From Cognatishimia activa (GTDB lineage: Bacteria > Pseudomonadota > Alphaproteobacteria > Rhodobacterales > Rhodobacteraceae): DNA of 64,000 nt. The stretch spans positions 913,651 through 977,650 of the forward strand of contig NZ_CYTO01000024.1 of assembly GCF_001458335.1 (NCBI RefSeq), written 5' to 3'. Each line of letters opens with the position of its first letter. The stretch's first letter is position 1. Made by a program: the position numbers and the translations under genes. The notes below the pieces were generated by a model, which searched no databases, was not told where the DNA came from, and saw only the letters and a program-made list of their open reading frames with translations. This document shows, piece by piece, positions 1 to 64,000 of this stretch.

Positions 1-165
1 GAGCACTATATGCGCGCGCAACTAACAGACGGCCAGGTCACCGTCTTTGATCGCCAAGACAGCGCGCTGCTCAGCGTGCTTGCGGACGCCAACATCCTCG
101 TAATCCGCCCACCAAATGACCCCGCCCGCAAAACAGGCGAAGTCATGCGCTGCATCACGATCTAG
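1..165 (+). CDS. moeA: Molybdopterin molybdotransferase MoeA, C-terminal end (partial)
   Basis: Frame 1 is open from the first base to a TAG at 163-165, giving 54 residues and no start. The peptide has the pattern of the MoeA C-terminal domain: an Arg followed by a short beta stretch, then S-ALLSVLADAN-ILVIRPP and a closing strand before the stop. MoeA inserts molybdate into molybdopterin to make Moco in the cytoplasm. The moeA-lexA order is common in Rhodobacterales, which supports the call. A role in supplying cofactor to the formate dehydrogenase further along is inference. Only the tail is visible, so the identity rests on a short match. Confidence 0.72.
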   Translation, partial: EHYMRAQLTDGQVTVFDRQDSALLSVLADANILVIRPPNDPARKTGEVMRCITI

Positions 166-184
166 CACCGCACCCTCTGCCTTC

Positions 185-217
185 TTCTTTGCAAAAATAC
201 TCCCGCCGGAGGCATCC
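185..217. repeat. Intergenic repeat, copy 1 (AAATACTCCCGCCGGAGGCATC core)
   Basis: The stretch ending in ATACTCCCGCCGGAGGCATC recurs at 23726-23761, in both cases shortly downstream of a plus-strand gene (moeA, tkt). The core holds a small dyad, CTCC-CGCC-GGAG. A related AAAATACTCC start is seen near 32949. It looks like a dispersed intergenic element; function unknown. Confidence 0.7.
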
Positions 218-263
218 TGCCTTTGCGGCGCACGTAACCTTTCGCGGAACAAATCCCAAACAC

Positions 264-292
264 TTGACACAAAACAAGAACACAAATAGAAC
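264..292 (+). promoter_or_regulatory. lexA promoter with SOS box (GAAC-N7-GAAC)
   Basis: A TTGACA (264-269) is followed after 17 bases by TAGAAC (287-292), a plausible -35/-10 pair. GAAC at 278-281 and again at 289-292 with 7 bases between is the alphaproteobacterial LexA operator. The second half-site coincides with the -10, so bound LexA would block RNA polymerase. This is classic autoregulation of lexA. Confidence 0.85.
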
Positions 293-331
293 AAAAGGGA
301 ATACCTGCCCGATATAAAATGAGGCGAGCAC

Positions 332-1018
332 ATGCTGACCAAAAAACAAAAAGACCTTTTGGAGTTCATTCACAAGCGGCTTCAAAAGGACGGCGTCCCG
401 CCCAGCTTTGACGAAATGAAAGATGCGCTGGATCTTCGCTCAAAGTCCGGCATTCATCGATTGATCACCGCTTTGGAAGAGCGCGGCTTTATCCGTCGAC
501 TTGCTCACCGTGCCCGCGCGATTGAGATTGTGAAATTGCCCGATGGAATGGCGGCTCCAGGGTTTGAGCCCAAAGTCATTGAAGGCGGCGCAGCAGAGCC
601 CACGCCTGCCGCCCCGACCGCCTCTGCAGCGGCGGCACAGGAACTCGCCGTGATGGGTAAAATCGCCGCCGGTGTCCCGATTGAAGCGATCAGCCATGCC
701 CACAATCACGTTGCCGTACCCGGCCAGATGCTGAAATCCGGCGGCCAGCACTACGCGTTGGAAGTGGAAGGCGACTCCATGATCAATGCAGGGATCAACA
801 ACGGCGACATCGTGATCCTGCGCGAGACGGCTACGGCGGATAACGGCGACATCGTCGTGGCGCTGATTGAAGAGGAAGAGGCCACGCTGAAAACATACCG
901 TCGTGTTGGCAGCTCTATCGCGCTTGAAGCGGCAAACCCGGCCTATGAAACCCGCGTCTTTGACGATGACAAGGTGCGTGTCCAAGGACGGCTTGTGGGC
1001 CTGATCCGGAATTACTGA
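332..1018 (+). CDS. lexA: SOS repressor LexA
   Basis: 228 residues, the length usual for alphaproteobacterial LexA. The N-terminal winged helix-turn-helix occupies about residues 1-65. A low-complexity Ala/Pro hinge (about 85-103) leads to the S24 peptidase domain. The self-cleavage bond is A113-G114, and the catalytic dyad is S149 (in EGDSM) and K187 (in TLKTY). RecA-stimulated autocleavage derepresses DNA repair genes. GAGG at 321-324 supports the ATG at 332. The SOS box in its own promoter and the one before uvrA (35941) fit its role. It converges on comEC, whose 3' end overlaps by 7 bp. Confidence 0.97.
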
Positions 1019-3057
1019 TTGAGCAATTGTTCGGGTGGCGACCAAAGTCGCTGCCCGCGTTTCTCTGCGACCGTTTCGATCTCGATTCTTTCATCATTCA
1101 GCCAGAGCGCCACAGATCCGGTGTGAGAAAGCCTCTCGCGGTCAAAAACCCAGCACTGAAGCTCTTGTTCAAGCATCTGATCACTCACCAGAATTTCGTC
1201 AGATGCGCAGCTCTCAAACGCCTGAAATCCACGCTTTCCTTTTAAATGCACCACCGCGTACTGCCCCAGCGACGCGGTGAAAACCGGTCCACTCGCGCTA
1301 TCGCCACGCGTTGCCGCTTCCGCCTGTGAGGCAGCATCCCCATCATTTTCGAGCCAGGTTCGCGCAACAAAGCCTTGCCCTTTGGGTTTACTCAGCACAC
1401 GTTGCCCATCCTGCATCACACCAACCAGTTGCCCCTGATCTGAAATCAACACATCAGGCCTTTCCGCATGCGTCCAAGCGAGCATCGCGGTGCAAAGGCC
1501 AATCGCACCTAAAAACCGCCCGACCCCTTGCCAAAGGATCAGCCAGCACCCGGACAAAGCGATGAGCGGCAGCCCGAAACTTTGGGGCGTGACAACTGGG
1601 ATGCGCGCACCCTCCAGCGCGCTGACCCAATGGGCCACCCAAAGAATCCATCTCAGCCCCAAACCCATGACTTCCAGCCCCAAAACCTCCCAACCAAACG
1701 GAGCGAGAATAGCCGCCAAGACCGCGCCGGGGATTACAATGGTTCCCATGACCGGCACGGCCATCACATTCGCCAATAACCCATAAGCCGCCCATTGATT
1801 GAAATGCGCCGCCGCAAAGGGCGCGGTTGCGATCCCCGCAACAAAGGACGACAGTACCAAACTTAACACATTGGTTTGCCAACGTTTCAGACCAACTTCA
1901 GGCAAATCCCGGATTTGAGAGAATACAAAAACCAAAGCGGCGGTCGCCGAGAAAGACATTTGGAACCCCGGCGACAAAAGGCTGTAAGGTCTGATGATCA
2001 TCACGATCAGCGCCGCGATCGCGACGGCCCGCAATGTCAGCGCCCGTCGATCCAAACAGATCGCCACCAAAGTAACCGCTGCCATAATATAGGCCCTTTG
2101 CGTCGCGATGCTCGCCCCGGACAACAAGAGGTAACCGGTCGCACCAAACAGAGCAGCCACCGCTGCAAGCTTTTTGACGGGCAATCGCAACGCCAATGGT
2201 TGCCACAGTGACAGCCCAAACCGGATCACACCAAACAAGAACGCCGCCAAAAGCCCCATATGCAGACCTGAAATCGCAAGTAGATGAGCGAGATTTGACA
2301 CACGTAGCGACTGCAAACCTTCTTGCGAAAAAGCGCTGCGATCTCCGGTGGTCACCGCTGCAGCAAACCCACCTACATCACCGCCTAGATAACCGGCGAC
2401 CCGCGCGGAAATCTGGTATCTGAGCCGATCAATCGCCTTTTCCCCGTCTGGCGGCTTCATCTCCAACACCGGCGTACGGGTATAACCCACAGCCCCAAGC
2501 CGCAAAAACCAAGCATGACGTTGAAAATCAAACCCGCGCGGCTCGACCGGCCCATTGGGCGAAGACAAATGCCCGGTCAGCCCCACGAACTGGCCTGGCA
2601 TGGGATCAAACCAGTCCTGAGCCCCATGCAATGACACGCGCACCCGCGTTGGGCTTTCCTCAAATGGGACATCAGACAAGAGCACCTCATCCAATGTCAG
2701 GCGCAGGGCGTGTGAGCCTGAGCGGTCAATATCAACCACCCGCCCATAGATCGGCCCATAGTAATGAAATGTTAGTCTCGGCGCTTCATGCCAATGGGCA
2801 TTCAACGCGGCCCAAGAAAACCCAACACCGCAGGTCATTAAAAAAACCGGGACAACACCAAAAACCGCGCGAAAACCCAGCGCAAGGATCACGCCAATCA
2901 TCGAACAGGCCAAGCCCGCGAACACCACCCAGACGTTTGGTTCAAATCGCAGCGAGAAATACAGCGCTACACCAACGCCAAAGCCAACAGCGATCCATGG
3001 GAACCATGCACCATATTGTTTGTCGATCTGAGAGTTTAGAAAGGCCAAGACGCGCAA
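1012..3057 (-). CDS. comEC: ComEC/Rec2-family DNA uptake channel protein
   Basis: 681 residues. The N-terminus has several membrane helices and a soluble DUF4131-type domain (about residues 75-200). The Competence domain follows, with the [11 protein letters not shown] signature near residue 256 and many hydrophobic helices to about 545. ComEC forms the inner-membrane channel carrying single-stranded DNA into the cytoplasm during transformation. The C-terminal 130 residues are soluble and Cys-containing but show no metallo-beta-lactamase HxHxDH motif, unlike Bacillus ComEC; this shorter form is usual in alphaproteobacteria. Divergent from gltX with 79 bp between starts. Its tail overlaps the lexA tail. 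Confidence 0.92.
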
Positions 3058-3136
3058 GGCTTGTCCTCTTTCCCGGTGGGGGTTAGACAGGCGTCAAAAC
3101 TATTCCATCCTTGGTTATCGAAAGGTTAAGCCTGTC

Positions 3137-4543
3137 ATGTCCGGCACGGTTGTCACGCGGTTTGCACCATCCCCTACTGGGTTCCTTCATATCGGCGGCG
3201 CGCGCACCGCTTTGTTCAATTGGCTCTATGCCCGCGGGCGCGGCGGTAAATTCCTGCTGCGTATTGAGGACACAGACCGGGAACGCTCTACCCCAGAAGC
3301 CACCGATGCAATCCTGCAAGGCATGGCGTGGTTGGGGCTGGATCATGACGGCGATATCGTCAGCCAGTTTGAGAACGCAGACCGCCATGCGGAAGTCGCG
3401 CTGCAGCTGCTCGCAGAAGGCAAAGCCTATAAGTGCTTCGCGACCCAAGAAGAAATTGCCGCATTCCGTGAGCAAGCGCGTGCAGAAGGCAAATCGACGC
3501 TTTATCGCTCCCCTTGGCGGGACGCAGACGCATCAACTCACCCGGATGCCCCTTATGTGGTGCGCATTAAAGCGCCACAGGATGGCCAGACCATCATCAA
3601 AGACGAAGTACAGGGCGATGTGACGATCAAGAATGATCAGCTCGATGACATGATCCTGTTACGCTCTGATGGCACGCCTGTGTACATGTTGGCTGTTGTT
3701 GTGGATGACCATGATATGGGCGTGACCCATGTGATCCGTGGGGATGACCATCTGAACAACGCTGCCCGTCAAATGCTGGTTTATAACGCCATGGGTTGGG
3801 ACGTTCCGGTATGGGCCCATATCCCGCTGATTTTTGGACCCGACGGCAAGAAGCTCTCTAAACGTCACGGCGCAACCGGTGCGCAGGAATACCAAGCGAT
3901 GGGCTATCCTGCGGCAGGGATGCGCAACTATTTGGCGCGGCTTGGCTGGAGCCATGGGGATGACGAGTTCTTTACCGACGCCCAAGCCAAAGAATGGTTC
4001 GACTTACCAGGAATTGGCAAAGCGCCAGCGCGATTTGATTTCAAAAAGCTGGAGAACATCTGCGGCCAGCATATTGCCGTCGCAGACGATGCCGCACTGC
4101 TGCAAGAGATCGAAGCGTATTTACACGTTAAAGGGGAAAAATCCCTGAATGACGTCAAGTCCGTACTTTTACGGGACGCAATGTACTGCCTCAAAGATCG
4201 AGCCAAAACTTTTGGCGAACTCCTTGTAAAAGCTGAATTTGTTCTGGCTGACCGCCCTCTTGTTCCGGATGAGAAAGCCGCAAAAAATCTCGATTCTGTA
4301 TCCCGTGGTATACTCAATGAATTGACGCCGCAGTTGCAAAATGCTAGCTGGTCGCGTGAAGGGCTCGAGGCGGTCACCAACGCCTTCGCGGAAGCGAAGG
4401 AAATCAAATTCGGCAAGATGGCAGGACCGCTCCGCGCGGCACTCGCAGGCCGGGCGGTGACCCCAAGCGTGTTTGATATGATGCTCGTTCTTGGGCGTGA
4501 TGAAACCATCGCGCGTTTGAACGACGCAGCCGAAGAAACGTAA
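3137..4543 (+). CDS. gltX: Glutamate--tRNA ligase
   Basis: 468 residues, normal for a class I GluRS. The HIGH-type motif is near residue 18 (FLHIGG) in the context [14 protein letters not shown]. The KMSKS-type motif is KLSKRHG near residue 237. The C-terminal anticodon-binding region follows. The enzyme charges tRNA-Glu, and in organisms lacking GlnRS also tRNA-Gln for later transamidation; which applies here cannot be seen. Alphaproteobacteria often carry a second GltX copy. Followed by gltA after 76 bp containing two small hairpins. Confidence 0.96.
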
Positions 4544-4599
4544 GACGGAGATCCCTTCGTCTTGCGCACGAACGACTGCCCAGGGCGGTAATCCTGGGC
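4542..4599 (+). promoter_or_regulatory. Two hairpins in the gltX-gltA gap
   Basis: AAGACG (4542-4547) can pair with CGTCTT (4558-4563). GCCCAGG (4578-4584) can pair with CCTGGGC (4593-4599). Neither is followed by a T-run, so they are not classic terminators. They lie directly upstream of the gltA ribosome site and could be processing or stability elements in the gltA leader. Function is inferred only. Confidence 0.35.
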
Positions 4600-4619
4600 C
4601 ACGAGAGGAAGGGAATCTT

Positions 4620-5915
4620 ATGACCGACAGCACAAAATCCGCCACACTTACATTGGATGGCGAATCCTACGAGTTGCCGATCTTTTCACCCACCGCAGGT
4701 CCAGACGTTCTAGACATCCGCAAACTGTACGCACAGGCGGGTGTCTTTACGTATGATCCGGGTTTCACATCAACCGCGTCTTGTGACTCCACCATCACTT
4801 TCATCGATGGCGGTAAAGGCGAGCTGCTGCACCGCGGTTACCCAATCGACCAACTGGCGGGCAAGTCCCACTATCTCGAAGTTTGCTACCTGCTGCTTTA
4901 CGGCGAACTGCCAAGCGCAACACAGCTGGAAGACTTTGAAACACGCGTGACAAACCACACGATGGTGCATGAGCAAATGCACAACTTCTTCCGTGGTTTC
5001 CGTCGTGACGCACACCCAATGGCGACATTGGTGGGTGTGGTTGGCGCGATGTCCGCGTTCTACCACGACTCCACCGATATTTCTGACCCATGGCAGCGTG
5101 AAGTGGCTGCGATCCGTCTGATCGCGAAACTGCCAACCATCGCAGCGATGGCCTATAAATACTCTATCGGTCAGCCATTTGTGTATCCACGCAACGATCT
5201 GGATTACGCGGCGAACTTCCTGCACATGTGTTTCTCTGTGCCTGCAGAAGACTATGAAGTGAACCCAATCCTGTCCCGCGCGATGGACCGGATTTTCACT
5301 CTGCACGCGGACCACGAGCAAAACGCTTCGACCTCTACAGTTCGCCTTGCGTCTTCTTCTGGTGCAAACCCATTTGCATGTATCGCAGCGGGTATCGCTT
5401 GCCTTTGGGGCCCTGCCCACGGTGGTGCGAACCAAGCATGTCTGGAAATGCTGAAAGAAATCGGCAGCGTTGATCGCATTCCAGAATTCATTGCACGTGC
5501 GAAAGACAAGAACGATCCGTTCCGTCTGATGGGCTTTGGCCACCGGGTCTACAAAAACACCGACCCACGCGCGAAGGTTCTGAAACAATCCGCAGACGAA
5601 GTGCTTGAGCTGCTGGGCGTTGACGACAACCCACTGCTTCAGGTCGCAAAAGAGCTGGAACAAACCGCTCTGAACGATCCGTATTTCGTCGAGAAGAAAC
5701 TCTTCCCGAACGTGGATTTCTATTCCGGTATCATTCTGGAAGCGATGGGTTTCCCAACCTCGATGTTCACACCGATCTTCGCCCTGTCCCGCACAGTTGG
5801 TTGGATCTCTCAGTGGAAAGAGATGATCGGCGATCCACAAAACAAAATTGGCCGTCCGCGTCAGCTGTACCTGGGCGAAACCGAACGCGATTACGTGGAT
5901 ATCGAAAACCGCTAA
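4620..5915 (+). CDS. gltA: Citrate synthase
   Basis: 431 residues, the size of the hexameric Gram-negative type II enzyme. The catalytic His stretches are visible: GPAHGGANQ near residue 266 and GFGHRVYK near residue 305. The enzyme condenses acetyl-CoA and oxaloacetate as the first step of the TCA cycle. The start is supported by GAGAGGAAGGG upstream. Codon use is strongly biased, as expected for a highly expressed gene. A strong terminator follows at 5935. Confidence 0.97.
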
Positions 5916-5934
5916 TTGGTTCGAAAAACATTCT

Positions 5935-5965
5935 AAAAGCCGCTCCTTTGGGGCGGCTTTTTTTA
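5935..5965 (+). terminator. Rho-independent terminator of gltA
   Basis: AAAGCCGC (5936-5943) pairs with GCGGCTTT (5953-5960), followed by a run of T. It lies 20 bp after the gltA stop. Confidence 0.93.
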
Positions 5966-6034
5966 TTGCCAACACGACGGAATCTAGCTGAAGCTATGGG
6001 TTTAAGAACGACGTGAAACTTTGGATGACATGTA

Positions 6035-6907
6035 ATGTTTGATAGATTTGAGAGCATTATGGTTGGGGTCGAAACGGCAACAATCCATGCTAAAATCGGT
6101 GGCGAAGGCGCGCCTCTTCTTCTTCTTCATGGGTACCCCCAGACCCACATGATGTGGCATCCATTTGTCGATGAATTGGCCAAAACCCATCGCGTCGTGG
6201 TCGCTGATTTGCGTGGTTATGGCGACTCTATTGCGCATGACGCTGATTTCTCATTTCGAGCCATGGCGCGGGATCAGGTTGCTCTCATGAACCATCTTGG
6301 GTTTGAGAGTTTTCATGTTATTTCGCATGACCGAGGCTCGCGCACAGCCCATCGCATGGTTCTGGATCATCCAGAAGCGGTGAAATCCATAGTTTTAATG
6401 GATATCCTGCCGACCTTAGACGTCTGGCGTACAATGGATGATTGGCTCGCCAAACGGTATTATCATTGGATGTTTCTCGCCCAACCCGGCGACATGCCAC
6501 AGCGTTTGATCAACGCAGAACCGATCACATTCCTTCACGCAGCCCTGCTCGGCTTGGCAGGCTCAAACGAGATCTTTCATCCCAGAGCCATGGCCGCTTA
6601 TGAACGGGCGGCACAAAATCCGGACGTCGTGGCCGCATGGTGCGGTGACTATTCTGCAGGTGCCAGCATCGATCTTGAATCTGATCGCGCAGATGAAGGC
6701 AAAACTCACGACCTCCCCTGTTTGCTTCTCTGGGGCAGCAAAGGGGCAGTTGATCACCACATGGATCCACTAGAGGCTTGGCGAAAGTGGTTCCCACAAG
6801 TGCAGGGTCATGAGTTAGAGGCAGGCCATTTCATTGTTGAAGAAAAGCCTGAAGAGGTTTTGGCTGCTCTTCAGGTTCATCTCAATGCTTTGTGTTTGAA
6901 AGGTTAG
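6035..6907 (+). CDS. Haloacetate/fluoroacetate dehalogenase-type alpha/beta hydrolase
   Basis: 290 residues, alpha/beta-hydrolase fold. Compared from memory with fluoroacetate dehalogenase (DehH1/FAcD), the key set is present: nucleophile D99 in SHDRGSR, carboxylate-binding R100 and R103, D123, halide-pocket H144-W145 and Y206, and base H265. Such enzymes hydrolyse the C-halogen bond of haloacetates to glycolate in the cytoplasm. The full halide pocket makes a true dehalogenase plausible, but related proteins of unknown specificity share many of these residues. ATG 6035 is used; ATG 6059 is an alternative. It sits alone between gltA and a minus-strand isomerase. Confidence 0.75.
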   Translation: MFDRFESIMVGVETATIHAKIGGEGAPLLLLHGYPQTHMMWHPFVDELAKTHRVVVADLRGYGDSIAHDADFSFRAMARDQVALMNHLGFESFHVISHDRGSRTAHRMVLDHPEAVKSIVLMDILPTLDVWRTMDDWLAKRYYHWMFLAQPGDMPQRLINAEPITFLHAALLGLAGSNEIFHPRAMAAYERAAQNPDVVAAWCGDYSAGASIDLESDRADEGKTHDLPCLLLWGSKGAVDHHMDPLEAWRKWFPQVQGHELEAGHFIVEEKPEEVLAALQVHLNALCLKG

Positions 6908-6918
6908 ATACAGAGGCC

Positions 6919-7710
6919 TTACCGACCTTCATATTTCGCCGGTCGTTTCTCTAGGAACGCCACAACCCCTTCTTGGAAGTCCCGCGTCTTTCCACAAGCG
7001 CCTTGCAGCTTCGCTTCTTGTGCCAATTGCGCGTTCAGGTCGTTGTCCCAAGACGCGTGCATTGCCTCTTTGATCCGCGAATAGGCTGCTGTGGGGCCGT
7101 TGGCCAAATGCGCTGCGCGGGCTTTCCAGTGGGATTCAAATTCCGCATCCGGAACATGTTCCCAGATCATGCCCCAATCATCCGCTTGTTTGGCACTGAT
7201 CGTGTCCGCAAAAAGCGCCGCACCCATGGCCTTTGCCATGCCCATTTGCCGTGGCAGCAAGTATGTACCGCCAGCATCTGGCATCAGGCCAATCCGGGTG
7301 AAGGCTTGAATAAAGGATGCGCTTTCTGTGGCGATGACCACATCTGCAACCAAGGCAAGGTTCGCCCCTGCCCCAGCGGCGGTGCCGTTGACGGCTGAAA
7401 TCACCGGAAATGGGCAATCCAAGATCGCGCGGATCATCGGGGTGTATTCATCCCGCAGGGTCCGCTCGATATCCAGCGTCGCTGCGTTCCCGCCGTCACC
7501 CAGATCTTGGCCGGAACAGAACGCCTTGTCGGTGCCGGTGATCACCAGAACACGAATGCCCTCTGCATGGCCATGCTGGCCCACGTGACGCACCGCGTGG
7601 GTGATCTCTGCACGCATCTGCGCGTTCAGAGCATTCATCTTTTCAGGTCGGTTAAGTGTCAGAACCGCCACGCCATCGGTGACAGAGAATGTAATCGCTT
7701 GATAGTCCAT
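6919..7710 (-). CDS. Enoyl-CoA hydratase/isomerase, PaaG-like
   Basis: 263 residues, crotonase fold. The oxyanion-hole strands are AFCSGQDLGDGG near residue 63 and NGTAAGAGANLAL near residue 109; IGLMPDAGGTY lies near 141. The wording around FIQAFTRIGLMPDAGGTY resembles PaaG, the 1,2-epoxyphenylacetyl-CoA isomerase of aerobic phenylacetate catabolism. No other paa genes are near, so the physiological substrate is uncertain. A good ribosome site (AAGGGG) precedes ATG 7710. It lies 66 bp downstream of ccmH and may be read from the ccm operon. Confidence 0.8.
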   Translation of the reverse strand: MDYQAITFSVTDGVAVLTLNRPEKMNALNAQMRAEITHAVRHVGQHGHAEGIRVLVITGTDKAFCSGQDLGDGGNAATLDIERTLRDEYTPMIRAILDCPFPVISAVNGTAAGAGANLALVADVVIATESASFIQAFTRIGLMPDAGGTYLLPRQMGMAKAMGAALFADTISAKQADDWGMIWEHVPDAEFESHWKARAAHLANGPTAAYSRIKEAMHASWDNDLNAQLAQEAKLQGACGKTRDFQEGVVAFLEKRPAKYEGR

Positions 7711-7776
7711 GGGGGCCCCTTATCGCTTTGCGCTCAAGATAAGGTCATTGTCGGCGCTGTGAAGGGGGACCGGGCG

Positions 7777-8241
7777 TCAATCCTTTAAGATTTCTGCAAG
7801 CCGCGCCTTTTCATCCTCTGACAGCGCATCAACCTTGGCAGGTTTCGCCCGTGAACGGCGGCGCAGGTAATAGCCAGACAGGCCCAAAGCTACTATCAGC
7901 ATCGCCGGTCCAGCGCCCCATAGCAGCAGGTTGCTGCCGCCAGTTTGTGGCCGAAGCAAAACATATTCGCCATAGCGGTCCACCACGAACGCAACCACTT
8001 CGGCATTGCTATCGCCGGCCTCAAGGCGCTCGCGCACCAGCAGGCGCAGATCCTTTGCTATTCCAGCATTGCTTTCATCGATGCTTTCATTTCGACAAAC
8101 AAGGCAGCGCAGGTTCTTTGAAATAATCCGCGCGCGGGTCTCCATCGCGGGATCATCCATGATCTCGCTTGGCTCAACCGCCGCGACTGGAGAAAAGAGC
8201 AAGCCAGACAGCACCGTTGCGATGATCAGCAGGCGTTTCAT
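7777..8241 (-). CDS. ccmH: Cytochrome c-type biogenesis protein CcmH (CycL)
   Basis: 154 residues. The signal peptide spans about 1-21. The redox motif LRCLVC is at 44-49, and one membrane helix is at about 103-124 before a charged tail. CcmH works in the periplasm with CcmF and the thioredoxin CcmG to present reduced apocytochrome c for haem ligation. The start overlaps the ccmF stop by 4 bp, so translation is coupled. It is the short form without the CcmI-like TPR domain. ccmG and ccmI are not in this window. Confidence 0.93.
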   Translation of the reverse strand: MKRLLIIATVLSGLLFSPVAAVEPSEIMDDPAMETRARIISKNLRCLVCRNESIDESNAGIAKDLRLLVRERLEAGDSNAEVVAFVVDRYGEYVLLRPQTGGSNLLLWGAGPAMLIVALGLSGYYLRRRSRAKPAKVDALSEDEKARLAEILKD

Positions 8242-10226
8242 TCTGCGGGCACCCCATCGGTTTTCTTAGGCGTCTTACGCGCCCCGGCTGCGACGCGATA
8301 GCGGCGGTCGGTTAGGCTCAGCAAGCCCCCGAAAGCCATCATTGCACAGCCAAACCAAATCCAATTGGTGAAGGGTTTGATATAGGTGCGGACTGTGTGG
8401 CCGCCGTTGCTTTGCGCATCTCCAATGACAACGTAAAGATCGCGAAGCGCGCGATAGTCAATCGCCGCCTCTGTCGTTGGCATGCCCGCAACCGGGTAGA
8501 CGCGTTTTTCAGGATGAAGCACGGTCACAAGACGACCTTTCCGGGAAATCTCGATGTCCGCCATGGTCGAGAGGTAATTCGGGCCTTGCGTGTCTTGCAC
8601 CTGTTTCAGCGTGATCTCGTAGCCACCAACCGCAAAAGGTTCATCAATCTGCGCGACACGGATGTCTTCCACTTCCCACGCCATCAGACCAGCGATGGCA
8701 AACATGGTCACCCCCAGCCCTGCATGGGCGGTAAGCTTACCCCAATCAGCGCGTGGAAGCCGCGTCAGGCGCGACAGACGCGCGCCAATGGACCCACCAC
8801 GTCCGGTCCGGCTTAGCACGTCAATCACAGCGCCAACCACGATCCACGCCCCGAGCAAAGCGCCCACAGGACCCAGCAGGGTTTTCTCAGTCTGCACACT
8901 CCAGGCAAGCCCCGCAACGGCGACAGCCAAAACTGCAGCAGGCCAAAGTTTCGGCACAACGCGACCCATTGCAGCGCGCTTCCACGGCAGCATCGCACCG
9001 ATGGGCAGGATCGCCCCCAGTGCCATCATGAATGGCGTAAAGGCGACATTGAAAAAAGGCGGGCCAACGCTGAGCACGCGCTCAAAAAACAGCTCAGACA
9101 GCAGCGGCCAGATGGTCCCAATAAAGACCACAAAACAGGCGACGGCGAGGAAGACATTGTTCAGCACCAAGGCGCTTTCGCGGCTGACGACGCCAAACAC
9201 ACCTTTGGCTTCCATGGCACCGGCACGAGCTGCAAACAAAGTAAGAGCCCCGCCCATGTAAACGCCAAGGATCAAAAGGATAAACACTCCGCGTTCGGGG
9301 TCATTCGCAAACGCATGCACGGATGTAATGACGCCAGAGCGCACAATGAAAGTGCCAATCAGAGAGAAACCAAAGGCCAAGATCGCCAACAAGATTGTCC
9401 AGCTTTTCAGGCTTTCGCGCTTCTCAACCACGATTGCCGAGTGCAACAACGCCGCCGCCAGAAGCCATGGCATAAAGGACGCGTTCTCTACCGGATCCCA
9501 GAACCAGAAACCGCCCCAGCCCAGCTCGTAATAAGCCCACCAAGATCCAAGCGCGATGCCGATGGTCAGGAAAATCCAAGCAGCCAAGGTCCAAGGCCGC
9601 ACCCAACGACCCCAAGCGGCGTCGACACGCCCTTCGATCAGCGCAGCCACTGCGAAGGAAAACGCCATCGAAAGGCCCACATATCCCAAATAAAGAAACG
9701 GTGGGTGCAGTGCCAAACCGGGGTCTTGCAGCAATGGGTTCAACCCGCGCCCATCAAAAGGAACGCCCGCGATATCAAGGCGTTCAAACGGGTTGGAGGT
9801 GAACAAAATGAATGCGAAGAAGGCAACCGCGATAGCCGATTGCACTGCCAAAGCACGCGCTTTCAGGCCCGGTGGCAGGTTGCCTCCAAACCAAGCAAGG
9901 CACGCGCCAAACAGGGTCAGGATCAGCAACCAAAGCAGCATCGACCCTTCGTGGTTGCCCCAAACGCCGCTGATTTTGTAAAGCATCGGCTTAAGCGTAT
10001 GGGAATTGGCATACACCAACCGCACCGAGAAATCCGAGGTGACAAATGCATGGGTGAGCGCAGCAAATGCCCCAGCCGTCAGAAGAAACTGCGCCGTCGC
10101 AGCCGGTTCTGCCATGGCCATCCAGCCAGGCCAGCGTTTCTGCGCCCCGATTAGCGGGATAACTGCCTGAACCACCGCGACCATTGCCGCAAGGATCAGA
10201 GCAAAGTGACCTAGCTCATGTATCAT
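8238..10226 (-). CDS. ccmF: Cytochrome c haem lyase subunit CcmF
   Basis: 662 residues, polytopic. The WWD-type haem-handling signature WGGFWFWDPVENASFMPW lies near residue 235, and helices span most of the protein, with a periplasmic C-terminal domain before a last helix. CcmF receives haem from CcmE and ligates it to the CXXCH motif of apocytochromes c on the periplasmic face. The start is weakly marked by a ribosome site. It is separated from ccmE upstream by the endolysin and holin genes, an unusual interruption. Confidence 0.95.
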   Translation of the reverse strand: MIHELGHFALILAAMVAVVQAVIPLIGAQKRWPGWMAMAEPAATAQFLLTAGAFAALTHAFVTSDFSVRLVYANSHTLKPMLYKISGVWGNHEGSMLLWLLILTLFGACLAWFGGNLPPGLKARALAVQSAIAVAFFAFILFTSNPFERLDIAGVPFDGRGLNPLLQDPGLALHPPFLYLGYVGLSMAFSFAVAALIEGRVDAAWGRWVRPWTLAAWIFLTIGIALGSWWAYYELGWGGFWFWDPVENASFMPWLLAAALLHSAIVVEKRESLKSWTILLAILAFGFSLIGTFIVRSGVITSVHAFANDPERGVFILLILGVYMGGALTLFAARAGAMEAKGVFGVVSRESALVLNNVFLAVACFVVFIGTIWPLLSELFFERVLSVGPPFFNVAFTPFMMALGAILPIGAMLPWKRAAMGRVVPKLWPAAVLAVAVAGLAWSVQTEKTLLGPVGALLGAWIVVGAVIDVLSRTGRGGSIGARLSRLTRLPRADWGKLTAHAGLGVTMFAIAGLMAWEVEDIRVAQIDEPFAVGGYEITLKQVQDTQGPNYLSTMADIEISRKGRLVTVLHPEKRVYPVAGMPTTEAAIDYRALRDLYVVIGDAQSNGGHTVRTYIKPFTNWIWFGCAMMAFGGLLSLTDRRYRVAAGARKTPKKTDGVPAE

Positions 10227-10300
10227 GGCCTAGATATACGCCGCGCTTCGCTTAAGGCCAATTCAAATCGGCGTTTTTTGCAAACGCGGATTGTCGCGGA

Positions 10301-10813
10301 CTATTGCGTCTTTCGCCATGCGGTCAGCGCGGCATTTGTTTCATCATCACTGATATCCACTTCGCTTTGGGCTGCCTCACGTAGTCGCGCAATCTGGCCT
10401 AAGCTCGCTGCCATAGAGCGTTGAAACTCCTGCCCTTTCATCTGATGACGCGCCCCAAAGTAAAAGCTCACGATCACCCCCAGCAACCACCAAAGCGGCT
10501 CCGGCACCAAAGCAATTCCTTGCATGCGCGTAGCAAACCAAACCGGGTCGATCATGGCAGAGACAAAAAGCCCCAGGCACCCCAGCGCCATCATCGGGCG
10601 TGGCAATCGGTTCACGGCGTCCATGATCCGGTCAAACAATCCTCGTTGTCCCGGCAAAAACTCCGCTCCAAATTGCGCCATGGTGGCCGCATGGCGCAAA
10701 TGATCACGTACTGCCGCCCCTTCTGCGTTCTCACGGAACACTTCGGCGGTTTCCGCCACCACGTTACGCCCGCCCCCGAACACCAATTCAAACAGCCGCG
10801 CGATCATGCCCAT
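10301..10813 (-). CDS. GTA-type three-TM holin
   Basis: 170 residues resembling the holin family linked to gene-transfer-agent release. An N-terminal amphipathic stretch is followed by hydrophobic segments at about 73-93 and 106-122 with a charged C-terminus. Holins make inner-membrane holes so that the endolysin reaches the cell wall. The start overlaps the end of the endolysin gene by 10 bp, giving coupled expression as in a phage lysis cassette. In Rhodobacter capsulatus the GTA lysis genes also lie apart from the main GTA cluster; no GTA structural genes occur here. ATG at 10813 or the Met two codons later could be the start. Confidence 0.82.
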   Translation of the reverse strand: MGMIARLFELVFGGGRNVVAETAEVFRENAEGAAVRDHLRHAATMAQFGAEFLPGQRGLFDRIMDAVNRLPRPMMALGCLGLFVSAMIDPVWFATRMQGIALVPEPLWWLLGVIVSFYFGARHQMKGQEFQRSMAASLGQIARLREAAQSEVDISDDETNAALTAWRKTQ

Positions 10814-11415
10814 GACGCGGTCCTTTGCTGAAATTCCTGATCCGTCATGTGATAGCGCGCGGACATGAATTCTTCGGCGCGTTTAATCCAACCGCCCTTC
10901 CCGCCGCGCCGCGTTCGCGCGTACTTTCGAGAAGCAGGACGTCGATCAGCGATCTTGAAATAATAGTTTCTCCGCGCAATCGCGTAAGCATCCGCCAAAT
11001 GCGCCGGGGCAAGCGCCGCAGCCGCTTGGCTTGCTTGATTGGTTTGCGGGCCTAACACACCATCTACAGTCACGGATTGGCCCATTTGATTGAGCAACCG
11101 TTGTAGGATCTTCACCGCATTGCCGCCTGCATTCACGTACATATCAAAAACGCTCGCCTGCAGCGCTTCTGGCAAGGCCGCGATACCCGGCGTTTGAAAG
11201 TAATGTTCGAGATAGATATTGACCGCTTGGTTCTTGGAAATGCGACGCACATCCTGCACATCAACATCCCCGTCGCCATCCAGATCCAAACCCAGCCGAC
11301 GCAGGGTGCCAAGGGTCACCCCGTATTTCGTGGCCCCACCTAAATCATCAGGATCGTTCACGTAGCCACCCTCGCGGGCCACAATTTCCGAGGCAATTTG
11401 CCGGACATCCAACAT
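10804..11415 (-). CDS. GTA-type endolysin, GH108 N-acetylmuramidase with EF-hand-like insert
   Basis: 203 residues. The catalytic Glu is E15 in REGGYVNDPDDLGGATKYGVT, the glycoside hydrolase 108 signature. The C-terminal part resembles the PG_binding_3 domain. An insert at 44-55 (D44, D46, D48, G49, D50, V51, D52, D55) matches a 12-residue calcium-binding EF-hand loop. No signal peptide is seen, so export would rely on the holin encoded next. A strong ribosome site (GGGGGAG) precedes ATG 11415. It lies between ccmE and the holin, all on the minus strand. Its likely role is lysis of a GTA-producing subpopulation. Confidence 0.85.
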   Translation of the reverse strand: MLDVRQIASEIVAREGGYVNDPDDLGGATKYGVTLGTLRRLGLDLDGDGDVDVQDVRRISKNQAVNIYLEHYFQTPGIAALPEALQASVFDMYVNAGGNAVKILQRLLNQMGQSVTVDGVLGPQTNQASQAAAALAPAHLADAYAIARRNYYFKIADRRPASRKYARTRRGGKGGWIKRAEEFMSARYHMTDQEFQQRTASWA

Positions 11416-11505
11416 GCTCTACTCCCCCATTTGTCACGAGAAAGCAGAGTGTGTTTTGTTTAATTTTGGAGAGTTTGTGCGTGCGCTGGACACGCAACAG
11501 GCAGG

Positions 11506-11955
11506 TTATGTGTCAGCATCTGGATCTACATAAACACCCTGTTCTTTCAGCGCATCCATGACTTCTTTGGGCATGTAGGTTTCGTCATGTTTCGCAAGAA
11601 TTTCAGAGGCTTGAAAGACGTTTCCGATGTACTGACCGGTGCCAATCATACCCTGACCTTCTTCAAACAGATCAGGCAAAACACCGGTGTAAGACACCGC
11701 AACAGTTGCCCCACCGTCGGTCACATTGAAGGTCACGGTCTCCCCTTGGCCACGGATCAAGCTGCCCGCCTCCACAAGACCACCCAAGCGGAATTTCTCA
11801 TCAGAGGCTGGCGGCTCGGCCACCACCTCAGACGGAGAACGGAAATAGTTAATCCCGTCGCGCAAAGCGTATCCGATCAATGCCGTGGACAACACCAAAG
11901 CCACCGCGGCAACGACCACGATCTGGATACGTCTTTGTTTCTTGAGGCCCTTCAT
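11506..11955 (-). CDS. ccmE: Cytochrome c maturation haem chaperone CcmE
   Basis: 149 residues from ATG 11955, chosen because AAAGGAG lies directly upstream; a longer TTG-started reading frame (11976) would include that site. One N-terminal membrane anchor spans about 10-30, then a periplasmic OB-fold. H123 in AKHDETYMP is the covalent haem attachment site, with Y127 as axial ligand, equivalent to H130/Y134 in E. coli. CcmE carries haem from CcmABCD to CcmF. It follows argC and precedes the lysis genes. Confidence 0.95.
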   Translation of the reverse strand: MKGLKKQRRIQIVVVAAVALVLSTALIGYALRDGINYFRSPSEVVAEPPASDEKFRLGGLVEAGSLIRGQGETVTFNVTDGGATVAVSYTGVLPDLFEEGQGMIGTGQYIGNVFQASEILAKHDETYMPKEVMDALKEQGVYVDPDADT

Positions 11956-12010
11956 CGCCTCTCCTTTAACTGGCAAAGGCAGCGCCCTAAGCGCCGCGCT
12001 TGGCTAAAAC

Positions 12011-13039
12011 TTATGGGAAACAAGGGGCAAGCATCAGCCCGGCATTTTCCTCTTCTCCCAACATCAGGTTCGCGTTTTGCAACGCTTGCCCGCTGGAGCC
12101 TTTGGTCAGGTTATCAAGCGCCGCCGTCACAATGGCCCGGCCCTCGATGCGATCACCGCTGACGCCGATATGGCAGAAGTTGCTGCCCCGTACATGGCGT
12201 GTGCTTGGAACCTTGCCGAAAGGCAGAACCTGAATAAACGTTTCATCTGCATAGGTTTTTTGCAACGTGTCATAGATCGCTTGCGCATCACCCTGCACGT
12301 AAACAGTCGCCAGAATGCCCCGGTTCGCAGGCACCAAGTGTGGAGTAAACTGCACCTTCACCGGCCGACCCGCAATGGCAGAGAATTCCTGATCAAACTC
12401 CCCCAAATGCCGGTGCGTGCCGCCGATGGCATAGGGATGATAGCCTTCGCTAAGCTCCGCATGCAGCAAGTTCTCCTTCAAGGACCGTCCTGCCCCGGAG
12501 ACTGCACATTTTAGATCCAAAATGATCTGATCCAGATCAATCACGCCAGCTTCAATCAATGGACGCAACGCATATTGGCCCGTCGCAGCGTTACAGCCGG
12601 TGCCCGCCACCAGACGTGCGTTTTTAATATCGTCCCGGTAGAACTCGGTCAGACCATAGACAGCCTCTGCCTGACACTCCAAAGCGTCATGCTGACCGCC
12701 ATACCATTTGACATATTCTTCAGGGTCGCGAAGACGGAAATCTGCCGACAAATCAACGACCTTCACGGATTTCGGCAGCGCCTTAATCACCGATTGGCTG
12801 GTCGCGTGCGGTAGTCCGCAGAACACCAAATCGACGTTATCAAAATCGATCTCTTCGATCTTCACCAGATCCGGCAAGGCCAAATGGCGCAAATGCGGGA
12901 ACACATCTTCATAGGCCATCCCAGCTTTGGAGTTCGCCGCCAATGCAACAATCTCCATAGAGGGATGGGTTGCGATCAACCGCACCAGCTCCGCGCCGGT
13001 GTAGCCAGATGCACCAAGAATTGCGATTTTATGGGTCAT
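12011..13039 (-). CDS. argC: N-acetyl-gamma-glutamyl-phosphate reductase
   Basis: 342 residues from ATG 13039, which has GAAAGG upstream; the frame stays open 33 codons further but the N-terminal Rossmann sequence begins at [16 protein letters not shown]. It reduces N-acetylglutamyl phosphate to the semialdehyde in arginine biosynthesis. The active-site Cys is kept in the setting GTGCNAATG rather than the textbook GCYPT, a variation I recall from Rhodobacterales homologues. The dimerisation domain ends in the [16 protein letters not shown] motif. Followed by ccmE after 55 bp. Confidence 0.93.
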
Positions 13040-13169
13040 GTCAGACCTTTCACTACTTACAGGCCAAGATATGTGGCCAAACGGCCAATTAAAGCCGCAA
13101 AATGTCACAGTTAAGTGGGGTTTTACGAAGGCAGCCAATGAACTTCAATAGAGCAGCCTTCAATGCGCT

Positions 13170-13982
13170 TTACGCAGAGATGAACTCGACCCGTCGTCGC
13201 AGGAACTGAGTGGCGTGGTCAGACACCCGTTTTGGATCACCGGTGGTCAGGAACATGCTTTCCTGCCCTGGCCCACGCATCGCAGGGTGGCGTTCCAAAT
13301 AATCCCCAAGGCTTGCGGCAACCAAAGACGCTTGGCTGTACACTTTCACATCCGGGCCAAGCGCGCTTTGGAATGTGTCTTCCATCCAAGGGTAATGGGT
13401 ACAGCCCAAAATTGCGGCTTCAGGGTTTGGCATCTTGCGTTTCAACGCTTCTACATGGCTGCGCACCAGAGCTTCTGCCAGAATGGTATCGCCATCTTCA
13501 ATGGCATCCACCACACCGCCGCAGGCCTGCGCCTCAACATCGACACCAATCGCGCGGAACGCCAGTTCCCGCTGAAATGCGCGGCTCGACACCGTGGCCG
13601 GCGTTGCAAACAGAGCCACGTGTTTCACAGCCACTTCCCGCGGTGGGCTGTTGTCGCCCCAATTGCGTTCGGTCAGCGCTTCGATGAGCGGCACAAACAC
13701 CCCAAGCACGCGTTTGTCTTCTGGCAACCAGCTTTCCTGCATCCGCCGAAGGGCAGCCGCACTGGCGGTGTTACAGGCTAAGATCACCAGATCACAGCCC
13801 GCATCCCAGAGACGTTCGACGGCGAAAGTGGTTTTTTCAAAGATGTCATCGGCATCGCGCACGCCATATGGCGCATGCGCGTTGTCACCGAAATACACGA
13901 TTGGCTGATCCGGCATTGCCTTATGAACGGCGTCATACACCGTTAATCCACCCAATCCGCTGTCAAAAATACCAACTGCCAT
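13170..13982 (-). CDS. murI: Glutamate racemase
   Basis: 270 residues. The Asp/Glu racemase fold shows the two catalytic Cys motifs, ACNTAS near residue 69 and GCTHYP near residue 193, plus [10 protein letters not shown] at the N-terminus and [11 protein letters not shown] near 30-40. It makes D-glutamate for peptidoglycan. The start has AAAGGCGACGCC upstream. It ends 130 bp before argC. Confidence 0.96.
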
Positions 13983-14030
13983 GGCGTCGCCTTTTGTCTA
14001 CCTGTGGTGTGGGCCGTTTTCTGACCCTTT

Positions 14031-14969
14031 TTATGCTTTATATTTCTCTTCGAATTCAAACCCATAGGCCGAAGCATCGAGGGGTCTTGGGGATAAATCA
14101 TAGGTACGGCGCCGCAGGAAGTCCATGAGATGCTTGCGATCCCCTTTGAAGGCGTCAATTTCTGCGCGCTCAATCGGTGAGCCGACAACGATCCGCACGG
14201 ATGTGCCTACCCTTTTACGGAACTCACGGATCAGAAAACCCATGCGCAATGTGTAGTGCAAGTGGCTTGCCAGCTGGAAAAGCCGCGACGTGGTGCCGTC
14301 AAAAAAGATTGGCACGACCTGCGCTTCTGACTTCGCAACCATCTGACCGGTGAATCCGCGCCAGACCGGGTCCATCGGCATGCCAAATGGCTTCACGGCG
14401 GTAGAGACTGTGCCACCCGGGAAAATCCCAATGGCCCCACCCTCTTTCAGGTAGTTCAGCGCCACTTTCCGCGTTTCAATATTTTGTTTCAACGCGTCTT
14501 TGGTTTCATCAAAGCTAATCGGCAGAATGATCTTGTTCAGATCTTCAGCCTTGCGAAAAACTTGGTGGGCGAGAATGCGGAAGTCGCCGCGCAGCTTGCT
14601 CAAAAGGTGCCCCATCACCAAGCCATCCAAAATGCCGTATGGGTGGTTGGCGATCAGCAAAAGTGGGCCTTCGCGTGGGATCAAATCCAGAGATCCGCCA
14701 ATCACTTCAACCTTCAACCCGTAGCGATCCATCATGATCTGCCAAAAGTCGCCCCCTTGCGCGACTTCTTTCTCGTAGCCGTCGGCGCGTTTGATCAGGC
14801 CCAACCGACCGGTGGTGTTCTCCATCAAACGGATCATCTTCTCACCCGCCGAGGTGGACGCAGAATGAGCGTAGCTGATGTCGCGCACCATTGCTCGTTT
14901 TGTGGGCTGGATATTCAACGGTTCCACCTTCACCGGACATCTTGGTATTGCAGAGCAAAATATGCGCAT
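14031..14969 (-). CDS. Lysophospholipid acyltransferase family protein (PlsC-like)
   Basis: 312 residues. The acyltransferase motif is NHPYGILDG, with His and Asp five residues apart rather than the usual four, as in OlsA/haemolysin-type acyltransferases; a later FPGGTVS motif fits the glycerol-phosphate binding block. The family transfers acyl groups to lysophospholipids or ornithine lipids at the inner membrane; the exact acceptor is not evident. Start is uncertain: neither ATG 14969 nor ATG 14891 (MVRDISY) has a clear ribosome site. It ends 48 bp before murI. Confidence 0.8.
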   Translation of the reverse strand: MRIFCSAIPRCPVKVEPLNIQPTKRAMVRDISYAHSASTSAGEKMIRLMENTTGRLGLIKRADGYEKEVAQGGDFWQIMMDRYGLKVEVIGGSLDLIPREGPLLLIANHPYGILDGLVMGHLLSKLRGDFRILAHQVFRKAEDLNKIILPISFDETKDALKQNIETRKVALNYLKEGGAIGIFPGGTVSTAVKPFGMPMDPVWRGFTGQMVAKSEAQVVPIFFDGTTSRLFQLASHLHYTLRMGFLIREFRKRVGTSVRIVVGSPIERAEIDAFKGDRKHLMDFLRRRTYDLSPRPLDASAYGFEFEEKYKA

Positions 14970-15218
14970 CTGAGATTAATTTCAGCCGCTCTTAAGGGGT
15001 TTTTTGCGTTTTTCCCAGCTAAAACACCCCACAAGTTGCGCAAAATGCCTCTTGAAGCATCCCCACAGGCAATGACGACACTCTAAATCAAGAAAAGAGA
15101 GCCCCAAAGCCACATCCCAAGCGAAAAACCGCAACTGTCCACAAGAAAGTGTGCTTGGATTGTTCCGTTTATTTCTAAATTCTATTATGGGTTTAGGGGT
15201 AATTCGAAAGGTGCCGTT

Positions 15219-16121
15219 ATGGACTGGGATAAGCTGAGAATTTTTCACGCTGTGGCCGATGCGGGCAGCCTGACCCATGCGGGCGACACACTGCATTTGT
15301 CCCAATCCGCGGTCTCTCGTCAGGTGCGTGCGCTTGAAGAAAGCCTAAACACCACCCTGTTTCACCGCCATGCCCGTGGGTTGATTCTGACCGAACAAGG
15401 CGAGCTGTTGTTTGACGCGACACGTTCTATGTCCAAGCGCTTGGACGCCGCTGCCGCGCGTATTCGCGACAGCGAAGAAGAAGTGTTTGGTGAATTGCGC
15501 GTCACCACCACGCTTGGCTTTGGCACTCTGTGGTTGGCTCCGCGCCTTCACAAGCTTTATGAACTGCACCCAGATCTCAACATCGACCTGATGCTTGAAG
15601 AAAAGGTTCTGGATCTGCCGATGCGTGAGGCTGATGCGGCGATCCGCATGAAAGAGCCAAGCCAAGCGGACCTTATTCGCAAGCGCTTGATGAGCGTACG
15701 CATTCGTTTGTTTGCCACACAGAACTACATCGATGAACATGGCATGCCGGAAACCTTGGAAGATCTGGCCAAACACCGTTTGATCTATCAACGCACTGAA
15801 TCCATTCAGGTCGGCGCAAGTTCATCCCTGACCCATCAACTGCTTGAAACCGAAATCCCATCGCGCCTGATGGTGAACAACTACTTCGGCGTTCTTCAAG
15901 CTGTTTTGCATGACCTTGGGATTGGCGTTCTGCCAAATTACGTGGTTGAAGAACATCCAGAGCTGGTGCGCGTGTTGCCTGACATCGAAAGCGAAGACGT
16001 GCCGGTCTACCTAGCCTACCCAGAAGAGCTGCGCCATTCCAAGCGCATTCAAGCGTTCCGGGACTTTGTTCAAGACGAGATCGTGGATTACCGCAAGCAT
16101 CTGCGCGAACTTTCGGCTTAA
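15219..16121 (+). CDS. LysR-family transcriptional regulator
   Basis: 300 residues. The N-terminal winged HTH is clear (IFHAVADAGSLTHAGDTLHLSQSAVSRQVRALE), with a LysR substrate-binding domain from about 90. It is divergent from the acyltransferase gene with a 249-bp gap in which I see no further gene. AAAGG precedes the ATG. Target genes cannot be deduced; the neighbour downstream (VOC protein) is separated by a strong terminator. Confidence 0.9.
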   Translation: MDWDKLRIFHAVADAGSLTHAGDTLHLSQSAVSRQVRALEESLNTTLFHRHARGLILTEQGELLFDATRSMSKRLDAAAARIRDSEEEVFGELRVTTTLGFGTLWLAPRLHKLYELHPDLNIDLMLEEKVLDLPMREADAAIRMKEPSQADLIRKRLMSVRIRLFATQNYIDEHGMPETLEDLAKHRLIYQRTESIQVGASSSLTHQLLETEIPSRLMVNNYFGVLQAVLHDLGIGVLPNYVVEEHPELVRVLPDIESEDVPVYLAYPEELRHSKRIQAFRDFVQDEIVDYRKHLRELSA

Positions 16122-16186
16122 GTCGCACCTCTGATCCCCCGTCCTGTCAAAGAGTGTCAGGGACCTTTGTTATTCAAATGTCGAGA

Positions 16187-16216
16187 AACGCGCAGAGTCT
16201 GCGCGTTGATTTTTTT
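16187..16216 (+). terminator. Terminator between LysR gene and VOC gene
   Basis: AACGCGCAGA (16187-16196) and TCTGCGCGTT (16198-16207) form a perfect 10-bp dyad, then GATTTTTTT. It lies 66 bp after the LysR stop and ends 22 bp before the VOC start, so any readthrough to the VOC gene must pass it. Confidence 0.85.
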
Positions 16217-16237
16217 AAGTTAACAGAGGGAAAGCTC

Positions 16238-16594
16238 ATGAAACTCGACTACTTCGTTGCGGGCACCAATAATCTGGCCGCTGCGATTGCATTTTACGAC
16301 CAACTCTTTGAGGGATCCCCAGTCGCAAGCCTCGGCGGCAGCGACCGCATGCATTATTGGGGCAATGAAAACTTTGCCTTTGCGGTTGCAACCCCGTTTG
16401 ACGAGGCCCCTGCAACTGTCGGAAATGGCATGATGTTTGGCTTTGACATGGGGACTGAAGCAGACGTCACGCGTCTGTATCAGAAAGTGTTGGAATTGGG
16501 CGGGACCTGCGAAGGCAAACCCGGGCCGCGCGGGCCACGCTTTACCGCATATGCGCGAGATCTGGACGGCAACAAGCTCTGTTTTCACACCTGA
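16238..16594 (+). CDS. VOC (glyoxalase/bleomycin-resistance) superfamily protein
   Basis: 118 residues from ATG 16238, preceded by AGAGGG. A single betaalphabetabetabeta module pair is visible: MKLDYFVAGTNNLAAAIAFYD at the start and GPRFTAYARDLDGNKLCF at the end, the usual VOC framing. These small metal-binding folds serve as lyases, isomerases, dioxygenases or drug-binding proteins; no substrate can be given. Upstream open frame (from 16154) crosses the terminator and is not used. Confidence 0.85.
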   Translation: MKLDYFVAGTNNLAAAIAFYDQLFEGSPVASLGGSDRMHYWGNENFAFAVATPFDEAPATVGNGMMFGFDMGTEADVTRLYQKVLELGGTCEGKPGPRGPRFTAYARDLDGNKLCFHT

Positions 16595-16913
16595 ACTACG
16601 TTCTGAAACCTACAGCCATGCACCCATTGCATAACGGGTTTGCACCAACGCACCTTGCTCGTTTCAACTCTGCCCACTATTTCATCTCTCGAAGACGGTG
16701 ATTGCCTTTTAGCGCATCATCTTCATACCTCCCTGTTGGACTAAGGCCGAGCTTATTGCTCGGCCCTTTTTTTTGGAATAAGCGCCCGCGTCCTTCTGGA
16801 CCTCTATCGAGTCGCTTTAAATAATGCCCTAGACGCATCCGCCCCTTCCCCTTTGGGCAACCATGTCGTAAAGAGCGCGCAAACCAACCTGCGCGCCACT
16901 ACAGGGGACACAT
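16595..16913 (+). ncRNA. Gene-free gap with an isolated terminator; possible small RNA
   Basis: 319 bp between the VOC gene and purL. A strong terminator sits at 16745-16774, about 150 bp after the VOC stop and 140 bp before purL. Just before its stem is a single-stranded ACCTCCC, which could mask ribosome sites, as in the CCUCC-bearing small RNAs of alphaproteobacteria. No convincing promoter was found, so an independent small RNA is only a suggestion. The rest probably holds the purL promoter. Confidence 0.3.
16743..16775 (+). terminator. Strong Rho-independent terminator upstream of purL
   Basis: GGCCGAGC (16745-16752), loop TTATT, GCTCGGCC (16758-16765), then C and a run of eight T. It ends transcription from the VOC gene or from a small RNA in the gap. 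Confidence 0.93.
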
Positions 16914-19073
16914 ATGCAAGACCCAGAAATCACCGAAGACGTCATTGCGGCACACGGTTTCACACCTGAAGAATACGCCGAAGTGATCAACATTCTGGGT
17001 CGCGACCCAACCTTCACCGAGATGGGTATCTTCTCTGCAATGTGGAACGAACACTGTTCCTACAAGTCCTCCAAAAAATGGCTGCGCACCCTGCCGACCG
17101 ATGGCCCTCAGGTTATTTGTGGTCCGGGCGAAAACGCGGGCATCATCGACATTGGTGATGGCGACGCGGTGGTCTTCAAAATGGAAAGCCACAACCACCC
17201 GTCTTATATCGAGCCTTACCAAGGCGCGGCCACCGGTGTTGGCGGCATTCTGCGCGACGTTTTCACCATGGGCGCGCGTCCTATCGCGGCCATGAACTCC
17301 CTCTCCTTCGGTGAACCATCCCACCCAAAGACCAAACAGCTGGTGAATGGTGTGGTTGAAGGTGTTGGCGGTTATGGCAACTGTTTCGGCGTTCCGACCG
17401 TGGGCGGCGAAGTGCGCTTCCACCCAGCTTATAACGGCAACTGCCTTGTGAACGCCTTCGCGGCGGGATTGGCTAAATCTGACAGCATCTTCTACTCCGC
17501 GGCGTCCGGCGTGGGTATGCCGGTTGTTTATTTGGGCGCAAAAACCGGTCGCGACGGCGTTGGCGGCGCAACCATGGCGTCTGCGGAATTTGACGACACC
17601 ATCGAAGAGAAGCGCCCTACCGTTCAGGTCGGTGACCCGTTCACCGAGAAACGGCTGATGGAAGCAACACTCGAGTTGATGCAAACCGGCGCCGTGATCT
17701 CCATCCAGGACATGGGAGCGGCGGGTCTGACCTGCTCCGCAGTGGAAATGGGCGACAAAGGTGGCTTGGGCGTGAAGCTGAACCTTGAAGATGTGCCACA
17801 GCGTGAAGAGAACATGACAGCTTACGAGATGATGCTGTCTGAATCCCAAGAGCGCATGCTGATGGTTCTGAAACCAGAACTGGAAGAAGAAGCGCGCGCC
17901 GTGTTCGTGAAATGGGATCTGGATTTTGCCATCGTCGGTGAAACCATCGCGGAAGACCGTTTCTTGATCCTGCATAACGGTGAAGTCAAAGCCGACCTGC
18001 CATTGTCCAAACTGTCCTCCACTGCACCTGAATATGACCGCCCTTGGGTGGAAACGCCTGCAGCAGAAGAGCTGGCCGAAGTGCCACAAGTGGACGCGAT
18101 TGACGGGCTAAAAGCCCTGATCTCCTCCCCGAACTATGCGGGTAAGCAATGGGTCTACGATCAGTATGACTCCATGGTGATGGCAGACACCGCGCGCGGT
18201 CCGGGCAAAGGCTCTGGCTTGTTGCGTGTGCATGGCACTGACAAAAAGCTGGCCTTCACCTCTGACGTGACACCGCGCTACGTGAAAGCAAACCCGGTTG
18301 AGGGCGGCAAACAGGCCGTTGCTGAAGCCTATCGTAACCTGACATCTGTGGGCGCGCTGCCACTAGCAACCACCGACAACCTGAACTTCGGCAACCCGGA
18401 AAAGCCTGAAATCATGGGCCAATTCGTGGGTGCGATCAAAGGTATCGGCGAAGCCGTCGCTGCACTGGACATGCCAATCGTTTCCGGCAACGTCAGCCTC
18501 TACAACGAAACAGACGGCAAGGGAATCCTACCGACCCCGACGATCGGTGCCGTTGGTTTGGTTGCGGCAGATGAAGAACCAATCGACGGTGAAGTCCGCG
18601 AAGGTCATGTGGCCCTTCTGGTGGGCGCAGCTGGCACACATCTAGGTCAATCTGCGCTACTCGCAGAAGTCTTCAACCGCGAAGAAGGCGACGCTCCGAC
18701 CGTTGATCTGGCGGAAGAGAAGAAAAACGGCGAATTCATCCGCGCAAACCGTGCGTTGATCAAAGCCTGCACCGACATCGCAGATGGCGGCTTGGCATTG
18801 GCAGCATTCGAACTGGCGGAAGCAGCGGGTGTTGGGGTTCAGCTCGATAGCGACGTGACAGCAGAGCTCTTTGGCGAAGACCAAGCGCGTTATCTGGTGG
18901 CATGTAACTTCGATCAAGCCGAAGCCTTGATGCTGGAAGCAGGCAAAGCGGGTGTAACCATCCAATCCGTTGGTAAGTTCACCGGTGACACCGTTAAGTT
19001 CGGCAGCTCTGAAGCACCACTTACAGAACTGGCAGAGATTTTCCGCGGCAGCTTTGCCGCGGCTGTCGCCTAA
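16914..19073 (+). CDS. purL: Phosphoribosylformylglycinamidine synthase subunit PurL
   Basis: 719 residues, matching the small PurL of the PurL/PurQ/PurS complex. The N-terminal region shows EHCSYKSSK near residue 43 and the ATP-binding [11 protein letters not shown] near residue 88; two AIRS-type halves follow. The enzyme converts FGAR to FGAM using ammonia from PurQ in de novo purine synthesis. The ATG has AGGGGA upstream. purQ and purS are not in this window. Followed after 3 bp by the Cys-rich gene, so the two are probably cotranscribed. Confidence 0.97.
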
Positions 19074-19076
19074 CCT

Positions 19077-19601
19077 ATGGCGGGGGAAGCTTCCCCTTTC
19101 CCCGACCTTACGGCTGATTGCTCTCGCTGCGCAGCGATTTGCTGCGTGGCCTATCCGTTCGACGACAACGACGAATTTGGCTTGCTTAAAGCCGCGGATG
19201 CCCCCTGCCCGAACCTGTCAAATTCTTGTTTTGACTGCACAATCCACAAGGACCTGGACCGCAAGGGCTTTAAGGGTTGTGTCGCATATTCCTGTGCCGG
19301 CGCGGGCCAACGCATTACCCAAGAGCTGTTTGATGGCGAGAACTGGCGCGATGACCCTGACTTGCTGACCCATATGACCTATGCGCTTCGGGTCCTGCGT
19401 CCGATTCACGAAGCACTGCTTCTGCTGAAAGAGTCCGAGAAACTGCCGGTCCCTAAGTCTGCTCTGGCCAAAGGCGCCACCCTCACCGCTGCTTTGTGCC
19501 CCGAAAACCCAACATCGATTTACGATTTTGAAGACCCTGAGGTGCAAGACGCCTTAGCAGAAGTGCCAAATTACCTGCAGTCTTTGGCCGCATATCTCTA
19601 A
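19077..19601 (+). CDS. Cys-rich putative metal-binding protein (YkgJ-like cluster)
   Basis: 174 residues. The N-terminal 75 residues carry a Cys pattern (CSRCAAICC, PCPNL, CFDCTIH, GCVAYSC, GAGQ) resembling YkgJ-type zinc/iron chelating domains and the region found at the N-terminus of some actinobacterial pentapeptide proteins. The C-terminal part is helical with no motif. Function unknown. It starts 3 bp after the purL stop with no separate promoter visible. Confidence 0.65.
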   Translation: MAGEASPFPDLTADCSRCAAICCVAYPFDDNDEFGLLKAADAPCPNLSNSCFDCTIHKDLDRKGFKGCVAYSCAGAGQRITQELFDGENWRDDPDLLTHMTYALRVLRPIHEALLLLKESEKLPVPKSALAKGATLTAALCPENPTSIYDFEDPEVQDALAEVPNYLQSLAAYL

Positions 19602-19663
19602 ACCCGCTTGCAGCGGTATAGGGCGCGCCCTAGATTGGTATTCAAACATATACAGGAGCAAAA

Positions 19664-19894
19664 ATGGCCATTCTCGCCTCTGACATCGAAGCTATGATCC
19701 GCGCAGGCTTCCCTGACGCCCAAATCACCGTCATGGGCGATGATGGTCAGCATTTTGCCGCTGAAGTGGTGGATGCAAGCTTTAAAGGCATGAGCCGCGT
19801 GCAACAGCAGCGCGCCGTGAATGCCACCGTTAAATCCGCCATCGACAGCGGAGAGTTACACGCTTTGGCCCTAACAACCAAAGCCCCGGAGTAA
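19664..19894 (+). CDS. BolA/IbaG-family protein
   Basis: 76 residues, complete BolA fold. The conserved stretch with the cluster-ligand His is GDDGQHFAAEVV near residue 32, and the C-terminal FKG-S-V-QQRAV-N helix is present. BolA proteins pair with monothiol glutaredoxins through a bridging [2Fe-2S] cluster; grxD lies only 12 bp downstream, which strongly supports this. AGGAGC precedes the ATG. Confidence 0.93.
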   Translation: MAILASDIEAMIRAGFPDAQITVMGDDGQHFAAEVVDASFKGMSRVQQQRAVNATVKSAIDSGELHALALTTKAPE

Positions 19895-19906
19895 AGGAAA
19901 CGCGCA

Positions 19907-20269
19907 ATGAGCGACGTAAAAGAACGTATCGACGAAACCGTCAAAGCCAATGACGTAGTGCTTTTCATGAAAGGCACAAAAGAAATGCCGCAATGTGGGT
20001 TCTCGTCCCGCGTTGCTGGGGTCTTTAACTACATCGGCCTGGAATTCACTGACATCAACGTGCTGGCAGATGAAGACGTGCGTCAGGGCATCAAAGATTA
20101 CTCTGACTGGCCAACCATTCCACAGCTTTACGTCAAAGGTGAATTCGTTGGCGGCTGTGACATCGTAACCGAAATGGTTCTGTCCGGTGAGCTTGACACT
20201 TTGTTTGACGACAATGGTGTGGCTTACGACAAAGAAATGGCGAATAAAATCCGCGAAGCAAACGCGTAA
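19907..20269 (+). CDS. grxD: Monothiol glutaredoxin, Grx4 family
   Basis: 120 residues. The CGFS active site begins at C30, and the [19 protein letters not shown] stretch contains the cis-Pro and glutathione-binding residues. Grx4 proteins assemble and transfer [2Fe-2S] clusters and bind BolA, encoded just upstream. AAAGGA precedes the ATG. Downstream it converges on zapA across a shared terminator. Confidence 0.96.
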
Positions 20270-20296
20270 GTCATTTTAAAGATGTAAGAATTTAAG

Positions 20297-20324
20297 AGGC
20301 GGCCCTAAGAGGTCGCCTTTTCTT
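20297..20324 (+). terminator. Terminator after grxD, overlapping the zapA 3' end
   Basis: AGGCGGCC (20297-20304) pairs with GGTCGCCT (20311-20318) with one G-U pair, then TTTCTT. The right arm is inside the last codons of zapA on the other strand. Confidence 0.75.
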
Positions 20325-20700
20325 CTACTGTGCTTGCTAGAGCTTCAGCGCGCGCGGCCAACTCGCCAAGCGCGTCAGTCACAGAGTTTGGCACCACTGG
20401 CACTTCGACCTTCTCAGGCAACGGAAGTGGCGTATTTTTCAAGCTCTCAATTTCTTCCGCCTGCTCTGCAACCTTGGCCTCAAGCTCGCGCATTTTGTCG
20501 TCCAAACCGGCAGTTTTGTCCGCTAGCATCAAGCCTGCCATTAAGAGCATCCGCGCCTCTGGAATGCGTCCGATTTGGCTGGTCAAAACACGCGCTTCAT
20601 CGTCCAGCATCTTGGCTGCAGATTGCAGGAAGTGTTGTTCACCCTCCTGGCATGCCACTTCAAAGGTGCGGCCCCCGATTGTGATATCAACCTCTGGCAT
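20305..20700 (-). CDS. zapA: Cell division protein ZapA
   Basis: 131 residues. The N-terminal globular part starts PEVDITIGGRTFEVAC and is followed by the helix with the LLMAGLMLADK stretch, then a coiled coil and a Pro-rich tail. ZapA bundles FtsZ filaments at the division ring. The start overlaps the stop of the coiled-coil gene upstream in a TGATG arrangement, so both are translated together. Confidence 0.88.
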   Translation of the reverse strand: MPEVDITIGGRTFEVACQEGEQHFLQSAAKMLDDEARVLTSQIGRIPEARMLLMAGLMLADKTAGLDDKMRELEAKVAEQAEEIESLKNTPLPLPEKVEVPVVPNSVTDALGELAARAEALASTVEEKATS

Positions 20701-21299
20701 CAGACCGCCTCCTCTGTTTCAGCCGCGTCGAAAGTGGGGTCGCCTAAGAGAGGCTGCAGAGTTTTCAGGATCACATCCGTCTCTGCGCGCTCAACCTCAT
20801 GTGTCGCGCGTAAAGCTTCCAGTTCCGCCTCAAGCGAAGCGTTGATTGCACCAGCATCTACGACATTTTCCGCCGCAGCCTTACGGATCTGAGCGGCATT
20901 GTTGCGCATTAGGCGATTGGTTCGACGCAAACGCACGAGGCGACTGTTTAGCCCCTTCCAGGCTTCACGCTCTGCATTTGCCACTGAACGCATATATTCC
21001 AGTTCTTCCTCATGGGCGCGGTTCACAGATTCAATATCCGCGCTTTCAGATGGGGCATCAGGCTTAACAGATGTTGCAGCGGCAAGCTCAGCTTCAAGTG
21101 CCGCTTTTGCTGTTTTCTCAGCCTCCAGTGCTGTTTCAAGCTCAACAATCCGAGCTGCTTGATCTTGGATAACGCTTTGATCTTCTAAGCTTTCTGAAGA
21201 TTCTTCAGCAACGGGAGCTGCGTCGAGTTGATCTATGCCTTTCGCAATCCGATCCAACGCCGCTGACAATCTGTTTTCGAGATCTGCAATCTCTGTCAT
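20700..21299 (-). CDS. Coiled-coil protein cotranslated with zapA, function unknown
   Basis: 199 residues, mostly heptad-rich alpha-helix rich in Ala and Glu (about 1-75 and 90-180). No enzymatic motif, signal peptide or membrane segment. The TGATG overlap with zapA suggests a joint role in division or a structural partner of ZapA; this is inference from context. AAAGGACGG precedes the ATG. It is divergent from tkt. Confidence 0.75.
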   Translation of the reverse strand: MTEIADLENRLSAALDRIAKGIDQLDAAPVAEESSESLEDQSVIQDQAARIVELETALEAEKTAKAALEAELAAATSVKPDAPSESADIESVNRAHEEELEYMRSVANAEREAWKGLNSRLVRLRRTNRLMRNNAAQIRKAAAENVVDAGAINASLEAELEALRATHEVERAETDVILKTLQPLLGDPTFDAAETEEAV

Positions 21300-21632
21300 C
21301 CCTGCCGTCCTTTCGTCCGTCCCACCTTACTGCGCCGTGCCGTTCACAATATGAACAGTTTCCAACGTCCGATTCGACAAAATGTTTGCGCTATCAATTT
21401 TTAAGCAAATCGCATCAAAAAGAAGCGCTACGAATCGAAAGCCGCAGCTTATTTCAACCAGTTTAAACGAGCTTCACTGAAATTGCTCCCCCTTTCATTT
21501 CAAAGACTTGCGGACTGCGCTTAATCCTGCCGATCCCACATTCCGTGGAACTCAAACCGATGGTCAGCTTGATATTACGTAGAAGCCTGTTAAAGAGCGG
21601 TGACGCACACACAAACCGAAGGACGTTGCCCC
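21300..21632. other. 333-bp gap between the coiled-coil gene and tkt
   Basis: Probably holds two divergent promoters. A short hairpin CCAC-ATTCC-GTGG lies around 21537-21549. I considered a 6S RNA because of the nearby zapA but could not build a convincing fold. Nothing else was recognised. Confidence 0.4.
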
Positions 21633-23657
21633 GTGGAAAACGCCGACATCGCCGCTTTGAAAGCAAAAAACCCAGACCATTGGATGAAAGCCACCGCGAT
21701 CCGCGCCCTAGCGCTGGATGCGGTTGCCGCTGCGAATTCCGGTCACACCGGCATGCCAATTGGCATGGCCGACGTGGCAACAGTGCTGTTTGAAAAGCAC
21801 CTGAAATTTGACGCGGCGAACCCGCAATGGCCAGACCGCGACCGGTTCATCCTGTCCGCAGGTCACGGCTCTATGCTGATCTACGCCCTGCTCTATCTGT
21901 CCGGCGACAAGCAAGTCACTTTGGATCAGATCAAGAACTTCCGCCAGCTTGGCGCATTGACAGCGGGCCACCCGGAAAATTTCTTGATCGACGCGGTTGA
22001 AACCACCACGGGTCCACTGGGCCAAGGTATTGCGAACTCTGTCGGTTTTGCGATTGCCGAAGAAATCCAGCGCGCTCAATACGGCAAGAAAATCGTTGAT
22101 CACAACACTTACGTGATCGCGGGCGACGGCTGCTTGATGGAAGGTATCTCTCAAGAAGCAATCGGCATCGCAGGTCGCCACTCTTTGGGCAACCTGATCG
22201 TCTTCTGGGACAACAACAACATCACCATCGACGGCACCGTGGAACTGTCTGACAAGACAAACCAGGTTCAGCGCTTCAAAGCATCTGGCTGGCACGTTCA
22301 GGAAATCGATGGCCACGATCCAGAACAGATCGACGCAGCGATTACTGCCGCGAAGAAAACCAAAAAACCATCCATGATTGCCTGCAAAACCCACATCGCT
22401 CTGGGCCACGCAGCACAAGACACTTCTAAGGGCCACGGCGCACTGACAGATCCAGAGCAGCTGAAAGCGGCCAAGGATACTTGGGGTTGGGATTACGGTT
22501 CTTTTGAAATCCCAGCGGACATCAAGGCGCAGTGGGAAGCGATCGGCTCCCGTGGCGCAGCAGAGCGTGAAGCATGGGAAGCGCGTTTTGCCGAAGTTTC
22601 AGGCCAAAAACAAAAGCGCTTTAACCGCGCCTATGCAATGGAAGCGCCAAACAAGCTGTCTGCAGTGATCAAAGCGCTGAAGAAAGAAGTCTCGGAAGGT
22701 CAGCCAAAAGTGGCCACCCGGAAGTCTTCTGAAATGGCGCTGAAAGTGATCAACGCTGTGATGCCAGAAACCGTTGGCGGCTCTGCGGACCTCACCGGGT
22801 CCAACAACACCAAGACCGATGATCTTGGCATGTTCGACACCAACAACCGCAAAGGTCGCTACATCTACTGGGGCATCCGTGAACACGGTATGGCCTCTGC
22901 TATGAACGGTATGGCCCTGCACGGTGGCATCCGCCCATATGGCGGTACATTCATGGCCTTCACCGACTACGCGCGCCCTGCGATGCGTCTGGCGGCTCTG
23001 ATGAAGATCCCAACCGTGTTTGTCATGACCCATGACTCCATCGGTGTTGGCGAAGACGGCCCGACACACCAGCCGGTCGAACACGTGGCGATCTCCCGCG
23101 CGACTCCAAACACCTATGTGTTCCGTCCAGCGGATACGGTCGAAACAGCAGAAGCTTGGGAAATCGCGGTGACAACCAAGACAACCCCATCTGTGATGGC
23201 CCTGACCCGTCAAGGCCTGCCAACTGTGCGCACAGAGCACAAGCTCAAGAACCTGACCGCACAAGGTGCCTACGTTCTGGCGGACTCCGAAGGCAAACGC
23301 GAAGCAATTCTGATCGCAACTGGGTCTGAGGTGGAAATCGCCCTGAAAGCCCGCGACATCCTGCAAGCAGAAGGCATCGGCACACGGGTAGTCTCCATGC
23401 CATGTATGGAACTCTTTGCAGAGCAAGACGAAAGCTACCGCCGCAAGGTCCTGCCAGCAGGTCCAGTGCGCGTTGGTATCGAAGTCGGCGTGCGCCAAGG
23501 TTGGGATCAGTGGCTCTTAGGTGAGCGCGGCAAGAACGGCAAAGCAGATTTTGTTGGCATGGACAGCTTCGGCGCCTCTGCGCCAGCGGGACAGCTTTAC
23601 GAGAAGTTCGGCGTCACAGCGGAAAACGTGGCCGAAAAAGTCAAAGCGATGTTCTAA
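21633..23657 (+). CDS. tkt: Transketolase
   Basis: 674 residues from GTG 21633, chosen because AAGGA lies nine bases upstream and homologues begin at [13 protein letters not shown]; a GTG at 21600 would add 11 residues. Thiamine-diphosphate motifs are present: GDGCLMEG near residue 157 with the following N for the Mg site, and GIREHGMAS near 408. It moves two-carbon units between sugar phosphates in the pentose phosphate pathway. Strong codon bias suggests high expression. A terminator follows. Confidence 0.96.
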
Positions 23658-23679
23658 GCATCTCAGCATACCAAACAGC

Positions 23680-23713
23680 AAGGGCGCCCCAATCGGAGCG
23701 CCCTTTTCTTTTC
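23680..23713 (+). terminator. Terminator of tkt
   Basis: AAGGGCGC (23680-23687) pairs with GCGCCCTT (23698-23705), followed by TTCTTTT. It starts 22 bp after the tkt stop. Confidence 0.92.
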
Positions 23714-23725
23714 ACAAACCCGCAT

Positions 23726-23761
23726 TTCTTCTTTGTACAAATACTCCCGCCGGAGGCATCC
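23726..23761. repeat. Intergenic repeat, copy 2
   Basis: Shares ATACTCCCGCCGGAGGCATCC and the preceding TTCTTTG with 185-217. It lies between the tkt terminator and the convergent DUF808 gene. Confidence 0.7.
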
Positions 23762-23778
23762 AACTTCTCAGCGAAGTC

Positions 23779-24750
23779 TCACGCTTTCTTAGGCCGCAGC
23801 GCGGTCCACACAGGCGCAATCACCCGAGACGCCACGGGGATCAGCACAAAGCCCAAGGCCAAACCAAGGATCCCATCCATGGTCGCGGTGCTCAGCCATT
23901 TCACAAAGCCTTCCCAGGCTTCCGGCACCATATGGGCAATTGCGTAGGCCCAGTCATGGATGTGGTGCGCGGGCCAGCCAAAGCCCATCTCTTTCAAAGC
24001 ATGTACGATAATCGAGCCACCCACCCATAACATCGCCGCGGTTCCAACAATGGTGAGCAATCGCATAAAGCCGGGCATAGCCCGTACGATCCCCCGCCCA
24101 AGTGCTTTTGTCAGTCCGAGGCGACCGTTTTTCGCCAACCACAGCCCCACATCATCCGCTTTCACGATCAGGGCGACAGAGCCATAGACCGCAATGGTGA
24201 TGCCAATCCCAACCATGGCCAAAGTTGCCGCTTCCATCCAGATGTTGCTCTCTGGGATCGCTGCGAGGGCAATGGTCATGATCTCTGCAGACAGAATGAA
24301 ATCGGTCTTAATCGCGCCGGCCGCCTTCTCTTCTTCCAAATGCGCCGGATCGCCTTCGACCTCGTCTTCTTTAAAGACGTGATGGCCTTCATCGCTGTGA
24401 AACAGCGCATGGGCAATCTTTTCAGCGCCTTCAAAACAAAGATACGCGCCGCCCAGCATCAGCAAAGGCGGGATCATCCACGGGGCGAAATTCGCCAGAA
24501 GAAGCCCTATGGGCAGAAGGATCAGCAGCTTGTTTTTGAAAGAGCCTTTGGCGATGCGCCAAATGATCGGCAATTCACGCTCTGCACGGAACCCATGCAC
24601 GTATTTCGGCGTCACAGCCGCATCGTCAATCACAGCGCCCGCTGCTTTGGCCCCTGCCTTAGCGGCATTGACCGCAACATCATCAATGGAGGCCGCCGCC
24701 ACTTTGGCAATGCCTGCCACATCATCCAACAATGCCAAAAGACCGCTCAT
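23779..24750 (-). CDS. DUF808 (YedI-like) membrane protein
   Basis: 323 residues. The N-terminus MSGLLALLDDVAGIAKVAAA and the block DDVAVNAAKAGAKAAGAVIDDAAVTP are the family signature. Several hydrophobic segments occur (about 80-105, 165-200, 225-255, 290-310). The function of the family is not established; it is an inner-membrane protein. GAGGG precedes the start. It ends near repeat copy 2. Confidence 0.88.
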   Translation of the reverse strand: MSGLLALLDDVAGIAKVAAASIDDVAVNAAKAGAKAAGAVIDDAAVTPKYVHGFRAERELPIIWRIAKGSFKNKLLILLPIGLLLANFAPWMIPPLLMLGGAYLCFEGAEKIAHALFHSDEGHHVFKEDEVEGDPAHLEEEKAAGAIKTDFILSAEIMTIALAAIPESNIWMEAATLAMVGIGITIAVYGSVALIVKADDVGLWLAKNGRLGLTKALGRGIVRAMPGFMRLLTIVGTAAMLWVGGSIIVHALKEMGFGWPAHHIHDWAYAIAHMVPEAWEGFVKWLSTATMDGILGLALGFVLIPVASRVIAPVWTALRPKKA

Positions 24751-24840
24751 ATTACCCTCATCGATGCACGCCTTCTTGTAAGGCCTGCACCCAAGATAAC
24801 CGCCATCGCGATAATGCCAAGGGGAAGTCAGCGGGGGGAA

Positions 24841-25332
24841 TTAACCGAGGCGTGCTTTCAGAGCAGCATTAACGTCAGGTGTTACGAATTTGCTGACATC
24901 CCCACCAAGGCGCGCGATCTCTTTAACGAGTTTGCTGGCAATCGCCTGATGCTGCAGATCCGCCATCAGGAACACGGTTTCAATGCTTGCATCAAGCGCG
25001 CGGTTCATACCAACCATCTGATATTCATACTCAAAATCCGTCACTGCCCGCAGGCCACGCACAATGGTCTGAGCGCCGACTTCTTTGGCGCAGTCAATCA
25101 AGAGGTTTTCAAAAGGATGCGCGACGATTTCAATGCCTGTCTCTTCAGACAGCTTGCTGCATTCCGCCTCAATCATTGCAACGCGCTCTTCCAGTGAGAA
25201 CAATGGGCCTTTGTCGCGGTTGATCGCCACGCCGATCACCAAACGATCCACCAGAACGGTTGCCCGGCGAATGATGTCCACATGACCCAGTGTGATTGGA
25301 TCAAAAGTTCCGGGATATAGGCCGATACGCAT
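24841..25332 (-). CDS. coaD: Phosphopantetheine adenylyltransferase
   Basis: 163 residues. The nucleotidyltransferase motif GTFDPITLGH carries T9 and H17, and the adenylate-binding SSTLVR-type region appears as SKLVKEIA near the C-terminus. It makes dephospho-CoA from phosphopantetheine and ATP. GGAG precedes ATG 25332. No operon partner is obvious. Confidence 0.96.
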   Translation of the reverse strand: MRIGLYPGTFDPITLGHVDIIRRATVLVDRLVIGVAINRDKGPLFSLEERVAMIEAECSKLSEETGIEIVAHPFENLLIDCAKEVGAQTIVRGLRAVTDFEYEYQMVGMNRALDASIETVFLMADLQHQAIASKLVKEIARLGGDVSKFVTPDVNAALKARLG

Positions 25333-25435
25333 TCAATTTCTCCAGCTTCCGTTGCGCCGCACGCAACAATATTGCGCTAGGAATTGCAAGCGGTGATACG
25401 TCGCATACGGAATACTACGGGACGTCAACCGGATG

Positions 25436-25870
25436 TCAGCGGCCCATGACCATGCCTTCAAGCGCCTCTTTTTCCAAAGACAGCTCAGAAAGGCGCGCTT
25501 TGACCACATCACCCAAAGTGATCAGACCGACCATTTTGTCGTCATCCATGACAGGCATATGCCGAAAACGCCCTTGGGTCATCGTCGCCAAGATATCCAC
25601 TGCGTCATCCTGCAGTGAGCAGGTGATCAATTCCTTAGTCATGATTGCATCGACGGTTTGGGCCATGCATTCGGGACCCTGAACGGCGATCTCACGAACA
25701 ATGTCGCGCTCTGACAAAATGCCGTCTGCGGCTTCGCCGTCTGTTGAAATCACAACCGTACCAATATGACGTTCTGCAAGAATTTGCGCCGCATCACGTA
25801 CCAAAGCTCCGGGCTGGACGGACACCACGTCGTTGTTTCCTTTATCTTTAAGTATTTGCCAGACCAGCAA
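25436..25870 (-). CDS. CBS-domain pair protein
   Basis: 144 residues from TTG 25870, chosen because AAGGAG lies ten bases upstream and homologues start MLVQQIL; an in-frame ATG at 25930 would add 20 residues unlike the family. Two CBS modules are visible, about 10-70 (GILSERDIVREIA) and 75-130 (RFRHMPVMDDDKMVGLITLGDVV). Such proteins bind adenine nucleotides and often act as energy sensors; the partner here is unknown. Confidence 0.85.
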   Translation of the reverse strand: MLVWQILKDKGNNDVVSVQPGALVRDAAQILAERHIGTVVISTDGEAADGILSERDIVREIAVQGPECMAQTVDAIMTKELITCSLQDDAVDILATMTQGRFRHMPVMDDDKMVGLITLGDVVKARLSELSLEKEALEGMVMGR

Positions 25871-25961
25871 AGCGAGAAATCTCCTTGAACAATTATTGCG
25901 TTCCATAAAGTCTCGGCGCAATATCTGCAAAAGTCAATAATTTCGCATCCTTGCCACCTAT

Positions 25962-26864
25962 TTAGGGCGAAACGAGCGTTTCCAACCGCGCCACTTCTTT
26001 GCGCATGCCCTCTGACAGCGCTGCCGCAAATCGGTTCATGCGCTCAAGTCGACTGTCATCTTGATGGCGTACCAAGTAAAATGATCGGGTCAGGCGCACT
26101 TGATCCGTCAATATCCGCCGCACACTTGGGTTCATCGGCAGCGAGAAGTCATGCACAAAGCCGATGCCAGCCCCCTGCCTGACCCAGTTGATCTGAACCG
26201 ATACAGAGTTTGACCCGAAATCAGGTTTCTCAATGCCAACTTGACCCAAGTAATCCAGTTCTTTGTCAAAGATCATATCTGGAATGTAGCCGACAATCTT
26301 ATGGGCTTTCACATCCTCAATGCTGCGGATCTCTGGCTTGCCCTCTAGATAGCTTTCTGCCGCCGCTAGGCTAAGCTGGTAGTCGCATATCTTTTGCACC
26401 ATCAAACGGCCAGCCACAGGCGGGCTGACGGCGATTACAAAATCCGCTTCGCGCTTGGAAAGGTTAATAACCCGCGGCAAAGCAACGATATGGATTTCGA
26501 GTTCGGGGTTTGCCCGAGATATCTCCGCGCAAACTTGCGGTAGCAGGAAGTTCGCAGACCCATCTGGTGCCCCAATACGGATGTGGCCTTTAAGGGTGCC
26601 CTTACCGCCGGACACCTCTTCTGCGGCCGCTTCCATGGACTGTTCGATCTGAACCGCATGTTCAACCAGTCGCTCCCCCAGATCTGTAAGGGCATAGCCT
26701 GTGGGCGACTTCCCAAACAGCGGAGCACCATAGCTAGCCTCTAGCCGCGCAATGCGCCGACCAACCGTTGCTGGGTCCATCTTGAGCTTCTTGCCTGCCC
26801 CAGACAGGCTTTCATCCCGCGCGACGGCTAAAAACACCCTAATATCATCCCATTGCGGTTGCAT
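25962..26864 (-). CDS. LysR-family regulator of valine catabolism genes (inferred)
   Basis: 300 residues. The N-terminal HTH (IRVFLAVARDESLSGAGKKLKMDPATVGRRIARLE) is followed by a substrate-binding domain from about 95. It is divergent from mmsA with 105 bp between starts. The gap holds TTTGCA-N4-TGCAAA, a LysR-type dyad, and the same TTTTTGCAAAA occurs before the acyl-CoA dehydrogenase gene at 29300. Control of both units is inferred from this, not shown. Confidence 0.85.
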   Translation of the reverse strand: MQPQWDDIRVFLAVARDESLSGAGKKLKMDPATVGRRIARLEASYGAPLFGKSPTGYALTDLGERLVEHAVQIEQSMEAAAEEVSGGKGTLKGHIRIGAPDGSANFLLPQVCAEISRANPELEIHIVALPRVINLSKREADFVIAVSPPVAGRLMVQKICDYQLSLAAAESYLEGKPEIRSIEDVKAHKIVGYIPDMIFDKELDYLGQVGIEKPDFGSNSVSVQINWVRQGAGIGFVHDFSLPMNPSVRRILTDQVRLTRSFYLVRHQDDSRLERMNRFAAALSEGMRKEVARLETLVSP

Positions 26865-26875
26865 GGATTATATCC

Positions 26876-26891
26876 TTTGCATTTTTGCAAA
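26876..26891. promoter_or_regulatory. Candidate LysR operator upstream of mmsA
   Basis: TTTGCA (26876-26881), four T, TGCAAA (26886-26891) is a perfect dyad in the LysR-mmsA gap. A half-site ATTTGCAAG occurs near 26923. The 11-mer TTTTTGCAAAA is repeated at 29300-29310. Confidence 0.6.
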
Positions 26892-26969
26892 ACCAATTTG
26901 GATTACTTCACCTTTTACATGCGGATTTGCAAGACTAAAGTAACGCAAAGGCATTTGATGGAGGACTCG

Positions 26970-28469
26970 ATGCAAGAGCTCACACACCTGATCAACGGTG
27001 AAAAAGTCGCCGGCACTTCCGGACGTTTCGCAGAAGCGCGCAACCCTGCAACGGGCGAAATCATCACCAAAGTCCCGCTGGCCACAAAAGCCGAGCTGGA
27101 CGCAGCTGTTGAGAAAGCAGCCCAAGCACAAAAAGCATGGGCCAAAGTGAACCCGCAGCGCCGCGCGCGTATCTTCATGAAGTTTGGCGACCTCTTGAAC
27201 CAACACATGGACGAGCTGGCTGAAATCCTGTCCAAAGAGCACGGCAAAACCATCCCTGATGCCAAAGGCGACATCCAGCGTGGTTTGGAAGTGGTTGAGG
27301 TCTGCATGGGCGCACCAGCGATGCTAAAGGGCGAATTCACTGGCGACGCCGGTCCTGGCATTGATCTCTACTCTATCCGTCAGCCTCTGGGCGTGGTCGC
27401 AGGCATCACACCGTTCAACTTCCCAGCGATGATCCCGCTTTGGAAAATGTCCCCTGCGATTGCATGCGGCAACGCGGTTATTCTGAAGCCATCAGAACGC
27501 ACGCCGAACACCGCAAACCGCATTGCAGAGATCTTCCGCGAAGCAGGTCTGCCAGACGGCGTTCTGCAAGTTGTCCATGGCGACAAGGAATGTGTTGACG
27601 CGATCCTGGACAATGAAACCATTCAGGCGGTTGGCTTCGTTGGCTCCACCCCGATTGCGCAGTACATCTATGGCCGCGCGGCGACCAACGGCAAACGTGC
27701 CCAGTGTTTTGGTGGCGCGAAGAACCACATGATCATCATGCCTGACGCGGATATCGAAAAAGCCGCAGATGCGCTGGTTGGCGCAGGTTTTGGCGCAGCT
27801 GGCGAACGCTGCATGGCGATTTCTGTCGCTGTCCCCGTTGGCAAAGAGACCGCTGACAAGCTGGTTGAACATCTGGTTCCAAAGATCGAGTCTTTGAAAG
27901 TTGCCCCTTACACCGGTGGCGATGATGTGGACTTTGGCCCAGTGATCACCGCGCAAGCAAAAGACCGCATCGAAGGCCTGATCACCTCGGGCGTTGATCA
28001 GGGTGCCAAACTTCTGACCGACGGTCGCGGCTTGTCCATCCAAGGTTATGAGGATGGCTACTTTGTGGGTCCAACTCTGTTTGATGATGTCACCCCTGAC
28101 ATGGACATCTACAAAGAAGAGATCTTTGGCCCTGTCCTGTCCATGGTGCGCGAAGACAATTACGAAGACGCATTGCAGCTCGTCGTCGAAAACGAATATG
28201 GCAACGGCACAGCGATCTACACCGCGGACGGCGATGTAGCCCGTGACTTCGTGAACCGCGTAAACGTTGGCATGGTTGGGGTGAACTTCCCGATCCCAGT
28301 TCCATTGTCCTACTACTCTTTCGGCGGCTGGAAGAAATCTGGTTTCGGCGATCTGGACCAATACGGACCTGACGCCTTCAAGTTCTACACAAAGACCAAA
28401 AAGGTTTCCTCCCGCTGGTTCTCTGGCATCAAAGATGGTGTGGCGCTGAACTTCAAAGCGATGGATTAA
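26970..28469 (+). CDS. mmsA: CoA-acylating methylmalonate-semialdehyde dehydrogenase
   Basis: 499 residues from ATG 26970, preceded by GGAGG; the open frame extends 39 codons upstream through the promoter and is not used. Aldehyde dehydrogenase fold, with catalytic C281 in GERCMA. The NAD-binding stretch ITPFNFPAMIPLWK near residue 145 is typical of MmsA. It converts methylmalonate semialdehyde to propionyl-CoA, the last step of valine degradation. A terminator follows, so it is a separate unit from the acd-hibch-mmsB operon. Confidence 0.95.
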   Translation: MQELTHLINGEKVAGTSGRFAEARNPATGEIITKVPLATKAELDAAVEKAAQAQKAWAKVNPQRRARIFMKFGDLLNQHMDELAEILSKEHGKTIPDAKGDIQRGLEVVEVCMGAPAMLKGEFTGDAGPGIDLYSIRQPLGVVAGITPFNFPAMIPLWKMSPAIACGNAVILKPSERTPNTANRIAEIFREAGLPDGVLQVVHGDKECVDAILDNETIQAVGFVGSTPIAQYIYGRAATNGKRAQCFGGAKNHMIIMPDADIEKAADALVGAGFGAAGERCMAISVAVPVGKETADKLVEHLVPKIESLKVAPYTGGDDVDFGPVITAQAKDRIEGLITSGVDQGAKLLTDGRGLSIQGYEDGYFVGPTLFDDVTPDMDIYKEEIFGPVLSMVREDNYEDALQLVVENEYGNGTAIYTADGDVARDFVNRVNVGMVGVNFPIPVPLSYYSFGGWKKSGFGDLDQYGPDAFKFYTKTKKVSSRWFSGIKDGVALNFKAMD

Positions 28470-28495
28470 GCTCACATTCAGCCTAAAGAATAAGC

Positions 28496-28527
28496 AAAGC
28501 CCGCTCTTTGAAGCGGGCTTTCTTTTG
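28496..28527 (+). terminator. Terminator of mmsA
   Basis: AAAGCCCGCT (28496-28505), loop CTTTGA, AGCGGGCTTT (28512-28521), then CTTTT. It starts 27 bp after the mmsA stop. Confidence 0.93.
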
Positions 28528-28657
28528 CTTGCCGCACAACACTCGCTAAAGTTGTGTTTTTTATTTGGACCTGTGTGGGTAACCCTGTTAACAAAATGGT
28601 AAGCAAATGAAATAATTAATTAATGAACATTGGTTATTCGCCCTAAAGTATAGTTAC

Positions 28658-29086
28658 ATGCCACGCATATTGTATAATTTACCTGAGCATAATGTTTTAT
28701 TCGCCCGATGTTTTGGGCAAGTTTCACCCGATGATGTCATAGATTGGCATCTGGACTCACAAATCACCCAAACAGCAAAGTTTGGCTTTTTAACCGTCAT
28801 CGATCTGTCTGAGGTCACTGGAACAGACATGACGTTTGACGATCTAAATTCGATCCACGCTAGATTGGTGCGCCACTATGGACCGCGCCGGCAAAAACTA
28901 ACAATTTTCCTCTACGCGCCGGATGACCTCACCTTTGGAATGACCCGCATTTTGCAATCGATGTCGACCATGACCGATCACGTGAATGTCCAAGTGTTTC
29001 GAGACTGTGAAGCGCTCAATTCCATTTTGCCTGAAGTGGGCAAATCCCTATGCGAGCTTCGAACATCGTTGCACGAAAACTGCTGA
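28658..29086 (+). CDS. Hypothetical protein, small soluble alpha/beta
   Basis: 142 residues, not recognised. It has no signal peptide or membrane segment. The alternation of strands and helices (FLTVIDLSEVTGTDMTF, KLTIFLYAPDDLTFG) recalls STAS or SpoIIAA-like folds, but no motif settles it. Base composition is lower in GC than the flanking catabolic genes, and the upstream region (28560-28657) is AT-rich with candidate promoter elements. It separates mmsA from the rest of the valine genes and may be a later arrival. Confidence 0.65.
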   Translation: MPRILYNLPEHNVLFARCFGQVSPDDVIDWHLDSQITQTAKFGFLTVIDLSEVTGTDMTFDDLNSIHARLVRHYGPRRQKLTIFLYAPDDLTFGMTRILQSMSTMTDHVNVQVFRDCEALNSILPEVGKSLCELRTSLHENC

Positions 29087-29416
29087 CGCTAATTCGCCAA
29101 AATCTATTTCACTTGTTGTGAACCGACCAACTAAATGCGCGTTGTGCCCGGTTTCGCGCCCGCGAACCGCGTTTGGTTAACAGACGCAAAATCGCGATTT
29201 TCCACGCTCAAGTCTACTCAAAATCCGCTTAGAATCCACTGCGCCAAAAACCATAAAAAACTCGCTCATCCGGACCAAAATATGTTATAAATCAATATCT
29301 TTTTGCAAAAGGACGCCACGTCGCAAACCGGTTTAACCCATGACATAATCTGGAAACAAAGCTATTATAAGAACAACTGTTCAATTGCGGTTTTCAGGAC
29401 GATGAGGAGAGACCCA
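29087..29416 (+). promoter_or_regulatory. 330-bp gap upstream of the acd-hibch-mmsB operon
   Basis: AT-rich gap with TTTTTGCAAAA at 29300-29310, matching the LysR-mmsA operator. Candidate promoter elements lie nearby but cannot be fixed by eye. The open frame beginning at 29303 is just the extension of the dehydrogenase frame; the true start at 29417 has GAGGAGA upstream. Confidence 0.5.
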
Positions 29417-30556
29417 ATGGACTTCGCTTTGACCGAAGAACAAACACTGATTTTCGATATGGCCAAAGGATTTGGCGCAGAACATATCGCCCCTTTTGCT
29501 CAGCAATGGGAGCAGGAAGGGACCATCCCCAAAGACCTGTGGCCCAAGCTCGCGGAATTGGGTTTCGGTGGGCTTTATGTCTCCGAAGAATTCGGTGGAT
29601 CTGGGCTCTCACGTCTTGACGCCACACTGGTGTTTGAGGCCCTCGCCATGGCCTGCCCCTCTGTCGGATCCTTTTTGTCGATCCACAATATGTGCGGCGG
29701 CATGATTGATAAGTTTGGCTCTGATGATCTGAAAAACCGCGTGCTTCCAGACCTTTGCACGATGGAAAAGATCTATTCCTACTGTTTGACGGAACCCGGC
29801 AGCGGCTCGGATGCAGCAGCGCTGAAAACGCGCGCTGAGAAAACCAACGACACATATGTCCTTAGCGGCACCAAGGCATTTATCTCTGGCGGGTCGTATT
29901 CGGACGCCTATGTCGTCATGTGCCGAACCGGCGAAGACGGACCGAAGGGGATTTCCACAGTTTTGGTAGATGACGGGACTGCCGGGCTGTCTTTTGGTGC
30001 GCTGGAACAAAAGATGGGCTGGAAAGCCCAGCCCACCTCGCAGGTACAGTTTGACGATTGTGCCGTGCCCCACGAAAACCTGGTCGGTGAAGAAGGCCGC
30101 GGGTTTTCTTATGCAATGGCTGGGCTTGATGGTGGCCGATTGAACATCGCCGCAAGCGCATTGGGCGGTGCCCAGCAAGCCCTTGATCAAACAGTACAAT
30201 ATATGTCTGAACGCAAAGCATTCGGTCGCTCTATTGATCAATTCCAGGCGCTGCAATTCCGTCTCGCCGAGTATGAAACCAAGCTACAGGCAGCGCGTGT
30301 CTTCTTGCGTCAAGCCGCATGGAAACTCGATAACAAAGACCATGAAGCGACCAAGTCCTGTGCTATGGCCAAGCTCATGGTGACCGATGTGGCCTTTGAC
30401 GTGGCCAACGGATGCCTGCAACTGCATGGGGGCTACGGTTATCTCGCGGATTACGGAATAGAGAAAATCGTCCGTGACCTGCGCGTCCATCAGATTCTCG
30501 AAGGCACGAACGAAATCATGCGTCTGATTATTGCGCGGGACTTGGTGACCTCATGA
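29417..30556 (+). CDS. Acyl-CoA dehydrogenase, probable isobutyryl-CoA dehydrogenase
   Basis: 379 residues. The FAD-dependent family signatures are seen: YCLTEPGSGSDAAALKTRA near residue 122, and the C-terminal QILEGTNEIMRLIIARDLV with the catalytic Glu in EGTNE. In this operon, with 3-hydroxyisobutyryl-CoA hydrolase and mmsB, it most likely oxidises isobutyryl-CoA to methacrylyl-CoA in valine breakdown. Electrons pass to ETF. The stop overlaps the next start by 4 bp. Confidence 0.9.
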   Translation: MDFALTEEQTLIFDMAKGFGAEHIAPFAQQWEQEGTIPKDLWPKLAELGFGGLYVSEEFGGSGLSRLDATLVFEALAMACPSVGSFLSIHNMCGGMIDKFGSDDLKNRVLPDLCTMEKIYSYCLTEPGSGSDAAALKTRAEKTNDTYVLSGTKAFISGGSYSDAYVVMCRTGEDGPKGISTVLVDDGTAGLSFGALEQKMGWKAQPTSQVQFDDCAVPHENLVGEEGRGFSYAMAGLDGGRLNIAASALGGAQQALDQTVQYMSERKAFGRSIDQFQALQFRLAEYETKLQAARVFLRQAAWKLDNKDHEATKSCAMAKLMVTDVAFDVANGCLQLHGGYGYLADYGIEKIVRDLRVHQILEGTNEIMRLIIARDLVTS

Positions 30557-31590
30557 CAGACACCCCGGTTCTGATCCGCAAATCCGGAAAAGGTGGGCAT
30601 ATCACGCTCAACCGCCCCAAAGCCCTGAACGCTTTGAGTTGGGACATGTGCCTGACAATCGAGAGAGCATTGGATGAATGGGCGCAAGATGACGAGGTCT
30701 CTTTGATCGTCATCGACGCAACCGGTGACCGCGCCTTCTGCGCTGGCGGCGACATCACGGATATCTACCAGAGTGGCTTAGACAAAGACTTTGCCTATGG
30801 GCAAAAGTTCTGGGCGGACGAATATCGCCTCAATGCCAAGCTCGCCAACTACCCCAAACCGATTGTCAGCTTTGTGCAAGGCTTCGTTATGGGTGGTGGT
30901 GTTGGTGTGGCCTGCCATGTTGCCCACCGCGTCGTGGGTGAGACGACGCAATTGGCGATGCCCGAATGCGGTATTGGATTGGTTCCGGATGTCGGTGGCA
31001 CCTTCATTTTGGCCAACGCACCGGGGCATATCGGGAAATACTTCGGTCTCACTGGCAGCCGTATGAACGCAGGAGACGCAATCTATTGTGGATTTGCAGA
31101 CACTTATGTGCCGGAAGCGGATTGGAACGATCTCAAGTTGGCTTTGTTGAATACGGGCGACCCATCCTTAATCCACGCAAACAAAGGTATCGCAGAGATT
31201 GCCGAACACGCGACCGAGATCGACAGGCATTTTTCTGGGGCAACCTTGACTGACATCATCAAAAGCCTGGAGACGGCCAGCGATGGTCTGTCCGTAAAGG
31301 CGCTCAAAGCGCTCAGAAGGAACTCCCCGCTTGCCATGGCCTGCGCGCTTGAGCTGCAGACCAAATGGCAAAGCGGTGGACGCATAGAGGACGCGTTGGA
31401 GCTGGAGTACCGATTCACTGCACGGGCGCTGGAACATGGGGATTTCTTAGAAGGCATCCGCGCAGCAGTGATCGACAAAGACCGGAACCCGGTCTGGCAA
31501 AACACCCTTGCGGACGACATTGCGCAGAAAACTGCCTTTATGCTGTCACCCTTGGGCGAAGACACATTGAATTTGGAGGAGCCATCATGA
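30553..31590 (+). CDS. 3-Hydroxyisobutyryl-CoA hydrolase (crotonase family)
   Basis: 345 residues, longer than ordinary enoyl-CoA hydratases and typical of HIBCH. Oxyanion-hole stretches are AFCAGGDITDIY near residue 61 and GFVMGGGVGVACH near 113; the conserved PECGIGLVPDVGG with the active-site acidic residues lies near 136. It releases 3-hydroxyisobutyrate from its CoA ester. Four-base overlaps with both neighbours indicate one translationally coupled operon. Confidence 0.9.
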   Translation: MTDTPVLIRKSGKGGHITLNRPKALNALSWDMCLTIERALDEWAQDDEVSLIVIDATGDRAFCAGGDITDIYQSGLDKDFAYGQKFWADEYRLNAKLANYPKPIVSFVQGFVMGGGVGVACHVAHRVVGETTQLAMPECGIGLVPDVGGTFILANAPGHIGKYFGLTGSRMNAGDAIYCGFADTYVPEADWNDLKLALLNTGDPSLIHANKGIAEIAEHATEIDRHFSGATLTDIIKSLETASDGLSVKALKALRRNSPLAMACALELQTKWQSGGRIEDALELEYRFTARALEHGDFLEGIRAAVIDKDRNPVWQNTLADDIAQKTAFMLSPLGEDTLNLEEPS

Positions 31591-32459
31591 AAATCGGATT
31601 TATCGGGTTGGGCAATATGGGAGGCCCCATGGCCGCCAATCTCGCCAAAGCGGGCCACGACGTCGTGGGCTTTGACATGGCGGATGTGGCGATTGAAGGC
31701 GTTGCTTTAGTGGGCTCCGGTGCTGAAGCAGCCAAGAATGCAGATGTGGTCATCACCATGCTGCCCAACGGGCAAATCCTACGTGCTGTTGCAAATGAAG
31801 TGATCCCTGCCATGAACACCGGCGCAGCGCTGGTTGACTGCTCTACCGTGGACGTAGAAAGCGCGAAAGCCGTCGCACAACAGGCTGAAGACGCAGGGCT
31901 TTTGTCCGTCGACGCCCCTGTATCAGGCGGCATTGGCGGCGCCGCGGGAGGAACGCTTACCTTTATGGCAGGCGGCAGCGCGGAAGCCTTCGCAAAAGCC
32001 GAACCACTGTTTGACATCATGGGCCAAAAAGCCGTGCACTGTGGCGCTGCAGGAGCTGGTCAATCCGCGAAGATCTGCAACAATATGATCCTTGGTGTGA
32101 CCATGATTGCCACCTGTGAAGCCTTTGCTTTGGCCGACAAGCTCGGTTTGGATCGTCAGAAGATGTTTGATGTGGTCAGCACCTCTTCAGGCTACAGCTG
32201 GACCATGAACGCTTACTGCCCTGCCCCAGGCGTTGGGCCGCAAAGCCCGGCTGATAACGATTATCAACCAGGGTTCGCGTCAGAACTGATGCTGAAAGAC
32301 CTTCGGCTTTCCCAACAAGCCGCCGAGTCTGCGAATGCCGACACCCCAATGGGTGAAATCGCCAGCAAGCTCTACGCACAGTTCGTGGAAAACGAAGATG
32401 GGCTGGGCAAGGATTTCTCTGCCATGCTACCGCGATTTGAAAAGCGTGGGCGGCCCTAA
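31587..32459 (+). CDS. mmsB: 3-Hydroxyisobutyrate dehydrogenase
   Basis: 290 residues. The N-terminal dinucleotide-binding motif is GFIGLGNMGGPMAANL. The substrate-site DAPVSGGIGGAAGGTL is near residue 110, and the catalytic Lys lies in GAGQSAKICNNM near 160. It oxidises 3-hydroxyisobutyrate to methylmalonate semialdehyde, the MmsA substrate. The start overlaps the hydrolase stop by 4 bp and has GGAGGAG. A terminator overlaps its stop codon. Confidence 0.96.
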   Translation: MKIGFIGLGNMGGPMAANLAKAGHDVVGFDMADVAIEGVALVGSGAEAAKNADVVITMLPNGQILRAVANEVIPAMNTGAALVDCSTVDVESAKAVAQQAEDAGLLSVDAPVSGGIGGAAGGTLTFMAGGSAEAFAKAEPLFDIMGQKAVHCGAAGAGQSAKICNNMILGVTMIATCEAFALADKLGLDRQKMFDVVSTSSGYSWTMNAYCPAPGVGPQSPADNDYQPGFASELMLKDLRLSQQAAESANADTPMGEIASKLYAQFVENEDGLGKDFSAMLPRFEKRGRP

Positions 32460-32473
32460 CCGCCCGCCTTTTT
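32447..32473 (+). terminator. Terminator at the mmsB stop codon
   Basis: GGGCGG (32448-32453), loop CCCTAA containing the end of the gene, CCGCCC (32460-32465), then GCCTTTTTC. Confidence 0.75.
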
Positions 32474-32660
32474 CGCCGACATTTCCCAATTGCCTTGGGC
32501 CGGCGCGCATACCGTCAAAACCGCTACATAACGGCTCTTTTGTCGTGTGAGCCCGGCCCAACGCCGCGATAAGCAGCTTCGTCTTGGCTCAATTTCTCCA
32601 GCCGAATGACGTCCTCAAACACACCGCCTCTGAGGCGTCTTTGGGGACCAGCCAAACCAC

Positions 32661-32674
32661 TTGATCCAGATCAG
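32661..32674 (+). promoter_or_regulatory. FNR/FnrL-type box upstream of the DUF2892 gene
   Basis: TTGATCCAGATCAG matches the consensus TTGAT-N4-ATCAA except for the last base. It is centred about 64 bp upstream of the DUF2892 start, a usual place for an oxygen-responsive activator. The gene is likely induced at low oxygen. Confidence 0.65.
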
Positions 32675-32731
32675 GGCAGAAAAGCGCAGTTCTTGTAAGT
32701 AAACATCATCAGTTCAACAAAGGATTTGACG

Positions 32732-32920
32732 ATGTTTACCAAAAACATAGGTACGATCGACCGCGCAATTCGGATCATTCTCGGCGCACTTCTGATGATC
32801 GGAGCAATGCGCACCGGCCAACTTTGGATGTGGATTGGCATTATCCCATTGCTCACTGGATTGATCAGCAGTTGCCCGCTTTACACAGTCTTCGGCATAA
32901 AAACCTGCAAAACTGAGTAG
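32732..32920 (+). CDS. DUF2892 small membrane protein
   Basis: 62 residues from ATG 32732, which has AAAGGA upstream; a TTG two codons earlier is also open. The sequence MFTKNIGTIDRAIRIILGAL followed by two hydrophobic segments and SSCPLYTVFGIKTC is typical of DUF2892, the YgaP-like inner-membrane family. Two Cys near the C-terminus are conserved in the family. Function unknown; the FNR-type box suggests microaerobic expression. Confidence 0.88.
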   Translation: MFTKNIGTIDRAIRIILGALLMIGAMRTGQLWMWIGIIPLLTGLISSCPLYTVFGIKTCKTE

Positions 32921-32948
32921 ACGCAAAATCCTCCCATTCACCTTTGGG

Positions 32949-33006
32949 AAAATACTCCGGGGAGTCGCCAGCTTTTCCAAAAAGTTGGCGACGGGGCAGA
33001 GCCCCT
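32949..33006. repeat. Double-hairpin intergenic element between DUF2892 gene and uvrA
   Basis: AAAATACTCC starts the element. GTCGCCAGCTTTT (32964-32976) pairs with AAAAGTTGGCGAC (32980-32992), 13 bp with one G-U. GGGGC-AGA-GCCCC follows (32993-33005). It ends 11 bp before the uvrA stop codon on the minus strand and may terminate both convergent genes. The AAAATACTCC start recalls the repeats at 185 and 23726. Confidence 0.7.
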
Positions 33007-33016
33007 CTCCGCCTGC

Positions 33017-35875
33017 CTACTCAGCAGCGACACGCGTCGGGTTCAGCATCTCTTTTAGGTAACGCCCCGTATGGCTGCGCGGCTCTTGGGCGACTTCCTC
33101 TGGCGTGCCTTCGGCCACGACCTCACCGCCGCCATCGCCGCCTTCCGGGCCAATATCGATGATGTGATCTGCGGTCTTCACCACGTCCAGATTGTGCTCG
33201 ATCACCACAACCGTGTTGCCCTGATCAACCAATTCATGCAGCACTTCCAAAAGCTTACGCACATCTTCAAAGTGCAAACCGGTGGTCGGTTCATCCAAGA
33301 TGTAAAGCGTGCGACCGGTCGAGCGTTTTGCCAATTCTTTGGACAGTTTCACGCGCTGCGCTTCACCACCGGACAGGGTCGTCGCTTGCTGGCCCACCTT
33401 GATATAGTCCAGACCAACCCGGCTCAGCGCTTCCATCTTATCGCGGATCGACGGCACTGCCTTGAAGAACTCTTTGGCGTCCTCCACGGTCATATCCAGC
33501 ACGTCGGCAATGGACTTACCCTTGAACTTAATCTCAAAAGTCTCGCGGTTATAGCGCGCGCCCTGACAGGTCTCACAAGTCACGTAAACGTCGGGCAGGA
33601 AGTGCATCTCGATTTTGATGACCCCATCACCCTGACAAGCCTCACAGCGCCCACCTTTGACGTTGAAGCTAAACCGTCCTGGCTTGTAGCCGCGTGTCTT
33701 CGCTTCTGGCAGCCCGGCAAACCAATCCCGGATCGGCGTAAAGGCTCCTGTGTAAGTCGCAGGGTTGGACCGTGGCGTCCGCCCAATAGGTCGCTGGTCG
33801 ATGTCGATCACTTTATCAAGGTGCTCGAGGCCCTTAATGGTCTCACAAGGCGCAGGGGTCTGACGCGCACCGTTCAGGCGCATAGAAGCTGTCTTGAATA
33901 GTGTCTCAATCGTCAATGTAGACTTACCGCCACCGGACACGCCCGTCACGCAGACAAATTTACCAAGCGGGAAATCGACGGTCACGTTTTTCAGATTGTT
34001 GCCTGTCGCTTTCACGACGCTCAGCTTCTTGCCGTTACCCTCGCGCCGTTCCGTTGGCACCGCGATCTCCCGCGCGCCGGACAGGTATTTCCCGGTCAAT
34101 GAGGCCGTATCCGCTTGGATTTCCGCAGGCGTCCCTTTTGACACCACCTGCCCGCCATGCACACCGGCACCTGGACCAATGTCAAAAACGTAATCCGCCT
34201 CGCGAATGGCCTCTTCATCGTGTTCCACCACGATCACAGTATTACCCTGATCGCGCAGGTTCTTGAGTGTACCTAGCAGCCGATCATTGTCGCGCTGATG
34301 AAGGCCAATGGACGGTTCATCAAGCACATAAAGAACACCGGTCAGACCAGACCCAATCTGGCTCGCCAAGCGGATCCTCTGGCTTTCGCCACCCGACAGG
34401 GTGCCACTTGAACGAGACAGCGTAAGATATTCCAAACCAACATTATTTAGGAATCCCAGCCGCTCGGAAATCTCTTTGATAATCGCCCGCGCGATCTCTT
34501 GCTTTTGTTTGGTCAAAGAGGCTGGCACCTCTTCCATCCAAGCCGCCGCCTCACGGATCGACATCTCAACCACATGACCGATATGTTTGTCCGCAATCTT
34601 GACCGCCAGCGCCTCTTCCCGCAGGCGATAGCCGTTACAAGATCCGCAAGGTCGGTTGTTTTGGTAGCGTTCAAATTCCTCGCGGATCCAGTTGGAATCC
34701 GTCTCACGATAGCGCCGCTCCATATTTGGAATGACGCCTTCGAAGACGCGGGTCACCTCATAGACTCGACCGCCTTCGTCATAGCGGAATTTGATCTCTT
34801 CTTCACCAGAACCGTAAAGGAACACCTGCTGCACATGTTTTGGCAGCTTTTTCCAAGAAGTGTTCTTGTCGAACTCATAATGCTTTGCGATGGCTTCAAT
34901 GGTTTGCAGGAAGTAGGGCGACTTGCCCTTCCGCCACGGGGCCAGCGCACCGTCATAGACTTTCAAAGTGGCGTCAGGCACTACGAGTTTTTCGTCGAAA
35001 AACAGCTCCTTACCCAATCCATCACAGTCCGGGCACGCCCCAAATGGAGCGTTAAACGAGAACAAGCGCGGTTCAATTTCTGGAATTGTGAAGCCAGAGA
35101 CGGGGCAAGCAAAATTCTCTGAAAACGTGATACGCTCCGCATCACCCTCTTTCGGCGCGGTTTCCAGGACCGCAATCCCATCCGCCAAATCCAAAGCCGT
35201 GCGGAAACTGTCCGCCAGTCGGGTTTCCATGCCTTCACGGATCACAATCCGGTCCACGACCACATCAATGTCGTGGCGGTATTTCTTGTCCAGCGTCGGC
35301 GGCGTGTCGAGCTCATAGAACTCGCCATCCACTTTCACCCGCTGAAAGCCCTGTTTGCGCAGCTCAAGGAACTCTTTTTTGTATTCACCTTTGCGATCGC
35401 GCACGATTGGGGCCAGCAGATAGCCGCGGGTGCCGTCGTCGAGCCCCATGATGCGGTCCACCATGTCCTGAACCTGTTGGGCCTCAATCGGCAGTCCGGT
35501 CGCCGGTGAATACGGCGTGCCGACACGCGCAAAAAGCAGGCGCAGGTAGTCGTAGATTTCAGTGACAGTGCCCACAGTCGAACGCGGGTTTTTGGAGGTG
35601 GTCTTCTGCTCGATCGAGATCGCAGGGCTCAGGCCAGCAATATGATCAACGTCAGGTTTCTCCATCATATCAAGGAATTGACGGGCGTAAGCGCTGAGGC
35701 TTTCCACATAGCGGCGCTGGCCTTCGGCATAGATCGTGTCAAAAGCCAAAGAAGATTTCCCCGACCCAGACAGACCGGTTATCACAACCAATTGGTCGCG
35801 CGGAATGTCCACATCGATGGACTTCAAATTATGCTCGCGCGCGCCGCGCACCTCAATGTTTTTTAACTCGGCCAT
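33017..35875 (-). CDS. uvrA: Excinuclease ABC subunit A
   Basis: 952 residues from ATG 35875, with GAGG upstream; the frame is open 10 codons further but homologues start [18 protein letters not shown]. Two ABC ATPase modules are visible: Walker [10 protein letters not shown] near 33 and GVSGGGKST near 640, with signature [12 protein letters not shown] and [15 protein letters not shown]. Zn-binding CxxC pairs lie near 253 and 740. UvrA recognises DNA lesions and loads UvrB. An SOS box lies 66 bp upstream. A decayed copy of its first 30 codons occurs at 54207-54317. Confidence 0.97.
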
Positions 35876-36070
35876 CAGGGTCCTCAAATACAGCCCCTTA
35901 CACATAGTTCAGCGGGGATGAGTCTCCAATATCAAAAAGTGAACAAAATATGAACACGTAAAGAATTGCGACAGAAGATTGGTCCCCTGAATTCAAAAGA
36001 TTCTCAAGGCAGAAACCAAGAAAAACGATGCGTTAGGCAATTAGGTGCCAGAATTTGTCAGGATGGAGTG
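35768..36070 (-). repeat. uvrA 5' end and upstream region, copy A of a flanking direct repeat
   Basis: The first ~35 codons of uvrA plus ~195 bp upstream match 54208-54500 in the same orientation with scattered differences. Runs of identity include GGACTTCAAATTATGCTCGC, AGCGGGGATGAGTCTCC and AATATCAAAAAGTGAAC. The two copies bracket tupABC and the formate dehydrogenase block. Confidence 0.88.
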
Positions 36071-36339
36071 CCGTTTTTGCAGACGAACCGGCGTTACGCT
36101 GGGGCAGCGATTACTTGCTCGGAGTGTTTACTCCGCCGGAGTCGCAGAACACGAAAGGAGTGGTCTAAGCCGGAAATCAACTTGAGAAACCCGTAACGAT
36201 CGACGGCGAGACACAGCCTGAAACCCTTCTAGGACGGCTTAGCGGAACGCACTTGATCACGCACAAGAATGAGCTCTGTGCGGCTCACCGTCTTAATATT
36301 CTTAAAACGGTGGTCCTTCTGAACAACAGGAATTTTGGT
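35876..36339. other. 464-bp gap upstream of uvrA and downstream of tupA
   Basis: Holds the uvrA promoter and SOS box (35941-35955), then about 270 bp with no gene. A 76-codon open frame (35966-36196, plus) has no ribosome site and no recognisable product and was not called. Similarity to the distal repeat fades near 36070-36100, marking the left border of the inserted block. Confidence 0.6.
35941..35955 (-). promoter_or_regulatory. SOS box upstream of uvrA
   Basis: GAAC (35941-35944), seven bases, GAAC (35952-35955): the alphaproteobacterial LexA operator, identical in type to that of lexA at 278-292. In the distal repeat only the first GAAC is kept (54382-54385). Confidence 0.88.
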
Positions 36340-37134
36340 TTACTCTGCGTTGAACACAAACAATGTTTCGCCTTTGATTTTATAGTTGTTTATCAAAGAT
36401 TTGGCCGCGTCTGAAACAAGCCAAGCTTCAAGTTGGGTTGCAAGCTCTGATTTCACATGTGGGTGTTTGTCTGGATTCACAGGGAGGAACGCGTATTGGT
36501 TGAACAGAACCGGATCACCTGCATAAACCAGTGCCAGATCGCCCTTGTTGCCAAAGTTCAACCAACTTGCCCGATCCGCCATGATATAAGCGTTCAAACC
36601 CGCGGCTGTGTTGAGCGCGGCGCCCATGCCGGCCCCAACCGCGTTGTACCATGCCCCTTCGGGGGTAACCTCGGCGGCGGCCCACAAGCTCAACTCTTTC
36701 TTATGTGTCCCGCTGTCGTCCCCACGGCTTACAAAAGGCGCGGCACTTTCGGCGATGCGCTTTAACGCATCAGCCGCGCTGCTGGCATCCGCCAGATTCG
36801 CCCCATCATCGGAAGGTCCGATAAACACAAAATCATTGTACATAACTTCCCGGCGGTGCGTACCAGAGCCACCCGCAAGAAACGCGTCTTCGGCTTTGCG
36901 TGAATGAACCAGGATGGCATCCACGTCGCCCGCCTCGCCCAGCTTGATGGCTTGCCCAGTTCCCACGACCAATAGCTGAACCTCAATCCCAGTATCCTCT
37001 TTGATATGAGGAAGCAGAATGTCTGAAAGGCCCGAGTTGTGAAACGATGTGGTCACGGCAAGTTTCATCTCTTGTGCGACGGCCACTCCGGTTAGCAATG
37101 TCGACGTGATAGCGGCAAGGATGGTCATTTTCAT
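36340..37134 (-). CDS. tupA: Tungstate ABC transporter, periplasmic binding protein
   Basis: 264 residues with a signal peptide ending near residue 20 (VAVAQ). Anion-binding motifs typical of TupA are present: TTSFHNSGL near 28, VGTGQAI near 57, and SRGDDSGTHKKEL near 136. It captures tungstate (WO4) with high selectivity in the periplasm. It is the last gene of tupB-tupC-tupA, with a 4-bp overlap on tupC. Tungstate uptake next to a formate dehydrogenase suggests the enzyme uses a tungsten cofactor. Confidence 0.93.
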   Translation of the reverse strand: MKMTILAAITSTLLTGVAVAQEMKLAVTTSFHNSGLSDILLPHIKEDTGIEVQLLVVGTGQAIKLGEAGDVDAILVHSRKAEDAFLAGGSGTHRREVMYNDFVFIGPSDDGANLADASSAADALKRIAESAAPFVSRGDDSGTHKKELSLWAAAEVTPEGAWYNAVGAGMGAALNTAAGLNAYIMADRASWLNFGNKGDLALVYAGDPVLFNQYAFLPVNPDKHPHVKSELATQLEAWLVSDAAKSLINNYKIKGETLFVFNAE

Positions 37135-37844
37135 TCGACAATATCTCCATTTAGGAAAGCTTGGGCTTTTGCGGTTGATGCGCCGCCAAAAAAGGCCTCG
37201 GCAGAGCTGTGTTCATAGACGTTACCGTTCAATAGGAACAATACTTCAGTCGCCAAACGTCGCGCCTGCCCCATGTCATGGGTCGACATGATCAGGCGCG
37301 TTCCATGACCTGCGGCACGGTTTAGAATTTCCTCGATCTCACGGGTGGCGCGACCATCCAGAGACGCACAGGGCTCATCAAGAAACAGCAGCTTTGGCTT
37401 GGTAACAAGCGCCCGAGCAAGCGCAAGTTTCTGGCGCTCTCCACCGGATAAAAAGGGGGCGGGCCGATCGAGCATATCACCCAACCCGACATCGGCAGCC
37501 GCTTGTGCTGCAACGACCTTTGCCTTCACTCGGGATAGGCCTGACAAGCGTAATGGATAGGCAATATTGTCCAGGACCGACCGACGCATCATAATCGGTT
37601 GCTGAAAAACAAACGCCTGTGATACGCGGGCTTCTTCAGGCGAACAGGCCCAATCAATGCGGCCGCCTCCAAGCCGCGCAATGCCGTGCATCATGCGCAG
37701 AAGTGACGTTTTCCCCGCGCCATTGGGTCCAAGCACGACGGTCACCCCGTTGGCCTGCAGCTCAAGGTTCAAAGGACCAACAAGAGTCGTGCCAGCACGG
37801 CGCACCAATGCACCCTCAAGTTTGACAGGGAAAAGATTGCTCAC
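37131..37844 (-). CDS. tupC: Tungstate ABC transporter, ATP-binding protein
   Basis: 237 residues. Walker A GPNGAGKTSLL near 38, Q-loop FVFQQP, signature FLSGGERQKLALARAL near 130, and Walker B LLFLDEPCASLD. It powers tungstate import with TupB. 4-bp overlaps with tupB upstream and tupA downstream show a coupled operon. Confidence 0.92.
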   Translation of the reverse strand: MSNLFPVKLEGALVRRAGTTLVGPLNLELQANGVTVVLGPNGAGKTSLLRMMHGIARLGGGRIDWACSPEEARVSQAFVFQQPIMMRRSVLDNIAYPLRLSGLSRVKAKVVAAQAAADVGLGDMLDRPAPFLSGGERQKLALARALVTKPKLLFLDEPCASLDGRATREIEEILNRAAGHGTRLIMSTHDMGQARRLATEVLFLLNGNVYEHSSAEAFFGGASTAKAQAFLNGDIVE

Positions 37845-38542
37845 CAGCGACCTCCTCTCTCCGTGCGGCTGATAACGTGGATCGCAAGGTTGACAGCAAT
37901 GGCCATGGCAATCAGCACGAAACCCAAACCAAGGGCCAATGCGAACTCGCCTTTGCCTGTTTCAAGCGCAATCGCGGTGGTCAGAACACGCGTGTGATGG
38001 TCGATGTTTCCCCCGACAACCATGATCGCGCCGACCTCACCGATCGCACGGCCAAATCCGGCCAGCGATGCCGTCAGCAACGCACGCCGTCCGTCCCAAA
38101 GCAGCGCCTGAATGCGCTGGGTCTGGGTCGTATTCATAGAAATCAATAGGTCGTGATAGTCAGACCAAAGCTCGCGCAGTGCCTGATGTGCAATTGAAAC
38201 AATGAGCGGCACGATAATGATGACCTGCGCAATGATCATGGCCGTCGGCGTGAACAGTAACCCCAAGACACCAAACGGCCCAGAGCGGCTCAACATGACA
38301 TAGACAATCAGCCCGACCACAACGGGAGGCAAGCCCATCAGTGCATTCAGTACAGCAATCGTAAGCCGCCGCGCACGGAAACGACGTACGGCCAACAAAG
38401 CGCCAAGCGGAAGCGCAATTGCCGACGCAATTAATAGCGCTGTCAGGGTAACATATAGCGATCGCAGCGTGATCTCGACCAGATCCGCATCCAATGTGAT
38501 CAGCAACCAGAAAGCCTCAGTTATCCCGGCCCATATTTCCAA
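37841..38542 (-). CDS. tupB: Tungstate ABC transporter, permease
   Basis: 233 residues from TTG 38542, chosen because AAGGA sits eight bases upstream and homologues begin with EIWAGITEAFWLL; ATG 38590 would add 16 residues. About five or six membrane helices, and the EAA-type loop that contacts the ATPase (GFGRAIGEVGAIMVVGGN). It forms the tungstate channel. Upstream lies the divergent histidine kinase. Confidence 0.9.
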   Translation of the reverse strand: MEIWAGITEAFWLLITLDADLVEITLRSLYVTLTALLIASAIALPLGALLAVRRFRARRLTIAVLNALMGLPPVVVGLIVYVMLSRSGPFGVLGLLFTPTAMIIAQVIIIVPLIVSIAHQALRELWSDYHDLLISMNTTQTQRIQALLWDGRRALLTASLAGFGRAIGEVGAIMVVGGNIDHHTRVLTTAIALETGKGEFALALGLGFVLIAMAIAVNLAIHVISRTERGGRW

Positions 38543-38819
38543 GACATCATTCCTTAATGCGATTTTCAGGACCGAGGCCCGTATGGCCAAATTGTCCGAT
38601 CATCTGAAGACTGATCAAACACATCATCCGCAATGTAAAAACAGATTTCTTGGCAAAAAGTGGCAAACTGGACATTTTGACCATCCAAATTGCCAGGCTC
38701 GCTGAAATGCGCCCTAATTCGACCAAGCCTCGTGTTCACCACCGTCATTGGGCTGGTCTGCGTATCCGAGTCTGCTAAGCTCGTATCAGCTGCTATACTC
38801 TTGTCGGAAAGGCATAGAT

Positions 38820-40778
38820 TTGAATTCGGTCCGCCTGAAGCTTTTGGTGTTGGCATTGGCACCTCTTGGTATCCTGCTACCTTTGCTGATGCTGTTGGCG
38901 ATGGCTCGCTGGACAACAGATTATGACCAACTTCTCATATCGAAGGTCGACAGCGATTTACGCATTGCGGAGCAATACCTTGGACGTATCCTGACGGGTA
39001 CCGGCGCAGGTGTAGAAGCGATTGCTGACTCGCGTAGTTTTGAGACTGTTTTATTGAAATCAGACGACAGTCGCGCGGAATATCTTGAGCAGATGCGTAA
39101 GGCACAAGCACTGGATTTTCTTTATTTTCTGCCGGAAGGTGAAGCGCCTCCAACGCGCCGATGGCCGGTTATTCGGTCAGCAATGGAGGGTCAGAGGTCC
39201 TCTCAGATCGACATATTCTCGGCCGAGGATCTCGCGGCCTTCCCTTTGCTTGCAAACCGTGCCCGTATTGACTTGATCGAAACACAGGCCGCTGTTCCAA
39301 CGGATCGCACGGTCGAGGATCGCGGCATGGTCGTTCACACCGCAGCACCTGTGAATTTGCCGGATCATCGAGGCGTACTGGTCGGCGGGATCCTATTGAA
39401 TCGCAATCTAGACTTCATCGATACAATCAACGCACTGGTCTATCTTAATGCTGCAACCAATGGGGGCAGACAGGGCACCGCAACGCTGTTTCTTGAGGAC
39501 GTGCGCGTATCCACCAATGTAAGATTATTTGAGGATGTCCGCGCTCTTGGAACCCGTGTTTCAGCTGAAGTACGCGCCGCTGTATTGAACGAAGGGCAAA
39601 CATGGCTGAACCGTGCCTTTGTGGTGAACGATTGGTACATCTCTGGCTATTTACCATTGATCGACAGCTATGGTGAAAGGGTCGGCATGCTATATGTCGG
39701 TTTTCTGGAAGAGCCTTTTGCAAATGCAAAACGCGCCGCCTATTTGACGATGCTGGCATCAATGGCAACGGTTCTAATTCTGTCCGCGCCTTTATTTCTA
39801 AGAATGGCCCGCGGTATCTTTGCACCCCTCGAACAGATGACCCGCACCATGAAACGGGTGGAACGGGGTGATCTTGCCGCGCGCATTGGAGACGTCGGCC
39901 AGAAGGATGAAATCGGTCAGGTCGCCACCCATCTTGATACGCTCCTTGATCAGGTACAAGAACGTGACAGTGCGCTGCGCAGCTGGGCAGAAGAACTCAA
40001 CGATCGTGTCGACCGACGCACTGCTGAATTGCGGGCAGCCAAAGACAAATTGGAGGAGACGTTTCAGCAGCTGGTCACCTCGGAGAAACTGGCGTCCATC
40101 GGTGAAATCACTGCCGGCGTCGCCCATGAGATCAATAACCCAGTGGCTGTCATTCAAGGTAATGTTGACGTGATGCGACAGACCCTTGGCGCGGATGCTG
40201 AGGGGCTGAAGACCGAACTTGATCTTATCGATCGGCAGGTGCAACGGATCGACGGTATTGTTGGCAAATTGCTACAGTTTGCACGCCCGACCGACTATAC
40301 GGCAAGTGGCGGAGGTGTAGAATTGGCGCAGTTGGTCGAGGATTGCCGCGGCTTGATTGCCCATGTCCAGCCGCAGGAAAATGTTCGTGTCACCACCGAA
40401 TTTGCGCCTGCGCCGAACGCTGCAATCAGTGCCGGTGAAATGCAGCAAGTGGTGGTCAATTTGATGATAAACGCAGTTCAAGCGATGAATGGCGTAGGAG
40501 AGTTGGCGCTGACCATTCGGCCCGCCCAAAATGACGCACAAGATGGGGTTGAGCTGACGGTGGCCGATAGCGGGCCGGGGATCGACACCGACAACCTGAA
40601 CCAAGTGTTTGACCCATTTCATACCACGAAACTAGGTGAAGGCACTGGGCTGGGCCTCTCAATCAGTCAGACGTTGATCCGACAAGCCGGCGGAACGATT
40701 TCGGTCTCGAACCGGCCTCAAGGTGGGGCGATTTTTTCTGTTTGGCTGCCAGCTGCCGCACGAGATGTTGCGCAGTAA
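38820..40778 (+). CDS. Sensor histidine kinase with periplasmic Cache-like domain
   Basis: 652 residues from TTG 38820, which has GGAAAGG upstream; ATG 38748 is possible but adds 24 residues unlike a membrane start. First membrane helix about 7-29, periplasmic sensor about 30-310 of Cache type, second helix about 315-335. HAMP follows, then a coiled coil. The HisKA H-box (GVAHEINNPVAVIQGN) has its His near 436, and ATPase boxes N, G1 and GTGLGLS complete the kinase. It ends tail-to-tail 9 bp from the response regulator gene, its likely partner. The ligand, possibly formate or another small carboxylate, is not known. Confidence 0.88.
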   Translation: MNSVRLKLLVLALAPLGILLPLLMLLAMARWTTDYDQLLISKVDSDLRIAEQYLGRILTGTGAGVEAIADSRSFETVLLKSDDSRAEYLEQMRKAQALDFLYFLPEGEAPPTRRWPVIRSAMEGQRSSQIDIFSAEDLAAFPLLANRARIDLIETQAAVPTDRTVEDRGMVVHTAAPVNLPDHRGVLVGGILLNRNLDFIDTINALVYLNAATNGGRQGTATLFLEDVRVSTNVRLFEDVRALGTRVSAEVRAAVLNEGQTWLNRAFVVNDWYISGYLPLIDSYGERVGMLYVGFLEEPFANAKRAAYLTMLASMATVLILSAPLFLRMARGIFAPLEQMTRTMKRVERGDLAARIGDVGQKDEIGQVATHLDTLLDQVQERDSALRSWAEELNDRVDRRTAELRAAKDKLEETFQQLVTSEKLASIGEITAGVAHEINNPVAVIQGNVDVMRQTLGADAEGLKTELDLIDRQVQRIDGIVGKLLQFARPTDYTASGGGVELAQLVEDCRGLIAHVQPQENVRVTTEFAPAPNAAISAGEMQQVVVNLMINAVQAMNGVGELALTIRPAQNDAQDGVELTVADSGPGIDTDNLNQVFDPFHTTKLGEGTGLGLSISQTLIRQAGGTISVSNRPQGGAIFSVWLPAAARDVAQ

Positions 40779-40787
40779 CTCTGTCTG

Positions 40788-42122
40788 TCACATTCCCCAA
40801 GACGCGCATTTGCGATCAATGGTCTTGCGCGACACTCCCAAGCGGCGCGAAGCCTCGGCCCGATTGCCATCGCAGGCATCAAGAACATGTAGAATGTGGC
40901 GTTTGGTGACCAGATCAAGCGTTTCAATTGCCCGGTCTCCCGTCATATGCCCGCCTCCCGCAAACTCTTCTGGGAAAGCGCCAAGTATCACGGATCTCTC
41001 GATCATATTACGCAGCTCGCGGACATTGCCTGGCCAGTCGTAGCGGCTGATCTTCAAAAGCGTGTCGTCATCTAATTCCAAGCTCGGCAAGGCAAGCGTT
41101 TTTGAGAATTGATCCATGAATAGCGCCGCCAATTCGACGATATCCTCCGCCCGCTCCTTCAAAGGAGACATCGCGATGTCGACAACATTGATCCGGTGAT
41201 AAAGGTCCGCGCGAAAAGTGCCATCAGCCACCGCTGCTGAAAGATCAGCGTTTGTGGCAAAAAAGAACCGTAGATTCAATGGAATATCACGCTCTGCTCC
41301 GACTGGTCGGATCCGTTGATCTTCCAGAACGCGCAAAAGACCGGCCTGCATCTTCATTGGCATCTGCGCGATCTCGTCGAGGAACAATACGCCTCCGTCA
41401 GCCAGCAGAAACAGCCCATCCCGGCCTTGTCCGTCTACATTGATCTCGCCGAATAGGTCCTCGGCACATCTATCTTGCGATATAGCCGCACAATTTACCG
41501 CGACAAAGGGCTTGTCGGCGCGGTCCGACATGGCGTGCAATGTGCGCGCCGCGACTTCTTTGCCCGTGCCGGATGCCCCAGAGAACAGGACCGGAGTCGG
41601 CATTGGGGCCAACCGCGTCAACATTTCGCGCACATTGTTTATTGGGATTGAGTTCCCCAGTAAACGACTGCGTGCGGAGCCGCCTTCCACAGACAATTCA
41701 TGCTTTAAGAGCGAGTTGTCCCGGCGGAGGATCTTGCGATCAAGCGCACGCGCTACTGCATTCAAAATCTGGTTGGCGCGAAATGGTTTCAGTACAAAAT
41801 CGGCAACCCCTACGCGAAGCGCTTCGATCGCGGTCTCTAGGTCAGCGTAAGCCGTGATCAGAATCGCGTCCGAGAACAGACCTACTTTGCCCTGTTCCTG
41901 CAACCAATCCAGCCCGGTTTTTCCCGGCATGATGTTGTCCAGGATCACAAGGTCGAAATGGTTCCGATCCAGCGCGGCGGAAGCTTCAACTGATGATCCT
42001 GCCTGTTCAACCCGCTTGCAGCGGGGCGTCAGGATTTTGGTGAGAAAATGTCTCATGCCGGGTTCATCGTCGATCACAAGGATCGACGCGCCAGCAAGGC
42101 TTTCTCCGTATTCGTCACGCAT
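40788..42122 (-). CDS. NtrC-family response regulator lacking the GAFTGA loop
   Basis: 444 residues. REC domain with D18/D19, phospho-acceptor D62 (VILDNIMPG), T90 and K112. AAA+ domain with Walker A GASGTGKE, Walker B GGVLFLDEI and the RVLED region. Between LFGE and LLADGG, where sigma54 activators have GAFTGA, only a short NVDGQGRDG stretch remains. C-terminal Fis-type HTH (NRAEASRRLGVSRKTID). Like Rhodobacter NtrC and HupR, it may regulate sigma70-type promoters. It follows the 40-aa membrane protein by 9 bp and is probably the last gene of the fdh operon. Confidence 0.9.
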   Translation of the reverse strand: MRDEYGESLAGASILVIDDEPGMRHFLTKILTPRCKRVEQAGSSVEASAALDRNHFDLVILDNIMPGKTGLDWLQEQGKVGLFSDAILITAYADLETAIEALRVGVADFVLKPFRANQILNAVARALDRKILRRDNSLLKHELSVEGGSARSRLLGNSIPINNVREMLTRLAPMPTPVLFSGASGTGKEVAARTLHAMSDRADKPFVAVNCAAISQDRCAEDLFGEINVDGQGRDGLFLLADGGVLFLDEIAQMPMKMQAGLLRVLEDQRIRPVGAERDIPLNLRFFFATNADLSAAVADGTFRADLYHRINVVDIAMSPLKERAEDIVELAALFMDQFSKTLALPSLELDDDTLLKISRYDWPGNVRELRNMIERSVILGAFPEEFAGGGHMTGDRAIETLDLVTKRHILHVLDACDGNRAEASRRLGVSRKTIDRKCASWGM

Positions 42123-42131
42123 TGTCGGGCC

Positions 42132-42254
42132 TTAGTTTCTGACTGCTGCACCAGAATAGCGGTCAGACGAGGAATAGCCTAGTGTCCCAAGAATGTTGCT
42201 GGCACCGATGGCAATTACGATGATTGCCACAAAACCAAAAAGCATCGCTTTCAT
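42132..42254 (-). CDS. 40-residue single-span membrane protein of the fdh operon
   Basis: ATG 42254 to TAA 42132 encodes 40 residues: a short MKAMLFG start, one hydrophobic helix (about residues 5-24) and a polar tail rich in Ser, Asp and Arg. GGAG lies eight bases upstream of the ATG. It sits between the cytochrome b gene and the response regulator in the same direction. Too small for most gene finders. It could be a stabilising small subunit of the membrane-bound formate dehydrogenase; that is inference from position. Confidence 0.72.
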   Translation of the reverse strand: MKAMLFGFVAIIVIAIGASNILGTLGYSSSDRYSGAAVRN

Positions 42255-42349
42255 CTTTGTTTCTCCGTCATGGCATCCAGATGTGTGGTCGCCGAATGTT
42301 TCTGATGTTCACCGCAGCGCCCCAGGCTATGGAGGCAGCGGCGAACAGA

Positions 42350-43561
42350 TTACTCAGCAGCGGTTGGGGCACCTCTTCCGTCCCCTTCCCGCTCGGCGGC
42401 TTTGTATTCTTCCAGCCAGATCGAATGGTGTTGTTCAGCCCAAGCTTCATCCACTTCGCCGGTGCCCATTGCATCGTATGCTCCTTCCATACCAACAGAG
42501 CCGATATAGATATGCGCAAAAACAATGGCCATCAGAACGAAAGCAAGGATTGCGTGCCAGGCTTGCGCCAATTGCATTTCCTCTTGTGGCGCTAGTTGGA
42601 TGGGTAACTCGCCAAGACCGATCGCTTGCGGCAATCCCGTCGCGTTCAGAAGGTGGAACGACTTGGCAAAAAGCGGCAGGTCGAACGGAAACAGCAGCGA
42701 TATACCTGTAAGGGAAATTGAGCCACCAAACAGTATTACCGACCAAAAGATCATCTTCTAACCGGCGTTGAATTTCTTTGCCGGCGGGTGATCACCCGCG
42801 AAAAGAATGCCACCGCCCCTCCTCAACCAATGAAGGTCGGTCCGATTTGGGATGTTGTGAACAACCCACATCACAAAAACCATCACGAGACCAAGAATGA
42901 AGGCCCAGGAGACGTTGTTATGAATCCACTTGGACCAGACCAGCAGAAACGCATTTGCTTCCTTGCCAAAGAGAGGCACGAGAACCACGCGTCCGAAAAG
43001 GACCAACACTCCGGTAATCCCCAAAAGAATGAAAGACCCAGCCATAAGCCAGTGGCCGAACCGCTCGATCGCTTTGAAGCGGGTAACCGTTCGTCCAGCG
43101 CGCCCCTCGTCGATCTTGATCCGGCCTTTCAGCAGATAAAAGACCAAAAGAGCGGCCAATGTACCGACAAGCAGCCAGCCGCCATAGGTTCGAAGCGTGG
43201 TATCGCGGAATTCATGCCAGCGCATGCCGCCGTCCTGAACCATAACAGTCGCGACGTCCCCGCCAGCGGACACCTTCACATTCGCAGATCCATAGCGCAG
43301 AGCGCGCCAAGTTTCTGCGTCCGAGACTCCACCCAACGTGCCAAGCTGGGCAGCGATACCTGCCGCATTGTCGGGATCGCCTATTGCGTCGGACCTGAAG
43401 CTATCATCAAGTTTCTGCCCGGCCTGACGGGCCAGAATGTCGTCCAGCGTCTGCGCGCCGCCAGTAGCGGATCGGTCAATTGCCGGAGTGCCTTCTTCCT
43501 GCGCGAACCCAACCGAAGTCAGTGTCACCATCAGGACAAGTGCGAGTGCCATGCGCAGCAT
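42350..43561 (-). pseudogene. fdhI: Formate dehydrogenase cytochrome b (gamma) subunit interrupted by an in-frame TAG
   Basis: ATG 43561 has AAGGAGGAG upstream. The frame reads signal peptide (1-21), a periplasmic region, helices near 128-144, 168-190 and 216-236 with haem-type His at 170, 214 and 235, then TAG at 42760-42758 (codon 268). The next codons continue in the same frame with AAG ATG ATC TTT TGG to 42350, giving the last two helices with WHAIL and FAHIYIG histidines. The expected residue is Gln (CAG). The gamma subunit passes electrons from FdhB to quinone. This is a nonsense mutation, a sequencing error, or a gene split into two proteins (267 aa, and 134 aa from ATG 42754). Confidence 0.85.
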
Positions 43562-43638
43562 GGTCGCTCCTCCTTGAAACTAGTGTTAAAGTTGAGCGGC
43601 CCCAATACGGGGCCGCTCGACGTCGTGATCAAACGCGA

Positions 43639-44232
43639 TCAGCCGCCTTTGCGCTGGTAGGCCGTACCCCAACCCCAAGCGCCAGAACCGAAGCCACGGG
43701 CCACGACACGCTCGCGGTAGATGTCGGACACTTCGTCGCCATCGCCAGCCAGAAGCGCCTTGGTCGAACACATTTCGGCACAGATCGGCAATTTGCCCTC
43801 GGCCAGACGGTTGCGACCATATTTGGCGAACTCGGCTGTTGAATGGTTTTCCTCGGGGCCACCGGCACAGAAGGTACATTTGTCCATCTTTCCACGGCTT
43901 CCGAAGTTGCCAGCTTGCGGGTATTGCGGCGCACCGAAGGGGCACGCATAGAAGCAATAACCGCAGCCGATGCACAGGTCTTTCGAGTGCAGAACCACAC
44001 CATCATCGGTTTGATAAAAGCAATCGACCGGGCAAACGGCCATACAGGGCGCATCCGAACAATGCATACAGGCGACCGAGATCGATCGTTCGCCGGGCTT
44101 GCCATCTTCGATGGTCACAACACGGCGACGGTTGATGCCCCAGGGCACCTCGTGCTCGTTCTTACAAGCGGTCACACAGGCGTTGCACTCAATGCAGCGC
44201 TCGGCGTCACAGAGAAACTTTGCTCTTGCCAT
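43639..44232 (-). CDS. fdhB: Formate dehydrogenase iron-sulfur (beta) subunit
   Basis: 197 residues. Cys motifs for four [4Fe-4S] clusters are seen: CIECNACVTACKNEHEVPWG near 13, CMHCSDAPCMAVCP near 55, CIGCGYCFYACPFGAPQYP near 87, and CTFCAG...CAEMC further on. It carries electrons from the catalytic subunit to the cytochrome b. No signal peptide; it would be exported with FdhA. AAGGAGG precedes ATG 44232, 12 bp after fdhA. Confidence 0.94.
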   Translation of the reverse strand: MARAKFLCDAERCIECNACVTACKNEHEVPWGINRRRVVTIEDGKPGERSISVACMHCSDAPCMAVCPVDCFYQTDDGVVLHSKDLCIGCGYCFYACPFGAPQYPQAGNFGSRGKMDKCTFCAGGPEENHSTAEFAKYGRNRLAEGKLPICAEMCSTKALLAGDGDEVSDIYRERVVARGFGSGAWGWGTAYQRKGG

Positions 44233-44244
44233 TCTCTTTCCTCC

Positions 44245-47139
44245 TTACGCGGCCCAGATTTTGCACAGAGTTGTCTTGGTCTCTTGCATCTGGGTTACTG
44301 AGTCATAGCCATAGGTCTGCGCAGTATTGGTGCTTTCGCCCAACACATACGGATCGGCGCCGTCAGGATACTTGTGCCGAAGGTCTTCGCCCTGGAAATG
44401 GCCACCGAAGTGGAACGGCATGAAAGCAACGCCTTCGCCGACCCGCTCAGTCACCATCGCCATAACTTTGACTTTGCCACCTTCCGGGCCTTCGACCCAG
44501 ACTTGTTCCCCATCACGCAGGCCAAGATTGTTGGCGTCACGCGGGCTCACTTCAACAAACATGTCCTGCTGAAGCTCGGCCAGCCACGGATTCGATCGGG
44601 TTTCATCCCCACCTCCTTCGTATTCGACCAAGCGCCCCGAAGTCAGAATGATCGGATACTCTTTGGAGAAATCATTCTTTTGGATCGAGGCATAGAGCGT
44701 CGGCAAACGATAGTCGTGACGGTCCTCATAGGTCGGATAATCCGCAACGAGATCACGACGCGGCGTATATAGCGGCTCGCGGTGCAGCGGGATTGGATCT
44801 GGGAAGGTCCAAACCACAGCTCGGGCCTTGGCGTTACCAAAGGGTGCACATTCGTGCTTAATAGCGACCCTTTGTATGCCACCCGAAAGGTCGGTTTTCC
44901 AGTTGGTCTTCGGACCAGCTACGGCCTCGATCGAGGCACGTTCCTCATCCGTAAGATCACCATCCCAACCAAGATCCATCAGCATCTGCATCGTGAACTC
45001 CGGATATCCGTCCTGGATCTCAGAGTTTTTCGAATAGACGCCTTCGGCGAGCAGGTTGTCACCATCGCGTTCGACGCCAAAACGGGCGCGGAACGTCAGG
45101 CCGCCTTCGGACACGGGTTTGGACATGTCATAAAGGTTCGGCGTTCCGGGGTGACCCATCTCCGCCGTTCCCCAGCACGGCCATGGCAGGCCGTAATAGT
45201 CACCATCGGCTGGACCACCCACAGCTTTCAGGGTGGTGCGGTCGAATGTGTGCTGGTTTTCCATGTGCAGCTTGATCCGTTCAGGACTTTGACCTGTATA
45301 ACCGATCGTCCAAAGACCACTGTTGAATTCACGCGTGATGCTTTCAACATTGGGGGTGACATCGTCTTCCATCTCGATGTTGCGGAAAAAGCGATCCGAC
45401 CAACCGAATTTCTTGGCAAACATCCCCATGATGACATGGTCTGGCTTGCTTTCGAACAATGGATCGACGACCTTTTCTCGCCATTGAAGCGAACGGTTCG
45501 AAGCCGTGACAGAACCATGAGTTTCGAACTGCGTCGCAGCCGGAAGCAAATACACGCCGTCGGTACGATCATGCAGAACAGCCGAAACAGTTGGATAGGG
45601 ATCGATCACGACCAGCATATCCAGCATCTCCATGGCAGTCTTCATTTCTGCCTGACGGGTTTGCGAGTTCGGTGCGTGTCCCCACAGAACCATGGCGCGT
45701 ACCTTGTTGGGATTGTCCATGTTCTCTGGATCTTCCAGAACGCCGTCGATCCAGCGACTGACAGGGATCCCTTTTAGGTTCTGCAGGCTCTTTTCCTTGC
45801 CGTCTGCGCCGGTCACTTTGGCAAATTGACCGGCCAGCCAATCGCCATCTTCGCCCCATACACGTGCCCAGTGGGCCCATGCACCACCCGAAAGACCGTA
45901 ATAGCCCGGCAGGGTGTGGCTGAGAACGCCAAGGTCGGTTGCGCCTTGCACATTGTCGTGGCCGCGGAAGATGTTGGTTCCGCCACCCTCGGTGCCCATG
46001 TTCCCCAGAGCGAGCTGAAGGACGCAGTAGGCGCGGGTGTTGTTGTTGCCGTTGGTGTGCTGCGTGCCACCCATACACCAAATCACGGTGCCGGGGCGGT
46101 TATTGGCCAGCGTATGCGCCACGCGGCGAAGCTGTTTACCGGGGGTGCCGGTCACGCGCTCGACTTCTTCAGGCGTCCACTTTTTCACTTCATCACGGAT
46201 CTGGTCCATGCCCCATACACGGGTGCGAATGAACTCTTTGTCTTCCCAACCGTTTTCGAAGATGTGCCACAAAATACCCCAGACCAGGGCGACGTCCGTA
46301 CCTGGACGGAAGCGAACATATTCATCAGCATGGGCGGCCGTGCGCGTAAAGCGCGGGTCGCAGACGATCAGCGGAGCGTTGTTTTCTTCTTTGGCTTTTA
46401 ACACGTGCAGAAGCGACACAGGGTGTGCCTCAGCCGGGTTGCCGCCAATAATGAAGATCGCGCGGCTGTTGTGAATGTCGTTGTAGCTGTTGGTCATGGC
46501 GCCATAGCCCCATGTGTTCGCCACACCGGCAACAGTCGTGGAGTGACAGATACGCGCTTGGTGATCCACGTTGTTCGTGCCCCAATAGGCCGCAAACTTT
46601 CGGAACAGATATGCCTGTTCATTCGAGTGTTTTGCCGAACCCAACCAATAAACGCTATCTGGTCCGCTTTCTTCGCGAATGTTCATCATGCCGTCGCCGA
46701 TCTCGTTGATCGCTTGCTCCCAGCTGATGCGTTTCCACTCGCCACCCTCTTTCTTCATCGGATACTTCAAGCGGCGTTCGCCATGTGCGTGTTCGCGTAC
46801 TGACGCGCCTTTTGCACAATGAGCTCCAAGGTTGAAGGGGCTGTCATAACCGGGTTCCTGACCGGTCCAGACACCATTTTGAACTTCGGCTACAACGGTG
46901 CACCCGACCGAGCAGTGCGTGCAGACCGATTTCAAGGTCTCGACTGCGCCGTCAGCAGCCGTAGCAGCTGTAGCTTGCGTCACCGTTCCTCCGGTGGCGC
47001 TGATTGCGGCAAGACCACCAATGGCCAGGCCGCTGCCACGCAGAAATGCGCGGCGGTCGACAGATTTCTCTGCGACATCGGAAAGGATACTTGTCCGCTG
47101 GGGGCGTCTCGCAACCCCGTTGGTCTTTTTCCTCAACAT
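44245..47139 (-). CDS. fdhA: Formate dehydrogenase catalytic (alpha) subunit, W/Mo-bis-MGD
   Basis: 964 residues. A TAT signal with RRAFLRGSG lies near residues 29-36 after an unusually long basic N-terminus. The [4Fe-4S] site is CTHCSVGC near 73-80 with a further Cys at 108. The metal-ligand position in DHQARICHS is C198, so this is a Cys rather than selenocysteine enzyme, followed by the catalytic His. It oxidises formate to CO2 in the periplasm. The nearby tungstate transporter favours tungsten. GGGAGG precedes the start. Confidence 0.95.
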   Translation of the reverse strand: MLRKKTNGVARRPQRTSILSDVAEKSVDRRAFLRGSGLAIGGLAAISATGGTVTQATAATAADGAVETLKSVCTHCSVGCTVVAEVQNGVWTGQEPGYDSPFNLGAHCAKGASVREHAHGERRLKYPMKKEGGEWKRISWEQAINEIGDGMMNIREESGPDSVYWLGSAKHSNEQAYLFRKFAAYWGTNNVDHQARICHSTTVAGVANTWGYGAMTNSYNDIHNSRAIFIIGGNPAEAHPVSLLHVLKAKEENNAPLIVCDPRFTRTAAHADEYVRFRPGTDVALVWGILWHIFENGWEDKEFIRTRVWGMDQIRDEVKKWTPEEVERVTGTPGKQLRRVAHTLANNRPGTVIWCMGGTQHTNGNNNTRAYCVLQLALGNMGTEGGGTNIFRGHDNVQGATDLGVLSHTLPGYYGLSGGAWAHWARVWGEDGDWLAGQFAKVTGADGKEKSLQNLKGIPVSRWIDGVLEDPENMDNPNKVRAMVLWGHAPNSQTRQAEMKTAMEMLDMLVVIDPYPTVSAVLHDRTDGVYLLPAATQFETHGSVTASNRSLQWREKVVDPLFESKPDHVIMGMFAKKFGWSDRFFRNIEMEDDVTPNVESITREFNSGLWTIGYTGQSPERIKLHMENQHTFDRTTLKAVGGPADGDYYGLPWPCWGTAEMGHPGTPNLYDMSKPVSEGGLTFRARFGVERDGDNLLAEGVYSKNSEIQDGYPEFTMQMLMDLGWDGDLTDEERASIEAVAGPKTNWKTDLSGGIQRVAIKHECAPFGNAKARAVVWTFPDPIPLHREPLYTPRRDLVADYPTYEDRHDYRLPTLYASIQKNDFSKEYPIILTSGRLVEYEGGGDETRSNPWLAELQQDMFVEVSPRDANNLGLRDGEQVWVEGPEGGKVKVMAMVTERVGEGVAFMPFHFGGHFQGEDLRHKYPDGADPYVLGESTNTAQTYGYDSVTQMQETKTTLCKIWAA

Positions 47140-47244
47140 GTTAACCTCCCTTGCTACCCCACTGGGGCTGGCTGGGTTGATGTGTAACCTTCGGCAGTCG
47201 GGCCAATCGCAACCAGTCGTCGAAGGAGCGGATCACTTGGCCTG

Positions 47245-47439
47245 TCAGAAACGGGCCGACGCGAAATAGGCGCGGGTCTGCGCCGTGTCCTGCAATTTGG
47301 TCGACTGCAGGTCAGGCTCGGCGGCTGCTTCAGCCTCTTGCCCGCTAGCCATGACGGTGACTGCAGCCGCAGGGGCTGCTGTTCCGGCCAATTTCAGAAA
47401 GTCGCGGCGGCTTTTCGCTTCCTTGTCCTTCTGGGTCAT
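47245..47439 (-). CDS. Formate-dehydrogenase-region TAT-signal small protein
   Basis: 64 residues. The N-terminus has SRRDFLKLAG at about 10-19 and an Ala-rich hydrophobic stretch, a full TAT signal, then a short polar tail. It resembles the family of small TAT targets found before fdhA in many proteobacteria. Role unproven; it may help assembly or export of the FdhAB complex. GAGGAGG precedes the ATG. Confidence 0.88.
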   Translation of the reverse strand: MTQKDKEAKSRRDFLKLAGTAAPAAAVTVMASGQEAEAAAEPDLQSTKLQDTAQTRAYFASARF

Positions 47440-47488
47440 GAGAGTTCCTCCTCTCTGTTGGTGGCGGTTGCCCGCCGGGTCTTGCGGA

Positions 47489-48112
47489 TCACTCCGCGCT
47501 CATCCGAAAGCCCTCGGCCTCGATCTCCATGAACACGCGGCCAACCTGACCGACAGCGGCATAGAGAACCGAGTTTTTTGCAGCTTCCAAATCTGTGAAA
47601 AAGTGACCCGCCCACGGGCCGATATGGGTGTTGAAGAATGCTTTCTGGTCGGCAACATCACGCGCCTGCCCAAAGCGGCCCACGATCATCGCGCCCATCA
47701 TTTCCATCAGCGACGCGATGTTGTCTTCCGGTTCATAGATGTTTTCGGCACGTGTTAGCCCACGCGCTGCCATGTCCTGACGGAGCTTCGCTAGGGGTTT
47801 TTCATTTAGAAAACCGGTTAGATAATAGCTGGCATAGGGCAATAACTCGCCCCGACCCAAGCCGATAAACAGCTTGTTGAATTCACTCTCAACACCCTCA
47901 GCTTTTGACAATTTGGCGATCTTCGCCAGCGCATTTATCGCCACACCCAATGGCGTGTCATCGCCGGTAAGCCCTGCCGTCATCGTTAAGGTGTCGGCGT
48001 TGGCGGGTGCCGACAGAAGAAGTCCAAGATAGTTGTAGAGGTCCGCGCGTAGACGATCTTCTTCAGTCACACGGATGTCTTCAGCTGCACTCATATTCAT
48101 TTCCTTACTCAT
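47489..48112 (-). CDS. TorD/DmsD-family chaperone for formate dehydrogenase
   Basis: 207 residues, all-helical. The family pattern EFNKLFIGLGRGELLPYASYYLTG lies near 75-98 and EPEDNIASLMEMMGAM near 123. These chaperones bind the TAT signal of the catalytic subunit and hold it until the cofactor is inserted. ATG 48112 overlaps the DUF3306 stop by 4 bp; ATG 48094 has a better ribosome site (AAGGA) and may be the real start. Confidence 0.88.
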   Translation of the reverse strand: MSKEMNMSAAEDIRVTEEDRLRADLYNYLGLLLSAPANADTLTMTAGLTGDDTPLGVAINALAKIAKLSKAEGVESEFNKLFIGLGRGELLPYASYYLTGFLNEKPLAKLRQDMAARGLTRAENIYEPEDNIASLMEMMGAMIVGRFGQARDVADQKAFFNTHIGPWAGHFFTDLEAAKNSVLYAAVGQVGRVFMEIEAEGFRMSAE

Positions 48113-48765
48113 GCGCGCCCGGCGTCTTTGCGCGCGCCCTCTGGTGTCTCAAATGCAAAGCGCATTCGGCGTGAGGGCACGAACGCGTCAGGGTCGTCTG
48201 CAATATCAATGGATTGGGGCAAGTCACCGGTATCTATTGTGGCTTCGGCGACAAGCACTGGTGACTTATCTTCGATGTCTTGTATGTCGGTTTCTGTTTC
48301 GGGGGCGGATCGTTCCGGAACGGGGTCATCTTCTAAGGTGTCGATGTCATTGGCTGCGGCAGCTTCTTCCGCGCGGCGCGCCAGTTCGAGCACGTGTTCG
48401 GTCATTCCCTTACCAACCTGATAGGCGGTCTGCAGGTTCTCGACCACGCAATTGGCGTCGGTGAAATCATCACCGTAGTCGACCAATCCGTCGACATTGG
48501 CCAAAATCGGATTCAAACGCCACAAACGGCGCAAAGCACGCGTGCGAATGCGGGCGGGAACCGCTTCACTGAGGAACGCTTTGAAATCGTCACCTTCTTC
48601 AAGAGTGTCAGGGTCGGGTAAATCGAGCTCAGCCAGAATGTCTTCGTCTGTACGTTCAGCCATTGAGGCTTCACGTTCGGCTTGTGCTTCGGCCTCAGCA
48701 AGGCGCGTTGTTTCTTGGTCTTCAGCCAGAACAGCAGCTTTACGACGGGCCCAGAAATCGCTCAT
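48109..48765 (-). CDS. DUF3306 protein of the formate dehydrogenase locus
   Basis: 218 residues. The family core SDFWARRKAAVLAE at the start and RRLWRLNPILANVDGLVDYGDDFTD near 78-102 are clear. The rest is acidic and probably disordered. The family occurs almost only in fdh operons, next to DUF3305 and TorD, and is thought to aid maturation; the mechanism is unknown. 4-bp overlaps with both neighbours. Confidence 0.88.
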   Translation of the reverse strand: MSDFWARRKAAVLAEDQETTRLAEAEAQAEREASMAERTDEDILAELDLPDPDTLEEGDDFKAFLSEAVPARIRTRALRRLWRLNPILANVDGLVDYGDDFTDANCVVENLQTAYQVGKGMTEHVLELARRAEEAAAANDIDTLEDDPVPERSAPETETDIQDIEDKSPVLVAEATIDTGDLPQSIDIADDPDAFVPSRRMRFAFETPEGARKDAGRA

Positions 48766-49331
48766 TGCAAACGCTCCTTCTTGGCTTGAACAGGCGAGCG
48801 GTACACATCGGCCAATTGCGAGATCCGAGCATCCCCGATCCCATCTTCCACAAGCCCAATGTCCTTCTTGTCACGCTTGCGTTTCTTGAACACTTCTTCG
48901 CGGTGATGAGCGTCAACGAAATCACTGACCCACATCCGAACGCTTGGCGGCATGGCGATCTTTTCGACGATATCCTCGCCATTATCCGCGTAATCTTGCG
49001 CCTCGTAGGGCGAGGCGGTCAGCAGCACCACATCCAAAGGACGGGACTCATCGCCGGTTTCGCGCAGGACTGTGTAAAGGGATGGGGTCACGGCATTCAG
49101 TCCGTGCAGATAGGCTTCGGTATCCGCGCCGTGCAGTTCCAGCGTTGGGGTGGCGACATGATAAAATGTCATTTCGCCCTCTTGGCGCAAAACCCGCCAA
49201 TCTGCTTGGCCTGCACCAGGCAAGACATCCACAACCTTCCAAACCCAAACAGCCCAACGGGTCACACCCGGCATGCGCCGCATGACGACGCCAACTGGCA
49301 TCATGTCAAATCTGTTCGGATCATGGATCAT
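48762..49331 (-). CDS. DUF3305 protein of the formate dehydrogenase locus
   Basis: 189 residues from ATG 49331. The conserved region is PVGVVMRRMPGVTRWAVWVW near residues 11-30, then FYHVATPTLELHGADTEAY and PPSVRMWVSDFVDAHH. Start is uncertain: ATG 49331 has GGGAGG eleven bases upstream, while longer forms to 49409 are open. It is the first gene of the minus-strand fdh operon and always accompanies DUF3306 in such loci. Function unknown. Confidence 0.82.
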   Translation of the reverse strand: MIHDPNRFDMMPVGVVMRRMPGVTRWAVWVWKVVDVLPGAGQADWRVLRQEGEMTFYHVATPTLELHGADTEAYLHGLNAVTPSLYTVLRETGDESRPLDVVLLTASPYEAQDYADNGEDIVEKIAMPPSVRMWVSDFVDAHHREEVFKKRKRDKKDIGLVEDGIGDARISQLADVYRSPVQAKKERLQ

Positions 49332-49655
49332 GATCTGAATGTCCTCCCTCACAATACCCTGCTGCATGCTTGACCACCCGCAAACGTCTATTTGCGGCGT
49401 GACGGCCATTCAGGACAAATTGTCGACGCTCTGGCGAGCGGGAGGACTGCATGGGTCGAATTGTCTATTCCGACCAAATTAATCGGATTTTTTGAATACG
49501 TCCCAAACAGCGAATCATTGTCGAATTTTCGACGTCTGAGGTCGGGCCTACATCGAAAAAAACCAGTTTACGCCCGTTCGAAATCATGGCTAGTTGAACC
49601 CCGGTCGACGCCCCAAAAAGGGGCTAAATTGCTCGACAGTAACGCGGGGAGAAAC
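49332..49655. promoter_or_regulatory. Divergent fdh promoter region with repeated ATTGTCGA-type sites
   Basis: Four similar sites: AAATTGTCGACG (49417-49428), GTCGAATTGTC (49455-49465), ATTGTCGAATTTTCGACG (49517-49534, containing the palindrome GTCGAATTTTCGAC) and AAATTGCTCGACAG (49627-49639). They lie between the two divergent fdh operons and are good candidates for binding of the operon's response regulator. A related AAATTGTCCGA is at 38589-38599 in the tupB-kinase gap. No sigma54 promoter with correct GG-N10-GC spacing was found. Confidence 0.55.
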
Positions 49656-51602
49656 ATGTCTAAGACACTGATTTTATGCGATTGTTCCGGAAGTCAATCC
49701 ATAGATTCCACCGCGCTTTCGGATGCGACCGGCGCACCGGTTTCAAAGCTACATAGCAACCTTTGCACCACACAGATCGAACAGGCCGCTGCTGCCATTT
49801 CTGGGGGAGACGCAATTATTTGTTGCGCCCAAGAACGGCGATTTTTTGAAGCATTGGCGGACGAAATTGATGCCCCTGCTCCGCCCGTTCTCGATCTGCG
49901 CGACCGGGCCGGATGGTCCAGTGATCCGGCCTCCAAACTACCCAAAATGGCCGCGCTTGTGGCGGAGGCTTCGTTGTCAGCCCCAACGGAAAAAGTGGTG
50001 GATATTCGGTCCGAGGGGCTGTGCCTAGTCATCGGATCTGAGTCTGTCGCGATCCCTGCAGCTGAGGCTTTGAAGGACCATCTTGGGGTAACTGTTTTGC
50101 TGACGGACGGCGCAGATCTGCCGGTCACGCGCGCCTATGACGCAATACGTGGGCGTCTTAAGACAGCCAAAGGTGCTTTGGGGCAATTCAGTGTCCAGAT
50201 CGACGCGCTTGAAAAGCTAGAGCCTGGAGGACGAGGTGCCCCCCGCTTGACTGCGCCACGCGATGGTGGGTCGTCAGAATGTGATATCATTTTAGACCTG
50301 ACTGGCGACGTGGCCCTGTTCCCTGCCCCGGAAAAACGCGAAGGTTATCTGTGCGCCGATCCCGCTCATGCGCCGTCGGTTGCCGAGGCCGTTATGAAAG
50401 CCTCTCATCTGGTCGGGACTTTCGAAAAACCCCTTTATATTAAATCAGAGCCAGCTCTTTGCGCCCATTCTCGCGCAAGCCAATCTGGCTGCTCACGTTG
50501 TCTAAACGCGTGTCCGACAGGAGCCATCCAACCCAACGGGGATCACGTTGTGATCGATCCAATGATCTGCGCCGGGTGCGGCGCATGTTCGTCGCTTTGC
50601 CCATCAGGGGCGATCAGCTATGATGCACCGCCTGTTGATCTGACCATCCGGCGCGCGCAGACACTGGCCCGCGCCTATCTGGAAGCCGGCGGCGAAACGC
50701 CACGTCTTCTCGTGGTGAACGATCATGGGTCCGAGATGATACGACTGTCTGCTCGGTTTGGGCGCGGTCTTCCTGCTGATGTCATTCCGCTGGAAATCCC
50801 TGCCCTTGCTGCATTTGGCCATGCCGAGATGCTGACCGCATCTGCCGCCGGGTTTGCCGATGTTACCCTTCTTATGGCCCCTGGCGTAGATGCAGACATC
50901 ATCGCCCACGAGGCCAGTTTGGCACGCGCCATGGGTGCCAAGGTAACACTGTTGGACACCAGCGACCCTGATGTCATGTCAGACGCACTCTATGACTCCC
51001 AAGCCCCGGCCTCCATCGCCGCTCCCATACGCCCCGTCGGCAGCCGTCGCCAAGTCACACGACAAGCCGCCATCGCCCTGAACCCCGACGCCGAGAACTT
51101 ACCGTTGCCGGATGGAGCCCCCTATGGCGCGACGGTGGTCGATACAGACGCCTGCACGCTCTGCTTGTCCTGTGTATCGCTTTGCCCGTCTGGCGCATTG
51201 GGTGACAATCCAGACCTGCCGCAACTGCGTTTTCAGGAAGACGCTTGTTTGCAATGCGGCATCTGCGTCTCGACCTGCCCAGAGAATGCAATCACGCTGA
51301 CCCCACAGATGAACCTCACCCCAGCCGCGCTGGATCAGCAGGTGCTACACGAAGAAGAGCCGTTTGCCTGTATCGAATGCGGCGCGCTGTTCGGTGTGAA
51401 ATCGACCATCGAGAAGATTTCTGAGAAGCTGGCGGGGAAGCATGCGATGTTCGCCAACTCGGAAGCCGCAAAGATGATCCAGATGTGTGACAATTGCCGC
51501 GTGAACGCTCAATATCACGCGAAAAACAATCCATTTGAAGGGGGCGAACGGCCCCGCCCGCGCACCACGGAAGACTATCTGTCTAAACGGCGCGATCACT
51601 GA
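49656..51602 (+). CDS. Polyferredoxin of the formate dehydrogenase locus
   Basis: 648 residues from ATG 49656, with GGGGAG upstream; the frame extends 88 codons further into the promoter. Four [4Fe-4S] motifs: CSRCLNACP and CAGCGACSSLCP near 285-320, CTLCLSCVSLCP near 500 and CLQCGICVSTCP near 531. Further Cys pairs CIEC and CDNC lie near the C-terminus. The N-terminal part has CDCSGSQ and CCAQE. No signal peptide or membrane helix. A cytoplasmic electron carrier or cluster donor is suggested by the motifs and the Mrp gene nearby; the acceptor is unknown. Confidence 0.85.
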   Translation: MSKTLILCDCSGSQSIDSTALSDATGAPVSKLHSNLCTTQIEQAAAAISGGDAIICCAQERRFFEALADEIDAPAPPVLDLRDRAGWSSDPASKLPKMAALVAEASLSAPTEKVVDIRSEGLCLVIGSESVAIPAAEALKDHLGVTVLLTDGADLPVTRAYDAIRGRLKTAKGALGQFSVQIDALEKLEPGGRGAPRLTAPRDGGSSECDIILDLTGDVALFPAPEKREGYLCADPAHAPSVAEAVMKASHLVGTFEKPLYIKSEPALCAHSRASQSGCSRCLNACPTGAIQPNGDHVVIDPMICAGCGACSSLCPSGAISYDAPPVDLTIRRAQTLARAYLEAGGETPRLLVVNDHGSEMIRLSARFGRGLPADVIPLEIPALAAFGHAEMLTASAAGFADVTLLMAPGVDADIIAHEASLARAMGAKVTLLDTSDPDVMSDALYDSQAPASIAAPIRPVGSRRQVTRQAAIALNPDAENLPLPDGAPYGATVVDTDACTLCLSCVSLCPSGALGDNPDLPQLRFQEDACLQCGICVSTCPENAITLTPQMNLTPAALDQQVLHEEEPFACIECGALFGVKSTIEKISEKLAGKHAMFANSEAAKMIQMCDNCRVNAQYHAKNNPFEGGERPRPRTTEDYLSKRRDH

Positions 51603-51615
51603 CACAGGAGCCCCC

Positions 51616-51810
51616 ATGAGCGATGATTTCAATATGTCCATGCGCAAATTTTTGAAACAGGTTGGCGTAACCTCGCAACAAGCGATCGAAGACGCATTAC
51701 GGGCAGCCCCCGTTACAGAAGGCAAAAGCTTTAAGGCCCGCGCGGTCATCACCATCGACGAACTGGGAATGACCCACGAAGTCGAAGGCGACATCAAGGC
51801 ACAGGAGTAA
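51616..51810 (+). CDS. DUF6494 small protein
   Basis: 64 residues from ATG 51616, preceded by ACAGGAG. The MSDDFNMSMRKFLKQVGVTS start is the family signature; the rest is one helix-strand unit with no motif. It sits 13 bp after the polyferredoxin gene and 3 bp before the Mrp gene. Function unknown; its constant company with fdh accessory genes suggests maturation. Confidence 0.8.
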   Translation: MSDDFNMSMRKFLKQVGVTSQQAIEDALRAAPVTEGKSFKARAVITIDELGMTHEVEGDIKAQE

Positions 51811-51813
51811 ACC

Positions 51814-52866
51814 TTGACCCGAGAACAGGTTCTAGATGCACTTAAAGGCGTGAATGATCCCGCTGGTGGCAATATCGTATCTTCGGGCACGATGAGAGCA
51901 CTGAATGTAGATGGCACTTCGGTCAGATTTGTGTTGGAAATCGACCCGAAGCGCGCACAAAGTTATGAGGCCGTAAAATCACAAGCCGAGAGCGCTTTGG
52001 CCGCTATCGGTGCTTCCGCAAATATTGTCATGACAGCGCATAGCACCCCGGCAGCGCCGCCTGATCTTAAACCAAAATCTGCTGCTGCCCCTAAGGGGCC
52101 GGAGAAAATTCCTGGCGTGGATCGTATTCTGGCTGTGGCGTCTGGCAAGGGCGGCGTTGGAAAGTCGACCGTTTCCGCCAACCTAGCCTGTGCTTTGGCC
52201 GCAGAAGGTCGGCGTGTAGGGCTGCTTGATGCAGATGTTTATGGCCCATCTCAACCGCGTATGCTTGGCGTTTCAGGGCGCCCTTCAAGCCCGGATGGCA
52301 AAACGATACTGCCGCTGCGCAATCACGGGGTCACGATGATGTCCATCGGCCTCATGACAAATGATGATCAGGCCGTGGTGTGGCGCGGACCAATGCTTAT
52401 GGGTGCGCTACAGCAAATGATGACGCAGGTGCAGTGGGGCGCTTTAGACGTCCTAATTGTCGACCTTCCGCCGGGCACTGGAGACGTGCAAATGACACTT
52501 GCTCAAAAGGCTCCGGTGGACGGGGCCGTGATCGTATCGACGCCACAAGACATCGCCCTACTGGATGCGCGCAAGGGGATCGACATGTTTAAACAAATGA
52601 ACGTGCCCATCCATGGTATGATCGAAAACATGTCAACGCATATTTGCTCAAATTGCGGTCACGTAGAACACACATTTGGTCATGGCGGCGTTGCTGCCGA
52701 AGCCGAGAAATTGGGCGTACCGCTTCTCGCTGAAATCCCGCTGGATCTACAGATCCGCATGGCCGCTGATGGGGGCGCACCGATTGTGACCAGTCAACCC
52801 GACAGCCCGCAGACCGAAGCCTTCCGTAAAGTAGCGCGTGCACTGATCGACGGGGGCAATGCATGA
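51814..52866 (+). CDS. Mrp/ApbC-type iron-sulfur cluster carrier ATPase
   Basis: 350 residues from TTG 51814, with AGGAG in the end of the previous gene. An N-terminal MIP18-like domain (about 1-75) is followed by a deviant Walker A SGKGGVGKSTVSANLA near 110. The C-terminal CSNC near 278 binds a bridging cluster. Such ATPases deliver [4Fe-4S] clusters to target proteins; here FdhA, FdhB or the polyferredoxin are natural targets, by context. The stop overlaps the next start by 4 bp. Confidence 0.9.
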   Translation: MTREQVLDALKGVNDPAGGNIVSSGTMRALNVDGTSVRFVLEIDPKRAQSYEAVKSQAESALAAIGASANIVMTAHSTPAAPPDLKPKSAAAPKGPEKIPGVDRILAVASGKGGVGKSTVSANLACALAAEGRRVGLLDADVYGPSQPRMLGVSGRPSSPDGKTILPLRNHGVTMMSIGLMTNDDQAVVWRGPMLMGALQQMMTQVQWGALDVLIVDLPPGTGDVQMTLAQKAPVDGAVIVSTPQDIALLDARKGIDMFKQMNVPIHGMIENMSTHICSNCGHVEHTFGHGGVAAEAEKLGVPLLAEIPLDLQIRMAADGGAPIVTSQPDSPQTEAFRKVARALIDGGNA

Positions 52867-53573
52867 GCGATCAGGTGGTTTTTCCTCCTTTGATGTCGGG
52901 CCACGAGGTGACAGGCCCAAACGACGCGTTCGCCACAGCACAAGCCAAGGCCGCGATGGGCTGTGATGCAGGATTGATAGTCTATAATCTGGGTGCCAAT
53001 AGCCTGTCCGCGGCTTTGGTCCTTACACCTGAAGTCCCATTGTCGCGCGCCATGACAATGCTTCCCACCTGTGCGATCGGGTTTCAGAATGCCCTTGGTG
53101 CACTCGCCCCACCGGAGGTTGCGGTGCATTTGGAATGGGGCGGCGGCATCCGAATAAACGGCGCGCGATGTGGTATGTTTCGCGTGGCTGCTTCAAACAG
53201 AGAATTGGACCAAATATCCGACTGGCTGGTGGTCGGATTCACTTTACCACTCTGGCCAGACAACAACCGCCCGGGAGACACACCCGATGAAACAGCACTC
53301 TATGCCGAGGGTTGCGTTGACGTTGAGGCTCCGCGCCTCGTGGAGGCTTGGGCGCGCCACACGCTGAACTGGATCAACCGTTGGGAACAGGATGGCCCGC
53401 GCCCATTGCACGAAGAATGGCGCGGGTTGGCCCATGCTATGGGCGAGGATATCATCCAAGACGGTTTGACAGGCATTTTCATGGGCGTAGACGAAGACTT
53501 TGGCATGCTTTTGCGAGATCGCGATGAAACAACCCATCTCATTCCTCTGACCACACTACTGGAGACTCGCTGA
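52863..53573 (+). CDS. Biotin/lipoate--protein ligase-like protein (DUF4444 type)
   Basis: 236 residues. The N-terminal part FPPLMSGHEVTGPNDAFATA and the following APPEVAVHLEWGGGIRINGARCG resemble the BPL/LplA/LipB fold; the C-terminal 60 residues match the DUF4444 type. The usual biotin ligase GRGR loop is absent, so ordinary biotinylation is doubtful. It may act in assembly of the formate dehydrogenase; its substrate is unknown. Coupled to Mrp (4-bp overlap) and DUF6505 (TGATG). Confidence 0.72.
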   Translation: MSDQVVFPPLMSGHEVTGPNDAFATAQAKAAMGCDAGLIVYNLGANSLSAALVLTPEVPLSRAMTMLPTCAIGFQNALGALAPPEVAVHLEWGGGIRINGARCGMFRVAASNRELDQISDWLVVGFTLPLWPDNNRPGDTPDETALYAEGCVDVEAPRLVEAWARHTLNWINRWEQDGPRPLHEEWRGLAHAMGEDIIQDGLTGIFMGVDEDFGMLLRDRDETTHLIPLTTLLETR

Positions 53574-54052
53574 TGAAACTTGCGATTGCCACACATCTGG
53601 ATGATAGCGACACTCGGGTCTTCTCCAAACATGCTCGGACCGGAGAATGGTGCATTGCGGGCGGGTTTGAGTTCTCGAACTGGGCCGAGGGCGATCTGGT
53701 CGGCAAAGCAAGGCAAGCCTTTTCAAATGGTTGGTTCGGTATCGAGACAGGCGGGCGCGTTACATTTGTGGCGGTCACAACTGTCACGACGGCAGAAGTT
53801 CAGCGGCTGACCGACCAGCTTGCACAGCACTTCGTCACCTACTACGGCGCGCCTGATGTGGAGGCCGCCCGTCCGGTCGCGGCTGAAGAGATCACCCAAA
53901 TGGCCGAACTCTGCGAAGAACATACCGATGGCACTCTACTTACTCTTTCACGTGACCTAACAGAGACCGGCGTACGCGAAAGCTACCGCGCCATTGAATC
54001 TCACAAAGCCGATCTGGACCAATTTGCCGTACATGGCTCTTTGGATGATTGA
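53573..54052 (+). CDS. DUF6505 protein, last gene of the plus-strand fdh accessory operon
   Basis: 159 residues. It starts MKLAIATHLDDSDTRVFSKH; no membrane segments or known catalytic motif. The TGATG overlap with the ligase-like gene shows coupled translation. The family appears restricted to this kind of locus. Function unknown. The gene ends just before the decayed uvrA remnant, at the right border of the block. Confidence 0.75.
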   Translation: MKLAIATHLDDSDTRVFSKHARTGEWCIAGGFEFSNWAEGDLVGKARQAFSNGWFGIETGGRVTFVAVTTVTTAEVQRLTDQLAQHFVTYYGAPDVEAARPVAAEEITQMAELCEEHTDGTLLTLSRDLTETGVRESYRAIESHKADLDQFAVHGSLDD

Positions 54053-54206
54053 TCAGAGGGCCGCAGGAAACCATCGATTGAACTAATCCAGCGGGTCGTC
54101 GCAAAAAAGGGTCGGGCTTTCCCAAGAAACGGTATTTCTTACGTCAACTTATCGACATCCAGCGCGACGTTTGGGGTAGCACGGCCGGTCAAATTGAGAT
54201 TTTCAG

Positions 54207-54317
54207 CCCAGACAGACCGATAATCACCACCAACTGATCGCGCGGAATATCCACATTGATGGACTTCAAATTATGCTCGCTTGCGCCGCGCACCTCGATG
54301 TTTTTCAGCTCAACCCT
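54207..54317 (-). pseudogene. Remnant of uvrA N-terminus
   Basis: On the minus strand, codons matching UvrA residues 3 to about 34 are readable: [20 protein letters not shown] and on through [11 protein letters not shown]. The ATG is replaced (AGG), Ala2 becomes Val, and Walker A is lost after GLSG. Substitutions R-S, D-N and T-I against the intact gene show decay. It is not expected to be expressed. Confidence 0.85.
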
Positions 54318-54500
54318 CAGGGCCCCAAAATACAGCCCCTTGCACAAAGCTCAGCGGGGATGAGTCTCCAATATCAAAAAGTGAACATTTAAAGATTTGG
54401 GACAGAAGGTAACTCCCGTGAACAAAAAGGATTCTCAAGGTAAATATTGCGAAAACGGATAAGTCCGGCGATTAGGTGCCAAAAAATTTCATGATGGATG
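54208..54500 (-). repeat. uvrA 5' region, copy B of a flanking direct repeat
   Basis: Diverged partner of 35768-36070, same orientation. The SOS box is broken here: the first GAAC (54382-54385) remains but nine or so bases including the second half-site are missing. Confidence 0.88.
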
Positions 54501-54710
54501 TCTGCTACGCGGACTTTGCAGCCGTACCACACAGGTAAATCAACGTCAGATAACCAAACCTAAGCTGCCATTCCCTTGTAGGACCAGAATAAGCGCTCTT
54601 AGCCTGAATCGGAAATGGGTTTCGCAGAGACATTCAAATAAATCTCGTTGTCAAACGCTGTGCGGTGCTTAAGCTTGACAGCCTTGGGCCAGTATATTGA
54701 ACCTGCCTCT

Positions 54711-55658
54711 ATGATAAAGTTTGAAAACTTCACCACGCATCAATTGCGAGTCCTAGCTCATCTTCTGTCGAGCAAGAACGTAACGGCGACCTCGCATTTC
54801 TTTGATACCTCTCAACCAGCAGTCAGTCGTTTACTTGCAGAAATGCGCCAGAAATTCGGAGATGCCTTGCTTGTTCGAGGTGGTGACGGGATGGTTGTTA
54901 CCGACCGCGGCAAACTCGTTCTGGCAGAAGTGGAGAATATCCTAGACCGGTTGAGTGAGTTGGTGCAGCCTGAGAGTAGCTTTGCGCCGGAAAAGTCAGA
55001 TCAAACCTTTTCCTTAGGTTTCACAGACAGCAACATGGTAACTCTTGTTCCACCGCTTGTTGTAGCCATCAAGCGGGCGGGTCCAAACTTGCGTACGCAT
55101 ATACGTGCGATCGAACCTGAGTTTGATGTCGTCAATGCATTGGCCAGCCGAACCATGGACGTGGTGGTCGACTGTGTGAGCGAATTCACTCGGGGTACGT
55201 ATGACACATTGCGGTTTATGCCATTGGGAATGGATGATGTCGTTCTGTTGGTTCGTGAAGGGCATAGTATCGTTGATCGACCGCCGCGGACTGCGGAAGA
55301 GTATCTTAGTCTCAAGCACGTTGCGCCATATCCAATTTCAAGAGCTGACAAAGGACCAATCGATGGTGCCTTGGTCGCGCAAAAGATTCCAAGACAGACG
55401 CAGTGCCTTATCCCCGAATACAATCTCATCCCTCAAGTTCTCACGGGATCGAATCTGGTTTTTACAACATGCCGCCAGTTTGCCGAGCATTTTTCGACAA
55501 CTATGCCGCTTGAGGTTGTTCCGGCGCCGGATTTCTTTCCGCCGATGGAATTTAGGTTGCTTTGGCATGAAGCCACTCATCGTGGTCCATCGGCCGTCTG
55601 GCTGAGAAAACAGATTCAAAGTGCAGCGAAACTAAGCGGCCTGCCGGAATCCGTGTGA
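54711..55658 (+). CDS. LysR-family transcriptional regulator
   Basis: 315 residues from ATG 54711; an in-frame ATG at 54648 would add 21 residues unlike the family, whose HTH begins FENFTTHQLRVLAHLLSSKN. The substrate-binding domain starts near 95. No clear ribosome site precedes either ATG. It lies directly upstream of the BMP importer operon on the same strand, and probably controls it; this is inference from position. Confidence 0.88.
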   Translation: MIKFENFTTHQLRVLAHLLSSKNVTATSHFFDTSQPAVSRLLAEMRQKFGDALLVRGGDGMVVTDRGKLVLAEVENILDRLSELVQPESSFAPEKSDQTFSLGFTDSNMVTLVPPLVVAIKRAGPNLRTHIRAIEPEFDVVNALASRTMDVVVDCVSEFTRGTYDTLRFMPLGMDDVVLLVREGHSIVDRPPRTAEEYLSLKHVAPYPISRADKGPIDGALVAQKIPRQTQCLIPEYNLIPQVLTGSNLVFTTCRQFAEHFSTTMPLEVVPAPDFFPPMEFRLLWHEATHRGPSAVWLRKQIQSAAKLSGLPESV

Positions 55659-55867
55659 ATTTCAGCTTATAAAATAAGCGAAATGATTATGCCTGAAGCC
55701 ATATCAAATTCGATATGACTCAAATACTGCTGCGGTCATTGATCAAATCCAAACCGGTTGGCTAGCATTTACAAATCGCAATCGAACGAAACGTCTCGGC
55801 TGCTATCATGAAACCGCGGATGGCTGGGGACTCTCAATTATCCGCAATATCCGAAAGGGGCTCTTTC

Positions 55868-56851
55868 ATGTCCTACTTTAAGACCTCAAAAGTCATGCTT
55901 TCCACCGCGGCGGCCCTTATGCTTGGCACGGCCTCTACGGCTAATGCCGAAACCACTGTGGCGCTGGTCTTGCCAGGTTCAATCGCTGATGGCGGGTGGA
56001 ACGCTGGCGCCTATCAGGGGCTGCAAGCACTAAAAGCTGACGGTTTCGACGTGGCTTTCTCAGAGAACGTTAGCCAAGCTGATATTCCGGCGGTTGTTCA
56101 AGGTTACGCCGACGATGGTTACGATCTTGTGATTGGCCACGGTTATCAGTTCGGAAGCCTGTTTGCGGAGATATCCGAAGAATACCCGGAGCAAGCATTT
56201 TTTGCGACGACATCTGCGCCTGGCAATACCGAGATCCCGAGCAATGCTTTGTATGTAGAATTCCGTTATACGGATGCGGCCTATGGTATGGGCGCACTTG
56301 CAGCGCTGATGTCTGACGGTAAAGCCGTTGGCGTCGTTGGCGGTGGGGACAACCCGACCACTCAAGGTATGGCCAAAGCATTTGTAGAGGCTGCTGAAGC
56401 AACCAAAGATGGCTTAAAAGGCTATGCGATTGTGACAGGCGATTACAATGACGCTGCCAAGGGTCGTGAAGCAGCCTCAACCATGATCGGCAACGGTGCT
56501 GACGTTATCTGGCACACCGCTGACATCACGGGCATCGGCGCGATCGAGGGTGCTTCGTCACAGGGCGCGAAAGTTATCGGCATGTTCGCCGAACAAACCG
56601 AGCTGGCTCCGAGCGAAATGGGCACCAGCCTTTCTGCGAACAACGCGGGTTTGGTGCAGGAAGTGGCCAAAATGGTTGCTGATGGCAGCTTTGAAGGTGG
56701 TGGAATGTGGGAACCTGCACTCGGGTTCTCTTGGCTGCCGCTCTACGGCGACACCACCTACAATACGGACCTGATTAGCGAAGACACATGGGCAAAGTTC
56801 CTTGAGATCTGGGCCAAAGTCGATAGCGGTGAAATTGAACCGGCGTCCTAA
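55868..56851 (+). CDS. BMP-family ABC transporter substrate-binding protein
   Basis: 327 residues from ATG 55868, with AAAGGGG upstream. Signal peptide to about residue 29 (STANA). The BMP fold is shown by ALVLPGSIADGGWNAGAYQG near 34, a long series of Rossmann strands, and VIWHTADITGIGAIEGA near 213. No lipobox Cys is seen, so it is a free periplasmic protein rather than a lipoprotein. BMP proteins commonly bind nucleosides or related compounds; the ligand here is unknown. Confidence 0.9.
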   Translation: MSYFKTSKVMLSTAAALMLGTASTANAETTVALVLPGSIADGGWNAGAYQGLQALKADGFDVAFSENVSQADIPAVVQGYADDGYDLVIGHGYQFGSLFAEISEEYPEQAFFATTSAPGNTEIPSNALYVEFRYTDAAYGMGALAALMSDGKAVGVVGGGDNPTTQGMAKAFVEAAEATKDGLKGYAIVTGDYNDAAKGREAASTMIGNGADVIWHTADITGIGAIEGASSQGAKVIGMFAEQTELAPSEMGTSLSANNAGLVQEVAKMVADGSFEGGGMWEPALGFSWLPLYGDTTYNTDLISEDTWAKFLEIWAKVDSGEIEPAS

Positions 56852-56918
56852 TTTGCTCAACTGATCTAACAAAAGATGGGTGAGGAAGCTCCTCCCCCTG
56901 GTTCTCCCCGGAAGTGCT

Positions 56919-58448
56919 ATGACCAACGCCATTACTCTCCTGCGCATGCAAAAAATCACCAAGCGCTTTGGCGCTTCGGTGCTGGCAAATGACAAAATTG
57001 ACTTTGACTTACATGCGGGCGAGGTCGTGGCACTTCTCGGAGAAAACGGAGCGGGCAAATCCACTCTAATGAATATCCTCTACGGGCTATACGAACCCAC
57101 CGAAGGAAAAATAGAATTTAGCGGGGTTCAAACATCATTCCGCGATCCAGCGCAGGCCATCGAACACGGTATTGGCATGATCCACCAAGAGTTCATGTTG
57201 GTGGAACCTTTCACAGTCGCTGAGAACCTATTGATGGGTACGACAACGTTGCCCGCAGGTGCCGAAAATCTGAATACGGCACGCCAATTGATCCGTGAAA
57301 TCTCTACGGAATATGGCCTGCAAGTCGACCCAGATGCCCGCATTGAAGATCTATCCGTGGGGCAACGTCAACGGGTGGAAATCCTGAAGTTGCTGTTTCG
57401 CCATGCAAAACTTCTAATCTTAGATGAACCGACAGCGGTTCTGACACCCCAAGAAACTGACGCCTTGTTTGAGGTACTCAATCGTTTGCGGTCAAACGGC
57501 CACGCAATCGTCATCGTCACACACAAGATGCATGAAGTGATGGCCATCTCAGACCGTGTTGCCGTTATGCGCGCAGGCCAGATGGTCGCGACCGTAAATA
57601 CATCAGAGAGCACCGAGGCGGAGCTAGTACGCCTGATGGTCGGGCGCGATTTGGACCTATCGGTTGACCGCACAGAACCCAAAGGACGCAAACGCGCTCT
57701 AGAGTTGGTGCAGCTGCAGGTCGAAGCGCGCGTTGGCGCGAAGGCGACGCCGCCAGTGGCCCTTGTTTTGCGCCATGGTGAAGTGCTGGGCATCGCCGGT
57801 GTAGACGGCAATGGACAGACTGAACTCATCGAAACAATATTTGGCTTGAAAGAAGCTCAAAGTGGGTCAATTACTCTCGAGGGTCGCGAAATAACAAACC
57901 TCACCACCGTCGAACGGCGTGCGGCTGGAATCGGCTATGTCCCGCCGGATCGGCGCGGAGTCGGTGCGTTGGTAACACTGTCGATCGAAGACAATGTGAT
58001 CCTGGGTGCCTCCAAAGAATTTACGCAATTTGGCCTTCTAAATAGGTCGCTTGCTCGTATTGCAGCTGACAATGTTATTGATCGTTTTGGCGTAAAGACT
58101 CCGGACGCAGAATTTATTTCCGGCAATCTGTCCGGAGGCAATCTGCAGAAACTGGTCTTGGGACGTGAGGTCTCACGCGACCCCAAAGTGCTGCTGATCG
58201 AACAACCAACGCGCGGGCTGGATGTTGGAGCCATTGAATTGGTTTGGGGCGAGATCATCGAGCAGCGCAACCAAGGTGCTGCTGTCTTGCTGGCCTCTAC
58301 CGAGCTCGAAGAAATCCTGGCTCTTTCGGATCGCATCGCGGTGATGTTCGAAGGTGAAATTATGGGCATCGTTCCTCGTGACAAGGCAACAACACCGATC
58401 TTGGGTGCAATGATGGCTGGGCGCCAATTGGACGAGGTGGCGGTATGA
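56919..58448 (+). CDS. ABC transporter ATP-binding protein (tandem NBD, BMP-linked)
   Basis: 509 residues from ATG 56919, which has GGAAG upstream; ATG 56880 is also open. Two nucleotide-binding domains: Walker A GENGAGKST near 42 with signature LSVGQRQRVEIL, and a second, degenerate Walker A GVDGNGQTELIE near 290 with LSGGNLQKLVLGRE. This is the sugar/nucleoside importer type. The stop overlaps the permease start by 4 bp. Confidence 0.93.
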   Translation: MTNAITLLRMQKITKRFGASVLANDKIDFDLHAGEVVALLGENGAGKSTLMNILYGLYEPTEGKIEFSGVQTSFRDPAQAIEHGIGMIHQEFMLVEPFTVAENLLMGTTTLPAGAENLNTARQLIREISTEYGLQVDPDARIEDLSVGQRQRVEILKLLFRHAKLLILDEPTAVLTPQETDALFEVLNRLRSNGHAIVIVTHKMHEVMAISDRVAVMRAGQMVATVNTSESTEAELVRLMVGRDLDLSVDRTEPKGRKRALELVQLQVEARVGAKATPPVALVLRHGEVLGIAGVDGNGQTELIETIFGLKEAQSGSITLEGREITNLTTVERRAAGIGYVPPDRRGVGALVTLSIEDNVILGASKEFTQFGLLNRSLARIAADNVIDRFGVKTPDAEFISGNLSGGNLQKLVLGREVSRDPKVLLIEQPTRGLDVGAIELVWGEIIEQRNQGAAVLLASTELEEILALSDRIAVMFEGEIMGIVPRDKATTPILGAMMAGRQLDEVAV

Positions 58449-59533
58449 GGTTTTCCTTAGAAAAAAGAGATACGCCTCTCGTGAGTGGTTGGTCGATTGT
58501 CGCGATGTCCGTGCTGGCCGTGCTGATCGGTATGGCTTTGGGCGGGATATTATTTTTGCCATTTGAGGCGAGCCCATGGGAGGGCTACCAATCCTTGATC
58601 GGCAACGCGTTCTTTTCGAAACGGGGCTTTGGCTACACATTGGTGACGGCGACGCCGCTGATGATGGTGGGCTTCGGAACGATTGTCGCCTGGCGCTGTG
58701 GATTTATTTTTCTTGGGTTCGAAGGGTGCCTGTTGATCGGTGCAATGGGCGGTACAATGGTGGGCCTTGGAGCACTTGAAGGCGGCATACTAAGTAGCAC
58801 GGCGCCAGCGCTTGTGATCGCGATTGCCCTGGCTTGGGGCGCAACGCTTGGTGCACTATGGGCCGGTCTGGTTGGTGAGCTGAAGATACGCTTTGGTGGC
58901 AATGAAGTTCTGATCGCACTGATGATGAACTTTTTAGCGATCTACCTTGTCCAATACCTTGTCGCCGGGCCTTGGCGTGTTGTCGGCGATATGCCTCAGA
59001 CCGAGAGGCTCCCGAAAGACCTATGGCTTCCCTACATCGTTAGCGGAACGCGTCTGCACGCAGGTTTTCTGGTCGCGATTGCTTCCGGTGTCGTGATCTG
59101 GGTGGTCATGGCCAAATCCAGAGCGGGGTTTGAAATGATCGCCAGCGGTTTGAATCCACGTTCGGCGCGCTACGGCGGCATCCAAGTTGCCATACGCCAA
59201 CGACAGGCCGCTTTGATTGCAGGTGGATTGGCCGGTTTGGCTGGCGCGATCACCATTTACGGTGTGCATCACCGGTTACTTGATGGTCTTTCAGATGGAA
59301 CAGGTTTTGTAGGAATCGTAACGGCGCTTCTGGGGCGGATGTCGATTCCTGGCACAGCAATCGCCTCTGTTCTTTATGGCGGCTTATCGGTCGGCGGAGA
59401 CGCCATGCAGCGCCAGACTGGTTTGCCCTCGTCCATTGTTCTTATCGTACAGGCCAGCATCGTGTTGCTGCTATTGGCGACCGAGGTATTGCGCACTCAT
59501 CGCATTGTTTTCTCTCGCAAAAAGAAGATCTGA
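58445..59533 (+). CDS. ABC transporter permease 1 (BMP-linked)
   Basis: 362 residues with eight or more membrane helices. The NEVLIALMMNFLAIYL block near 155-170 is the family signature, and the GMSxxAG-like cytoplasmic loop contains the ATPase contact. It pairs with the next permease to form the channel. The start overlaps the ATPase gene by 4 bp; the next gene starts 1 bp after its stop. Confidence 0.92.
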   Translation: MRFSLEKRDTPLVSGWSIVAMSVLAVLIGMALGGILFLPFEASPWEGYQSLIGNAFFSKRGFGYTLVTATPLMMVGFGTIVAWRCGFIFLGFEGCLLIGAMGGTMVGLGALEGGILSSTAPALVIAIALAWGATLGALWAGLVGELKIRFGGNEVLIALMMNFLAIYLVQYLVAGPWRVVGDMPQTERLPKDLWLPYIVSGTRLHAGFLVAIASGVVIWVVMAKSRAGFEMIASGLNPRSARYGGIQVAIRQRQAALIAGGLAGLAGAITIYGVHHRLLDGLSDGTGFVGIVTALLGRMSIPGTAIASVLYGGLSVGGDAMQRQTGLPSSIVLIVQASIVLLLLATEVLRTHRIVFSRKKKI

Positions 59534-59534
59534 A

Positions 59535-60470
59535 ATGGATATCCCTGAGCTTGCATTTCTGACCACTTGGATCGCCGCTTCAGTCCGGCTGACTGGCCCA
59601 TTGCTCTTGGCAAGTCTGGGCGAATTGATCAGCGAGCGCGCAGGCGTTTTGAACGTGGGAATTGAAGGCACAATTCTACTGGGCGCTTTAGCGGCATACC
59701 TCGGAGCGATCTGGAGTGGCTCACCTTGGATTGGGGCGCTGGCGGCGGCGGGTATTGGCATTCTTGTAAATGCCTTTCTCGCTTGGATGTATGTTATCGT
59801 AAAAGCAAGCCAAGTGGTTGTCGGCATTATCTTCAATGTGCTGGCGATGGGCATAGCAAGCTATGCGTTTCGCACCATCATGGGGGATGTCCCGCGTATT
59901 CAAACAGCGCCGATGATGCCCGAAATCTCTATTCCCGGTCTGAAAGAGCTCCCACTAATCGGGCCAGCACTCTTTGGCCAATCCGTCATGTTCTATATCA
60001 CGATCCTGATCGCGCTAGGAACCGGTTGGCTGATGTTCCGCACGCGGTTTGGGCTAAACCTGCGGGCTGTTGGAGAGTACCCCAAAGCGGCGGCCGCTGC
60101 TGGCATCAACGTGGTGCGGATGCGCATCATCGCTGTGCTGGCTTGCGGGCTAGGCGGAGGATTGGCCGGCGCTTACTTTGTGCTCGTCCAGATCGGCTTG
60201 TTCCGTGACACAATTGTCCAAGGTCGAGGCTTCATTGCACTGGGGATCGTTATCTTGGCGCGCTGGAACCCATATCTGGCCATCCTCGCGGCCTTTGGCT
60301 TTGCGTCAATGGACGCGCTCGCATTGTCCCTGCAGCTTTTCGACCTGCCTCTCCCGACGCAAGCGCTTGTAGCGCTGCCCTACCTGCTTACGGTTCTGGC
60401 CGTGTCAGGCGTCTTTGGTCGATCCCGTAACCCAGCGGCATTGATGATCCCCTATCACGCCGATCGTTAA
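59535..60470 (+). CDS. ABC transporter permease 2 (BMP-linked)
   Basis: 311 residues from ATG 59535, 1 bp after the previous stop. The family motif GELISERAGVLNVGIEGTILLGA lies near 27-49 and GLNLRAVGEYPKAAAAAGIN near 175. About eight helices. The frame is open upstream inside permease 1, but the ATG chosen begins MDIPELAFLTTW as expected. Confidence 0.92.
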   Translation: MDIPELAFLTTWIAASVRLTGPLLLASLGELISERAGVLNVGIEGTILLGALAAYLGAIWSGSPWIGALAAAGIGILVNAFLAWMYVIVKASQVVVGIIFNVLAMGIASYAFRTIMGDVPRIQTAPMMPEISIPGLKELPLIGPALFGQSVMFYITILIALGTGWLMFRTRFGLNLRAVGEYPKAAAAAGINVVRMRIIAVLACGLGGGLAGAYFVLVQIGLFRDTIVQGRGFIALGIVILARWNPYLAILAAFGFASMDALALSLQLFDLPLPTQALVALPYLLTVLAVSGVFGRSRNPAALMIPYHADR

Positions 60471-60506
60471 CTCAAAAATCTCTGACACCTTTCAAGGAGA
60501 CCTCTC

Positions 60507-62018
60507 ATGCTATTACATCAGCTCATCACCGATGGCGCCAATCGCCGCCCCGACCACACAGCATTTCACTGGGTCGAACGTGACAAGTCCCTGACTTACA
60601 CGCAGGCGTACCAACAGATCGAGGCGACTGCAGGCGCGTTCCACGACCTGGGCGCACGTAAAGGGGATCGGATCACAATCTTTGCGCACAATGGTATGGA
60701 CTATCTGCTGTCAATGTTCGCGGCGTGGCGGATTGGCGCGATTTCTTCGCTGGTGAATGTAAAGCTGGCCGATGATCTGGATTACTATTTCAACGACCAT
60801 AAACCAACGCTGGTTGTCTATACACACGACAAGCTTGCCGAGACTATCGCGGCTTCCAAAAAAGTCGGCACAGTAAAACACCTGATTTGCATGGACGGTA
60901 AACAAGAGGGCGCGTTGAGTTTCCCTGAACTGTTGGAGGCGAACCTGCCAGCGCCGGTTGACCCGGGTGACGAAAGCGCAATCGCGCACTTGTCGTACAC
61001 CTCTGGCACGACGGGTCAGCCAAAGGGCGCATGTCTGGCGCACGAACCAACGATGGTGGCATCGTCCTGCATCGGTGAGCGTCTGCGCTATTCCCGCGAT
61101 GACATTTCTTTTGGCCCTTCGGCCTTGTCATCATCCTACCAGCTGGTCGCCAACATCCTGCCGCCGTTGAAAAACCTGGCCACTTGCATCGTCATGAAAG
61201 ACTGGGCCGCAGATACGGGTTACAAAGCGCTTAAAGACACCAAGGCGACGATCTTTGTTGGTAATCCGCCAGTACTGACCGATGTTCTTGAACAATCGCG
61301 GCTACATGGCGGCGCGCCCGAAAACCTGCGCCTTGGCACCTCTGGTGGTGGACCCGTTCCGCCGACTCTGAAGCAAGCTTGGCGCGACGAACTAAAACTG
61401 CCCTTGGTCGAAAGCTATGGCCAAAGCGAAATCGGGGGCTTCTTTGCTCTTGGCGACCCGACCCTTCCGACAGACGAACATTTTGGCGCTGTCGGCCGTC
61501 CTCTGCCTGACAAAGAAGTGCGTATCTTGGGTACCGATGGGACAGAGCTGCCTCAGGGCCAAGTTGGCGAAGTTTGTTTGCGCGGTGGCTTCATGGCTGG
61601 TTATTGGGAAAAACCAGAAAAAACGACTGAAGCGACAGCGGATGGCTGGTTGCACTCCGGTGATGTGGGCCAGATGTCTGAAGATGGCTATCTGACTATG
61701 CGCGGTCGGGTGAAAGAGCTTTTGAACGTAGCTGGCGAGACTTGGTTCCCGCGGGATGTCGAAGAAGCCTTGATGCTGGTTGAGGGCATCCGTGAAGCGG
61801 CAGTCATTGGTCTGGATCAGGCGGATGGCACGCACAAGCCGGTGGCCTTTGTCACAGGCGAAGGCATTGATCCGGAAGCTGCAATTGCTGCGATTGAAGG
61901 CAAAACACCCTATACGCTAACAAGCCTGACAGTGCGCGCGATTGACGAGTTCCCAATGACGCCAACCGGAAAAATTGCTAAAGCAACGCTTAAAGCACAG
62001 GCCATGGAGGCAGCATGA
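60507..62018 (+). CDS. AMP-forming acyl-CoA ligase
   Basis: 503 residues from ATG 60507, preceded by AAGGAG. ANL superfamily motifs: SYTSGTTGQPKGA near 162, YGQSEIGG near 307, GWLHSGDVG near 382, and the C-terminal catalytic Lys in PTGKIAKATL near 492. It activates a carboxylic acid to its CoA ester through an acyl-AMP. In this operon it probably acts on the imported compound or on the acid released by the creatininase-like hydrolase; the substrate is not known. Confidence 0.9.
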   Translation: MLLHQLITDGANRRPDHTAFHWVERDKSLTYTQAYQQIEATAGAFHDLGARKGDRITIFAHNGMDYLLSMFAAWRIGAISSLVNVKLADDLDYYFNDHKPTLVVYTHDKLAETIAASKKVGTVKHLICMDGKQEGALSFPELLEANLPAPVDPGDESAIAHLSYTSGTTGQPKGACLAHEPTMVASSCIGERLRYSRDDISFGPSALSSSYQLVANILPPLKNLATCIVMKDWAADTGYKALKDTKATIFVGNPPVLTDVLEQSRLHGGAPENLRLGTSGGGPVPPTLKQAWRDELKLPLVESYGQSEIGGFFALGDPTLPTDEHFGAVGRPLPDKEVRILGTDGTELPQGQVGEVCLRGGFMAGYWEKPEKTTEATADGWLHSGDVGQMSEDGYLTMRGRVKELLNVAGETWFPRDVEEALMLVEGIREAAVIGLDQADGTHKPVAFVTGEGIDPEAAIAAIEGKTPYTLTSLTVRAIDEFPMTPTGKIAKATLKAQAMEAA

Positions 62019-62791
62019 ACCGCAATATCAACGAGCTGACCTGGCAGGAGGTGGCCGCGCTGGACCTCTCCAAGGATGGCGCTATCGTCTTGCCGATTGG
62101 ATCAATCGAGCAACATGGCCCGCACCTGTCCACGGATTGTGATCTGGTCTTTTCTGAAAAGTTCCTCGAAATGTCTCTGGCGCAGCTTGCGCCAGAGGTC
62201 AAAATCTGGCGGCTTCCGATGTTGCCGATTTCCAAATCCAATGAACATGTCGGATTTCCAGGAACTTGGTCTCTGTCGGCAACCACGCTGATGGCGGTGA
62301 TCAAAGACATCGCTTTAAGTGCGAAGGCGAATGGCTTTCGCCGTATTGTCCTTTGGAACTGTCACGGAGGCAACAGGGCTTTGCTGGAAGTGCTCGCTCG
62401 CGACATTCGAATTGAAACTGGCTTGATGACGTTCCAGATATTCGCATCCGGTGCGACACCGGACCCATTGGAACCGCTTGATCCCCGCGAGCCAGATTAC
62501 GGTATTCATGCAGGGGAATGGGAAACGTCTATGATGATGGCCGTGTCCCCGGACCGTGTGCGCGAAAACAAACGCGACTGCGCTTTCCCAGATTTTCAGT
62601 CAGAAACTTTGGCGTTAGAGCTGACCGGGGCCACCATTGGATGGGTGACGTCTGATTTCATGACGTCGGGCACTTGGGGGGACGCGACGGCGGCGTCGCT
62701 TGAGCGCGGAGAAGCTCGTTTAGGGCCGCTCATTGAACGTTTGACAACTGTACTTGCGGAAATCGCGAGCTTTGAAATCAAACAGAATTAG
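62015..62791 (+). CDS. Creatininase-family amidohydrolase
   Basis: 258 residues. Metal and active-site motifs of the family are present: IGSIEQHGPHL near 28-38 with Asp near 42, LWNCHGGNR near 113, and HAGEWETSMM near 166. The fold hydrolyses cyclic or linear amides (creatinine, formylated purine precursors, MftE-type peptides). The exact amide is unknown. The start overlaps the ligase stop by 4 bp, so it is the last gene of the importer operon. Confidence 0.88.
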   Translation: MNRNINELTWQEVAALDLSKDGAIVLPIGSIEQHGPHLSTDCDLVFSEKFLEMSLAQLAPEVKIWRLPMLPISKSNEHVGFPGTWSLSATTLMAVIKDIALSAKANGFRRIVLWNCHGGNRALLEVLARDIRIETGLMTFQIFASGATPDPLEPLDPREPDYGIHAGEWETSMMMAVSPDRVRENKRDCAFPDFQSETLALELTGATIGWVTSDFMTSGTWGDATAASLERGEARLGPLIERLTTVLAEIASFEIKQN

Positions 62792-63164
62792 CGGTAGCTG
62801 TTTCCCCAGCGGTCACCAGAACGGCCTAACGTGCCTAAACACTATTAAATTCCATCGCCTCCGGGTAGATGAGATCTTCAACATTGGAGACAAGTTAGGA
62901 CTTCACCCGTATTGTGTGAGTTGCCTTTAGCCTGATTTGATGGGTGCTGCGAATTTCCGATATGTGATCTGAAGCCTCAAAGAGCTGACCCGCAACCTAC
63001 GGTGGCTTTGGTCCGTTTTCCAATTACTACCAAGGTCCGCGTACTGTGTTTGGCGGGCCTTCGTACCCCACGCAACATCCGTAGGTTTTGGGCTCCAAGC
63101 TGCCATTCGCTGCAGATGCACTGGCGATTGCACCCAACCAAACCAGACTATTCCAAGTGTTAGC
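62792..63164. other. 373-bp gap between two convergent genes
   Basis: No gene, tRNA or clear terminator was recognised. A run AAGCTGCCATTC (63098-63109) also occurs near 54563, which suggests related intergenic debris in both places. The rest appears to be non-coding. Confidence 0.45.
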
Positions 63165-63725
63165 TCAAGCCTTACGCGCCAAAGCCCAAGCGACTATCGG
63201 AAAGTTCCGGTCGTTGTCCAAATTGTCAGTCTCTTTGACATGCTCTGGCGGCCAATCAGGCTCTAGGTTGCGCATCGCCGCTTCGCGGTTGCCCCATTGG
63301 GCGGACCGCACCTGACCCTCTTCAAACCCGCCTTCAATCAGCAGGTTCTTCAACCCCCGCGCAGACCAGCGCGAGCAATCATGAGGGGCTGCGTGGTAAG
63401 GAATGTGAAACGGCACGGCGAGCCAGAAATAGCCGCCCGGGCGCAGCATTTCCATCACGTGTTTGACGGCTGCATAGGGGCGATCCAGATGCTCCCACAC
63501 TTGGTTGGCGAGGATCAGATCGTATTTCAGCACTTCCCCATCTGCGTATTTCACGGGACCCTTACAGATGTCATGGGCCGGATACTTGTATTGCACATAG
63601 GATTTGGTTTTGAGGTTCACGCCCCATTGGCCGGAAATCTCAGCAACATCCATGTCTTCAGCACCGATCTCTTCCATCATACGACGGCTGCGACGGTTCA
63701 TAATGATCCGGTTTAGGCTGGGCAT
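63165..63725 (-). CDS. SAM-dependent methyltransferase domain protein
   Basis: 186 residues. DLILANQVWEHLDRPYAAVKHVMEMLRPGGYFWLAVPF near 68-105 is the motif 4/5 region of class I methyltransferases. The glycine-rich motif I is weak (AEISGQWG), and the protein is shorter than usual, starting within the fold. Substrate unknown. It lies 30 bp from lpdA in the same direction and may be cotranscribed. Confidence 0.75.
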   Translation of the reverse strand: MPSLNRIIMNRRSRRMMEEIGAEDMDVAEISGQWGVNLKTKSYVQYKYPAHDICKGPVKYADGEVLKYDLILANQVWEHLDRPYAAVKHVMEMLRPGGYFWLAVPFHIPYHAAPHDCSRWSARGLKNLLIEGGFEEGQVRSAQWGNREAAMRNLEPDWPPEHVKETDNLDNDRNFPIVAWALARKA

Positions 63726-63755
63726 TCTGCACGTGTCCTCTAATGGGGCCTCAGA

Positions 63756-64000
63756 TTATATATGCAGCGCTCTTCCATAGGCGTCGAGAACGCTTTCGTG
63801 CATCATTTCAGAAAGCGTTGGGTGCGGGAAGACGGTTTGCATTAAATCTTCTTCGGTTGTCTCCAATTGGCGACCAACCACATAGCCTTGGATCATCTCT
63901 GTCACTTCAGCGCCTACCATGTGAGCACCGAGAAGCTCGCCTGTTTTGGCATCAAAGATGGTTTTTACCATGCCCTCGGCTTCGCCCAAGGCGATGGCCT
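63756..64000 (-). CDS. lpdA: Dihydrolipoyl dehydrogenase, C-terminal part (partial)
   Basis: The frame is open to the window edge and ends at 63756. The visible ~80 residues are the dimerisation domain: AKTGELLGAHMVGAEVTEMI, then TVFPHPTLSEMMHESVLDA, which contains the catalytic His-Glu pair in HPTLSE. The enzyme reoxidises dihydrolipoamide in 2-oxoacid dehydrogenase complexes. The N-terminal FAD and redox-Cys part lies beyond 64000. Confidence 0.9.
   Translation of the reverse strand, partial: AIALGEAEGMVKTIFDAKTGELLGAHMVGAEVTEMIQGYVVGRQLETTEEDLMQTVFPHPTLSEMMHESVLDAYGRALHI

Follow-up and report, generated by a model that had tools for sequence, protein, structure and literature searches.

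An in-frame amber codon in the formate dehydrogenase gamma subunit gene of Cognatishimia activa

Organisation of the cluster and of the gamma gene

The window, a stretch of 64,000 nucleotides from contig NZ_CYTO01000024.1 of Cognatishimia activa, carries a formate dehydrogenase gene cluster. An intact alpha-type subunit of 964 residues (44245..47139, minus strand) and an intact FDH3 beta subunit (43639..44232, minus strand) are encoded upstream of, and adjoining, the gamma gene on the same strand. The beta subunit scores 345.8 bits against NF038355 (cut-off 240), and the best family for the alpha subunit is TIGR01591, at 489.9 bits, under its cut-off of 666.25. The minus strand of the cluster also encodes a TorD/DmsD-like chaperone (PF02613; 47489..48112), a DUF3306 protein (48109..48765) and a DUF3305 protein (48762..49409). 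Downstream of gamma lie an intact NtrC-like response regulator (40788..42122, minus strand), which adjoins gamma in the three nearest related loci (L015, L016 and L017) as well, a sensor histidine kinase gene, also intact, that converges on that of the regulator (38748..40778, plus strand) and ABC transporter genes. The transporter includes a PBP_like_2 binding protein and may be one for tungstate or molybdate. This order of transporter, kinase and regulator, formate dehydrogenase, chaperone and DUF3305/3306 genes (36340-49409) is kept in Aliiroseovarius sp. F20344 (L015) and PrR006 (L016), while the transporter genes have no match in the stretch of L017 that was compared.

The gamma gene encodes a cytochrome b subunit of 403 residues, and its frame is interrupted by a stop codon. 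Translation of 43561-42350 on the minus strand gives an ATG that opens a run of 267 codons, a TAG at 42758-42760, 135 further codons and a TAA (42350-42352). The TAG takes the place of codon 268 and there is no frame shift on either side. The N-terminal part (residues 1-267, 42761..43561, minus strand) comprises a signal-like N terminus, an extension, hydrophobic stretches at 125-148, 168-202 and 212-239, and His170 and His214. The rest of the frame (residues 269-403, 42353..42757, minus strand) holds stretches at 270-293 and 329-360, together with His336 and His350. The stop thus follows the third hydrophobic stretch and precedes the fourth, in a count that leaves out the signal-like N terminus. 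An ATG at 42752-42754 (minus strand), the second codon after the TAG, is a possible restart site.

In a profile search against TIGR01583 (a model of 204 positions), the N-terminal half matches positions 2-107 and the C-terminal half positions 110-202. Since the two halves match in succession, they are one gene with an internal stop rather than two adjacent ones. Each half alone falls under the curated cut-off of 115.85 (58.2 bits for the N-terminal and 58 bits for the C-terminal half); the whole frame, in which the search tool reads through the TAG, is over it at 134.7 bits. This is the sole TIGR01583 match in the 3.36-Mb genome, and it is flagged '1 TAG'. A second gamma copy that might replace the broken one was sought and none was found in the genome with TIGR01583; a protein search with the C-terminal half gave a single match in this genome, gamma itself. 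The description in the initial annotation, of an amber codon without a frame shift, between the third and fourth membrane helices, with an ATG two codons on and intact sequence to either side, agrees with the translation, the hydrophobic stretches and the conservation described below.

Codon 268 and constraint among relatives

Codon 268 was compared across 93 related loci, 13 from one search and 80 that were the best 80 of 396 relatives from another. All 93 carry a sense codon at this position: CAA in 50, CAG in 40 and GAA in three, that is Gln in 90 and Glu in three. The neighbouring residues Asn265, Gly267 and Lys269 are identical in every locus. L015, L016 and L017 all read CAG, within the motif FNAGQKMIFW; the gamma proteins of L015 and L016 are 88-89% identical to that of the window and differ from it in having sense CAG where it has TAG. 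In a wider survey, gamma was matched at E ≤ 1e-60 in 164 of 394 family genomes, the window's own included, some of which may overlap with the 93 loci. Of these 164, 150 were listed, and none of the 149 other matches among the matches listed contains an internal stop. Within the relatives examined, the stop at codon 268 is, on these alignments, peculiar to the window's genome; neither a conserved split nor frequent decay of gamma in the family was seen among the 93 loci or the 149 other listed matches. A literature search returned, among the matches listed and in the portions of the sources available, nothing evidently concerning the lesion.

The gamma sequence shows little sign of decay on either side of the stop. 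No near-invariant column is lost in either half (22 of 22 retained across residues 159-267, 23 of 23 across residues 269-402). Codon changes private to the window were counted only at codons identical in L015, L016 and L017, which yields small numbers and favours conserved codons; synonymous and non-synonymous changes so counted stand at 14 to 1 in gamma after the stop and 19 to 1 before it; the ratio is 86 to 2 for the alpha gene and 14 to 0 for the beta gene. These private changes, taken against L015, L016 and L017, give no sign that selection is relaxed downstream of the TAG. Private amino-acid changes after the stop number two in the window, two in L015 and three in L016; in the N-terminal half they number eight, five and three, respectively. 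Pairwise dN/dS for the N-terminal half is 0.057 and 0.076 in pairs that include the window against 0.033 for L015-L016, at synonymous sites near saturation, and for the C-terminal half, in the pairs that allowed the calculation, it is 0.061 for the window and L016 against 0.030 for L015-L016, with dS saturated for some pairs. The slight excess of dN/dS and of amino-acid changes in the window's gamma cannot be told from noise in comparisons of this kind.

The internal stop is confined to gamma; the other main open reading frames of the cluster match long open frames of L015, L016 and L017, and the further stops in some cluster alignments lie upstream of the starts of the open reading frames or in other frames. 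The substitution pattern indicates that constraint on gamma has held for most of the window's branch. If the lesion is real, it must, by the 14 to 1 ratio of private changes after the stop and the intact state of the neighbouring genes compared, be very young. The initial annotation had derived the TAG from CAG by a single change, had called for relatives to be inspected for CAG and had offered a recent lesion as one reading. The relatives do carry it, in 40 of the 93 loci and in all three of the nearest; the recent age is supported, as the stop occurs in no examined relative and the downstream half is little decayed.

Predicted consequences for the gamma product

The E. coli protein FdnI (PDB 1kqf chain C) belongs to the same family as the window's gamma across both halves, and was used to place the stop and the haem ligands, with aligned positions counted by eye. 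The window's protein has an N-terminal extension of about 150 residues over FdnI, also present in L015, L016 and L017, and is set apart from FdnI by the in-frame stop. In the alignment the TAG falls at FdnI Gln113, in an N-A-G-Q-K motif, and His170, His214, His336 and His350 align, by the same count, with FdnI His18, His57, His155 and His169. We take these four FdnI residues to be the haem ligands, presumably paired as 18 with 169 and 57 with 155. Each of the 93 loci has His at all four aligned positions. The stop has two of the histidines (His170 and His214) on its N-terminal side and the other two (His336 and His350) on its C-terminal side, and the four are consequently not in one chain, provided that the stop is real and is not read through.

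Translation would end after residue 267, giving a product without the last two membrane helices. Truncated gamma would keep one histidine of each haem pair and lose the other. As each half holds two of the four aligned histidines, the truncated product should be inactive, with haem binding and quinone reduction predicted to be lost. Electrons from formate could then not reach quinone from the alpha and beta subunits, which are themselves intact.

An alternative is that the two halves are made separately. The initial annotation had raised this, with the parts assembling as a split cytochrome. For such a cytochrome to be functional, the ribosome would stop at the TAG and begin anew at the ATG of the second codon past it, and the two membrane pieces would come together. 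The ATG begins three bases past the TAG, which makes coupled re-initiation physically possible, the stop lies between hydrophobic stretches, and both halves are otherwise intact. Since the ATG follows so soon after the stop, some re-initiation at 42752-42754 could occur and make the second half. Nevertheless the split is found in one genome only, being absent from the 93 loci and the other listed matches, and the TAG stands where every one of these loci has Gln or Glu, next to invariant positions. The ATG is an internal Met in L015, L016 and L017, and no good Shine-Dalgarno sequence at a useful distance before it was found by inspection. The residue at this position is most often Leu (31 of 93 loci), followed by Met (24), Val (18) and Ile (14); with Met in 24 loci, and internal in the three nearest, the ATG did not arise for restart. 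The proposal of separately made and assembling halves thus found no positive support, and a functional split cytochrome appears very improbable. Its stronger form, a newly arisen two-piece cytochrome b in which the piece with helices I-III and the piece with helices IV-V bind two haems across the break, is if anything harder still to credit; were it true, it would be a gene split caught as it happens.

Read-through of the TAG, programmed or tolerated, by a suppressor tRNA or recoding, would restore the full-length protein. The frame is open on both sides, Gln is usual at codon 268 and the genome contains a near-cognate tRNA-Gln (ttg anticodon). Against this, ARAGORN read the anticodons of all 39 Rfam tRNA matches, a list that itself lacks Tyr, Asn, Ile and Ala-TGC, and none of them is CTA. 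A pattern search for a CTA loop followed by GGTTCRA, which would miss a tRNA with another T-arm, gave 13 places and no CTA tRNA among them (39 places for the reversed control pattern). A similar GTA pattern recovered the tRNA-Tyr missing from the Rfam search, so the pattern can work and the Rfam list is incomplete. No amber-suppressor tRNA was found among the 39 matches and the CTA pattern places, in what is an incomplete survey. In addition, TAG ends three of 33 open reading frames of the window selected by hand as plausible genes, uvrA among them, and none of the 93 compared loci uses TAG at codon 268. Read-through likewise found no positive support, and is given the slightest credence of the readings considered here. 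As a separate observation on the tRNA genes, each end of a 189309-base contig of this genome bears a tRNA-Glu gene of identical score and anticodon (G000:C10:109-180 and 189237-189308); the contig may terminate in a repeat or be circular.

Origin of the stop and standing of the cluster

We consider it probable that a recent nonsense change of a single codon gave rise to the TAG, in what is otherwise an ordinary gamma subunit of an FDH3-type formate dehydrogenase. This would place the TAG in the organism's DNA rather than in the assembly only. Among known cases, the nearest counterparts are ordinary young bacterial pseudogenes with a single nonsense change. The window's gamma resembles them in having one stop, unshared by the examined relatives, in a frame that is otherwise intact and conserved, and no feature that distinguishes it from them was found. 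What speaks against a nonsense allele is that the sequence has almost no decay beyond codon 268 and nothing independent marks gamma as dead; the single, small pointer in that direction is the excess of private amino-acid changes and of pairwise dN/dS in the N-terminal half.

The same features would be expected from a sequencing or assembly error, or from a minority variant turned consensus, with gamma intact in the organism; an assembly error was also among the readings of the initial annotation. Codon 268 is the sole lesion seen in the compared cluster, whose other main genes have no internal stop; the C-terminal half is under clear constraint; and a lone substitution is what a base-calling error or minority variant would look like. 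However, the contig that carries the TAG is 1.02 Mb long, its nearer end is some 67 kb away from the codon, and the assembly is 99.95% complete; a well-covered assembly seldom contains substitution errors. We regard an error as a real but rather unlikely explanation, and favour the nonsense allele.

The distribution of the cluster bears on whether such a loss would matter. Of the nine genomes of the genus that were compared, the window's own alone has an FDH3 beta match above the family's cut-off. In the other eight, the best match of the alpha protein is only 34-37% identical and the C-terminal half of gamma has no match. The distribution is patchy and the FDH3 cluster looks accessory. A further formate dehydrogenase alpha subunit is encoded on contig C8 of the genome (746 bits against a cut-off of 666.25), with a NuoG/HoxU-like N terminus, which we take to be as in NAD-linked enzymes. 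As the cluster looks accessory and this second alpha subunit is encoded, loss of gamma is probably tolerated.

Several observations touch on the wider history of these genes. With its gene order kept in Aliiroseovarius sp. F20344 and PrR006 but its beta family over the cut-off in one of the nine genus genomes compared, the cluster seems to have been gained or lost. Among 72,556 plasmid records, 69 have gamma-related sequence at 60-80% identity (47 from Pseudosulfitobacter and 14 from Sulfitobacter), and nine of the ten listed plasmid matches bear the annotation formate dehydrogenase subunit gamma; plasmid copies are a possible route to the patchy distribution. A congener has a distant relative of the alpha subunit (G007:C10:145788-146627; 26% identity) whose open frame of 967 residues contains a single in-frame TGA; it may be a pseudogene or something other.

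For annotation, codon 268 needs to be checked before a working quinone-linked formate dehydrogenase is ascribed to this strain. If the TAG is real, the locus would be a clean case in which the membrane anchor of an accessory respiratory enzyme is the first part to be lost, at a stage when the catalytic subunits are still intact.
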